A stretch of DNA of 51,872 nucleotides from an uncultured Granulosicoccaceae bacterium (GTDB lineage: Bacteria; Pseudomonadota; Gammaproteobacteria; Granulosicoccales; Granulosicoccaceae): contig CALFCE010000154.1 in assembly GCA_937951215.1 (NCBI GenBank), positions 1 to 51,872 on the forward strand, in the 5' to 3' direction. Shown here in pieces: positions 1 to 51,872 of the stretch. The position numbers and the translations under genes were made by a program. The first letter of the stretch is position 1; each line of letters begins with the position of its first letter. The notes below the pieces were generated by a model. It searched no databases and had not been told where the DNA came from. It saw nothing but the letters and a program-made list of their open reading frames with translations.

Positions 1-614
1 AGATGATCGACCGCAACACTGTAGGAGCGAACACAGTCTGTGGAGTCGCAGACTTGTAAAATAAATTCCCTGTCCTGCCATGCAAAAGTCAGTGGATCTA
101 CCTTCAGGGAATAGGAGGTGATCTCGCTGTCGGCGAATTGCACTATTGGATGGATCTCGCGTAACTTTTTATCATAGAGCTCGATAGAAATAACGCTGTT
201 TTGTGGTTGTGGTTGCCAAGTGAATTGCAGTTGTCCGGATTGTGCTGTAACCGAAAATTCGGGCGCATCGGGCGGTACCAGAATATCGTTAGTCAGATCC
301 ACTGCTGCATCAGAGAACGGGGCAGCTGGTTCACTGCCATCGGTCTGTTCAAGGTCTGTTTGCTGTGAATCGTTGAGCAGTGCTGCGCTTTCGGTGCTGC
401 CGGGTGCACCGCTTGAGCCTGCCCCAGAGCCTGCCTCGGAGACTGCCTCGGAGACTGTCCCTGAACCTTCATTGGAACAAGCCGTCAGTATAAGGAAAAT
501 ACTGCTTAGCAGAGTGAGAAGGGTGTGCTTATATCGAGTGTCACTAGACCAACTCAATAGGCAACATGTCCACTGGAACCTGGTGCTTCGTATTTTCCTA
601 ACGGTTAGCCCCAT
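1..614 (-). CDS. Putative lipoprotein, partial (continues past the left edge); the upstream-most ATG is at 614 but the true start may be further downstream (e.g. an in-frame TTG)
   Basis: Reverse-strand frame stays open from 614 to base 1. It reads ...HTLLTLLSSIFLILTAC|SNEGSGTVSEAVSEAGSG..., a hydrophobic signal followed by a lipobox (LTAC), then ...APEFSVTAQSGQLQFTWQPQPQNSVISIELYDKK..., which resembles a beta-sandwich domain. It is absent from the supplied ORF track, probably because it is truncated. Confidence 0.6.
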   Translation of the reverse strand, partial: MGLTVRKIRSTRFQWTCCLLSWSSDTRYKHTLLTLLSSIFLILTACSNEGSGTVSEAVSEAGSGAGSSGAPGSTESAALLNDSQQTDLEQTDGSEPAAPFSDAAVDLTNDILVPPDAPEFSVTAQSGQLQFTWQPQPQNSVISIELYDKKLREIHPIVQFADSEITSYSLKVDPLTFAWQDREFILQVCDSTDCVRSYSVAVDH

Positions 615-943
615 GGTGAACGGCCTGCCTGCCAATAACATGATCAACAAGACTGCTGTTGCAAAAACAGGACCACTACCCAGGCAAGGGTTGAAACCTG
701 TTCAGAGATAACAAGCCGGGAAGTTATTTGAGTTTGGCTCAGCCGCGGCTGCGGGCTTTGCCGGTCAGGGGGTGGAAGTGTGGCGCTGGCGAATTCGGCT
801 GATCCAAATGCATTTCGGTTTTAGCCGTCTTATCTATTTGATCCGAAGTTTGGCCAGCACCACCGCTATATGGATGCAATTTTCAGGCAATATTCGGTTT
901 TGCAAGCGGACCTACTGCGCAATTCACCAGCCGGGGCAGTTTG

Positions 944-2200
944 TCACCACCTGCCTCGATCGTCCGGGGACTGATCGGGGCGGGCCTCTGGTGGCGACGG
1001 AGCCGCTGCCAGAGAGGCAGGGGTCTTCAGGCAATTTATCGCTTTTTCAATGCCATCAACGCTGAGAGTGAACATTCGATCGCCAATTAACTCACGCGTC
1101 ATTCGGTTTGACGGTGTTCGGTCCCAGTAGTCGGGGTTCTCTGGGTTGAGCCACGCAAGATAGGGAAATTTGGCGAGCAGACGTTGCATCCACACAGCAC
1201 CTGCCTCTTCATTCCAGTGCTCGACACTGCCGCCTGGCACTGCGATTTCATAAGGACTCATGGTCGCGTCTCCCACGACAATGATTTTGTAGTCGGCAGA
1301 GTAGGAGCGCAACACCTCGAGCGTCGGGATAAAATCGTTGTGGCGGCGGTTGTTATCTTTCCAGACCTTCTCGTAAAGGAAATTGTGAAAGTAGAAATAT
1401 TCCAGATGCTTGAATTCCGCTCGTGCCGCGGAGAACAGTTCTTCACACACACGAGTGTGGTAATCCATCGAACCACCGACGTCGAGGAACAACAGTATCT
1501 TGATACTATTGCGACGCTCGGGCACCATTTTCAAATCAAGATAGCCTGCGTTTCTTGCAGTAGAGCTAATCGTGTCATCCAGGTCCAGCTGATCGGCTTC
1601 GCCTTGTCGCGCGAAGCGGCGCAGTTTGCGCAAAGCCATTTTGATATTACGTGTGCCCAGTTCTCGGGAGTCGTCAAAATTACGATACTCTCTTTTCTCC
1701 CATACTTTGACAGCGCGCCCCTGCCTGCGCTTTGATGGCCCGATGCGGATCCCTTCCGGGTTGTAGCCATCAGAGCCAAACGGGGAGGTGCCACCTGTAC
1801 CGATCCATTTGCTGCCACCTTCATGGCGCTTTTGCTGCTCTTCAAGCCGTTCGCGCAGTGTTTCCATCAGCTTGTCCCATCCGCCCAACGCTTCGATCCG
1901 CTTGAGTTCATCTTCGCTCAGGTCCAGTTGCTTGTTGGGGTTGAGCCAATCCTCGGGGATTTCGCTTTCCATAACCGCATCAAACAGTGATTCACGGCCT
2001 TTGATGTAGTCACCGAAAATCTGGTCGAAGCGATCGTAAAACCGCTCGTCTTTAATCAGTGTCAAGCGTGCAAAGTGGTAGAACTCATCAATACTGAAGC
2101 CGGCAACATGTGCATTCATACCCTCCAGCATGGTCAGATATTCGACCAGCGATACGGGTATGCTGCTTCGCCTGAGTCTGTCAAAGAGATCGAGTAGCAT
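944..2200 (-). CDS. VWA domain-containing protein (CoxE-like)
   Basis: 418 aa; contains LLFLDVGGSMDYH (MIDAS-like DxGxS); directly follows a MoxR-type AAA ATPase gene. Confidence 0.85.
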   Translation of the reverse strand: MLLDLFDRLRRSSIPVSLVEYLTMLEGMNAHVAGFSIDEFYHFARLTLIKDERFYDRFDQIFGDYIKGRESLFDAVMESEIPEDWLNPNKQLDLSEDELKRIEALGGWDKLMETLRERLEEQQKRHEGGSKWIGTGGTSPFGSDGYNPEGIRIGPSKRRQGRAVKVWEKREYRNFDDSRELGTRNIKMALRKLRRFARQGEADQLDLDDTISSTARNAGYLDLKMVPERRNSIKILLFLDVGGSMDYHTRVCEELFSAARAEFKHLEYFYFHNFLYEKVWKDNNRRHNDFIPTLEVLRSYSADYKIIVVGDATMSPYEIAVPGGSVEHWNEEAGAVWMQRLLAKFPYLAWLNPENPDYWDRTPSNRMTRELIGDRMFTLSVDGIEKAINCLKTPASLAAAPSPPEARPDQSPDDRGRW

Positions 2201-2217
2201 TAGATGCTCATACTCGG

Positions 2218-3069
2218 TCAGACTTGCTTTTTACGATTGAGAAAGACCAGCCGTTCAAACAAATGCACATCCTGTTCGTTTTTCAGCAAGGCACCATGCA
2301 GCTTGGGGATCAGGCTACGCGGGTTGTCTGCCTGCAGTGCATCGGCTGGAATATCCTCGGTCACCAACAGCTTGATCCAATCCAGTAATTCTGAAGTGGA
2401 CGGTTTTTTCTTCAGGCCGGGTACCTCACGTAAATCAAAAAATACCCCGAGCGCAGCGCTCAGCAGGTCTTTTTTCAGATCAGGAAAATGCACATCGACA
2501 ATGCGTTTCATGGTGTCTTCATCCGGAAACTGGATGTAGTGAAAGAAACAACGACGCAGAAAAGCGTCAGGCAGTTCCTTTTCGTTGTTACTGGTGATGA
2601 TGACCAGTGGGCGCTTTTTTGCCTTGATGAGCTGCCGTGTCTCGTGCACATAAAACTCCATGCGATCCAGCTCTTGCAGCAGGTCGTTGGGGAATTCGAT
2701 ATCGGCTTTGTCAATTTCATCGATCAGGACAACACAGTCTGCCTCTGAATCAAATGCATCCCACAAGGCTCCGGGGACAATGTAGTTGTTGATGTCCTGT
2801 ACCTTTTCATCACCCAGCTGGGAATCCCGTAAGCGGGATACGGCATCGTATTCATACAGGCCATGCTGCGCCTTGGTGGTCGATTTGATATGCCACTGGA
2901 ACAAGGGTACATCCAGCGAAGAGGCAATTTCGATAGCGAGCTGGGTTTTGCCGGTGCCCGGTTCACCCTTGACCAGCAACGGACGGCCCAATGTTCTGGA
3001 AGCGTTGACAGCGAGAGCCAGTTCTTCGGTAATGACGTAGTTTTGCGACTGGAATTGCTGATTTTGCAT
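2218..3069 (-). CDS. MoxR-family AAA+ ATPase
   Basis: Walker A GEPGTGKTQ, Walker B VVLIDEIDKAD, ITSNNEKELPDAFLRRC. Confidence 0.9.
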   Translation of the reverse strand: MQNQQFQSQNYVITEELALAVNASRTLGRPLLVKGEPGTGKTQLAIEIASSLDVPLFQWHIKSTTKAQHGLYEYDAVSRLRDSQLGDEKVQDINNYIVPGALWDAFDSEADCVVLIDEIDKADIEFPNDLLQELDRMEFYVHETRQLIKAKKRPLVIITSNNEKELPDAFLRRCFFHYIQFPDEDTMKRIVDVHFPDLKKDLLSAALGVFFDLREVPGLKKKPSTSELLDWIKLLVTEDIPADALQADNPRSLIPKLHGALLKNEQDVHLFERLVFLNRKKQV

Positions 3070-3289
3070 CGGATACCCGGAGATTAAATGGTCGGCAGGC
3101 CGCTAGATTGTGAGGTGTCGCCTGCAGTTGATTGCTATTATACCTGTTCCGGAAGTCAGCGCGCTCTGTACTTGCGTTTGCTGGCTGTTGGAGATAGGTT
3201 GCGTGCGGTGAGGTCCTTAGACACTCTCGATAAAACACAACATCAGATCCACTTCAAACAAGCGCCAGGGCGCACATTCAGGACAGGTA

Positions 3290-3868
3290 ATGGGAAACAG
3301 GCTCTCCAAGATATATACACGCACCGGTGACGATGGCACAACCGGTCTGGGCGATGGCAGCCGTGTCGACAAAGACGGGGCCAGGGTATCCGCATACGGC
3401 ACCACTGACGAGCTCAACAGTGTGGTTGGCATGGTGATGGCGCACCCTCTGCCAGAACTGGTTTCACAGGTATTGAATGAAATCCAGCATCACTTGTTTG
3501 ACTTGGGTGGTGAGCTTTGTATCCCTGGACATCAGGCGATACAACAAAGCCACATTGACTGGCTGGAGGAGGTGCTGGATGCGTTCAATCAGGATTTGCC
3601 TGCACTTAAGGATTTTATCCTGCCGGCAGGTGGTCATGCGTCGGCCAGTTGCCATTTGGCGCGAACTGTTTGCCGCCGTGCTGAACGTGAAGTGGTCACC
3701 CTGGGGAGAACCGAGGAGCTGCCGGAGTTTAGCCAGATTTACTTGAACCGGCTTTCAGATTTGTTGTTTGTGCTGTGCCGCGTAGTAGCCCGATTTGAAG
3801 GCGGCTCCGAAGTTCTTTGGCAAAAGAACAGGCCAACGATATCGTTAAAGGGGGGATCATCGTCATGA
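3290..3868 (+). CDS. Cob(I)yrinic acid a,c-diamide adenosyltransferase, PduO type
   Basis: N-terminus KIYTRTGDDGTTGLGDGSRVDKD and RLSDLLFVLCRVVA are typical of PduO-type ATR. Confidence 0.9.
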   Translation: MGNRLSKIYTRTGDDGTTGLGDGSRVDKDGARVSAYGTTDELNSVVGMVMAHPLPELVSQVLNEIQHHLFDLGGELCIPGHQAIQQSHIDWLEEVLDAFNQDLPALKDFILPAGGHASASCHLARTVCRRAEREVVTLGRTEELPEFSQIYLNRLSDLLFVLCRVVARFEGGSEVLWQKNRPTISLKGGSSS

Positions 3869-4314
3869 GCGATTTTCCGCTCGATGGGACCGAAACAAGG
3901 GAGAATTTTGCCTGGTTTCTGCAAATGCCAACGCGGTGGATAGACAATGATTCTTACGGGCATTTGAACAACGCCAAGTACTACACCTTCTTTGAAAACG
4001 TGATAATGACTTATCTGGAACATCACTGTCAGCTCGATACCCATTCGGGTCCGATACGTTGTTTTACCGCTGAAAATGGTTGTCGATACCACCAGGCGTT
4101 AAAATATCCCCAGCCGGTGGATGTTGGCCTGCGTGTTGCGAAAATCGGGAACTCCAGCGTGCGCTATGAAATGGGCTTGTTTGCTGAGGACACTGATTCA
4201 GTCGCCGCCACCGGGTTTGTACTTGATGTGTATGTCGATGCACAAACTGAACGCCCTGTGCGCGTACCCGATAACTTTCGCTCGGCGCTACAGCGCTGCA
4301 TGAAATCTGATTGA
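3865..4314 (+). CDS. Acyl-CoA thioesterase, hotdog fold (FadM/YbgC-like)
   Basis: MPTRWIDNDSYGHLNNAKYYTFFE motif. The ATG at 3865 overlaps the upstream stop (ATGA) and is preferred over the longer ORF start at 3817. Confidence 0.8.
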   Translation: MSDFPLDGTETRENFAWFLQMPTRWIDNDSYGHLNNAKYYTFFENVIMTYLEHHCQLDTHSGPIRCFTAENGCRYHQALKYPQPVDVGLRVAKIGNSSVRYEMGLFAEDTDSVAATGFVLDVYVDAQTERPVRVPDNFRSALQRCMKSD

Positions 4315-4351
4315 CTGTCGGTCACTGCTTAACCTGTTTATCCTAAACTTT

Positions 4352-5392
4352 ATGAACCAGCCACACGCCCTCGATCCAGCACCCGGTCTGGCTCTCGATA
4401 TTAGGGGGCTTGAAAAAACCTATGCATCCGGCGAGAAAGCACTAAAAGGTGTTGATCTGGCGGTGCCTGCCGGTGACTTTTTTGCGTTGCTTGGCCCCAA
4501 CGGTGCCGGTAAGTCCACGTTGATTGGTATCGTGTCATCGCTGGTCAGAAAAAGCGCTGGTACCGTGATCGTCAATGGCCACGATATCGATAACGCATCC
4601 GAAGCCGCCAGGGCAAGCATTGGTCTGGTTCCCCAGGAATTCAACTTTAATGTGTTCGAGCCGGTGATCGAGATCGTAACCAACTCGGCCGGCTATCATG
4701 GTATCCGTGCTCCCGAAGCACGAGAACGTGCCGAGCACTATCTGAATCTGCTGGAGCTGTGGGACAAGCGAAAGCAGATTGCCAGGCAATTATCCGGTGG
4801 CATGAAGCGGCGGCTGATGATTGCCCGTGCTCTGGTTCATGATCCCCAACTGCTGGTGCTGGACGAACCTACGGCCGGTGTCGATATTGAAATACGCAGG
4901 ACCATGTGGGATTTTCTCAGGCGTATCAATGACGAGGGCAAAAGCGTCATTCTGACGACACATTATCTTGAGGAGGCCGAGGCGCTGTGTAGAAACGTTG
5001 CCATCATAAATCACGGTGAAGTCATTGAGCAGGGATCGGTATCGCATCTGCTCAGCGAATCGATGGTCGAAACCTTTGTGCTGGACATCGACTCGCCACA
5101 GTCTTCGGCCGCAACTGACCAGGCTCTGGTGCTGGAAGGGTTTGTCATCAATGAGATTAGCCGCGAGCGGCTTGAAGTCGAGGTCCCGCGCGGAAACACC
5201 ATCAATTCGCTAATATCCGAGCTGAGTCGTCAGGGCATTATTGTGCAGAGTTTGCGCAACAAATCCAATCGCCTTGAAGAGTTTTTTCTGCGTCTGGTGC
5301 AGGATGCCCGCAGCTCGGATGGTACTGGGGATGGTATTGGGGATGGTGCTGGGGACAACCCCGGTACCAAAGTCGGGGAGGCTGACCAATGA
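4352..5392 (+). CDS. ABC transporter ATP-binding protein (YadG-like)
   Basis: Walker A GPNGAGKST, signature LSGGMKRRLMIARAL, Walker B LLVLDEPTAGVD; followed by an ABC-2 permease. Confidence 0.9.
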   Translation: MNQPHALDPAPGLALDIRGLEKTYASGEKALKGVDLAVPAGDFFALLGPNGAGKSTLIGIVSSLVRKSAGTVIVNGHDIDNASEAARASIGLVPQEFNFNVFEPVIEIVTNSAGYHGIRAPEARERAEHYLNLLELWDKRKQIARQLSGGMKRRLMIARALVHDPQLLVLDEPTAGVDIEIRRTMWDFLRRINDEGKSVILTTHYLEEAEALCRNVAIINHGEVIEQGSVSHLLSESMVETFVLDIDSPQSSAATDQALVLEGFVINEISRERLEVEVPRGNTINSLISELSRQGIIVQSLRNKSNRLEEFFLRLVQDARSSDGTGDGIGDGAGDNPGTKVGEADQ

Positions 5393-6162
5393 GGCTGGCA
5401 GCTAACCTGATTGCGTTCCGAACCATTGTTGGCAAGGAAATCCGGCGTTTCCTGCGGATATGGGTTCAAACCATAACGCCTCCCGCCATCAATGCACTGC
5501 TGTACATGATTATTTTTGGTGGTCTGATCGGCAGTCAGATCACACAGATGGGCGGGCACAGATACCTTGATTTCATCATGCCGGGCATCATCATGATGGG
5601 TATTATCATCAACTCGTATTCCAATCTGGCTTCGTCTTTTTTCAGTGCCAAATTTCAGCGGAACATAGAAGAGATGCTGGTTTCGCCAGTGCACAATTTG
5701 GCTATTCTGGCCGGTTTTGTGGCTGGTGGTGTGTGCCGAGGTTTATTGGTCGGGGTGTTGGTCGCAGCAGTTGCATTGCTTTTCACTCAAGTTACACCGG
5801 TACACACTTTTACAACTATACTCATAGCGATCCTGACAGCGATCATGTTTTCCCTTGGGGGATTCATCAATGCAGTGTTTGCGCGGAATTTCGATGATAT
5901 TTCGATAGTTCCCAATTTTGTATTGACGCCTCTGACCTACCTGGGCGGCGTGTTCTACTCGATTGAACTATTGCCGGAGTTCTGGCAGAAAGTTTCAATG
6001 CTGAACCCGGTGCTGTACATGATCAACGGATTTCGCTACGGCATTCTGGGTAGCAGTGACATAGCCATCACCCATACGTTTATTGTGTTGTTTGTATTTA
6101 TCGGGTTGTTTGGTTCGCTGTCACTCTATTTGTTGAACAAAGGTGTGGGTATCAAAAACTAG
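5389..6162 (+). CDS. ABC-2 type transporter permease (YadH-like)
   Basis: 257 aa with multiple hydrophobic segments; LDFIMPGIIMMGIIINSYSN and LTYLGGVFYSI; overlaps the ATPase gene by 4 nt. Confidence 0.88.
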   Translation: MRLAANLIAFRTIVGKEIRRFLRIWVQTITPPAINALLYMIIFGGLIGSQITQMGGHRYLDFIMPGIIMMGIIINSYSNLASSFFSAKFQRNIEEMLVSPVHNLAILAGFVAGGVCRGLLVGVLVAAVALLFTQVTPVHTFTTILIAILTAIMFSLGGFINAVFARNFDDISIVPNFVLTPLTYLGGVFYSIELLPEFWQKVSMLNPVLYMINGFRYGILGSSDIAITHTFIVLFVFIGLFGSLSLYLLNKGVGIKN

Positions 6163-6285
6163 GCAGCAAATGTCAACGCCGCAGCTCGACGGGCTGCAGT
6201 TTCGAACAGTCAGGCAAGCTCTGGTAAATCAGAAGTACGCTGACATCAAAAAATCTGAATTTAATCGACAAGTGGGCAGCAATAA

Positions 6286-7122
6286 ATGACAGCAGCAACT
6301 GCAGCCGCCAAACAGGCGACCATGGCCGAGCAGGCCGATATTCACGAGCTCTATCAGGAGTCCGTTCAGAACGCCGAGTTTGAACTGGATTTCATGCAGA
6401 AAACCTTCAAACAATGGAACAAGCGTAAGCCGAAATCCATGCGCGAAGATTTCTGTGGTACCGCATTGGCCGCCTGTGAATGGGTGGCGCGTGATGCACT
6501 GAACACGGCTGTCGGTGTTGATTTTGAAAAAAGTGTGCTTGATTGGGGCCGCGAGAACAATGTATCGAGACTGACTGCAGAGCAGTTGTCACGGCTGGAA
6601 CTGATCCAGGATGATGTTCTGGAGGTCAATACGGGCAAATTCGATATGGTACAGGCCTTCAACTTCAGCTATTGGGGATTCAAACGCCGTGAAGTGATGG
6701 TGAGGTATTTCCGTGGGCTGCGGGAAGCCCTGGTTGATGACGGTTTGTTGTTTCTGGACTTTTTTGGCGGATCCGAGTGTTACCAGACACAAAAAGAAAA
6801 ACGCAAGATTGACGATTTTCGTTACAACTTCAAATACATTTGGGAGCAGGCTGAATTTAATGCCCTAACCAACGATCTGACCTGCCATATCCACTTCCAC
6901 TTCCCGGACAAGTCAAAACTGAAGAAAGCGTTTACCTACGAGTGGCGAGTCTGGGGCCCGGCGGAAATACGGGATATCCTTGAAGAAGCGGGTTACAGCA
7001 AACATGCTATCTACCGTCAGAAGTTTGATCCGAAAACGGATGAGCCACTGGACGAATACATCATGACTGACAAGGGCGAAGACTACGCCTGCTGGCTCGG
7101 TTATATTGTTGCGCAGAAGTAG
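6286..7122 (+). CDS. Class I SAM-dependent methyltransferase
   Basis: EDFCGTALAACEWV...AVGVDFEKSVLDWG (SAM-binding-like) and LLFLDFFGGSECYQ. Confidence 0.8.
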   Translation: MTAATAAAKQATMAEQADIHELYQESVQNAEFELDFMQKTFKQWNKRKPKSMREDFCGTALAACEWVARDALNTAVGVDFEKSVLDWGRENNVSRLTAEQLSRLELIQDDVLEVNTGKFDMVQAFNFSYWGFKRREVMVRYFRGLREALVDDGLLFLDFFGGSECYQTQKEKRKIDDFRYNFKYIWEQAEFNALTNDLTCHIHFHFPDKSKLKKAFTYEWRVWGPAEIRDILEEAGYSKHAIYRQKFDPKTDEPLDEYIMTDKGEDYACWLGYIVAQK

Positions 7123-7150
7123 GTACAACCCAGACAACGGATTCCTTTCG

Positions 7151-7173
7151 GCCCGGGGTTTCAGTCCCCGGGC
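7151..7173. terminator. GC-rich hairpin downstream of the methyltransferase gene
   Basis: GCCCGGGG-tttcagt-CCCCGGGC perfect 8-bp stem; no clear T tract, so terminator function is uncertain. Confidence 0.45.
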
Positions 7174-7383
7174 TCAAATACAAATGCCTACCCTGATCCC
7201 TTATACCCAGTGCAGTATGAGTTCAATTTGAATGCCACATGCCAACATTTTTTTGATTTTTAGTTTATTAACTTGTTGAAATTTATGCGTTTTCATAAAT
7301 TTTTAAGTAATATTTCAGATCAACTTTAGGCTTTTATTTGATAGGGGATGTATTCATTAACCACAACCTTTACTGGAGTGGTT

Positions 7384-7854
7384 ATGGATACGTTAGTTTT
7401 TAGTCTGTTGGCTTGGGTTATGGCTGCGATGGGTGTTTCCGGTGCTTCAATTGATCCCCCAATGGTCATTGAGATGAGTGCTCAGGATTTGACATTGGAA
7501 GCCTATCGCGACCAACCTGAGCTGCTCCCTGCCAGCGGTATTGATCAACGGGTGTTCGCGCTCTATTCCTGGGAAGCAGGAAGCAATGGCGCTATCTATA
7601 TTCTGAACGCAGCGAGTAGCGAAGGGCTGCAGGATGGGGAGGATCCTCTGGAAAACCCGATTTTTCAGGAGCGCCTCATACACGAACTGGTGCATCACGT
7701 TCAATATCATACAGACATGTACAAACAGTTTCAGTGTAGAAATCAGGGTGAAAAACAAGCCTATATTCTCGGAGGGAAATTCTTGCAGCAGCGCTCTGCC
7801 TTCGACCCCTTGTTCAACAGACAGGTGCTAGCCCACATTTACAGTAGGTGTTAA
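7384..7854 (+). CDS. Hypothetical secreted/membrane-anchored protein with an HExxH motif
   Basis: Hydrophobic N-terminus MDTLVFSLLAWVMAAMGVSGAS; HELVHHVQ motif. The ORF could start at 7348. Confidence 0.65.
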   Translation: MDTLVFSLLAWVMAAMGVSGASIDPPMVIEMSAQDLTLEAYRDQPELLPASGIDQRVFALYSWEAGSNGAIYILNAASSEGLQDGEDPLENPIFQERLIHELVHHVQYHTDMYKQFQCRNQGEKQAYILGGKFLQQRSAFDPLFNRQVLAHIYSRC

Positions 7855-9608
7855 TTGATCTTCTCTGCAATCAGTTTGGGAGGTTCGCTGGTTTGAAAAT
7901 TGATATTCAGGCCTGATAGCTCAATACCGCTGGCATGTAGATCCAGAAGAGACCTGATTCCATTACCCTCGGTTGCTGGGTGGCTGAAGGCAAATAGCAC
8001 TTGATTGGAACTGTTATATCGCGTAGCTACATCTCTAGCCATCTCAAGGTTGCCTGCGTGGGCATAAGCCAGCGACAAATAATAGAGATTGGTTGGAACC
8101 GCTCCGCCTTCGATTTCCGATAAGGTGTTTATCGCTAATTGATAGTCCTTGGCATGAAAGGCAGCAACTCCCAACGCTGTCTGGTACCACAGCGGAGGGT
8201 TACTGTGAAGCTCGATTGCCCGCCGGGCCCAAACTACTGCTTCTTCGCCAAATTCAAACCGCCGCGAAGTTTCCCAAGCAGCGACAGCAAGCACATCTGC
8301 ATTGTTGGGTGCAGTGTTTACGGCTTTTCGGCTTGCTGCAGCAGCAGCTTCATAGTTCCCTTGCCATCCACGCAGAAAGCTTTCGGCAAGAAGTGTGTCG
8401 GCATCATTTGGTGAGTGGGTAACGGCTTTTTTTGAAGCAACAACTCTGCGCTTTACATATTCAATACATTCTTCCAAAGAGTCAGATGCACCGGCTTGTA
8501 GCATATGGATCAAAGCTAACAAAGCCCAAGCTTTGCCAAACGTGGGGTCGATTTCTAATGCCCGACGTAGATAGTCTTCAGCAATATCATAGTCAGCTTT
8601 GGTAAATAAATGTTTGTGTTCAGCTGCTAAAAGAAATAATTCGTAGGCATTGAGATTGTCAGTGGATTTTTGTCTGGCAATGGTCAGTTTATTTTTAGAA
8701 ATCACACCATTCCAGACTGTGTTCAATGATCCGTCGACTTTCTGTAGAAGTTTTTCCTGTATTGAAAAAAACGCACTTTCCGGCTCTTGCCACTGCTCAG
8801 ACCACATTACCTCGTTTGTTTTCAGATTGATCAGGGTCGAGGTGACTTTTAGTTTTCCGCCCAGCGATTGAATGGTCCCGTCTAGCTGAAAGCCAATATC
8901 AAAGCCGACAGCTTGAGAGCCGACTTCTGGTTTTTCCTGATTTAGCCTCAGAACCCGGAGCCAGTGATTAGTCGAGACAGCCGCTACGATATCCGAGGTT
9001 ATCCCATCCGCTAATCTCTCCCATCGAGCATCATCGGTCAGATTGTTAAAACGACGAATGATGATGGCTGGTTGTCCTGAGTCATTGCCTGTCTGTATTG
9101 AGGCAGGAAGTTCGTTCGATACTGGTTTGACAAAAACAAAAACCAAAACGGCACATATCAAAATCGAGACAAAAACTGCCGGCATGATGAGAAAGAGCTT
9201 GTCAGTATACTGTTTGTCGCCAGCGGTACTTGCACTGTCCCTTTTTGAAATGGCTTTGGCTTTTCTATCTGATTTATCGGGGACAAGGCGGTAGCCCTGT
9301 CGCGGCACTGTAACAAGCGTTTCTTTGTTTTCATCACCTAAGGCTCGCCGTATGTCAGAGATGCACTGAGTGAGCGAACTGTCTGTGACAATGGAGTTTG
9401 GCCAGACCGATTCTTGCAAAGCTTCTTTTGTGACCAGTCTATTTGGATGTTCAGCTAATATTTTAAATACAGAGAGAGATTGTGAACGCAGGGTGATTCG
9501 TTGATTGGAATCATTGACAAGCTCCAGTGATACCGGATCGAGAAAATATCCAGCATAGTGGATGATTTCCTGTTTCATGTCGTCATCACTGCTATCCCAC
9601 AGAGACAT
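7851..9608 (-). CDS. CadC/ToxR-like winged-helix transcriptional regulator with a TM segment and TPR-type repeats
   Basis: N-terminal wHTH (LTQCISDIRRALGD...VTVPRQGYRLV), TM LFLIMPAVFVSILICAVLVFVFV, TPR-like C-terminus. Confidence 0.85.
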   Translation of the reverse strand: MSLWDSSDDDMKQEIIHYAGYFLDPVSLELVNDSNQRITLRSQSLSVFKILAEHPNRLVTKEALQESVWPNSIVTDSSLTQCISDIRRALGDENKETLVTVPRQGYRLVPDKSDRKAKAISKRDSASTAGDKQYTDKLFLIMPAVFVSILICAVLVFVFVKPVSNELPASIQTGNDSGQPAIIIRRFNNLTDDARWERLADGITSDIVAAVSTNHWLRVLRLNQEKPEVGSQAVGFDIGFQLDGTIQSLGGKLKVTSTLINLKTNEVMWSEQWQEPESAFFSIQEKLLQKVDGSLNTVWNGVISKNKLTIARQKSTDNLNAYELFLLAAEHKHLFTKADYDIAEDYLRRALEIDPTFGKAWALLALIHMLQAGASDSLEECIEYVKRRVVASKKAVTHSPNDADTLLAESFLRGWQGNYEAAAAASRKAVNTAPNNADVLAVAAWETSRRFEFGEEAVVWARRAIELHSNPPLWYQTALGVAAFHAKDYQLAINTLSEIEGGAVPTNLYYLSLAYAHAGNLEMARDVATRYNSSNQVLFAFSHPATEGNGIRSLLDLHASGIELSGLNINFQTSEPPKLIAEKIN

Positions 9609-9745
9609 ATTGATTACCGAAACTGTTTAGACTTCAGGGTTCAGCCGCGCACTACTAACAACAAGAGGCTACTCCAAATTGGTAAAATCTACAAATGATG
9701 TAGTAGATCGGTGACGGGATTTGTCATCACCTGAACAGTAACAAG

Positions 9746-11092
9746 CTAACTGAATATCAAACTAACCCTTGCCCCACCCAACGGTGATGTGCCCAGTTTG
9801 AGTTCTCCGCCATAAGATTCAACCAGCTCCCGAGTAACAGCCAGGCCAAGCCCCTGACCTTCACGGGTTGAATCAGCGCGCCGGCCACGTTCAGCCAAAT
9901 GCTCGACCTCCGTTGGTGGAAAACCCGGGCCGTTATCGTCTATCACCAGTAGCAACTGGTCATCCCGTTTAGTGCCTGTGACGACAATATCGGTTGCGCC
10001 GTACTTGCAGGCATTTTCAAGGATGTTGCCGAGTATTTCCATCATGTCTGATTCTGCTACCCGCAACAAAAAGTTCTTCTTCATCTTCGGAGTAAAGCGC
10101 AGCTCGGATTCAGGATAGACTTTACGCAGAGACTGTGCGAGCCGTTGGATGATGGGTAATGGATACAGCGGTGGAGCCAGTGCCTGCGAGCCCCGGGCAT
10201 TGGCTCTTTGCAAGTGATAGGCGATGATATCGTTCATACGCCGGGTCTGCTCGTGCAGGATTTGCTGGTTTTCCGGCTTGTTTTTCTGATTGTCGGATTC
10301 CAGATCAAGGTTGGCCAGCACCGACAGCGGAGTCTTGAGACTGTGTGCAAGATCGTCCATGACATTGCGATAGCGAAGGTGCCGGTTACGTTCGCTGCCA
10401 AGCAGGGTATTGATGCTGTTTGCCAGCGGTTTGAGTTCAAGCGGCAAGCGGGTATCAAGCAGCTCATCATCACCGCTTTCAATCCGCTTCAGCCCACGGC
10501 CGATTTTGCTCAGCGGGTTAAGGCCCCAGGCCAGCACCAGCATTTGCACGAGTAATAAAAGCATTGCTGAAAGTAACAGACTGAGCCACAGGTTGCGGTC
10601 AAATTTTCTCAGTTGCTGCGTATACTCGACTGCCTCATCCACGACCTGAATAGTAAATATTTCCTCGTTACCATCCTCTGTCAGCCAGCTGGTTGCAAAC
10701 TGCAGACCTCTGACTGATTCGGCATCGTTAACAGCATGGGTGATGAATTTCCATTCGCCGACGTCGATAGAGGCCAGGGGAGGGATGGAAACCACTTTGG
10801 AAGGTGACGACCAGAGTCGATTGCCCGATGGGTCTAGCACTTCTGCATAGGTGCCGGGCAGGGCGTTGGTCAAACGTTGATCTGGCAGTTCATACTCGTT
10901 CACTCGGAGCAGGTTTTGGCTATCGAGCTCTGCCGCGCCAAGAATGCCGTAAACCATACCTTGCATGCGATCCAGCAGCGCCTGTTCTGCGCGGGTATGT
11001 ACTGAATGTCTGACAGACAGTGATGTGAGAATGACAAAGCCTGCCAGCACCAGGCTGGCAGAAAAGATCAAACGAGTGGTGATGGAATTCAT
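9746..11092 (-). CDS. Sensor histidine kinase (PhoQ-like)
   Basis: Two TM segments, DLAHSLKTPLSVL H-box, N-box NILENACKYG, G-box DNGPGFP and GQGLGLAVTRELVE. Confidence 0.9.
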   Translation of the reverse strand: MNSITTRLIFSASLVLAGFVILTSLSVRHSVHTRAEQALLDRMQGMVYGILGAAELDSQNLLRVNEYELPDQRLTNALPGTYAEVLDPSGNRLWSSPSKVVSIPPLASIDVGEWKFITHAVNDAESVRGLQFATSWLTEDGNEEIFTIQVVDEAVEYTQQLRKFDRNLWLSLLLSAMLLLLVQMLVLAWGLNPLSKIGRGLKRIESGDDELLDTRLPLELKPLANSINTLLGSERNRHLRYRNVMDDLAHSLKTPLSVLANLDLESDNQKNKPENQQILHEQTRRMNDIIAYHLQRANARGSQALAPPLYPLPIIQRLAQSLRKVYPESELRFTPKMKKNFLLRVAESDMMEILGNILENACKYGATDIVVTGTKRDDQLLLVIDDNGPGFPPTEVEHLAERGRRADSTREGQGLGLAVTRELVESYGGELKLGTSPLGGARVSLIFS

Positions 11093-11104
11093 GCCTTTAG
11101 CTGG

Positions 11105-11788
11105 CTAATGATCTCCGCGTGCAAGGGCAAGTCGGTAGCCGCGACCACGCAAGGTCTCAATCGGTTGAAGATCTTTTTGCGGATCCAGCTTGCGACGCAG
11201 ACGGCGTACAAACACCTCCAGTATATTTGCATCGCGATCAGTATCCTCGTCATACAAGTGATCCAGCAAATTGGCTTTGGAAATTACTTCCCCGGCATTG
11301 ATGGCCAGGTAAGCCAGCAATTTATATTCATAGGCTGTCAGGTCTACAGATTCTGCATCAACAGTAACAGACTGAGTGCGCGTGTCGATTTGCAGCCGAC
11401 CAAACTTCAACGTTGATTCAGACCAGCCTCCGCTGCGCCGCAACAGAGCTCGAATACGGGCCATGAGCTCTTCCATATGGAAGGGTTTGGCCAGGTAATC
11501 ATCTGCCCCGGCTTCAAGGCCCTCGACCTTATCTTGCCAGCGGGTGCGTGCAGTCAGAATCAGCACCGGGTAGCCTTGTTCCTGCTTGCGCAACGCCTTG
11601 ATAATATCGATGCCGCTGGTTCCGGGTAAGCCAAGATCGACAATCGCTATATCCACTGGCATCTCGGTTGCCAGATAGAGCCCTTCATCGCCGTCTCCGG
11701 TTTCGTCGATGGCAAAACCGTGTTCTCTGAGTTGCTCGACGATTTGAAGTCGCAGCGTCTCTTCGTCTTCTATAACCAATGCACGCAT
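11105..11788 (-). CDS. OmpR/PhoP-family response regulator
   Basis: Receiver motifs (VIEDEETLR, IVDLGLPG, LTAR, YLAKPF) and winged-helix C-terminus (EVFVRRLRRKLD...RGRGYRL). Confidence 0.93.
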   Translation of the reverse strand: MRALVIEDEETLRLQIVEQLREHGFAIDETGDGDEGLYLATEMPVDIAIVDLGLPGTSGIDIIKALRKQEQGYPVLILTARTRWQDKVEGLEAGADDYLAKPFHMEELMARIRALLRRSGGWSESTLKFGRLQIDTRTQSVTVDAESVDLTAYEYKLLAYLAINAGEVISKANLLDHLYDEDTDRDANILEVFVRRLRRKLDPQKDLQPIETLRGRGYRLALARGDH

Positions 11789-11803
11789 ATTGGCATCCTG
11801 GCG

Positions 11804-12067
11804 TTATTGCTTCCTGATCTTGAAAAAACGGACTTTGCCATCCAGAAGCAGTTTGATTTGATAAAAACGGTTACCGTCATCTGCCGACTTTTCGCGGACT
11901 CCCAATACTTTTCCCTGCCCACCGTTTTGCTCCAGCGCGATAGCTATGGCTTCATCTGCGGTGCCGGCACTTTGCGCCCAGAGTGCGGGTGCCAAAAGCA
12001 ATGTTGTCATAAGCACGATGACGCTGAGAATTTTGTGTATTTTGATCTGCAACATGTGGAGCACCAA
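11804..12067 (-). CDS. Small exported PepSY-like protein
   Basis: Signal peptide-like N-terminus, then DEAIAIALEQNGGQGKVLGVREKSADDGNRFYQIKLLLDGKVRFFKI; immediately upstream of the response regulator on the same strand. Confidence 0.6.
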   Translation of the reverse strand: MVLHMLQIKIHKILSVIVLMTTLLLAPALWAQSAGTADEAIAIALEQNGGQGKVLGVREKSADDGNRFYQIKLLLDGKVRFFKIRKQ

Positions 12068-12181
12068 TCAAGTGTAGACGTTCGGCCACCCGGGCCGGGA
12101 GTAATCTGATAACACTAAAATATTAGCAAAAGCGCGGCCGGTGGAGCGTGACCGGCTGCGCTTATCGATCTGCTGCAGAGC

Positions 12182-12967
12182 TTATCTGTGTTGCGGCCGA
12201 ACATTGACCTTGAGCGCGATCCGTTGCCCGGGGTGCTTGTGGGTTCGCAGTTTGTAGTTGCTTCCACGGTAGCGGTATGTGACGTAGTACCCGTCCAGGC
12301 GGTCTTCCGTGTGTACCACGGTACGTGTGGTGCAGCGCTCAACAGGTTTGCTCTGGATATGTCTTGATTGGTTGCGATGTCCGCGGTCATACCCGCGCCG
12401 GCGGTCGCGGCGATTGCTGCGTGGAGATTCGTTGGCAATGGCCGAGCCAATCACGACCCCGGCAATGGTAGCCCCCAATCGGGCCTGATTGCTTCCTGCG
12501 TTGCGGCCCAGCTGGTTGCCGATTGCCCCGCCGATAATGCCACCAATAATCGGGTTTGCATTGCGGTTGCCGGAGCGATGGTGCCGGTCATGACCTGAGT
12601 TGTTGTAGCCTTCGTACATGGTCTGATGTCGTTGCTGTTCGTACCAGCACTCACGTTCAGGCTTTTCGACTCTGATCTGCGTGTAGATTGGCTGTACATG
12701 GACGACATCGGCGTATTCGGTGAAACTGAGTTGACGACCGTTTTTGTTGTGCTTGTGGCCGCGCTGATCGGCGTGGGCAGCGCCAGCTGTGCCGAGGACC
12801 ATACTGAACCCGAGCACCAGGGCTGGCAGGACACGTGCAATCGGCTGAGTAAAAATGCGCTTGTTTGAGAATGCCAGGTTGTCACTGGTTTCAGTGCTGG
12901 TGGTTGAGCAAGTGTCAGCGTCTTGCATCGCAGCACGGTTGGTGGTGTTTTGGTTGCTGTGTTTCAT
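12182..12967 (-). CDS. Glycine-zipper 2TM domain protein (envelope)
   Basis: GGIIGGAIGNQLGRNAGSNQARLGATIAGVVIGSAIAN glycine zipper; internal hydrophobic segment VLPALVLGFSMVLGTAGAAHA. Confidence 0.8.
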   Translation of the reverse strand: MKHSNQNTTNRAAMQDADTCSTTSTETSDNLAFSNKRIFTQPIARVLPALVLGFSMVLGTAGAAHADQRGHKHNKNGRQLSFTEYADVVHVQPIYTQIRVEKPERECWYEQQRHQTMYEGYNNSGHDRHHRSGNRNANPIIGGIIGGAIGNQLGRNAGSNQARLGATIAGVVIGSAIANESPRSNRRDRRRGYDRGHRNQSRHIQSKPVERCTTRTVVHTEDRLDGYYVTYRYRGSNYKLRTHKHPGQRIALKVNVRPQHR

Positions 12968-13214
12968 GGTACCGTCTCCGTGATAAACCGGCTTTTGCCA
13001 GCGTTGGAGAGCAGTTTAGTGAGGGACTGCTGAACCCGTCCTGAACAGCAAAAGGGCTTATCAGGGCCTGTTTCACAGTTCTCTTGCCAGCGCCTGCTCC
13101 GGGGTTCCCGGCCACCCAGATCAAGGGGTTACACCGCTAGACAGCCAACACGGTCTCAGTGCTTAGAGTTTCAGGGTTAAGGTTTCCGTGCTTAACAGCT
13201 TGGATAAGGTCTGT

Positions 13215-13964
13215 TTACAGGTCTTCTTCAATGGGGACAATCCGGGCGAGTAAGCCGAACTTCGGATTGTCAATGTAGTGAAGTTCCCGACTTCGCATCT
13301 TGCGACTGTGCTCAAGGCGGTAACTGTGCCGACTGTCAGCATCGGTGAATACCAAACGGGTATCGAGATGCAGAAAACGACCCAGCCGAACCTTGATCGT
13401 GCCGGCGACGGTGGTGGTACTGAGCTTGCGCGCACCGTCTTCAAAAGTGGGTCCGGTCGAAGCAGGAATGAAACTATCGTATTGCTGATACTGTTCCGGA
13501 ATATAGAGGGCAAGACCCCGACCGACATTAACCCTGATAGCGCGAGCACTTTCGTTATCCAGACCGGGCTGACGCCATGCAAAATGTTTCAGCAACCGAT
13601 AGTTTCCGGATGCCTTGAGTTTGTCAGCGTACTCGGTCATGGCATATTGATCTTCCACAAGCTCAAACCCGAGTTCGGCTGCCTTGTCACCGTTGAGGCC
13701 AATCGCATTTTTCAATCGTGGCAGGTACAAAGACGGGTTGACGGTGGTGTTGGCTCCCCGAATATTCTCCACCAGAATAATTTCCACCAGATAGTCTTTG
13801 GCAGAAGCCGAGTGCCCGAACAGGACGCCGGCACAAAGCACACTGGCTACAATGAATTTTTTTGCCGTTAATGTCGCGCTTCGCTGACACTGCATCGCTA
13901 TGGAGTGAGAGTCGGGACCGCACTCCCGGTTATCAATAGGTTGAGTTGAGGTCATAGGATTCAA
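13215..13964 (-). CDS. CsiV-like protein
   Basis: Signal peptide then KDYLVEIILVENIRG...; LLKHFAWRQPGLDNESARAIRVNVG and RKMRSRELHYIDNPKFGLLARIVPIE are consistent with the CsiV family; overlaps the mfd stop by 4 nt. Confidence 0.75.
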   Translation of the reverse strand: MNPMTSTQPIDNRECGPDSHSIAMQCQRSATLTAKKFIVASVLCAGVLFGHSASAKDYLVEIILVENIRGANTTVNPSLYLPRLKNAIGLNGDKAAELGFELVEDQYAMTEYADKLKASGNYRLLKHFAWRQPGLDNESARAIRVNVGRGLALYIPEQYQQYDSFIPASTGPTFEDGARKLSTTTVAGTIKVRLGRFLHLDTRLVFTDADSRHSYRLEHSRKMRSRELHYIDNPKFGLLARIVPIEEDL

Positions 13965-16900
13965 GCGTTTTCCAATTTATCCAACAACTGATCAGTAAAA
14001 TCAAAGCGCGCTTGTTCAGTGTCAAATGATTTACTGAAACGAAGCACTTTTTTGCCGTCAAAGCGGTACTGATCAGGGTGTTTCTGAATCAATTGTATCA
14101 GCACCATGGGGTCAATCGAGGGATTGTCATTAAAAAGTATCCGCCCACCACTGTCGCTCAGTTCCAGCCTTTCAATACCCAGCAGGGCACAGCGTTGACG
14201 CAAGCGTGTTGCGACGAACAGGTTTTCCGTCTGCGATGGCAACAAACCAAAGCGGTCTATCAATTCAATTTTCAGCTCACGCAGTTCTTCACTATCGGCG
14301 GCATGCGATATCCGTTTATACAGGATCAATCGCAGATGCACGTCGGGAACATACGCGTCGGGTAACAATGCCGGAGCACCGACATCGATTTCTGTTGAGC
14401 GGGCCAGCGGTTCATCATAGTCTGGCAACTTGCCTGATTTCAGTGCACTGACGGCACGCTCCAGAAGTTGCGTGTAGAGCGTAAAACCGATTTCCTGAAT
14501 TTGCCCGCTCTGGCCTTCACCCAGCAGTTCACCTGCACCGCGGATTTCCAGGTCATGCGTGGCCAGCGTGAAACCGACTCCCAGCTCTTCCAGAGATTCG
14601 ATCGCCTCAAGCCGTTTTTTGGCATCACTGGTAATGGTTTTGATCGGCGGAGTCAGCAAATACGCATAGGCGCGATGATGTGAGCGACCAACGCGTCCCC
14701 TTAATTGGTGCAGTTGAGCCAGGCCCAGTTTGTCCGCGCGGTTGATAATGATGGTATTGGCGCTTGGAACGTCAATGCCACTTTCAATAATCGTGGTGGA
14801 AACAAAGATGTTGAATCTTTGGTGGTAAAAGTCATACATCACCGCTTCCAGCTCAGACTCCCGCATCTGACCGTGTCCTACCCCGACTTTAGCCTGTGGC
14901 ATCAGCTCTTCGAGAGTGCGGGCGATGCGATCAATAGTGGCAACTTCATTGTGAAGAAAATACACCTGACCGCCACGCGCCAGTTCACGCGCACAGGCTT
15001 CGCGAATTTGATTGTCAGACCATTCGCAAACAATAGTCTTTATCGCATGCCGGTGCGGGGGAGGGGTGGCTATGATGGAAAGGTCACGCAGCCCGGACAA
15101 CCCCATGCTGAGTGTTCTCGGGATAGGGGTCGCGGTCAGTGTGATAATGTCGATCTCGGAACGCAGCGTCTTCATGTGCTCTTTGTGCCGCACGCCAAAG
15201 CGATGCTCTTCATCGATGATTACCAGCCCCAGGTTTTTATACTTGACGTCTTTTTGTATTAGACGGTGCGTGCCGATGATGATATCGATTTTGCCTGTCG
15301 CAAGCCGTTCCAGAATCTGTTTGTGTTCACTGGCGCTTTTAAAGCGTGATACGGACTCTATCTGCATCGCCCAATCCGAAAACCGGTCGAGAAAGTTCTG
15401 GTGATGCTGTTGTGCCAACAGTGTTGTCGGCACCAATACCGCGACCTGCTTGCCGGCATCAACAGCTACAAAGGCAGCTCGCATGGCCACTTCAGTCTTG
15501 CCAAACCCGACATCACCGCAGACTACCCGGTCTGTTGGCCTTTCTGCACGGAGGTCCTCTACGACAGCATTGATCGCATTGTATTGATCGGGTGTTTCCT
15601 CAAATGGAAATGCGCTGGCAAACATTTCGTAGTTGCTTGCATCGTCGATGAGCGCCGTGCCTTTCCGAGCTGCGCGGCGTGCGTGTATCTCCAATAGTTC
15701 GGCCGCCACATCGTGGGCCTTTTCGGCGGCTTTGCGTTTGACCTTCTGCCAATGATCACTGCCCAGTTTGTGCAGTGGCGCGCCGTCTTCACTGGAACCT
15801 GCGTAACGGCTGATCAGATGTAGTGCAGCGACGGGCACATAGAGCTTGTCCTCGCCGGCATAGCTGATAGTCAGAAATTCGGTTTCGATGTCGCCCACGT
15901 CGAGTAGTGTCAAGCCCTGGTAGCGGCCAACACCATGATCGATATGGACCACTGGAGCCCCGATACTGAGATCGGTCAGATTGGCGATGATGGCATCGGA
16001 ATCCCGGGTTGCCCGCCGCCGCTCACGTTGGCGCACCCGACCGGTTCCAAGCTGGGTCTCGGTAACGACAGCGACACCGGGCATCTCTCCGCCGACCTGC
16101 AAATTCAGGCCTTGATCAAGAGGGGCGGTAGTCAAGCCAAGGTCGTCGTCACTGGCCAGAAACTCTTGCCAGTTGCTAAAAGACTTCGGTTTTATTCCAT
16201 TCCCGACCAACTGATCAAGCAGCGTTTCGCGGCGCCCGGTGGATTCTGCAACCAGCAAAATTTTCCCGAAGTACGAATTGATCCATTCTTGCAAAAGCGC
16301 CATCGGTTTCTCGGCACGCGCGTTGACCGGATATACACCGGGTGCCTGGCATGGAAAATTGAGCACCTCATCGGGGTTGTTACTGCTACCGTTCAGTTCA
16401 ATCTCGAATGACTGGGTGTGAATGCAATGACGTTGTTGCAAACTTTCCCGGGTTTGCTCGGGGCTCAGATAAATCAGAGAAGGATCAAGTATCGGTCGTT
16501 CAACATCGTGGCGCCGTTGCTCATAGCGTTCTGCTGTCGATTCCCAGAATTCATCCAGCGCAGTTTCGGCATTATCGAGAAAGATAAATTCAGCCTGTGG
16601 TGGCAGGTAGTCAAACAAGCTGGCCATCTCTTCGAAAAAGAGCGGTGAGTAATATTCGATACCGGCTGGGGCTCGACCTTCGGAGACCGCCTGATACACT
16701 GGACAGTTCCTGCGATCAACGTCAAATGCATTGCGAAACTCACGGCGAAAATGTTGAATGCCTTCTTCGTTGAGCGGGAATTCATGCGCTGGCAGTAGTT
16801 CAATGCTTGAAACCCTGTCGATACTGCGTTGGGTGTCCACATCAAATGAGCGGATGCTTTCAATCTCATTGTCGAAAAATTCAATTCGCAGCGGATGGTC

Positions 16901-17584
16901 GCAGGTCATTGGAAACAGATCGACGATGGCACCACGGTGTGAGAACTCACCGTGTTCCTCCACCTGGCTGACATTGCGGTATCCGGCATCGACCAGGCGT
17001 TTTCGAAACGGTTCCGGGTCCAGGGTTTCGTCACCGTCGATAATCAGCGCATGCTGGTCAAAAAAGGATTGTGGCGCAAGTCGTTGCATCAGGGCCGAAG
17101 CGGTGACAAGCAGTATTCCGGAGCTTTGTGCCGACATTCCGTAAAGCGCTCTGATCCGCTGGGAAATGATGTCCTGGTGCGGGGAGATCCAGTCATAGGG
17201 GAGCGTTTCCCACTCGACAAAGCCGGTGACCTCGGTCGCATCATCAGTGAAAAATTCCAGTTCGCTCTCGGTACGTAATAGCTCTGGCATCGATGAAGCC
17301 ACGACGACCAGCATCGATTCCGTGCTACGGGCGTATTCGGCGATGGCCAGAGATCTTGCACTACCATAAAGCTGCCCCCAACGAGTCTGTGATCGTGTGG
17401 CAGCAGGAAACAGGCGGCTGGGACTCGCCTTTTTGCCAGAGCGGGCGCTTTTCTGATTATCGCCTGATCGCGATCCAGAGCCGCTGGAGCCGACTGGCTC
17501 TGGGTGCTGATCGCCACTACCTTGAGACTCGGCGTTTTTCCGGTTTTTCTTGGTGTTGTTTTTGGGCACGGCTATGTCGGGCAC
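13961..17584 (-). CDS. mfd: Transcription-repair coupling factor Mfd
   Basis: 1207 aa; CarD-like RID (APVVHIDHGVGRYQGL), RecG-like helicase motifs GDVGFGKTEVAMRAAF, DEEHRFGV, LTATPIPRTL, QLRGRVGRS. Confidence 0.97.
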   Translation of the reverse strand: MPDIAVPKNNTKKNRKNAESQGSGDQHPEPVGSSGSGSRSGDNQKSARSGKKASPSRLFPAATRSQTRWGQLYGSARSLAIAEYARSTESMLVVVASSMPELLRTESELEFFTDDATEVTGFVEWETLPYDWISPHQDIISQRIRALYGMSAQSSGILLVTASALMQRLAPQSFFDQHALIIDGDETLDPEPFRKRLVDAGYRNVSQVEEHGEFSHRGAIVDLFPMTCDHPLRIEFFDNEIESIRSFDVDTQRSIDRVSSIELLPAHEFPLNEEGIQHFRREFRNAFDVDRRNCPVYQAVSEGRAPAGIEYYSPLFFEEMASLFDYLPPQAEFIFLDNAETALDEFWESTAERYEQRRHDVERPILDPSLIYLSPEQTRESLQQRHCIHTQSFEIELNGSSNNPDEVLNFPCQAPGVYPVNARAEKPMALLQEWINSYFGKILLVAESTGRRETLLDQLVGNGIKPKSFSNWQEFLASDDDLGLTTAPLDQGLNLQVGGEMPGVAVVTETQLGTGRVRQRERRRATRDSDAIIANLTDLSIGAPVVHIDHGVGRYQGLTLLDVGDIETEFLTISYAGEDKLYVPVAALHLISRYAGSSEDGAPLHKLGSDHWQKVKRKAAEKAHDVAAELLEIHARRAARKGTALIDDASNYEMFASAFPFEETPDQYNAINAVVEDLRAERPTDRVVCGDVGFGKTEVAMRAAFVAVDAGKQVAVLVPTTLLAQQHHQNFLDRFSDWAMQIESVSRFKSASEHKQILERLATGKIDIIIGTHRLIQKDVKYKNLGLVIIDEEHRFGVRHKEHMKTLRSEIDIITLTATPIPRTLSMGLSGLRDLSIIATPPPHRHAIKTIVCEWSDNQIREACARELARGGQVYFLHNEVATIDRIARTLEELMPQAKVGVGHGQMRESELEAVMYDFYHQRFNIFVSTTIIESGIDVPSANTIIINRADKLGLAQLHQLRGRVGRSHHRAYAYLLTPPIKTITSDAKKRLEAIESLEELGVGFTLATHDLEIRGAGELLGEGQSGQIQEIGFTLYTQLLERAVSALKSGKLPDYDEPLARSTEIDVGAPALLPDAYVPDVHLRLILYKRISHAADSEELRELKIELIDRFGLLPSQTENLFVATRLRQRCALLGIERLELSDSGGRILFNDNPSIDPMVLIQLIQKHPDQYRFDGKKVLRFSKSFDTEQARFDFTDQLLDKLENA

Positions 17585-18146
17585 GGCTGGTTCTTGATGT
17601 CATATGGATTCATGCAAGCCCCCTGGTTCTTAATAACCCGGGTCTCTCACACCAAAAAGCGGGTGGAAGGCAGGCACAATCCTGAATGTGGCAGCTACTG
17701 AGCTGGATCTGGATCGTCAATAGAGGATTCTCCCACATGCGCTGGCATACTGCATCATCGCGAACGCCCCGCAATTCTCCCGCTGTCCCGTCCGGCGGAT
17801 CCGGCAGCGTGCGCTGCGAGCAGAGCCTGAACCGGTTGCCAATTGTTTCAATTGCCCGATCGAGTCAAACACTCTCTAGTGACTGAACTATAATTGACGC
17901 AGGCGTGAACAGACTTAGCATCCGTGTCTGACTGGTGCCGGAGACAAAATTGCACTCTGTATAGAAGATTGGCTCGGGTAGCAGAGTGGCTGTATCCAGT
18001 GAGACCGCGCTGAGGCTGTCGGCATGATTTGTGAACGCTGGCAACGCACCCTTTGTTGTCTGTGGGGATGTCTTCAGGCATCACAGTGCTGGTGTTATAC
18101 GTCATTTGCGTGAACCTTTCCGAACGCGGTAGTCAAACAGAGCATC

Positions 18147-19397
18147 ATGTTTCAGCCTTATCAACTATTCGTCGGACTACGCTATACGCGAGCCAAGCGA
18201 CGCAACCACTTCATCTCGTTTATTTCGTTGATTTCGATACTCGGTATCGCGCTGGGTGTGACCGCACTTATTACTGTCACTTCTGTAATGAATGGTTTCG
18301 AGAAAGAAATGCGTGAGCGTATCATCGGCGCCGCGGCACATGCCACGATCACACAATATGGAGAGCCGATGCCGGCATGGGAGGCGGTAGCAGGGCTGGC
18401 TAGCGAGAGTCCAGAGGTTATCGGTGCTGCACCTTATGTTGAAGGGCAAGTGATGTTGGTCAATCGCGGTCGCTCGTCTGGCGCACTGTTTCGGGGAGTA
18501 CTGCCCGAGCAGGAGCCGCAAGTCTCCGAGTTGTCCGACAAGTTACTCAATGATGCTGTGCTCGATGAGGTGTTGGTCGCCGGTAGCTATGGCATATTGC
18601 TGGGAGCCGACCTGGCTGATTACCTCGGCGCTGTTGAAGGTGACAAGGTTACTGTGATTACACCTGAAGCGAGCGTCACGCCGATGGGATTCGTGCCTCG
18701 GCTCAAGCGCTTTACCGTGACTGGTATCTTCAAATTCGGCATGTATCAGTACGACAGCAGTATGGCGATCGTGCATGCGAGTGATTCTGCCAAATTGCTG
18801 AAACTGGATGATGGATTTTCAGGGGTCAGGCTTAAACTGGAGGACACTTCAAGATCGCCCGCGGTGGTCAAAGACTTACGCAGTAAAGTGGGCTTTGATT
18901 ATTATGTGAGTGATTGGACACAACAAAATGCCAATTACTTCGCTGCAGTTCGCATGGAAAAAACCATGATGTTCATCATCTTGTCAATGATCGTGGCCGT
19001 CGCAGCATTTAATATCGTCTCTACGCTGGTCATGATGGTGCAAGACAAACAAGCCGACATTGCCATACTCAGAACACAGGGAGCCTCACCATCGAGCGTG
19101 ATGACAATCTTTTTGGTGCAAGGGACCCTGATCGGTGTACTGGGCACCATTGCCGGTGCGATTGGCGGGGTATTGCTGGCATCCAATATTGATGTGGTCG
19201 TGCCTTTTATAGAGCGTTTTACAGGCCCGGTGCTGGATCCCGAGGTGTACTATATCGACGAAATGCCGTCGGACCTGCGGTGGTCTGTCGTAGCGAAAAC
19301 CGTTGCCATGTCGTTTTCCCTGTCGGTACTCGCCACCTTGTACCCGGCGTGGCGGGCCTCGCGTACCGAGCCGGCCGAGGCGCTTTCCTATGAGTGA
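18147..19397 (+). CDS. Lipoprotein-releasing ABC transporter permease (LolC/LolE family)
   Basis: [47 protein letters not shown]; MacB-like/FtsX-like topology; followed by lolD. Confidence 0.93.
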
Positions 19398-20094
19398 TCA
19401 ACCATCGGGTCAACAAACTGTTCTGAAAGCAGAAGGTCTTGGCAAGCGCTATGCACAAGGCGATCTTGATGTAGAGGTACTAAGAAATCTCGAGCTCAGT
19501 ATCGATGCTGGCGAGCGAGTGGCCATTGTGGGCAGCTCCGGGTCAGGCAAAAGCACGCTGCTGCATTTACTTGGTGGGCTTGACACACCCAGTCACGGAA
19601 CCATTACTGTTGACGGGCAGGATTTTAGCAAGCTGTCCGCTGCCGGGCGTGGCCGTTTGCGCAATCGTTTGATGGGTTTTGTTTATCAGTTCCATCATCT
19701 GTTGCCAGAATTTACCGCGATGGAAAATGTCAGTATGCCCCTGCTGATTGGTGGTACCAGCCGCAAGGAGGCCGCGAAGCGCTCCACCGAGCTGTTGGCG
19801 AGAGTAGGGCTGGCTGAACGGCTGGAGCACAAACCCGGCGAACTATCCGGTGGCGAACGTCAGCGTGCAGCCATTGCCAGAGCCTTGATCAATAATCCCC
19901 GCGTAGTGTTGGCCGATGAACCTACAGGAAATCTCGACGAAGAAACATCCAATCGTGTGTACGAGTTGATGTTAAGCCTCAACCAGGAATTGGGAACCAG
20001 CTTTCTGGTGGTCACACATGATCTGGAACTGGCCTCCCGGCTGGACCGTACGTTGACACTCAGCAATGGGTTGCTGATCGATCACGCTCTTTAA
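19390..20094 (+). CDS. lolD: Lipoprotein-releasing ABC transporter ATP-binding protein LolD
   Basis: Walker [19 protein letters not shown], signature [18 protein letters not shown] at 19390 overlaps the permease stop and is preferred over 19303. Confidence 0.93.
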
Positions 20095-20188
20095 GATTTT
20101 TTTAATCAAGCGGCCGTATCAGCAAACGCTTATCACCCGTTGCCTTAAGAGGTAATGCCATTGACTGCCACCCGGTGGTGTATGGTAA

Positions 20189-20258
20189 CGTCCAGACACG
20201 TCCCCAGACACGTCCCCAGACACGTTCCCAAACGCTCACCCAGACGCTCACCCAGTCA
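20189..20258. repeat. 12-bp period degenerate tandem repeat (cgtccccagaca / cgctcacccaga units)
   Basis: cgtccagaca-cgtccccagaca-cgtccccagaca-cgttcccaaa-cgctcacccaga-cgctcacccagt read directly. Confidence 0.8.
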
Positions 20259-20463
20259 CGTCCGCGAGCAGTAACCGAAACCCCAAGAGCCACACTACCG
20301 CGTCCGGCTCAGCATCTGTGGGTACCAAGCCTGCCCGCACCGAGCAAAATCGCTGACAGTTTTGCGCTGTAGTAGATGTCAATTAGTTCGTTCGACAGGA
20401 GGTCGATATGCGAATACAAAAGGGAATTTTCGTCTGTAGTGTTATCTGTTCAGGCTCTGTGAT

Positions 20464-23136
20464 TTGGTGTTGGGTCAGTCACGCATGAGACTGCCCGGTC
20501 GAAGCTTTTGCAGCGGTTTCTGTTGCTCCATTATTTTGGTGTTGTATTTACCCGTCTCCAGGTTGTCTCCATGGTGGGTTGCCCTGGTGGTTACGGCGTT
20601 GCTCGCGTTGTGGACCTACCTCGCTTGCACCGGTGGCAAATGGGATGGCCTAAGCTCGTGCGGCACTGCTACCGGACGTGTGTTGAGCGGATTGATAAGC
20701 GGATTCATTTGGGTTAGCAGTGCTGTGCTCATTATGCAGGAGCAACAGTTTGAGGGTGATACCCGGGTTGAAGCGCTGGTATCCGGCCGAATCACTGGTA
20801 TTCCGCACACCGATACTCTTCGAGTGCGTTTTGACATGCTGGCAGACCCCGGGACGCTGTGTGCGCTGGACCAGATGCCCTGTCGCGTACGCGTATCCTG
20901 GTATCGGCCTTATCCGGAAATTTTGCCGGGCCAGCGCTGGAGCTTGATGCTCAGGGTCAAGGCCGCCCGTGGTCTGGCCAATCCGGGAGGATTTGACTAC
21001 GAACGTTGGTTGTTTGCCAAGGGCATACATGCAACCGCTTATGTGCGTAATTCGAAACTTAACGCGCTCCAGCAGGCTAACAATGCGCTGCCTGACTGGC
21101 GCGGTAAGGTCAGTCGGGTGCGGCTGAATGTCGCTGAGCGGATTGCATCACTGTCCCAACATCCACTCAGTGCACTGGTTGTTGCGCTTACCGTAGGGAT
21201 AAGAGAGCAGGTTCCAGAGCACACTTACGACACCTTGCGGCAAACAGGGACAGCCCATTTACTGGCTATTTCGGGTATGCACGTTGCGATGCTGGCAGCG
21301 GCCTGTTTCGCTATGGGCAAGTTGCTGTGGAACGCTGTGCTGAGCTTGCTCGATCACTGGCGCTGGTCTCGTTTCAGCCGTATAAAAACAGCAGCTTTAT
21401 TGCAGTTGCAATCTGCTAATTCGGAACACTTTTGCAGCGCGGTTGCAGTGACTGGAGCTGCGTTTTACGCAGTTCTGGCAGGTTTTACGTTGCCAACGCA
21501 GAGAGCCTTGATCATGGTGCTGTTGTACTTTCTGATTCGCTTGCAACGTCAATTCGTACCGCCGGCATTACCTCTGTTGGTGGCTCTTGCGTTTGTGTTG
21601 GTGCTGGATCCCTTTGCTCCGTTGTTGCCGGGTCTGTGGTTATCGTTTGGTGCGGTTGCAGGTTTGATGTGGCTGGGTGGCGGTCGGGTAGGTCGAAGCC
21701 CGATGTATCGCTCCGATTCTGTCGCGTATCCCGATTGTCGTTTCGGTTCGACATTGTATTCAGCGATGGCAACACGGTTGGGCCAATATGTCAGGCAGCC
21801 TGTCAGGTTACAAATTGGTCTGTCCGTATTGTTGTTGCCGGCAACCCTGGCGCTGTTTGATCAGGCTTCTCTCATTTCTCCACTGGCCAATTTGCTGGCC
21901 ATTCCAGTGATTGCGTTTGCGGTGTTACCGCTCAGCCTGCTGGCGCTGGTATGTCTCTATACAGTGCCTGTAATGGCCGGTTTGTTGTTGGCGGCGTCGG
22001 TGAGCCTGCTTGAAGCATTGATGGGTTATCTGGATTGGCTGGCAGAGTCGCCGATTGCCTCTGTGTCGACAGCAGGCCCGGGGATGGTGGCGTTGGGACT
22101 CGCATTGCTGGCGTCCGTGCTGTCAGTCAAGCCTGCCGGTGGCGGTCTGCGCTGGTTGTGTATTCCTCTTGCAATACCCCTGACATTCCCCTTGCTGGTA
22201 CCAGCATTGCCCGGCTCATTACCGGCCCTGATCGCCGGGCCATCGTATCGCCAGAACGGGTTTCGAGTTCATGTGCTGGATGTCGGTCAGGGCTTGTCGG
22301 TTATCGTTGAAACCGCTCGACACTCACTTGTTTATGACACCGGCCCAAAAATCGGGCGCCACCTGACTTCAGCAGAGGCAGCGGTCGTACCTTTTTTGCA
22401 AACGCTGGATATCAGTGCTCCCGATCTTCTTGTGATCTCCCACTCTGACAGTGATCATGCCTCAGGTGCGGCTTACCTGCAGCGCCTGTGGCCGGCGCTT
22501 GCGGTGATTTCAAGCCATGAACAACTGGAAAAGATGAAGCAAAAGACAAGTGAATACCCGGCTCGGCCCTGCGTGGCAGGTATGCGGTGGCAATGGGATG
22601 GTGTCGATTTTGAAATATTACAACCTCTGGATAGCGGTTTTGCAGCGTTTGGTGACAACGATGGATCTTGTGTATTGCTGATATCCACCGGCAGAACACG
22701 AGTCTTGTTACCAGGAGATATCGAAGCGAAGGCCGAGCAGGTGTTGCTGTATGATTCTGCACTCCTTGAGCGGCTGAAGCGCGCTCCCGGGCTCGATAGT
22801 GGTTCTGGTGATGTCAACTCGGGGCTTGAGCTGCTCGTGGCTCCGCATCATGGCAGTGATACTTCCTCGAGTGCCGCATTAGTCGAACAGCTGCGCCCTG
22901 CAAGCGTTGTATACTCTGTTGGTGCTGGTAACCGCTTTGGTTTTCCACACGAAGCGGTGCAAATGCGCTATAAACTATGGGGTACAAACGCCTATAGAAC
23001 CGATTTTGACGGAGCTCTGAGATTTTCTTTTGATGAGTCCGGGCTGATTTTACCGGTTGAGGGATTCAGGCATCGCCATCGACGTTTGTGGCGGGTGTCG
23101 CCAGAGCGGGCCGGGCTTTCCGCTGCAGGCAGGTAG
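20464..23136 (+). CDS. comEC: DNA internalization-related competence protein ComEC/Rec2
   Basis: 890 aa; competence domain (HLLAISGMHVAMLA) plus C-terminal metallo-beta-lactamase-like domain (VLDVGQGLSVIVE...ISHSDSDHASGA...APHHGSDTSSS). Listed start is TTG; an ATG lies at 20485. Confidence 0.95.
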   Translation: MVLGQSRMRLPGRSFCSGFCCSIILVLYLPVSRLSPWWVALVVTALLALWTYLACTGGKWDGLSSCGTATGRVLSGLISGFIWVSSAVLIMQEQQFEGDTRVEALVSGRITGIPHTDTLRVRFDMLADPGTLCALDQMPCRVRVSWYRPYPEILPGQRWSLMLRVKAARGLANPGGFDYERWLFAKGIHATAYVRNSKLNALQQANNALPDWRGKVSRVRLNVAERIASLSQHPLSALVVALTVGIREQVPEHTYDTLRQTGTAHLLAISGMHVAMLAAACFAMGKLLWNAVLSLLDHWRWSRFSRIKTAALLQLQSANSEHFCSAVAVTGAAFYAVLAGFTLPTQRALIMVLLYFLIRLQRQFVPPALPLLVALAFVLVLDPFAPLLPGLWLSFGAVAGLMWLGGGRVGRSPMYRSDSVAYPDCRFGSTLYSAMATRLGQYVRQPVRLQIGLSVLLLPATLALFDQASLISPLANLLAIPVIAFAVLPLSLLALVCLYTVPVMAGLLLAASVSLLEALMGYLDWLAESPIASVSTAGPGMVALGLALLASVLSVKPAGGGLRWLCIPLAIPLTFPLLVPALPGSLPALIAGPSYRQNGFRVHVLDVGQGLSVIVETARHSLVYDTGPKIGRHLTSAEAAVVPFLQTLDISAPDLLVISHSDSDHASGAAYLQRLWPALAVISSHEQLEKMKQKTSEYPARPCVAGMRWQWDGVDFEILQPLDSGFAAFGDNDGSCVLLISTGRTRVLLPGDIEAKAEQVLLYDSALLERLKRAPGLDSGSGDVNSGLELLVAPHHGSDTSSSAALVEQLRPASVVYSVGAGNRFGFPHEAVQMRYKLWGTNAYRTDFDGALRFSFDESGLILPVEGFRHRHRRLWRVSPERAGLSAAGR

Positions 23137-23210
23137 TAATCGCGGGTTCCTGCCAGTTGAGAAGCTTTAGTATGAGCTGTACTTTGATTAATTAACCGAA
23201 GGTAACAACT

Positions 23211-23942
23211 GTGTGGGAAATCGTTAGCGCTGGCGGCCTGTTAATGTTGCCGATCATTATCTGCTCGATTGTCGCTCTGGCTATCGTGGCAGAGCGTTTC
23301 TGGACCTTACGTCGCAGCAGGGTGCTACCGTCGAATCTGGTAGCGGATGTCTGGCGTATGGCAAGTACTCACCAATTGTCAGATGAAAAACTGCGCGAAC
23401 TTCGTGATCAATCCCCGCTGGGTCGGGTTTTGGCTGCCGGTCTTTTGAATCGAGCCAACAGCCGCGAGCAAATGAAAACCCAGATTGAGGAAGTCGGCGG
23501 TCATGTCGCTCATGAGCTGGAGCGATATTTACCGGCACTTGGCTCTATTGCGGCGGTCACACCATTAATGGGCCTGCTGGGTACAGTCATCGGCATGATC
23601 AGCGTGTTTACCAATATTACGACGATGGGCGTTGGTAATCCTTCGCAATTGGCCGGGGGTATTTCACAAGCGCTGGTGACGACCGCCGGTGGCTTGGTTG
23701 TCGCGATCCCTGCTTTGCTTTTTTACCGTTACTTTCGCGCCAAGGTAGATTCGCTGGTGGTGGACATGGAAAAAGAATCAATGAAGCTGGTGGATGTCAT
23801 GCAGCGTCGTCGTGTTCCGGCGGGAGCTGCCAAGGCAGGAGCCGCCCCACGAGCCAATGCTCCGCAAGCTGCTGCCGCGGGTAGGCAGGCTGCTGGTGGC
23901 GCGGTACCTCTGGATGCAACCCAGTCTACGGCCCGCCGTTAA
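23211..23942 (+). CDS. exbB: MotA/TolQ/ExbB proton channel family protein
   Basis: LPALGSIAAVTPLMGLLGTVIGMISVF...LVTTAGGLVVAIPALLFY; GTG start; Ala-rich C-terminal tail. Confidence 0.9.
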   Translation: MWEIVSAGGLLMLPIIICSIVALAIVAERFWTLRRSRVLPSNLVADVWRMASTHQLSDEKLRELRDQSPLGRVLAAGLLNRANSREQMKTQIEEVGGHVAHELERYLPALGSIAAVTPLMGLLGTVIGMISVFTNITTMGVGNPSQLAGGISQALVTTAGGLVVAIPALLFYRYFRAKVDSLVVDMEKESMKLVDVMQRRRVPAGAAKAGAAPRANAPQAAAAGRQAAGGAVPLDATQSTARR

Positions 23943-23972
23943 GCCACCGCTGATTGAGTCCGGGAGAAGTCG

Positions 23973-24389
23973 TTGAACTTTCGCAAGAACAGGGCAGAAG
24001 AGCTCGAATTAAACCTGACGCCACTGATCGATGTCGTGTTTTTGCTGCTCATTTTCTTTATGGTTTCCACCACATTCCAGAAAGAATCTGAAATTACGGT
24101 TCAGTTACCCAAAGCCAGCAAAGAACCACCGGTGAATGTTCCGGTAGATAAACTTGAGGTCATCATCAATGCAACCGGCAAGTTTTTTGTTAATGACCAG
24201 GAAGTACTGAAGTCTGATGCCAACTCCCTACAGGCCGCGTTGTACAAAATTTCAGGTGGCAAACGGGATTTGCCCCTTACCATCAGAGCAGATGCGAAAA
24301 CACCGCATCAAGCCTTTGTCATGGCAATGGATGCAGCAGCTCAACTTGGCATGCTCAGAATTTCGGTTGCCACTTCATTCAGTAAATAA
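23973..24389 (+). CDS. exbD: ExbD/TolR family biopolymer transport protein
   Basis: LNLTPLIDVVFLLLIFFMVSTTF. Confidence 0.93.
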   Translation: MNFRKNRAEELELNLTPLIDVVFLLLIFFMVSTTFQKESEITVQLPKASKEPPVNVPVDKLEVIINATGKFFVNDQEVLKSDANSLQAALYKISGGKRDLPLTIRADAKTPHQAFVMAMDAAAQLGMLRISVATSFSK

Positions 24390-24401
24390 GCTGTTGCACG
24401 A

Positions 24402-26159
24402 TTGATGTCACCCGAGCAGGCTGCACCTCGCGCGTCAGTCACTTATCGACGCCTTCTGGGTTACGTAAAACCTTACCAGCGCAAATTTGCGCTGGCTATC
24501 CTCTGTATGGTGTTCTTCGCCCTGACCGATATTGCCTTTGCCTGGTTGATGAAACCTTTGCTGGATGGCAGCTTTGTAGAAAAGGACGAGCTTGCGATTT
24601 TACTGGTGCCAATCGCGATCATTGGTATTTTCATAGTGCGTGGTATCGCGGGTTTTGGTTCTACCTATCTCATGGCGTGGATTGGTTGGCAGGTGATCAA
24701 AAATCTGCGAGCTGATGTCTTTCAAAAGTATCTGACACTACCCGCGCGCTACTACGATACAGCCACCAGCGGAGATCTGGTTTCCAAAATCACATTTAAC
24801 AGTCAGGCCGTTGCCAGTGCCGCCAGCTCCTCGTTGACAGTGATGGTGCGGGATACCTTGACCTCGATCGGGCTGCTGGGCTTGATGTTTTACCAGAGCT
24901 GGCAATTGTCACTGTGTTTTCTTGTGATCGGGCCCATTATTGGTTTTCTGGTTGCGCGGGTGAGTAAAAAGTTTAGAGCGATCAGTCGCAATATCCAGGG
25001 ATCAATGGGAGAGGTGACGAACGTTATTCAGGAGGCGTTGGATGGCAACCGGGTGATCAAGATTTTTGATGGTGTCAGGCATGAAGTAGCGCAGTTTGAA
25101 ACAGCGAACGAAGATAACCGCCAGTACAATATGCGCGAAGCCCTGGTGCGGGCATCGAATGTCCCCGTGGTGCAGTTTCTGGTTGCCATCGCCCTTGCCA
25201 TCATTGTTTATCTTGCCTCCAGTGGCTTGCTGATCGAAGAGATCAGTGTTGGCCGGTTTATGTCTTTCATTGCTGCCATGTTGATGTTGTTTTCCCCGAT
25301 GCGGCGCTTGACAACACTCAATAGCAGTTTGCAGCGTGGTATTGCTGCGGGTGAGAGTTTGTTTGCGGTGTTGGACCTTGAGTCCGAGCGGGATAAAGGC
25401 AAACACGTGCTGCAAGGCGATATCGAGGGTGTCAGCTATCAGAATGTCAGTCTTAATTATCAAGTTGATAAGCCGAATGTGCTTCGAAATGTCAGTCTGG
25501 ATATTCAATCCGGGCAAACCATCGCTTTTGTAGGCGAATCGGGTAGTGGTAAAACATCAATGGTTAATTTGCTTCCACGATTGTATGAGATATCGGCTGG
25601 GCAGATTTCCATCAACGGGCGCTCGATTGATGATTACACTCTGCAAAGCCTGCGTAATTCGATTGCTTACGTTAGTCAGGATGTCACTCTGTTCAACGAC
25701 ACCATAGCCAACAACATTGCCTATGGCGGCTTGAATTCGGCTTCTTCCGAGCAGATCGTTGCCGCAGCCAAAGCGGCCCACGCCGATGATTTCATTCAGG
25801 AAATGCCCGAAAAGTACGACACGATGGTCGGTGAAAACGGTGTGCTGCTGTCAGGTGGGCAACGTCAACGTCTCGCTATTGCGCGAGCCTTCCTTAAGAA
25901 CGCACCCATACTGGTCCTTGATGAAGCAACATCGGCTCTGGATACTGATTCCGAGAGGAAGGTACAGGAAGGTCTTGATTCCCTGCTTCAGAGTGCGCGC
26001 ACAACACTGGTTGTCGCCCACCGCCTGTCGACTATCGAGCGAGCTGATTTGATCGTCGTTTTACAGGATGGTGAGATAGTTGAGAGAGGTTCCCATAGTG
26101 AGTTGTTGGCTCTGGGGGCACACTATGCGCGGCTGCATAAACTGCAGGGCGGTGCCTGA
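24402..26159 (+). CDS. msbA: Lipid A export ABC permease/ATP-binding protein MsbA
   Basis: 585 aa fused TM/NBD, GESGSGKTSMVNLLPRLY, LSGGQRQRLAIARAFLKNAPILVLDEATSALD; adjacent to lpxK. Confidence 0.95.
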   Translation: MMSPEQAAPRASVTYRRLLGYVKPYQRKFALAILCMVFFALTDIAFAWLMKPLLDGSFVEKDELAILLVPIAIIGIFIVRGIAGFGSTYLMAWIGWQVIKNLRADVFQKYLTLPARYYDTATSGDLVSKITFNSQAVASAASSSLTVMVRDTLTSIGLLGLMFYQSWQLSLCFLVIGPIIGFLVARVSKKFRAISRNIQGSMGEVTNVIQEALDGNRVIKIFDGVRHEVAQFETANEDNRQYNMREALVRASNVPVVQFLVAIALAIIVYLASSGLLIEEISVGRFMSFIAAMLMLFSPMRRLTTLNSSLQRGIAAGESLFAVLDLESERDKGKHVLQGDIEGVSYQNVSLNYQVDKPNVLRNVSLDIQSGQTIAFVGESGSGKTSMVNLLPRLYEISAGQISINGRSIDDYTLQSLRNSIAYVSQDVTLFNDTIANNIAYGGLNSASSEQIVAAAKAAHADDFIQEMPEKYDTMVGENGVLLSGGQRQRLAIARAFLKNAPILVLDEATSALDTDSERKVQEGLDSLLQSARTTLVVAHRLSTIERADLIVVLQDGEIVERGSHSELLALGAHYARLHKLQGGA

Positions 26160-26164
26160 CCTTT

Positions 26165-27277
26165 ATGGCGCTGCAATCGCACTGGCAAGATCTTAATCCG
26201 GTCTCGTTGGTATTGTGGCCCTTGTCCGCACTGCTGCGCCTGCTGGTGTTCGTGCGGCGACAGTTGTATGCCGTTGGTGTACTAAAGCGCTTTCGCGCTA
26301 GTGTACCTGTCATCGTTGTCGGCAATATAGCTGTTGGCGGAACTGGAAAAACACCGCTGACGATTGCTCTGCTTGATTTACTCCGACAACAGGGCATCAG
26401 CGCCGGTGTTGTCTCTCGGGGCTACAAAGGACAAGTGCAGGCGGAACCTTTGCTGGTTAACGAATCTACCAGTGCGGTGGTGGCGGGTGATGAGCCTGTA
26501 TTAATTGCCAGACAGTCAGGGGTTCCGGTCTGTGTGTTTCCAAAACGCAAACTGGCTATTGAAAAACTTCTGCAAGCTCAATCGGTCGATGTCGTGATAT
26601 GTGATGATGGCTTGCAGCACTATGCCCTGGAGCGCGATTTGGAAATTGCGGTGGTTGACGCGCAAAAGCTTCATGGCAATGGTTTTCTGCTGCCTGCCGG
26701 CCCGCTGCGTGAACCTGTCAGTCGGTTAAATTTTACCGAGCTGGTTGTTTTTAACCACACCGCCTTGGCTCCTCAGTGCCGATCTCAGGTGTCTGTTGAT
26801 GACAGTCGAGACTCTGATCAAGAGGGTGAGACAAGTGCTGGTTCTCGAACGTCGGCAAGTCAGTTGCCACAGGCAGAAGCCGAAGAAATGTTTTTCAGGC
26901 TTGAAGTGACCGGGTTTCGAAATCTTGCTACAGGGGAAATCCAGCCACTGGATACCTTCAAGCCTGTGCAGTGCGTTGCGATCGCCGGTATTGCTAATCC
27001 GGACAGCTTTTTTTCCCAGCTTGAACGTGCCGGGCTGCTGATTCGCCCGCTTCGATTTGATGATCATCATCGCTACCAGGAGCAGGATTTTGAAAATATG
27101 CCGGGTGAGCCTGTGCTGATGACGGAGAAGGATGCCGTAAAGTGTCGTGATTTGAAGCTGCGTCTTGACCACTTCTGGGAGGCGACAACAAAGACTGTAC
27201 TGTCACCTGTTCTTGAACAAACCTTTTTAAGTCGTGTCAACGACCTGCTGGTGGGAAGTTCTGCGAGAAATGAATAA
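26165..27277 (+). CDS. lpxK: Tetraacyldisaccharide 4'-kinase LpxK
   Basis: VPVIVVGNIAVGGTGKTPLTIALLDLLRQQG...VVSRGYKG...ICDDGLQHYALERD. Confidence 0.96.
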   Translation: MALQSHWQDLNPVSLVLWPLSALLRLLVFVRRQLYAVGVLKRFRASVPVIVVGNIAVGGTGKTPLTIALLDLLRQQGISAGVVSRGYKGQVQAEPLLVNESTSAVVAGDEPVLIARQSGVPVCVFPKRKLAIEKLLQAQSVDVVICDDGLQHYALERDLEIAVVDAQKLHGNGFLLPAGPLREPVSRLNFTELVVFNHTALAPQCRSQVSVDDSRDSDQEGETSAGSRTSASQLPQAEAEEMFFRLEVTGFRNLATGEIQPLDTFKPVQCVAIAGIANPDSFFSQLERAGLLIRPLRFDDHHRYQEQDFENMPGEPVLMTEKDAVKCRDLKLRLDHFWEATTKTVLSPVLEQTFLSRVNDLLVGSSARNE

Positions 27278-28040
27278 ACCCTTTTATATCGTCATACCGG
27301 CGCGTTTTGCATCCACCCGATTCCCGGGGAAACCTCTGGTCACGTTATGTGGCAAGGCAATGTTGGCACATGCTTATGATCGCGCCCTGGCCAGCAATGC
27401 CACTGAAACGATCATTGCAACTGACGATCAACGCATTGCCGACTATTGTGATCAACATAAACTGCCCTATCTTCCGACTTCGGCCGAACATGAATCGGGC
27501 ACTGATCGAATATCAGAAGTTGCGATGCTACATTCATGGGAAGACGACGCTGTGGTGGTGGGCCTGCAGTGTGATGAGCCTGCGACGCCACCTTCCATCA
27601 TTAATCAGGTGGCCGGGAATCTCGAACAAAACCCGGATGCTGATATTGCAACGCTTTGTAGTCGTATTGAGTTAAAAGAGGAATATCTGGATACGAACAG
27701 GGTCAAGGTTGTTACCGACAATCGGGGTTTTGCGCTTTACTTCAGTCGTGCACCGATTCCGTTCCGGCGTGATGCAGCGTCAGGTGAAGACGGAGATTTC
27801 CCCCGCTCCTATGTGCATATTGGTATGTATGCTTACAGGGTCTCTTTTCTTCGACAGTTTCAGGCTCTGCAACCTTCCTACTATGAGAGTGAAGAAAAGC
27901 TTGAGCAACTCAGAGCTCTGTCAAACGGGTTTCGGATCCATGTAGACATTGCCGTTGATGTGCCCTCGCACGGGGTTGATCATCCGGATGATGTTGCGGG
28001 CGCCGAGCTGGCGTTAAATCGTTTGATTCGTGAGACGTGA
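27270..28040 (+). CDS. kdsB: 3-deoxy-manno-octulosonate cytidylyltransferase KdsB
   Basis: MNKPFYIVIPARFASTRFPGKPL; ATG at 27270 overlaps the lpxK end by 8 nt and is preferred over 27234. Confidence 0.95.
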   Translation: MNKPFYIVIPARFASTRFPGKPLVTLCGKAMLAHAYDRALASNATETIIATDDQRIADYCDQHKLPYLPTSAEHESGTDRISEVAMLHSWEDDAVVVGLQCDEPATPPSIINQVAGNLEQNPDADIATLCSRIELKEEYLDTNRVKVVTDNRGFALYFSRAPIPFRRDAASGEDGDFPRSYVHIGMYAYRVSFLRQFQALQPSYYESEEKLEQLRALSNGFRIHVDIAVDVPSHGVDHPDDVAGAELALNRLIRET

Positions 28041-28153
28041 CGCTCCCCAAGCGTCGGATAACAGTGAAAGCGGCTTGAAAGGTTTATTGCTCGAGTGTCG
28101 CCAGACAATGCTCTACATACAATGCTTAAAGTGATTCGGAATTATTGATTGCC

Positions 28154-28747
28154 ATGAAAAAAGAATGGAAATTAAATCAACGTGAAGAAATCTATGACGG
28201 TTTCTACAAGTTGAGCCGCATGCATTTCCAGCACACGCTCTTTAAGGGAGGATGGAGTGAGTCCATCGACAGGGAGCTGCTTGAACGCGGTAATGTAGCT
28301 GCACTGTTGCCCTATGACCCTGCCACCGATACGGTCGTGCTGGTGGAGCAGTTTCGTGTGGGTTCAGCTGCCAACGGTAACCCCTGGTTGACTGAAGTGA
28401 TCGCCGGCATGGTGGAGCCAGGAGAATCACCTGATGAAATGGTCCGCCGGGAAGCCCGGGAGGAAGCAGGACTTGAAGTGGCAGAACTTCTACCGGTATG
28501 TCAGTACTATTCAAGTCCCGGCAGTTCAACGGAACAAGTGTTTATTTATGCTAGCTTGCTCGATCTGTCCCAGGCAGGCGGGCTTTATGGTCTTGAGGAA
28601 GAAGGTGAAGATATCCGCGTGGTTAAAGTATCAGCCCCCGAAGCCATAGAGCTGCTTGACAGTGGAGTCATCTGCAATGCGCTATCGGTTATTGCCATGC
28701 AATGGTTCAAACTCAATCATGCTTCCTTGTCTGCGCGAGCTTTATAA
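28154..28747 (+). CDS. nudF: NUDIX hydrolase, ADP-ribose pyrophosphatase (NudF-like)
   Basis: NUDIX box GMVEPGESPDEMVRREAREEAGLEV; ATG at 28154 (track ORF starts at TTG 28145). Confidence 0.88.
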   Translation: MKKEWKLNQREEIYDGFYKLSRMHFQHTLFKGGWSESIDRELLERGNVAALLPYDPATDTVVLVEQFRVGSAANGNPWLTEVIAGMVEPGESPDEMVRREAREEAGLEVAELLPVCQYYSSPGSSTEQVFIYASLLDLSQAGGLYGLEEEGEDIRVVKVSAPEAIELLDSGVICNALSVIAMQWFKLNHASLSARAL

Positions 28748-28782
28748 CGATCAACTTTTTCTGATTTTACGGATAGTGTCGC

Positions 28783-29727
28783 ATGGATCCACTTCTCACC
28801 TTTGTACTGACTCTGCTGGGTGGTTTTGTACTGCTCTTTCTGGGCGGACGCTGGTTGGTTGACGGTGCGACGGCTGTTGCCACATCGCTTGGATTGTCAC
28901 GCGTTTTTGTGGGTTTGGTATTGGTCGGTATTGGTACCAGCGCACCGGAATTGGCCTTCGGTATAGGAGCTGCTCTTACCGATCACGGAGATCTGGTGGC
29001 GGGTAATGTACTGGGATCCAACATCGTGAATATCGGTCTTGCCTGGGGGCTGGCAATTTTGATCAGGCGCATGCCGGCTGAAACCAATATCCCGAAAGTC
29101 GATGCACTCATCTTAATGTTAGTCACCGCTTTCGCTGTGTGGTGTGTGGCTGATGGCAGTGTATCGAGATTGGAGGGAGGCCTGCTTTTGTCTGCTGCAA
29201 TCGGCACCATTGCGTTGTCGTTCTGGCGAGAACGATCTTCCCCTGCAACGGCCGACTCCGCCGATGGTTCTGATTCTCCAGCAAAGAGGTCCATGCTGCC
29301 AGCAGCGCTCAAAGTGATTGCCGGATTGGTTTCTCTGGTTCTGGGTGCCGACCTGCTGGTCAAAGGGGCAGTAGGTATGGCGGGTATTCTGGGTGTCTCC
29401 GAAGCTGTGATAGCGCTGACAGTGACTGCAGTTGGCACCGGTATACCTGAGCTTGTCGTCACTGCGATGGCTGCCTACCGTCGTGAGTTCGAGTTGGCTG
29501 TTGGCAACGTTATTGGGTCCAATATCATGAATTTGGGATTGGTGCTGGGTATGAGCTCTCTGGTGACGCCCTTACAGGGTATAACGCTGGGACTGGTGCC
29601 GTTTGCTGCAGTTGTATTGTTTACAGCTGTCTTTCTCGTCTTGCTCCGCCTTAAACTCATGAGCAGGATCGCCGGCGCCGGGTTGTTGCTGGCATATCTG
29701 GCCTACACAATACTGGCGGTGATGTAG
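28783..29727 (+). CDS. Calcium/sodium antiporter, CaCA family (YrbG-like)
   Basis: Two alpha-repeats: VGIGTSAPELAFGIGAALTDHGDLVAGNVLGSNIVNIGL and TAVGTGIPELVVTAMAAYRREFELAVGNVIGSNIMNLGL. Confidence 0.92.
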   Translation: MDPLLTFVLTLLGGFVLLFLGGRWLVDGATAVATSLGLSRVFVGLVLVGIGTSAPELAFGIGAALTDHGDLVAGNVLGSNIVNIGLAWGLAILIRRMPAETNIPKVDALILMLVTAFAVWCVADGSVSRLEGGLLLSAAIGTIALSFWRERSSPATADSADGSDSPAKRSMLPAALKVIAGLVSLVLGADLLVKGAVGMAGILGVSEAVIALTVTAVGTGIPELVVTAMAAYRREFELAVGNVIGSNIMNLGLVLGMSSLVTPLQGITLGLVPFAAVVLFTAVFLVLLRLKLMSRIAGAGLLLAYLAYTILAVM

Positions 29728-29736
29728 AGCTTACTT

Positions 29737-32094
29737 TTACCTGTCGTTGGAAGCGGAGCGGGGTGGGTCGAGCCAGTCAAGCGAAGTGTCGTCATCGGTC
29801 TCGTGTGAAGGTGGGTTTTCGCCACTTGGTTTAACCAGTGCAATTGGGCTTCTGGCGTGTTTTGGACGCTCTTCGATATATTTGACCAGCCTGTTCTTGC
29901 CTGCTTTCTTTGCCCGGTACATCGCGGTATCTGCCTGTCGTGTCAACACGTCAGTATCACAACAATCCTTCGATGAAATTGCGTAACCCACACTGGCTGA
30001 AATAGTGTGGTCTCCATCATTCAGTGTCATGGGTTTTGCCAGCCGATGCAGAACCTCCTGGCCTACATCTTCAGCCAGTTGCTCATTGTCTGAAAGACGC
30101 AGGGTAAGGGTGAATTCGTCCCCACCCAGGCGAAAAGCGGTCATACCAACGTTACGGTATTTCGAAGTCAGAGTGTTAAGGCTGGAAGCCACTTGGCACA
30201 ACATCTGATCACCTGCAGCGTGGCCGAGCAGATCGTTAATGCCCTTGAACCCATCCAAATCAATAAAGAACAAGCAAACCCTGTCTTTCGTATTCAGTGA
30301 TTCATCCAATAATTTTTGCAGAGACCATTGAAAGCTCAACCGATTACCCAACCCCGTCACGGCGTCATATCGTGCCAGTTGCGTCAGTTCTGCATTGGCG
30401 AGTCTCAAGTTTTCACTTTTGTCCTGTAGCGACTGCATCAAAAATTGATTTCTCATCGCGTTCCCGAGACACATAGCGGTAACCCGAAGTTCCACTGTCT
30501 CCAGTTCTGCAGGATCAAGCAGGAAATAACCGAAGAGCCTGTCACCAGCGACGATGGGTGTGAGGATCAGAAGCCCTTGCGAGAGTTCCTGATCTAATTC
30601 AGGAGGTAGCAAGTTTTGGGTCTGGAAGGGTTGGCTGGAAATTTTGTTCACCTTGCCGTCGTGATAGGCATGAAGCAACCTTGCAGCGGGACCGGGTTGT
30701 TGCATTGGTGAGTCAAACCCTATCAGGAAAAAGCGTTTTGGCTGGACACTCTCCAACCACATATGTACCGTGCTGACCACATCGGCAGTATTGGTGCAGC
30801 TACTGATTTGCAGCTGAAGATCGCTTTGTGCCTTGTGCATCCGTCTTACCTGAAACTCTCTTTCAAGTTTGAGCGATAAAATTTTCTCCTTAAGCTGTGC
30901 AACACAAATCAGCAGTTCGGTCGGCACCAAAGCATCGTTCTCTGTCTGCATGTTCATGCAAAGAGTGTGTAGAGTGTGTGTCAGGCTGCTCCAGGCGTGA
31001 AGGCTTGCCGGTCTCAAGGTCTGAAACGCCTGTTCTGCCAGCACATTGCAAAATTCCAAACCGTTGTCCTTGTGGATGTTTGCTGCCAGATCCAGAAGCA
31101 TTTGTTTGGCTGACGGGCAGGGCAGATCCATCGCTTGCAGAGCTTCGGTAATTGAATCTGCCAGCGAGCCGGGAGCATATGATGTCTGTTTATTGGGCCC
31201 CCGATGATCGCTTGTGCTCGATCCTCGTATAACCAATTCCGAGCTGACCTTCTGCGTGAATTGATGCTGGTTGGCAGCGGGATGGTTGGACACAATCAGA
31301 TCATGCAGCCAATTCACTGACAGGTCGACCATCTCGATGAGCGGTTGGCGCACGGTGGTCAATGCGGGAGAAAATCGAGTGGCTTCCTCTGTATCATCGA
31401 AACCGGTAACTGTGATGTCATGAGGGATTTCCAGGCCGTGGGCTGCCGCTGCTCTGGCTGTACCCAGTGCCATTGCATCGTTTGCAGCGACAATGGCATC
31501 AATTGAATCTCCGCGTTGATCCAGCAGCTTTGAGACTGCTTGATAGGCGATCGTTGAATCGTAGTCACCAGTGACAAAGAGTGATTCGTCTACAGTCCGG
31601 TTGGCACTGGCAAGAGCCTGTCTGAATATGGTCTCTCTCTGTTGAGAATAAGGGTCATTTAGCAACCCCCGAACAAACACAAAGTTCTGTACAGCGGGGT
31701 CTTCGGTCAGATGATTCATCAGTTTCCACATCGCCGGGGCATCATCAACAATTACGCTGGGTACGTTTGGGACTTCAAGACCGAAGCAGACTTTGGGAGC
31801 AGGAAAGGTATCGATAAAGTCGACAACCTCCTGCCCGGATACTTTTCCAGCGACCGTGCCGGCAAGAATGATTGTTCCGACGATGTTCTGGTGGGTGGAC
31901 AAACGGTAGATGGAATTGGAAACCGACTTGGCATTGGTCTTGTCGCTTGCAGGACTGAGATCGTCGCCAGTCAGGCAAAGGCATCCGTATCCCAATTGGG
32001 CACAGCGTGCTGCAATCAAGTCGATTAAATATTTCTGGTAGTCGGTGTAGCCTTCAGTGACTACCGCAATGACGTTGTTGCCAACAGAGATCAC
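29737..32094 (-). CDS. Diguanylate cyclase (GGDEF) with N-terminal LacI/PurR-type periplasmic-binding-fold sensor
   Basis: N-terminus VIAVVTEGYTDYQKYLIDLIAARCAQLGYG...ITVTGFDDTEEATRFSPALTTVRQP (LacI-like ligand-binding core); C-terminus YDAVTGLGNRL...FRLGGDEFTL. Confidence 0.88.
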   Translation of the reverse strand: MISVGNNVIAVVTEGYTDYQKYLIDLIAARCAQLGYGCLCLTGDDLSPASDKTNAKSVSNSIYRLSTHQNIVGTIILAGTVAGKVSGQEVVDFIDTFPAPKVCFGLEVPNVPSVIVDDAPAMWKLMNHLTEDPAVQNFVFVRGLLNDPYSQQRETIFRQALASANRTVDESLFVTGDYDSTIAYQAVSKLLDQRGDSIDAIVAANDAMALGTARAAAAHGLEIPHDITVTGFDDTEEATRFSPALTTVRQPLIEMVDLSVNWLHDLIVSNHPAANQHQFTQKVSSELVIRGSSTSDHRGPNKQTSYAPGSLADSITEALQAMDLPCPSAKQMLLDLAANIHKDNGLEFCNVLAEQAFQTLRPASLHAWSSLTHTLHTLCMNMQTENDALVPTELLICVAQLKEKILSLKLEREFQVRRMHKAQSDLQLQISSCTNTADVVSTVHMWLESVQPKRFFLIGFDSPMQQPGPAARLLHAYHDGKVNKISSQPFQTQNLLPPELDQELSQGLLILTPIVAGDRLFGYFLLDPAELETVELRVTAMCLGNAMRNQFLMQSLQDKSENLRLANAELTQLARYDAVTGLGNRLSFQWSLQKLLDESLNTKDRVCLFFIDLDGFKGINDLLGHAAGDQMLCQVASSLNTLTSKYRNVGMTAFRLGGDEFTLTLRLSDNEQLAEDVGQEVLHRLAKPMTLNDGDHTISASVGYAISSKDCCDTDVLTRQADTAMYRAKKAGKNRLVKYIEERPKHARSPIALVKPSGENPPSHETDDDTSLDWLDPPRSASNDR

Positions 32095-32259
32095 TGTCCG
32101 TGTGCAGCCTTTTTTACAAATGATACGAGGGGTAGCAGGTTATCGGCCAATTCCTCGTGAAATTAAACAGCTGCAAAAAATGTGACGGGTGTCACCTTTT
32201 TTTGCTTTAAAAGAGGGCAGATAGTGGCTTTTTCGTTGGGCTTTTTTCTATTGCCCTTG

Positions 32260-32303
32260 TTTTATTTCCATATTTCTATAAAAATAGAAATATGGAAATA
32301 AAA
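32260..32303. promoter_or_regulatory. 20-bp perfect inverted repeat with 4-nt spacer overlapping the arsR-like start codon; candidate operator
   Basis: ttttatttccatatttctat (32260-32279) - aaaa - atagaaatatggaaataaaa (32284-32303); the ATG is 32292-32294. Confidence 0.8.
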
Positions 32304-32636
32304 TCAAAGCCACACTCAACAGCCAAATCCCTCAACGTGACTGAGGCTGCCACCGCTTTTTCTGCGCTGGGCTCCGAGCAGCGACTGGAAATCTTGAGCG
32401 CTCTGGTACGAGCCGGACCGACCGGACTGTCCATGGGAACTCTCGGAGAAAGGTCCGGCGTCACCGGATCGACGCTGACCCATCATTTAAAAATATTGCA
32501 CGCAGCTGGCTTGTGCGATCAAACCAAACAAGGAAGATCAATTGTCTGTGCGGCTGTTGCTTATGAAATGGTTGGAGGCCTTTCCCATTATCTATTGCAA
32601 CACTGCTGTGCCGACGCCGAGGAGATGAACCAATGA
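32292..32636 (+). CDS. ArsR-family transcriptional regulator
   Basis: TAFSALGSEQRLEILSALVRAGPTGLSMGTLGERSGVTGSTLTHHLKILHAAGLCDQTKQGRSIVCAAV. Confidence 0.92.
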   Translation: MEIKSKPHSTAKSLNVTEAATAFSALGSEQRLEILSALVRAGPTGLSMGTLGERSGVTGSTLTHHLKILHAAGLCDQTKQGRSIVCAAVAYEMVGGLSHYLLQHCCADAEEMNQ

Positions 32637-33691
32637 CGAGCCTGAACTTGACCGGCTCCTTGTTGTGGCCACATCTCAAATCAGCGCTGAATCGATTGGA
32701 TCGAGTTTGGGTTTTGTTCGGCGCAGTGTTATTGGTTATGGCCATAGCTGTACCATCTGACTGGCCCGGTATTGTTTCGTCGATTTTTCGAAATCTCTCG
32801 CACACTGCGATCTTTATTATTATTGCCGTCTTGCTGATCGGTTTTCTACGTGCTTCTGGCGCTGAAGCCACTGTTGCCAAGGCGTTCCAGGGTCGTGAAA
32901 CTCGCATGATCTTCCTGGCGGCTTTGGTGGGTGGGTTGGCGCCTTTTTGTTCGTGTGAAGTGATCCCGTTTATCGCCGCTTTACTGGCCATGGGTACACC
33001 ACTCTCCGCAGTTATGGCGTTCTGGTTGTCATCACCGATTATGGACCCTCCGATGTTTGTGATTACTGCCAGTGCGCTCGGGCTGGACTTTGCCATCGCT
33101 AAAACAATGGCTGCCGTGGCTTTCGGTTTGTTTGGAGGATTTGTCACCCTGTTGCTGGCAAGAACAGCTTATTTCGCACAACCGTTGCGTGAAAAGCTGC
33201 AGTCGGGATGCGGAGCTTGCTGTGGGCCTGCTGGCACCAGTCCGTTTGAGGGGCAAGTGATCTGGAAATTCTGGAGAGTACCTGACAGGCTGGCATTGTT
33301 TTATACCACTATCGCCAGCAACGGCCTGTTTCTTCTCAAGTGGATGGCTCTTGCCTATTTGCTTGAAGCACTGATGATTCGCTATGTACCGGCGCAATGG
33401 ATAAGTGCTGCATTAGGTGGAAGCGGATTTCAGCCAATAGCACTGGGCACCCTGCTGGGTGGGCCGGCCTATCTGAACGGGTATGCTGCGGTGCCACTGG
33501 TCAGCGGTATGTTGGAGCAGGGTATGAGCCAGGGTGCCGCGATGTCGTTTGTATTGGCGGGAAGTGTTACCTGTATCCCGGCTGCAATAGCGGTTTGGGC
33601 ACTGGTAAAGCCACGAGTGTTTCTGGCTTATGTGTTTCTTGCCCTCAGTGGATCGTTTGTTGCCGGATCGATCTGGGCTGCTTATCAATAG
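32633..33691 (+). CDS. Permease, ArsP/UPF0718 (DUF318)-like
   Basis: Multi-TM; PFCSCEVIPFIAALLAMGTPLSAVMAFWLSSPIMDPPMFVIT, internal GCGACCG Cys cluster; overlaps the arsR-type gene by 4 nt. Confidence 0.85.
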   Translation: MTSLNLTGSLLWPHLKSALNRLDRVWVLFGAVLLVMAIAVPSDWPGIVSSIFRNLSHTAIFIIIAVLLIGFLRASGAEATVAKAFQGRETRMIFLAALVGGLAPFCSCEVIPFIAALLAMGTPLSAVMAFWLSSPIMDPPMFVITASALGLDFAIAKTMAAVAFGLFGGFVTLLLARTAYFAQPLREKLQSGCGACCGPAGTSPFEGQVIWKFWRVPDRLALFYTTIASNGLFLLKWMALAYLLEALMIRYVPAQWISAALGGSGFQPIALGTLLGGPAYLNGYAAVPLVSGMLEQGMSQGAAMSFVLAGSVTCIPAAIAVWALVKPRVFLAYVFLALSGSFVAGSIWAAYQ

Positions 33692-33757
33692 TGGCATTAG
33701 CATTGCGTGACACACAATCGCCTCAAGTTGGATATCGCCTGGAATTCTAGTGGTTTG

Positions 33758-33791
33758 AACACCAGCCGTGCATTGCTGCACGGCTGGTGTT
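33758..33791. terminator. Perfect 15-bp stem-loop downstream of the permease gene
   Basis: aacaccagccgtgca-ttgc-tgcacggctggtgtt; no poly-T, so terminator or processing role is inferred. Confidence 0.5.
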
Positions 33792-33799
33792 AATGCATG

Positions 33800-33843
33800 T
33801 TCCGACTCTGAAAAATCCAGGATGGATTTATTCAGAGGTAGAT
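33800..33843. repeat. 44-bp direct repeat copy 1, containing an imperfect hairpin (33806-33837)
   Basis: ttccgactctgaaaaatccaggatggatttattcagaggtagat; identical to 33922-33965. Confidence 0.95.
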
Positions 33844-33921
33844 ATTTGGCACAAGGATGTGCCAACAAATAGAGTGTGTTTTCACTCTATTTGGAGGAAA
33901 TTGTAAACCACGCTTTTCAAT

Positions 33922-33965
33922 TTCCGACTCTGAAAAATCCAGGATGGATTTATTCAGAGGTAGAT
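33922..33965. repeat. 44-bp direct repeat copy 2, abutting the VOC gene stop codon
   Basis: Same 44-mer as 33800-33843, offset 122 bp. Confidence 0.95.
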
Positions 33966-34333
33966 TAAGTCATGTGATAAAAGCACAACTTGTTGCCATC
34001 AGGGTCCTTGACATAAGCCCCGTAAAAGAAATCAGCGCGCTGGCCCGGTGCGCCTTCATCGCTAGCTCCCAATTCCATCGCCTTGTCATAAAGCTCTTTC
34101 GCGCCATCAGTCGAGCCACCGGGTATGGCAACCATTTGGCCGTTTCCACAGCTTTGTGCGCCACCATCAGCTGGTGTACAAATGGCAAGCATGGCACCAC
34201 CGGCCTCAGTCCCATAGAATTTTATTCGATCCAGTGACATCATTTGCTTGCCATCCACCAGTGCCAATAATGAGTCATAGAATGCTACGGCCTTGTCGAG
34301 ATTTCGGGTTCCAATTGTTGCGTATCCGATCAT
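33965..34333 (-). CDS. VOC family protein (glyoxalase/bleomycin-resistance-like)
   Basis: MIGYATIGTRNLDKAVAFYDSLLALVDGKQM...FYGAYVKDPDGNKLCFYHMT. Confidence 0.9.
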   Translation of the reverse strand: MIGYATIGTRNLDKAVAFYDSLLALVDGKQMMSLDRIKFYGTEAGGAMLAICTPADGGAQSCGNGQMVAIPGGSTDGAKELYDKAMELGASDEGAPGQRADFFYGAYVKDPDGNKLCFYHMT

Positions 34334-34426
34334 GATATTTCCTTTGTTGAGTTAATTTAACGGTTGGTGCAAAAGCCAACTCAGTCGTTTGATAACGCAC
34401 TTATTGGCTCAATTCAAAATTCAATA

Positions 34427-34442
34427 TCTATCGATAGATAGA
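34427..34442. promoter_or_regulatory. Palindromic operator-like box tctatc-gata-gataga upstream of the VOC gene
   Basis: 6-bp arms with 4-bp spacer; also sits in a perfect 16-bp palindrome tatctatcgatagata (34425-34440). Confidence 0.55.
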
Positions 34443-34551
34443 TTTTTTGAGCAAAAGGACAAGTAACGATCATCCTCTTGGTGACTTGGTTGATTTTAAG
34501 ATGGGGCCGTGACCAGTTCGGCTATGATGCCGACTGTGACACGACTATCTT

Positions 34552-35214
34552 TTACAGCCCCTTCAAATGACCTGTCTTGATCCAGACCACTGCGCCCTCA
34601 GCACCCACACGGGCGGCAAGAGTCGTATTAACAGGTGATCGGAGCCAGGAATGTTTGCTTAGTGTTTCTCCACTTTCGGTCAATGTTCCGTCCAGAACGA
34701 AGAGTTCAGCTCCACCTGTGGCATCAACCTCTATGGAACTGCCGGCATCCCAGCGCTCCAGTCGAACGTCTTCGTATTGATCTTTGTAAAGTGGGGAAAC
34801 ATTGGCCCCTTCGCGATCTCGATCCGGGATAGCACCCAACTTGTCCAGATTAGCGTGCACGAAAGTGCGATCATCCGGTTGAAACTGCCACAATTTGACG
34901 AAAATAGTGCACCCGTCGTCCGAGCCGGGAGTATGTTTTGATTGTGGAGGGTTTCGGATATAGCTGCCGACTGGCCAATCACCGTAATCATCCTGAAACA
35001 CCCCATCCAGCACGATAAACTCTTCGCCTCCCGTGTGTACATGAGAAGAGAATTTACTGCCGGGAGCATATCTGACAATCGTGGTGACACGTTCGTCATC
35101 GGTATCTACACGATCAAGGCGTCTTCTGGTAACGCCAGGCATTGGAGAGTCTTCCCACGGGATATCCGCACTGTGTAGTACGACTCTTTTTGTAAAATCA
35201 GCGTTTAAATCCAA
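34552..35214 (-). CDS. Two-cupin (ChrR-like cupin) domain protein
   Basis: RYAPGSKFSSHVHTGGEEFIVLDGVFQDDYGDWPVGSYIRNPPQSKHTP; second cupin-like half in the C-terminus. Confidence 0.8.
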   Translation of the reverse strand: MDLNADFTKRVVLHSADIPWEDSPMPGVTRRRLDRVDTDDERVTTIVRYAPGSKFSSHVHTGGEEFIVLDGVFQDDYGDWPVGSYIRNPPQSKHTPGSDDGCTIFVKLWQFQPDDRTFVHANLDKLGAIPDRDREGANVSPLYKDQYEDVRLERWDAGSSIEVDATGGAELFVLDGTLTESGETLSKHSWLRSPVNTTLAARVGAEGAVVWIKTGHLKGL

Positions 35215-35324
35215 AACGTATCTCCGTATTTGCGCAAGTCGTTGACAAGTTTCCAGTCGTAAATACCCATGCTCAAATCCATGCAGCTTCCGATGGTATC
35301 GACCTGGAGTACCAAGTATAGTTA

Positions 35325-35340
35325 CCTATCAGTAGATAGG
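35325..35340. promoter_or_regulatory. Palindromic operator-like box cctatc-agta-gatagg upstream of the cupin gene
   Basis: Same YCTATC-N4-GATAGR architecture as 34427-34442. Confidence 0.55.
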
Positions 35341-35467
35341 CAAGTGGCAAAAGAGTTCAACAGATCGTCGACATTTTGATCTTTCGTGCAATATTCGCAA
35401 TTTTTTGTGAAGGTAGTCCACGTCGGTCCTTCGGGGGCTGGTGGTCAGCTTTTTGGAGCAAAGCCAG

Positions 35468-36025
35468 TCATTTGAACAAGGCCAGATACAACTCTTTTTG
35501 AGCATTTAACCTTTGGTGGTTACCGACGACCCGGTCAACCAGCAAGGCACCCTCGAGACCGGAAAGCATTGTCTTGGCCAGTTGCGATGGAGCCATCTGT
35601 GTTTTTAGTTCATCTGGCTGCGCTTCAATCTGCACAACTATCCAGCGTTCCAACATCAGAAAAAAGTCGCGCAGATATTGTTGATTACTCTGATTGAGTT
35701 CTCCAACTTCAGCCGCCATCATTCCGCACAAACAAAGGTTGTCGGCTTTTGCCACCATTTCGAAAATTTTGATAAAAGAACTGATCTTGCGCTTAAGGCT
35801 TATGGGTTTCGCTGCTATTTCATCCAGCTCAAGTGCAAGATGTTCGCTGTACTGTTCGATCAGCTCCTGAGCGAGATCCGATTTTTCCGGGAAGTGGTAG
35901 TGAACGCTGGATGATTTTATCCCGATCTCATTCGCCAGAGTACGAAAGCTGAGCCCTTTGAATCCGTTTCTTTGCACAATTTCTTGAGCTGCTTTGGTCA
36001 GTCTGCTTCGATTGTCATTCATCAC
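35468..36025 (-). CDS. TetR/AcrR-family transcriptional regulator
   Basis: RLTKAAQEIVQRNGFKGLSFRTLANEIGIKSSSVHYHFPEKSDLAQELIEQY. Confidence 0.92.
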   Translation of the reverse strand: MMNDNRSRLTKAAQEIVQRNGFKGLSFRTLANEIGIKSSSVHYHFPEKSDLAQELIEQYSEHLALELDEIAAKPISLKRKISSFIKIFEMVAKADNLCLCGMMAAEVGELNQSNQQYLRDFFLMLERWIVVQIEAQPDELKTQMAPSQLAKTMLSGLEGALLVDRVVGNHQRLNAQKELYLALFK

Positions 36026-36107
36026 TCTTCGCTCGTATTTCTCATTTTGAACTGGCGTTCGGTAGGTTGCAGCGGCTGCTCAAGCGTTTCCACAGTGTTG
36101 ATTTCTC

Positions 36108-37289
36108 TCACGCCGGATCAAGAACAGCTCGCAGCTTTTCGTCCGCGATCAAACGCTGCACTAATTCCCTGTTTTCGACCTTGCTGAGTTGTTGCAACAA
36201 TTCAGTATTACTGAATTGATGTTTATCTGTAAGCAAGTGGGCGATTTCGAGTTCGCAGGTCATGGCTTCACCATCGACAAACAGTGTGGTGAGTTCATTG
36301 TGATTGATAAAGGCAAATTTACTGTGGCTGCTGCGCTCCCATTCGGGGTGTTGGCGCAGCTTGTCCTCGGTTTTTTCTGCGAGTGTCGACGATTCTGCTA
36401 CCTCTGATGGATCGGCCGATTCCTGCCCGGGTTCCCATCCGGTCACCAGTAGTCCGGCCAGACGTGCGAACGTATGCTCATCGGCATGCACATAAGTATT
36501 CCAGACTTCTCGCATTCGCCGGACTGCCTGGGCATTGATCTCACCAGGGTGCTCCTGTTCATCAAATGCCGGGTCTGAATAGAAGGCTTGTTCCGGAATA
36601 TCGGCTGCCAGAAGTTCTGCGAATCGGGTAATCACATCTCGGTGAGAGGGTGCTCTGAAACCTATGGACCAAGTCATACAGTCATTGTCAAGCGACACGC
36701 CATGGTGTGGTACCCCTGGAGGTAAATACAAAATATCACCAGGCTCCAGAACAAAGGTTTGATCGGCTTCGAAGTTGGCGAGAATTCGAATATCCTGATC
36801 GGGTAAATACTGTCGATCGGCTTCGGGGTTTTCATTGATTGACCACTCGCGGTGTCCGGCTGCCTGCAACAGGAATACATCGTAGTTATCAATGTGAGCT
36901 CCCACCGATGCACCTGCAGGCGCGTAGCTGATCATCAGATCATCTATCCTCCAGCCGGGGATAAAGCTGAAGGCTTTTAGAATTTCTCTGAAGTCGGGTA
37001 AATGTTTCTCAACATCAGATACCAGCAAAGACCAGTTTTCCGCGGGTAGCTCACTCAGTTCAGACTCGGTGAAAGGGCCATGCCTCAAGTGCCAGGCCTG
37101 ATCGTTTTCTTTAAGTATGAGGCGAGACGGGATATCTTCATCGGTGGCAAGCCCACCGAGCTCGTCAGGGCTGAGCGGATTTTCAAAAGGTGCCATGGCA
37201 CCCCGCAGTAACAGTGATCTAACCTGCCAGTAGTGTTTTACAAACTCTTTGTCGTCGAGGTTGGTCGGCCAGTTAAGTTGCGTCTGCAT
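36108..37289 (-). CDS. roxA: JmjC-type cupin oxygenase, ribosomal protein L16 arginine hydroxylase (RoxA/YcfD-like)
   Basis: WRIDDLMISYAPAGASVGAHIDNYDVFLLQAAGHREWSI...LEPGDILYLPPGVPHHGVSLDNDCMTWSIGFRAPS. Confidence 0.9.
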   Translation of the reverse strand: MQTQLNWPTNLDDKEFVKHYWQVRSLLLRGAMAPFENPLSPDELGGLATDEDIPSRLILKENDQAWHLRHGPFTESELSELPAENWSLLVSDVEKHLPDFREILKAFSFIPGWRIDDLMISYAPAGASVGAHIDNYDVFLLQAAGHREWSINENPEADRQYLPDQDIRILANFEADQTFVLEPGDILYLPPGVPHHGVSLDNDCMTWSIGFRAPSHRDVITRFAELLAADIPEQAFYSDPAFDEQEHPGEINAQAVRRMREVWNTYVHADEHTFARLAGLLVTGWEPGQESADPSEVAESSTLAEKTEDKLRQHPEWERSSHSKFAFINHNELTTLFVDGEAMTCELEIAHLLTDKHQFSNTELLQQLSKVENRELVQRLIADEKLRAVLDPA

Positions 37290-37324
37290 TGTTTAACCCT
37301 CGGTATGTCTAACCTCTGGTGTTG

Positions 37325-38761
<1,437 letters not shown>

Positions 38762-38889
38762 TCATTGAGCATTTGGGCAGCCCCGCTCCGGACGCTGATT
38801 ATATCATCCGTACCACTTGCTACGCAGCTGACCATACAAACCCCGGATGGGCAATAACTCGAACCGGAAACGCAGGAGTAAAACAAGTG

Positions 38890-40464
38890 TCAGTGAGTCA
38901 GATGACGGCGCTGCCTGGTCGCGGCACTGCTTGAACCTGCCTTGGCGAGAAGCTCGTGTTGTGATGTCGTTTTCGTAGGGGGGCATTTTTGCTGGTCGGC
39001 AACCTGCGCAAACGGTGCTCGTCCCTTGAGGCCTGATGTGCTGAAGTCTGCAAGCAGGCTGTCTTCAAAATTGCGTTCCGCTTCGATGCTCTCTGTATCA
39101 AGCAAGGCCGGGTTGGCGAGCGGCGCTCCGCGATGAATCAGTTTGAACAGCCGCTGCAACGAGATTCGATGGGTTTGCCCTGTCTCTGCATACAACCAAT
39201 CCGACAGGGCCAGAAAATAATCAAAGGGTCTGGCACCGAGCATCAGCGGGAGACTATTTACGAATCGCCCGGAGTTGGCAATCAGGTCCCAATAGCGGGC
39301 AAATCGAGCCATGCGTTGCATGGTGACGAAATCGACAGTGCTGGTTCGCATCACACGATACGGTGGATGTTGCTGGTACACCATGGAAAACGGTTCAGTG
39401 TGTCTGTCTATCGGTGTACCTCGGAGGCGTTTGAGCAAGCCGACCTGTATCTCCTGCGGGTCCAGCTCGCACAATTGATCAAATCCTTCACCAAAACTTT
39501 GCAAGGTTTCACCCGGCAATCCAAATATCAGGTCTGCATGAATGTGGGCACTCGTGTTTGCCCTGAGCCAACGCAGGTTGTCACAGGTTTTCTGCATATT
39601 CTGGCGACGGCTAACCAAAGCCTGCACCTCCGGATCAAACGATTGTATGCCGATTTCAAACTGCAACATGCCGGCAGGAAACTGAGGCAACTTCTCGCGC
39701 AACCGAGTCGGGAGCCGGTCAGGGATCAGCTCAAAGTGCAGAAAAAGATCGTCGTGCAAATTTGCCAGAAAAAAATCCAGGATCCTGCAGCAGGATTCCA
39801 CTTTCAGATTGAAGGTTCGATCGACAAATTTGAACTGACGAGCACCACGATCGATTAGTGATTGCAGTTCCTGAAGAAATTGATCAAGTGGAAAAGGGGT
39901 AGCTGTTTTATCCAGCGAAGAAAGGCAAAACTCGCACTTGAACGGGCAGCCCCGCGATGCCTCAACGTAAATCACGCGATGTGCGATATCTTCATCTGTG
40001 TACTCGGCGTAGGGCAGGGTGAGCTTTTCCAGAGACAGTGGCAGTGAGCTCTGGATTTTGTTGACCGGCGAATTGCCGGCAAGCAAATCCACGCAGAGCT
40101 CGGCGAAAGTGAGTTCTGATTGACCGGGCAACACGTAGTCGGCCAGTTCACAAATTTGCTGACGATCCATTTCGAAGCTGACTTCCGGGCCACCCAAGGA
40201 GATGATCAGCGAAGGTTGCAGCTGTTTCAGTAACCGGACAACTGCCAGTGTTTCCACTGCGTTCCAGATATAAACACCAAACCCGATGATTTGTGGCTCG
40301 AGTTCGAGCAGGTTTTCAACTATATCTTCAGCACGACTATCCAGCGTGTACTCGATGATCTGTGTGTCGCCGGCGAGCGCGCCCATATTGGCCTTGATAT
40401 AGCGAAGGCCGAGAGAGGAGTGGATGTAGCGCGCATTAAGAGTGCAAAGCACGATGGCGGGCAT
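38890..40464 (-). CDS. B12-binding-domain radical SAM protein (DUF4080-like)
   Basis: MPAIVLCTLNARYIHSSLGLRYIKANM; SRGCPFKCEFCLSS (CxxxCxxC). The track ORF runs to 40530, but the Met at 40464 matches the domain start. Confidence 0.85.
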   Translation of the reverse strand: MPAIVLCTLNARYIHSSLGLRYIKANMGALAGDTQIIEYTLDSRAEDIVENLLELEPQIIGFGVYIWNAVETLAVVRLLKQLQPSLIISLGGPEVSFEMDRQQICELADYVLPGQSELTFAELCVDLLAGNSPVNKIQSSLPLSLEKLTLPYAEYTDEDIAHRVIYVEASRGCPFKCEFCLSSLDKTATPFPLDQFLQELQSLIDRGARQFKFVDRTFNLKVESCCRILDFFLANLHDDLFLHFELIPDRLPTRLREKLPQFPAGMLQFEIGIQSFDPEVQALVSRRQNMQKTCDNLRWLRANTSAHIHADLIFGLPGETLQSFGEGFDQLCELDPQEIQVGLLKRLRGTPIDRHTEPFSMVYQQHPPYRVMRTSTVDFVTMQRMARFARYWDLIANSGRFVNSLPLMLGARPFDYFLALSDWLYAETGQTHRISLQRLFKLIHRGAPLANPALLDTESIEAERNFEDSLLADFSTSGLKGRAPFAQVADQQKCPPTKTTSQHELLAKAGSSSAATRQRRHLTH

Positions 40465-40580
40465 GGGTTTTCGGTTTCTGCCTGTGAAGCGACACAGTTT
40501 AACCGAATCCAGGCCCCGAATAGGCCCCAATCGCCACCCGGTTTGCCAAATAACCGCAGCCCGGGCTGTACTCCGCAGGG

Positions 40581-41312
40581 TCAGGGTTTATTGCGAGTGG
40601 ATTTGTTTTGCGGAGGGATTGCTGTGTTTTCGGTACCAATGGAGGTTGGTGCGAGCAGCATTTGAAGCTGCTTCAGCTCGTCGACCACGGTAGACATCGA
40701 TTCCCTGGTGTCTGTTTTCCCTTCGAGTCGAAATGCAGCAGTAGGCTTGGCAGTCGCGAGTGATGTCGGTGTTGATGCAGCGAGAGGTTGGCTACCAAGG
40801 TTGCCTGACCCATCTATCGCTTTGAGTGTGTGTCGATAGCGATCACCTCGTTGCTTCGGTCTGCGTCCGGCTTTGGAAAACAGGTCGCAGTCAGCCAGCA
40901 AGGATTCGATCTCTTCGATCGTCTCGAACTGATGCAATGTACGCGCTGAGTTTCTGATTTGTGCCGGGCTCAACGGGCCTTGAAGGAGCAGAACTGCGAG
41001 TATGGCTGACAGGCGCGAGTCATTGGATAACTTGTCAACAAGATGATGCCTGAAGCGAACCACGCGCCCCGACAGGTCAGCCTCAACCAGGTTCAGAAGC
41101 TGCAGCTCTGCCAAAGCACGCTGCACTTGTTCCTTGTCGAGCTGCATCAGGGGTGCTCGCCGGATTTTCTGGTTGCACGCAGCCAGCAGTTTGGTGACTG
41201 TCATTGGGTAGTTGTTCGAAGATGCTACCTGCTTCTCCAGCAGACAGCCGAGTACTCTTGCTTGATTAGGGTCCAGATTGGGTGGGGACATCGGATCTGG
41301 CAGATGTTGCAC
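40581..41312 (-). CDS. YceH family protein (DUF480/UPF0502)
   Basis: LDPNQARVLGCLLEKQVASSNNYPMTVTKLLAACNQK...GPLSPAQIRNSARTLHQFETIEEIESLL. Confidence 0.88.
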   Translation of the reverse strand: MQHLPDPMSPPNLDPNQARVLGCLLEKQVASSNNYPMTVTKLLAACNQKIRRAPLMQLDKEQVQRALAELQLLNLVEADLSGRVVRFRHHLVDKLSNDSRLSAILAVLLLQGPLSPAQIRNSARTLHQFETIEEIESLLADCDLFSKAGRRPKQRGDRYRHTLKAIDGSGNLGSQPLAASTPTSLATAKPTAAFRLEGKTDTRESMSTVVDELKQLQMLLAPTSIGTENTAIPPQNKSTRNKP

Positions 41313-41536
41313 GGCAGTCTCCTTGTTTTTTCTTGTTTTAAGACTCTATTGCGAGATTCAGGCCAATGCAGGCAGACTGGTCAGAGTTGTGTTCACCGAA
41401 AGGTATGGCCGGGCCCAGTAGAAAAGGCGAGTGGCTACATGCCAGTCAAACGACTCAGTCAAACGACTGGCGGAAGGTAAATTGCGACTGCATGTTGACC
41501 GCAGCCACTTGGATGCCTAAACTTGGCCCTGATCCT

Positions 41537-41613
41537 AGGCGCGTAGCTCAGTTGGTTAGAGCATCACCTTGACATGGTGGGGGTCGGTGGTTCGAATCCA
41601 CTCGCGCCTACCA
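41537..41613 (+). tRNA. tRNA-Val (GAC)
   Basis: Full cloverleaf: acceptor aggcgcg/cgcgcct, D-arm gctc..gagc, anticodon loop ttgacat, T-arm ggtggttcgaatccact, encoded CCA. Confidence 0.97.
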
Positions 41614-41750
41614 GATTTCTTTGGTATTTCAACAAGCTACAGCGATTTGGCCTGAGCTTCCTTCTAGAAAAACCGCTCTCGACTGACAATCCACCGTCAA
41701 ACTGATGCTGCCGGCATTGTGCTGTGTCTGTATCATTCGTTCTGGAGTTT

Positions 41751-42311
41751 TTAGCCGAGAACAGCTGCAATCACCATCATCAGAATCAGGACGCCCACAC
41801 CAATCGACATCAACCGCCCCAGCTCGCTGATTTCACTGTCGTTGCGGCTGACTTCGCTCTTTACCTTCCATGAACTCTGGCCCTCGCAGTGTGGGCAGTG
41901 GGCTTCAATCAGTGGATATTGCCTATTGCAGCGCTCGCATGTGGCAAGTTTTGCAGGTTCGATCAGCGGTGGGAGTTCGCTGTTGTCGCGCTGGTAGGTT
42001 TGCCAGCTATTCTTGTGGTGCTGTACCACCCTGGCAGGGCTGGCCTTTCCGGTTATGGAGTTGAAAAGAGTGACAAATACATACGCGCAGATCGCAGCCA
42101 GCAAGACGCCGACGAACAAGTAAATGGCTAAAATGGGCAGATAAGATGGCTGGCTGTCGTTTTGTTGTGGAAGTAGCAGAATGGCCAGCACGCACAGCCC
42201 GGCAAGCCCTGCAGCGGCTGCTGCAAATCGTGTTGAGTTGGCACCCCAGTAAAATGCCGCTGCAGTGAGCAGTAGCACAATGGCAGCAAAGGCAAACATT
42301 CGCTCGGACAT
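41751..42311 (-). CDS. Hypothetical membrane protein with zinc-ribbon-like CxxC pairs
   Basis: Multiple TM segments; ATCERCNRQYPLIEAHCPHCEGQ. Confidence 0.65.
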   Translation of the reverse strand: MSERMFAFAAIVLLLTAAAFYWGANSTRFAAAAAGLAGLCVLAILLLPQQNDSQPSYLPILAIYLFVGVLLAAICAYVFVTLFNSITGKASPARVVQHHKNSWQTYQRDNSELPPLIEPAKLATCERCNRQYPLIEAHCPHCEGQSSWKVKSEVSRNDSEISELGRLMSIGVGVLILMMVIAAVLG

Positions 42312-42521
42312 ACCCTCAAAGACGTCAACAGATTAGTGAAACGCAAGTTTTAAACCACGCCTTTCGACCCCGATGACTGCAATTTAACTATCTGACCGGA
42401 ATTTAGCGTTGAAAGACTTGCTCTTGTGCTGTTTTAATCAGGGTTTTAGTCCATACTTCACGGGTAGCTTATCCAAAGCCATCACGCGATTTCCCGATAC
42501 GTTTAAATAGTAGATATTCAA

Positions 42522-42542
42522 GTGGCCTCTCGTAAGGGTCAC
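42522..42542 (+). promoter_or_regulatory. thrS leader hairpin mimicking a tRNA-Thr(CGU) anticodon arm
   Basis: gtggcct-CTCGTAA-gggtcac: 7-bp stem (two G-U wobbles) with a 7-nt loop placing CGT at anticodon positions, 20 nt before the thrS ATG. Confidence 0.65.
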
Positions 42543-42562
42543 CACTGAAAAGAGAGAACAGA

Positions 42563-44488
42563 ATGCCCCAAGTTACCCTTCCCGACGGTAGTCAACGTAG
42601 TTTCGAAGGCACTGTTTCCATCCTTGATGTTGCCACCGATATCGGGCCCGGTCTGGCCAAAGCCGCCCTGGCAGGCACTGTCGACGGCAAGCTGGTGGAT
42701 CTGACTCATCAAATTTCCTCCGATGTCGAGGTTTCGATTGTCACTAAAAAAAGTGATGAAGCGCTCGATCTGGTCAGGCACTCGACTGCCCATCTACTGG
42801 CACAAGCAGTCAAGCAGTTGCATCCGGATGCACAGGTCACCATCGGGCCGGTGATTGAAAACGGGTTTTACTACGACTTTGCCTATGAGCGGGCTTTTAC
42901 CCCGGATGATCTGGAGGCCATTGAGAAGCGCATGGCCGAATTGGCAGCACAGGATATCCCGCTCGAGCGATCGGTGATGGCACGCGATGAGGCAGTGAAG
43001 TTTTTCAAGTCCATTGGTGAAGACTACAAGGCAGAGATCATCACTGACATTCCGCAGAATGAAGACTTGTCTCTTTATCAGCAAGGAGACTTTATCGATC
43101 TTTGTCGTGGCCCGCATGTGCCGAGCACTGGCGTTTTGAAAACCTTCAAACTCATGAAGGTGGCTGGCGCTTATTGGCGGGGAGATTCCAACAATGCCAT
43201 GTTGCAGCGGATCTACGGCACCGCGTTTTTCGATAAAAAAGAACTCAAGCAGTATCTGCACAATCTGGAAGAAGCCGAGAAGCGGGACCATCGCAAAATC
43301 GGCAAGCAGCTTGATCTGTTCCATTTGCAGGAAGAAGCCCCGGGCATGGTGTTCTGGCACCCCCGTGGTTGGGCTATTTATCAGAGCATTGAGCAATACA
43401 TGCGCCTGCGTCAGCAGGAAGCGGGCTATCAGGAAATCAGAACACCGCAGGTCGTGGATTACTCCCTATGGGAAAAATCTGGCCATGCTGACAAATTTGG
43501 CGATGGCATGTTTAGCGTGCAAACCGATGATCGCTCGTATGCGATAAAACCGATGAACTGCCCCTGCCACGTACAGGTGTTCAATCAGGGGTTAAAAAGC
43601 TACCGTGATCTACCTCTGCGTCTGGCTGAATTCGGCTCGTGTCACCGCAACGAGCTTTCGGGTTCCTTGCACGGCATCATGCGGGTCCGAGGGTTTGTGC
43701 AAGATGACGGTCATATCTTTTGTACCGAGTCCCAAATTCAGCAGGAGAGTGCCGAATTTATCGATTTTCTGCATTCTGTTTATAAAGACTTTGGCTTTAC
43801 AGATGTCATCTATCGGCTGTCTACCCGACCTGCAGAGCGAGTGGGCAGCGATGAAAGCTGGGACAAGTCCGAGAAAGCGCTGGCTGACGCCCTGGATGCG
43901 AAAAATCTGCCCTGGGAAGAACTGCCCGGCGAAGGGGCCTTCTATGGACCGAAAATTGAATTTAGTTTGAAGGACTGCATTGGCCGGGTCTGGCAATGCG
44001 GCACGTTACAAGTGGATTTCTCGATGCCCGGCAGGCTCGATGCCAGCTATATCGATGAATCGGGTGAAAAGCAGGTGCCGGTGATGTTACATCGGGCCAC
44101 TTTGGGCTCTTTCGAGCGATTTATCGGCATTTTGGTGGAAAATTACGAAGGTAAGCTGCCGACCTGGTTGTCGCCGCTAAACGCGGTTGTAGTGAACATT
44201 ACCGACAAACAAACTGATTTCGTCGAAAATTGCACCAAAACCTTGCAAAATAAAGGATTAAGAGTCGAATCTGACTTGAGAAACGAAAAAATCGGCTTTA
44301 AGATACGCGATTGGACGTTAAAGCGTGTGCCCTATATCCTGGTGGCGGGCGACAGGGAAGTTGAAGCCGGTGAACTATCTGTTAGAACGAGAGGCGGGAA
44401 GGACCTGGGTACTATATCTATAGATGACATAGCGCAGGGACTTCACCTGGAGGTCGCGACACGCGGCCAATCGACGTTGGGGGAATAA
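42563..44488 (+). CDS. thrS: Threonyl-tRNA synthetase
   Basis: TGS domain [50 protein letters not shown]; followed by infC. Confidence 0.98.
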
Positions 44489-44492
44489 GCGC

Positions 44493-45197
44493 ATTTCTGC
44501 ACAAAAGATAAACCGAAAAAACGAAGAAATCGATGTCTCTGAGTTGCGGCTCATTGATGCCGATGGCAACCAAGTGGGCATAGTGACCTTCGATGAAGGG
44601 CTCGCCAGAGCAAGGGCTGCGTCCCTGGATCTGGTCGAAATATCGCCCAATGCCGAACCGCCGGTTTGCAAGATCATGGATCATGGCCGGTTTAAATTTG
44701 AACTGAACAAAAAGCAGCACTCGGCCAAAAAGAAACAGAAGCAGGTCCAGATAAAAGAGATCAAGTTTCGACCGGGCACTGAAGACGGAGATTATCAAGT
44801 CAAGCTCCGCAACCTGATCAAGTTTCTTGAGAACGGGGATAAAACCAAAATCACACTGCGATTTCGTGGTCGTGAAATGGCACATCGGGAACTCGGTGCC
44901 AAGCTCTTGAAAAGGGTTGAGCAAGATCTGTCTGAATTGGCAACGGTTGAACAGTTTCCGAAGCTTGAAGGCAGACAAATGGTGATGGTCATGGCGCCGC
45001 ATAAACACGGCACCAAGGCGGCACCAGCTAAAAGTGGTAGTAAACCCGCAGCTAAAAATACCAGTCAATCCAGCAAGCCGGCAGCTGGGGCGTCTAAATC
45101 ATCTAGCACTATGACAGATGAAGACGCGGTTAAAGCCGCAGAAGCGCAGGTACTGGCTCAAGCTGCAGCGCGACAAGCCGGGCAGGCAGATAGCTAG
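44493..45197 (+). CDS. infC: Translation initiation factor IF-3, ATT start codon
   Basis: From ATT 44493: (M)[30 protein letters not shown]...[24 protein letters not shown]. The track start at TTG 44544 truncates conserved N-terminal residues. Confidence 0.92.
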
Positions 45198-45217
45198 CAC
45201 GGCAGGTTTCACCACTA

Positions 45218-45236
45218 GCTAACGTTCGTCGTTAGC
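45218..45236. promoter_or_regulatory. Hairpin in the infC-rpmI intergenic leader
   Basis: gctaacg-ttcgt-cgttagc perfect 7-bp stem; function inferred only from position. Confidence 0.4.
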
Positions 45237-45367
45237 ATTGAATTAGAGAACGATTGTATTTAGATCGGGAGTCGTTATCAGGTTCCCGTTGTTATCCGCG
45301 CTGACGTACAGACACTACGACGTCACCGGAAAATCTTAACAGGCACTCCAGGTGCCGGGAGAAAACA

Positions 45368-45571
45368 GTGTCCAATAAGCAAAAGAGCGTCAGTGGAGCG
45401 GCTAAACGCTTCAAGCGCACAGGTTCCGGTGGGTACAAAAGAAAGAGCTCACATCTTCGTCACATCCTGACCAAAAAAAGCTCCAAGCGTAAACGCCATC
45501 TGCGAGGTGCATCGATGGTGCACGATTCAGATGTTGTGTTGATCAAACGCATGCTGCCGAATAACCGCTAG
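45368..45571 (+). CDS. rpmI: 50S ribosomal protein L35
   Basis: [45 protein letters not shown] start. Confidence 0.96.
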
Positions 45572-45581
45572 GAGACCTCAG

Positions 45582-45935
45582 ATGCCACGAGTAAAAAGAG
45601 GCGTTACCGCTCGCGCCAATCACAAAAAAGTACTTAAGAAAGCCAAAGGTTATCGCGGTGCACGCAGTCGTGTCTTTCGCGTTGCCAAACAGGCAGTCAC
45701 CAAAGCTGGTCAATATGCGTATCGTGACCGAAAGGCCAAGAAGCGTATGTTCAGGCGTCTGTGGATCGCTCGTATCAACGCTGCAGCCCGCGAACGCGGC
45801 ATCAGCTACAGCCGACTGATGCAGGGCCTGAAAAAAGCCAATATTGATATTGATCGCAAGATGCTGGCGGATATCGCTATTGCCGATGCTGATGCATTTG
45901 GTTCAATTGTCGACAAAGCCAAGGCCAGCCTGTAA
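45582..45935 (+). CDS. rplT: 50S ribosomal protein L20
   Basis: [55 protein letters not shown]. Confidence 0.98.
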
Positions 45936-46011
45936 TACTGACTCACGACCTATGGGTAGGGTACTTACCCGCCATTTAAAGGTCTGTTCAAGAAGTTAGT
46001 CAGAATCGAAT

Positions 46012-46039
46012 GGGGAAAGGCTTGGCCTTTCCCCTTTTT
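46012..46039 (+). terminator. Strong rho-independent terminator/attenuator between rplT and pheS
   Basis: ggggaaaggc-ttg-gcctttcccc-ttttt perfect 10-bp stem plus T tract. Confidence 0.92.
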
Positions 46040-46047
46040 GCGTTTAA

Positions 46048-47061
<1,014 letters not shown>

Positions 47062-47078
47062 GCCAGGGGGATTAGCAT

Positions 47079-49454
47079 ATGAAATTCAGCGAACAATGGT
47101 TACGTGAGTGGGTTAACCCGGCTATCAGTACCGAAGAGTTGGCCGAGCAGCTGACCCTGATGGGGCTGGAGGTTGACGAGGTTGAATCGGTAGCGCCGGG
47201 TTTTAGCAAAGTGGTGGTGGGTGCGATAACCGATGTACAGCCGCACCCGGATGCTGACAAGTTAAGAGTCTGTGCGGTTGATGCTGGCAGTGAAGGGCAG
47301 TTCTCCGTGGTCTGTGGTGCTCCCAATGCGCGGCCGGGCATACATGTACCCTTTGCGATGATTGGTGCCAGGTTACCGGGTGGGCACAAAATCAAAAAGA
47401 GCAAGCTTCGCGGAGTGCAGTCCGAAGGCATGTTGTGCTCGGCATCAGAGCTCGAGTTATCGGACGATTCTGATGGATTGATGGAATTATCCGGTGAGCC
47501 TGAAACCGGGATGGATCTGTCGGAGCTACTTGATCTGAACGATAACGTTATCGAGGTGGAACTGACTCCGAACCGCGGGGATTGTTTGTCCATCAGAGGT
47601 GTGGCGCGTGATGTTTGTGCACGCAACGACCGTGACCTGGAGCTGCATGAAATAACCAGTGTGCCAGCCGAACATCAGGACACCCAGCATTTTACGGTTT
47701 CCGAAGATTGTGCCTGCGTTCACTACACAGGCCGCCTGATTCATGATGTTGATAGTAAGGCACCGACGCCTCTATGGATGGTAGAGCGTTTACGCAGGGG
47801 CGGGGTGCGTTCAATCAATGCAGCCGTTGATGTGACCAACTATGTGATGCTCGAACTCGGTCAACCCATGCATGCTTTCGATGTCGACAAGGTGCAGGGT
47901 TCTATATCGGTGAGGCGGGCCACCGAAGGTGAAAAAGTAAAGCTGCTCGACGGTCGTGATCTTTCTCTGGAAAGTGACACTACTGTTATCGCTGATGACC
48001 GTGGGGCGATCGGTGTTGCCGGTATTATGGGTGGCGATTCGACTGGGGTTGATGCCTCGACCCGCACCGTTTTCCTGGAAAGCGCGCTGTTTCTGCCACA
48101 GGATATTATTGGTAAACCGCGTCGCTACGATGCCCACACAGACTCGGCGCACCGCTTTGAGCGTGGTGTGGATCCGGGTTTGCAGATTGAGGCGCTGGAG
48201 TATGCAACCAGTCTGCTTATCAACATCGCGGGCGGCAAAGGCGGCCCGGTCAGTGTTTGGATTGATGAGGACCGGATGCCTTTGGGCGAACCACTGATCC
48301 TGCGCCGCGAGCGCATCGAGCGCGTGTTGGGAATCGAGATTGCTGACGAACAGGTGGAATCAATACTCACCCGTTTGGGTGTAGAAGTATCATCCGATGC
48401 GCAAGGTTGGGAAGTCACCCCACCCACCTATCGATATGACCTGCGTATTGAAGAAGATTACATAGAAGAGCTGGCTCGTGTGCACGGATTTGATCGCATA
48501 CCCCGAACCTTGAATGCCTATCAGCCTGGATTCAAGCCTGCCAGCGAATCCGTGGTGACGGTTTCCGCTTTAAAGAATGCGCTGGTGCATCGTGGCTTCA
48601 GGGAAGTGGTGACGTTCAGTTTTGTCGACGACACGGTGCAACAAGCCCTGCATCCGGAGGTCGATGCACTGCTACTGGCCAACCCGATCTCAAGTGATCT
48701 GGCAGCCATGCGCTGTTCTTTGGTGCCTGGTTTGTTATCGGTGATGCAAAAAAATACCAGCCGGCAAAACAACGACCTCCGGATATTTGAAGCAGGTTTG
48801 AGGTTTGTGCCGCAAAAATCTGAATTAATTCAGGAAAGTGTTATCGGTGGCCTGATAACCGGGCGCCGGTACAACGAAAACTGGGCTGATTCCAGCGAGA
48901 TGGCCGACCTCTTCGACCTGAAGGGTGACCTTGAGGTCTTATTGGGGCTGGCAAATGCCAACCAGTTTGAATTTGTACCCGGAACACAGCCGTTTTTACA
49001 CCCCGGCCGCTCTGCCGATATCGTTTGTTGTGATGAAAACGTTGGCTGGTATGGAGAATTGCACCCTAAACTTCAGAATTCACTCGATTTGTCGCAAAAT
49101 AGTTTGTTGTTTGAGATACGTCTTGACGCGTTGATGAACCGAATGGTTCCGGCGTATCAGGAGATATCACGCTATCCATCAGTACGGCGCGACTTGTCTT
49201 TGCTGATGCCGCAACAAACAACACACAGGGCTCTGGAAGATTGTCTTGTCAAACATGCGCCGAAGTGGTTGCAGAAAATCGTTACTTTTGATGTGTATAG
49301 TGGCGAAAACATAGACAAAGGCATGAAAAGTGTGGCTTTAGGCTTGATTTTACAGGACTTTTCGCGCACCCTAGAGGAAGCTGAGGTCGATGATGCAGTT
49401 GCCGTGGTCATACGCGGGTTGGATCAGGATCTGGGAGTAAGATTGAGGGCGTAG
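47079..49454 (+). CDS. pheT: Phenylalanyl-tRNA synthetase beta subunit
   Basis: [36 protein letters not shown]; tRNA-binding, B3/B4, B5 and C-terminal FDX-ACB-like regions. Confidence 0.98.
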
Positions 49455-49458
49455 GGTA

Positions 49459-49761
49459 ATGGCTCTGACAAAAGCAGCGATGGCTGAAATGCTATTTGAT
49501 GAACTTGGGCTCAACAAGCGTGAAGCCAAAGAGTTTGTCGAGCAGTTTTTTGAAGAAGTAAGGATGGCTCTTGAACTGGGACAGGATGTCAAGCTGTCCG
49601 GCTTTGGGAACTTTATCCTCCGAAACAAAAACGAAAGACCTGGTCGAAACCCGAAAACCGGTGAAGAAATTCCTATTTCTGCACGCCGGGTGGTAACGTT
49701 TCGTCCTGGTCAAAAACTGAAATCGCGCGTTGAAGCTTATGCTGGAAACCAGCAACAATAA
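49459..49761 (+). CDS. ihfA: Integration host factor alpha subunit
   Basis: [81 protein letters not shown]. Confidence 0.97.
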
Positions 49762-50098
49762 CGAATTGCCGGTAATACCTAACAAGCGTTACTTCACCAT
49801 CGGTGAAGTAAGCGACTTGTGCGAGGTAAAACCGCATGTGCTCAGGTACTGGGAGCAGGAATTTCCTGATCTCAAGCCCGTGAAACGTCGCGGTAACCGT
49901 CGTTACTATCAGCGGCACGATGTGATTCTGATCCGCCAGATACGCAGCCTGCTTTATCAAGAGGGCTACACCATCGGCGGTGCCAGGCAGCATCTGGCAG
50001 GCGACTCTGCGCGCGATGACAACCTGCAATCCCAGCAGCTGATTCGCCAGCTCAGAACCGAGCTCGAAGATATCCTGCGCATCCTGCGTTCAAGCTAG
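49739..50098 (+). CDS. MerR-family transcriptional regulator
   Basis: [42 protein letters not shown]; overlaps the ihfA 3' end. Confidence 0.9.
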
Positions 50099-50111
50099 CA
50101 TCCTTGCGACT

Positions 50112-50237
50112 GTCATTCCCGTGAAGACGGGAATCTATTGTTTCCACTCCGTGCCCAACGTCATTCCCGTGAAAACGGGAATCCATTGTTCCCATTCCGT
50201 GCGCAACGTCATTCCACGTGCAAACGGGAATCCATAG
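50112..50237. repeat. 48-bp tandem repeat (about 2.6 units), each with an ATTCCCG...CGGGAAT palindrome
   Basis: Units begin gtcattcc at 50112, 50160 and 50208 (period 48); consensus gtcattcccgtgaaaacgggaatccattgtttccactccgtgcccaac; third unit truncated and degenerate. Confidence 0.92.
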
Positions 50238-50298
50238 CCCAAACCCAACTCCGTATCTTCTCAATCCGCCCCCATTGCTGTATCCTTCGCATTCCGGT

Positions 50299-50375
<77 letters not shown>

Positions 50376-50801
50376 ATGAAATCTAATAACTTATCTTACT
50401 TTTCCCGCAGCACCTAATCAGATAATTTCGAATTATGGTCCATATATGTGGCCCGACGAGTTTGATTTTAAACCTGATTTGGTATGTCAGAATTGAGAAG
50501 ATTCTGAACACCCTCAATTTCGTTTGTTAGAGCTTCCAATCAATCTATCTTGATATAGAGATAGATACCCCTCTTGGATAATTAGCTTAACTGTCATCAG
50601 CTATTTTTGAATCCTTCTACCTTTCTCTGTCGGGTCAGGCAGGGTTTTGAGGAAAATCCTTGGCACACTGAACGGTTGCTGTTGTGTCGGCCTCTGTTCT
50701 AGTTCGAGGGGTTTGAGGTTCCTCTTATGTGGTGGCTGCACTATATTTATTTGATGATTAGCAGTGTTTAGACGAGCTTGAATGGCCAGCTTCGTCCTAA
50801 T

Positions 50802-51731
50802 TTAGAACTGAGCCGATTTGAACTTATTGAATTTAGTAAACATCTCCTCATCCCAAGGCAACAAGATTCCGCCTGTCGACTCATCACCAAGCACACCCAC
50901 AGATTCATGCTGAATGCTGTAGAGGGCCCCAAGAACCCAACCAACTAGCGCATCAAGCTCATCATCGTCCTTTGGTGGAGCTATCTGCTCAAGCACACTA
51001 CTGACAGCTTCGATGTTCAGTGAGTGCCAGATAGGAAGCAGCTGATCCCAATAGCTCTCAATCGAGCGATTTGCCTTTGCTCCTTTGTAGGTCCAGAAGT
51101 CATTACCATTGCCAGAAAGGGATCGGCACCACAACCAAATTGCCACCGCTGGATGGGTTTCAACCAGCAGTCTCCCAGTTGTCGTTGCTAGCTTGGTTTG
51201 ACAAGTTAGCTGGAAAGGTAACTCACTCATAGGACGGTCATAAGGGCCTAACAGAGGCACTCCAAGACAGGCTCTCGTGATCACCCAGTGGGGACAGCCA
51301 GAGTAGGGTAAAACTGATATTCCGGCAGGTGTCTTGTATCCAGTGGAGCTTCGAGAAAAGAACCTTTCTAGAACTCGCTGTGAGTAGGATGCTGGAAATG
51401 CCTTGTGCTCAAGCGGTGGGCCTGTAAGTGGGGCGTCCCAGCAAACCAGTATGTTTTCTGAATCTGTAAGGCTCTCGCAATATTTGCTTAGCTCAGTTGC
51501 TGGCACTTTCTTGAATCTGCCGTCGAATATCACAGCATCTTTGGTTGGAGCGGGGTCTATGGATACGACTCTGAATTGGTTGTTCACAATTGAGTGACTG
51601 TTGTAAGTTTGAGTAGGGGATAGAGGCCAGTTTCTGCTGCTGTGATTACAAATTCTGATGTGAACGTAACTTGTTGGATTAGGTTTGGCGTGGGTGCTCA
51701 CCGTCAATGGAATTCGAATCAAATCGTACAA
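50802..51731 (-). CDS. Hypothetical protein, possible DUF429-like (RNase H-fold); likely shorter, e.g. GTG start near 51587
   Basis: FRVVSIDPAPTKDAVIFDG...ENILVCWDAPLTGPP...LVETHPAVAIWLWCR resembles DUF429-type proteins; the N-terminal ~48 aa look non-conserved. Confidence 0.55.
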   Translation of the reverse strand: MYDLIRIPLTVSTHAKPNPTSYVHIRICNHSSRNWPLSPTQTYNSHSIVNNQFRVVSIDPAPTKDAVIFDGRFKKVPATELSKYCESLTDSENILVCWDAPLTGPPLEHKAFPASYSQRVLERFFSRSSTGYKTPAGISVLPYSGCPHWVITRACLGVPLLGPYDRPMSELPFQLTCQTKLATTTGRLLVETHPAVAIWLWCRSLSGNGNDFWTYKGAKANRSIESYWDQLLPIWHSLNIEAVSSVLEQIAPPKDDDELDALVGWVLGALYSIQHESVGVLGDESTGGILLPWDEEMFTKFNKFKSAQF

Positions 51732-51783
51732 AGCTCGCCCGCGCCAGATATATTCTGCCTAGGTGGAGCATTTGGAAAAATTT

Positions 51784-51872
51784 ATGAGTGAGTCGCCGAA
51801 TCCCCAGACGAAAGTGCCGCGACCTAATAGAATTATCTGTAGTAAGTTTTACAAAGTGTCATTACCAAGGGA
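51784..51872 (+). CDS. Possible partial CDS running off the right edge
   Basis: ATG at 51784 with no stop to the window end (MSESPNPQTKVPRPNRIICSKFYKVSLPR...); short, so weak. Confidence 0.25.
   Translation, partial: MSESPNPQTKVPRPNRIICSKFYKVSLPR

What the first reader, a model, noticed from the sequence alone, without database searches (positions are those of the whole stretch)
33758..33965. Dense array of five to six hairpins with a 44-bp direct repeat between convergent permease and VOC genes
In about 210 bp I read: a 15-bp perfect stem (33758-33791); the 44-bp repeat hairpin copy 1 (33806-33837); ttggcaca-agga-tgtgccaa (33846-33865); caaatagagtg-tgtttt-cactctatttg (33866-33893); ggaaattg...caatttcc (33896-33925), which uses the edge of repeat copy 2; and repeat hairpin copy 2 (33928-33959). 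Nearly every base is in a potential stem. This far exceeds a simple bidirectional terminator and looks like a REP/MITE-type compound element or a structured RNA. Copy 2 abuts the VOC gene stop codon.
Basis: seen in the sequence. Interest (0 to 1): 0.6.

Follow-up and report, generated by a model that had tools for sequence, protein, structure and literature searches.

The report
Five-hairpin mobile element with CsrA-like loops
The dense hairpin block is a decayed, partly duplicated copy of a short "hitch-hiking" transposable element found in many proteobacteria; its hairpins are kept folded by paired mutations and two of them carry loops that look like landing sites for the global regulator CsrA, a combination that does not appear in the RNA catalogue or papers searched here.

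Summary
In detail: six hairpins and a perfect 44-bp direct repeat (spacing 122) fill 33758-33965, far beyond chance (folding z -10.6 and -14.1). Five belong to one element; the 15-bp stem at 33758-33791 does not. Related copies occur in the same genome, in 75 of 369 sampled genomes of the class and in a second class, up to 132 per chromosome. The complete element is ~153 bp: five hairpins (H1-H5), terminal inverted repeats GGAASSTCTGA and a 4-bp YTAR target duplication. IS5-family elements with matching ends sit in some carrier genomes, so it is an IS5-type MITE; nearest known is MITEPsy1. The window copy lacks H1 and intact ends and is 1.4 units of a tandem array seen elsewhere. New: the stems covary strongly (26 of 42 pairs with two-sided changes; controls 10-15), while the H2 and H5 loops stay fixed as CANGGANG / CAGGANG, the CsrA/RsmE recognition pattern. 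Copies show no orientation or replication-strand bias, and G-U versus A-C deviations do not clearly favour RNA over DNA, so CsrA binding is a motivated inference, not shown. Rfam, plasmid, phage and viral searches found nothing.

The parts
33800..33843 (+). 44-bp repeat copy 1: last bases of an H4 3' arm (TTCC) plus hairpin H5 (stem 33806-33837, loop CAGGATG 33818-33824); left-over first unit of the tandem array
   Evidence: same truncation point as array L204
33846..33865 (+). hairpin H2, TTGGCACAAGGATGTGCCAA; loop CAAGGATG (33852-33859) matches CANGGANG, and ACAAGGAUGU matches the last ten positions of the CsrA SELEX consensus
   Evidence: family alignment
33866..33893 (+). hairpin H3, 11-bp stem, variable in sequence but always paired in relatives
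33896..33925 (+). hairpin H4 with the conserved inner CCACGC loop
33922..33965 (+). 44-bp repeat copy 2: end of H4 plus hairpin H5 (stem 33928-33959, loop CAGGATG 33940-33946) and a degraded right end (GGTAGAT instead of GGTTCC)
33815..33965 (+). stretch matched by covariance model R1 (117.5 bits, E 1.7e-31 in the genome)
33758..33791 (.). 15-bp perfect stem, not part of the element; possibly a transcript end of the permease gene, although it has no T run

Best explanation
Shown: the block is a remnant of a widespread non-autonomous IS5-type transposable element (MITE) of about 153 bp made of five consecutive hairpins. Intact relatives end in GGAASSTCTGA inverted repeats and are flanked by a duplicated YTAR tetranucleotide; IS5-family elements in some of the same genomes have matching ends. 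Inferred: an IS5-family transposase moves the element in trans by acting on these ends. The window copy has lost H1 and both intact ends and is 1.4 units of a tandem array of the H2-H3-H4-H5 unit, so it is probably no longer mobile; such arrays most likely arise by recombination between the inner end-copy in H1 and the end in H5, since the unit is the element minus H1. Also inferred: the hairpins act as a folded nucleic acid that serves the element's spread rather than the host locus, and because the H2 and H5 loops keep the CsrA/RsmA recognition pattern, a sense transcript (here only by read-through from the permease gene) would bind CsrA.
For: Copies in own genome and across the class and phylum. 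Of 144 copies with both flanks, 95 have identical 4-bp flanks, 81 of them YTAR. IS with the same type of ends and DUF772/DDE transposase in G172, G138, G128, IS5 family by NCBIfam. Tandem arrays of the same unit in G066. Covariation: 26 of 42 pairs with two-sided changes versus 14.6 in shuffles and 10-15 slid. Loops: GGA in 56 of 59 H2 and 58 of 59 H5, CANGGANG in 50 of 59 H2. csrA in 53 of 54 carriers. CsrA/RsmE consensus from PMC4347634 and PMC6849547.
Against: No IS5-type DUF772 transposase was found in the window's own (85% complete) genome, nor in several other carriers, so the helper there is missing, lost or of another subtype. The window copy itself has no intact TIR or target duplication. 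For the CsrA part: no transcript data, no orientation bias, G-U deviations only mildly exceed A-C (26 versus 16), and csrA presence is the norm for these bacteria.
Confidence: 0.82

Rival explanations
1. The stems stay perfect only because palindromes correct themselves during replication (template switching between arms); the hairpins do nothing and the element is an ordinary MITE.
For: G-U and A-C deviations are both rare and nearly balanced (26 versus 16), as a strand-symmetric DNA process would give; no orientation or replication-strand bias; even H3, with a variable loop, stays paired.
Against: Loops of H2 and H5 stay fixed while stems drift; a one-base 3' bulge recurs in H5 and positions 1 and 5 of the H4 loop covary, which self-correction would not preserve.
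Confidence: 0.35
2. A stand-alone CsrB/RsmZ-type sponge RNA gene, or tandem arrays domesticated as one.
For: Repeated GGA-loop hairpins; tandem arrays with several GGA hairpins in G066; a weak RsmV-like match at H2 (12.4 bits, far below cut-off).
Against: No Rfam match at cut-off; only a chance-level promoter-like site and no terminator-like site here; dispersed copies with TIR and target duplications.
Confidence: 0.06
3. A bidirectional transcription terminator between two convergent genes.
For: Position between convergent genes; stable stems.
Against: No terminator-like site; relatives sit in all gene arrangements equally (30 convergent, 37 divergent, 36 and 35 co-directional).
Confidence: 0.05
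4. A REP/BIME cluster moved by a RAYT-type enzyme.
For: Clustered palindromes; a GTAG follows H5 in the two window copies.
Against: GTAG is absent from relatives; 4-bp target duplications and TIRs of a DDE transposase; no replication-strand bias (59 of 114).
Confidence: 0.02

Closest known systems
MITEPsy1 of Pseudomonas syringae (PMC3189936; 100 nt, ISPsy2/IS5-related)
   Same: Nearly the same ends (GGAAGGTCTGAAAAAGCC), 4-bp duplication of CTAG or YTAA, no genes, IS5-type helper; shown to transpose in vivo.
   Different: 100 nt versus about 153; no multi-hairpin structure, covariation or GGA loops are described in that paper; its sequence was not compared here.
CsrB/CsrC, RsmX/Y/Z RNAs
   Same: GGA in hairpin loops with the CANGGANG pattern.
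   Different: No Rfam match; two GGA hairpins per unit instead of many; dispersed mobile copies; no gene-like promoter or terminator found.
TwoAYGGAY candidate RNA (listed in PMC2864571)
   Same: From memory: two hairpins with AYGGAY loops.
   Different: No match of its Rfam model to the window or relatives at E<=1; no mobile-element link known to me.
REP/BIME palindromes
   Same: Short dispersed palindromes, often clustered.
   Different: Mobilised by RAYT enzymes without TIR/TSD of this type; here IS5-type ends and duplications.

Membership tests
IS5-type MITE | short, no coding capacity, many dispersed copies | tested here: met
   about 153 bp of hairpins; 132, 101, 32 and 7 matches in four genomes
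IS5-type MITE | terminal inverted repeats | tested here: met
   GGAASSTCTGA at both ends in relatives; degraded in the window copy
IS5-type MITE | 4-bp target duplication, YTAR | tested here: met
   81 of 144 copies YTAR identical both sides, 95 identical 4-mers; not present around the window copy
IS5-type MITE | autonomous relative with the same ends | tested here: met
   IS5-family IS in G172, G138, G128; none found in the window's genome with PF05598
IS5-type MITE | mobility in trans | not testable with these tools
   shown only for the related MITEPsy1 (PMC3189936)
CsrB/Rsm sponge RNA | match to a curated family | tested here: not met
   no Rfam match at cut-off
CsrB/Rsm sponge RNA | GGA in hairpin loops | tested here: met
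   H2 and H5
CsrB/Rsm sponge RNA | own promoter and terminator | tested here: not met
   promoter-like sites at chance level, 0 terminators
CsrB/Rsm sponge RNA | CsrA binding | not testable with these tools
   needs a binding assay
REP/BIME (RAYT) | conserved GTAG next to the palindrome in relatives | tested here: not met
   present only beside H5 in the window copies
Intrinsic terminator | GC-rich stem followed by a T run | tested here: not met
   0 found in 33500-34500 on either strand

The most novel reading that the evidence does not exclude
A transposable CsrA decoy: an IS5-mobilised element that has kept two CsrA/RsmA-binding hairpins across two proteobacterial classes, so that transcribed copies and tandem arrays titrate a global regulator to the benefit of the element or its host.
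Probability: 0.27. Interest if true: 0.82.

Novelty: new variant of a known kind. Interest (0 to 1): 0.6.

Why it matters
If the loops bind CsrA, this would be a mobile element that spreads decoy sites for a global post-transcriptional regulator, in over a hundred copies in some chromosomes. Even without that, it is a widely distributed MITE family whose folded structure, not just its ends, is conserved, which raises the question why a transposon that should need only its ends keeps five hairpins with fixed loops. It is also easily mistaken for a structured RNA gene in covariation screens.

Tried and rejected
Known Rfam family: none. Terminator: no T run. Single-copy chance structure: excluded by copies and covariation. 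Presence in plasmids, phages or viral contigs: none found (the viral scan used one exact pattern). RNA 3'-UTR role read from orientation: no bias (ORF calling was crude). Single-strand transposition read from replication-strand bias: none in G172 (59 of 114). RNA versus DNA selection from G-U versus A-C: inconclusive (26 versus 16; H2 alone 9 versus 1). Empty-site comparison at the window locus: VOC relatives align only from the element edge onward and the permease match is in a different genome, so no empty site could be read. A genome contigs pattern scan was too strict and returned one named MAG, so carriers are mostly unnamed. A counting script first mis-assigned the GGA in H5 and was corrected.

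Full report
Observation. On either strand the region folds far better than dinucleotide-preserving shuffles (z -10.6 and -14.1, none of 200 shuffles as stable). It lies between an ArsP_1 permease gene and a convergent glyoxalase/VOC gene.

It is a repeat. In the same assembly (4.44 Mb, 414 contigs) DNA searches find related copies on C339, C157 and C170, partial ones at the ends of contigs C40, C7 and C384, and shorter pieces on C81, C397 and C409; a covariance model finds 7 matches. The 15-bp stem at 33758-33791 is found nowhere else in the genome and is not part of the element.

The complete element. Aligning 21 copies from many families gives a ~153-bp element: H1 GGAASCTCTGA..TCAGAGSTTCC; H2 with a GGA loop; H3 with a variable stem and loop; H4 with AAAA-YCRCRY-TTTT; H5 with TCCAGGATGGA at its tip and a right end ..TCAGASSTTCC. 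The outer ends are inverted repeats. Of 144 copies with both flanks, 95 have identical 4-bp flanks and 81 of these are YTAR (TTAA, TTAG, CTAG, CTAA). In carrier genomes G172, G138 and G128, insertion sequences with DUF772-type transposases have the same type of end (GGAACTTCTGCAAAAGT, GGAAGCTCTGCAAAAGTC, GGAGCCTCTGAACAA). The one read in full, L087:1292-2451, is flanked by TTAA on both sides, and its transposase is IS5 family (NF033581, 353 bits). This is the anatomy of an IS5-type MITE. MITEPsy1 of P. syringae has nearly the same ends (GGAAGGTCTGAAAAAGCC) and targets (CTAG or YTAA, 4-bp duplication) and has been seen to transpose (PMC3189936). No such transposase was found in the window's own, incomplete genome.

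Distribution. With covariance model R1, 75 of 369 sampled genomes of the class have it, as do many genomes of a second class of the phylum (46 of 299 in a phylum sample). Counts are 132 in G172 (3.2 Mb), 101 in G066 (arrays included), 32 in G425 and 7 here. A DNA search of relatives found no significant copy in the two same-genus genomes, so the distribution is patchy. There was no hit in plasmid or phage records, nor in IMG/VR with one exact pattern.

The window copy. It reads (end of H4)-H5-H2-H3-H4-H5, with no H1 and no intact end at either side. Tandem arrays of this unit exist in G066: 116 bp x 4.6 in L071 and 124 bp x 3.4 in L204, the latter also beginning inside the 3' arm of H4. The unit equals the element without H1, and H1's inner arm and H5's outer arm are copies of the same end, so unequal recombination between them is the simplest origin (inference). 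The window copy is therefore a tandem remnant that is probably immobile.

Conservation of the fold. On the 21-sequence alignment, 26 of 42 pairs show changes on both sides that keep the pair, against 14.6 +/- 2.0 in shuffles and 10-15 when partners are slid; 95.7% of cells pair versus 37-51% when slid. In 59 copies less than about 90% identical to each other, the loops of H2 and H5 keep GGA in 56 and 58 cases. H2 reads CANGGANG in 50, with all four bases at both N positions; H5 reads CAGGANG in 35 and CANGGANG in 14. In the 27-copy set less than about 80% identical, H1, H3 and H4 loops hold 0, 1 and 0 GGA, and random loops of the same composition would give about 3 GGA in H2, against 25 seen. 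The CsrA SELEX consensus is RUACARGGAUGU with GGA in a hairpin loop (PMC4347634, PMC3856055), and the RsmE consensus is A/UCANGGANGU/A (PMC6849547). H2 of the window, GCACAAGGAUGUGC, contains ACARGGAUGU exactly. csrA is in 53 of 54 carriers examined, 50 of 50 of the near-complete ones, which is expected for these bacteria and so only a consistency check.

What argues for caution. Copies are inserted without bias relative to neighbouring genes (36 sense, 35 antisense, 30 convergent, 37 divergent) or replication direction (59 of 114). So if selection keeps the fold, it acts on the element's spread, not on each insertion. Deviations from Watson-Crick are rare and G-U only mildly exceeds A-C (26 versus 16), so selection on RNA is not separated from DNA-level palindrome upkeep; H2 alone is 9 versus 1. 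Against pure self-correction of palindromes stand the fixed loops, a recurrent one-base bulge in H5, and a covarying loop pair in H4.

Mechanism, step by step. Shown: family, ends, target duplications, helper-type IS in some carriers, tandem arrays, covariation, loop conservation. Inferred: mobilisation in trans; recombination origin of the arrays; immobility of the window copy; CsrA binding of sense transcripts (about 0.4 as a biochemical fact, about 0.27 as the reason for conservation). In this window the element probably does little beyond forming a structured junction between two convergent genes.

Verdict. The element is a new variant of a known kind. The surprising part is a mobile element that preserves CsrA-like hairpins across two classes.

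Noticed in passing
window 33758-33791: A 15-bp perfect stem unrelated to the element, single-copy in the genome; perhaps the permease transcript end, but without a T run.
   Followed up: partly
G000 C397:6191-6233 (L029) and C409:5383-5425 (L028): Single-hairpin elements of about 43 bp, GGAACCTCTGATTTATTCCCGGATGGAATAAATCAGAGGTTCC, the C397 one flanked by TTAG on both sides: possibly minimal mobile forms of the same family.
   Followed up: partly
L078:563-649 (G138): A three-hairpin version (H1-H2-H5) with TTAA on both sides.
   Followed up: no
L082:1934-2091 and L090:1084-1292 (G172): The IS5-family element lies directly against a five-hairpin element, sharing its YTAR flank as a target.
   Followed up: partly
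L087:1292-2451 (G172): An IS5-family element inserted within what looks like a CRISPR array (repeat GTGTTCCCCGCGCACGCGGGGATGAACCG).
   Followed up: no
L063:1392-1558, L052:1495-1660, L110:773-978: Copies with an extra palindrome inserted inside the loop of H4, so that hairpins can be gained as modules.
   Followed up: no
L204:1489-1504: An inverted copy of the H2 hairpin directly before a tandem array.
   Followed up: no
window 32292-33691: An ArsR/HTH_20-type regulator gene overlapping an ArsP_1 permease gene: a likely small arsenic-type resistance operon upstream of the element.
   Followed up: partly
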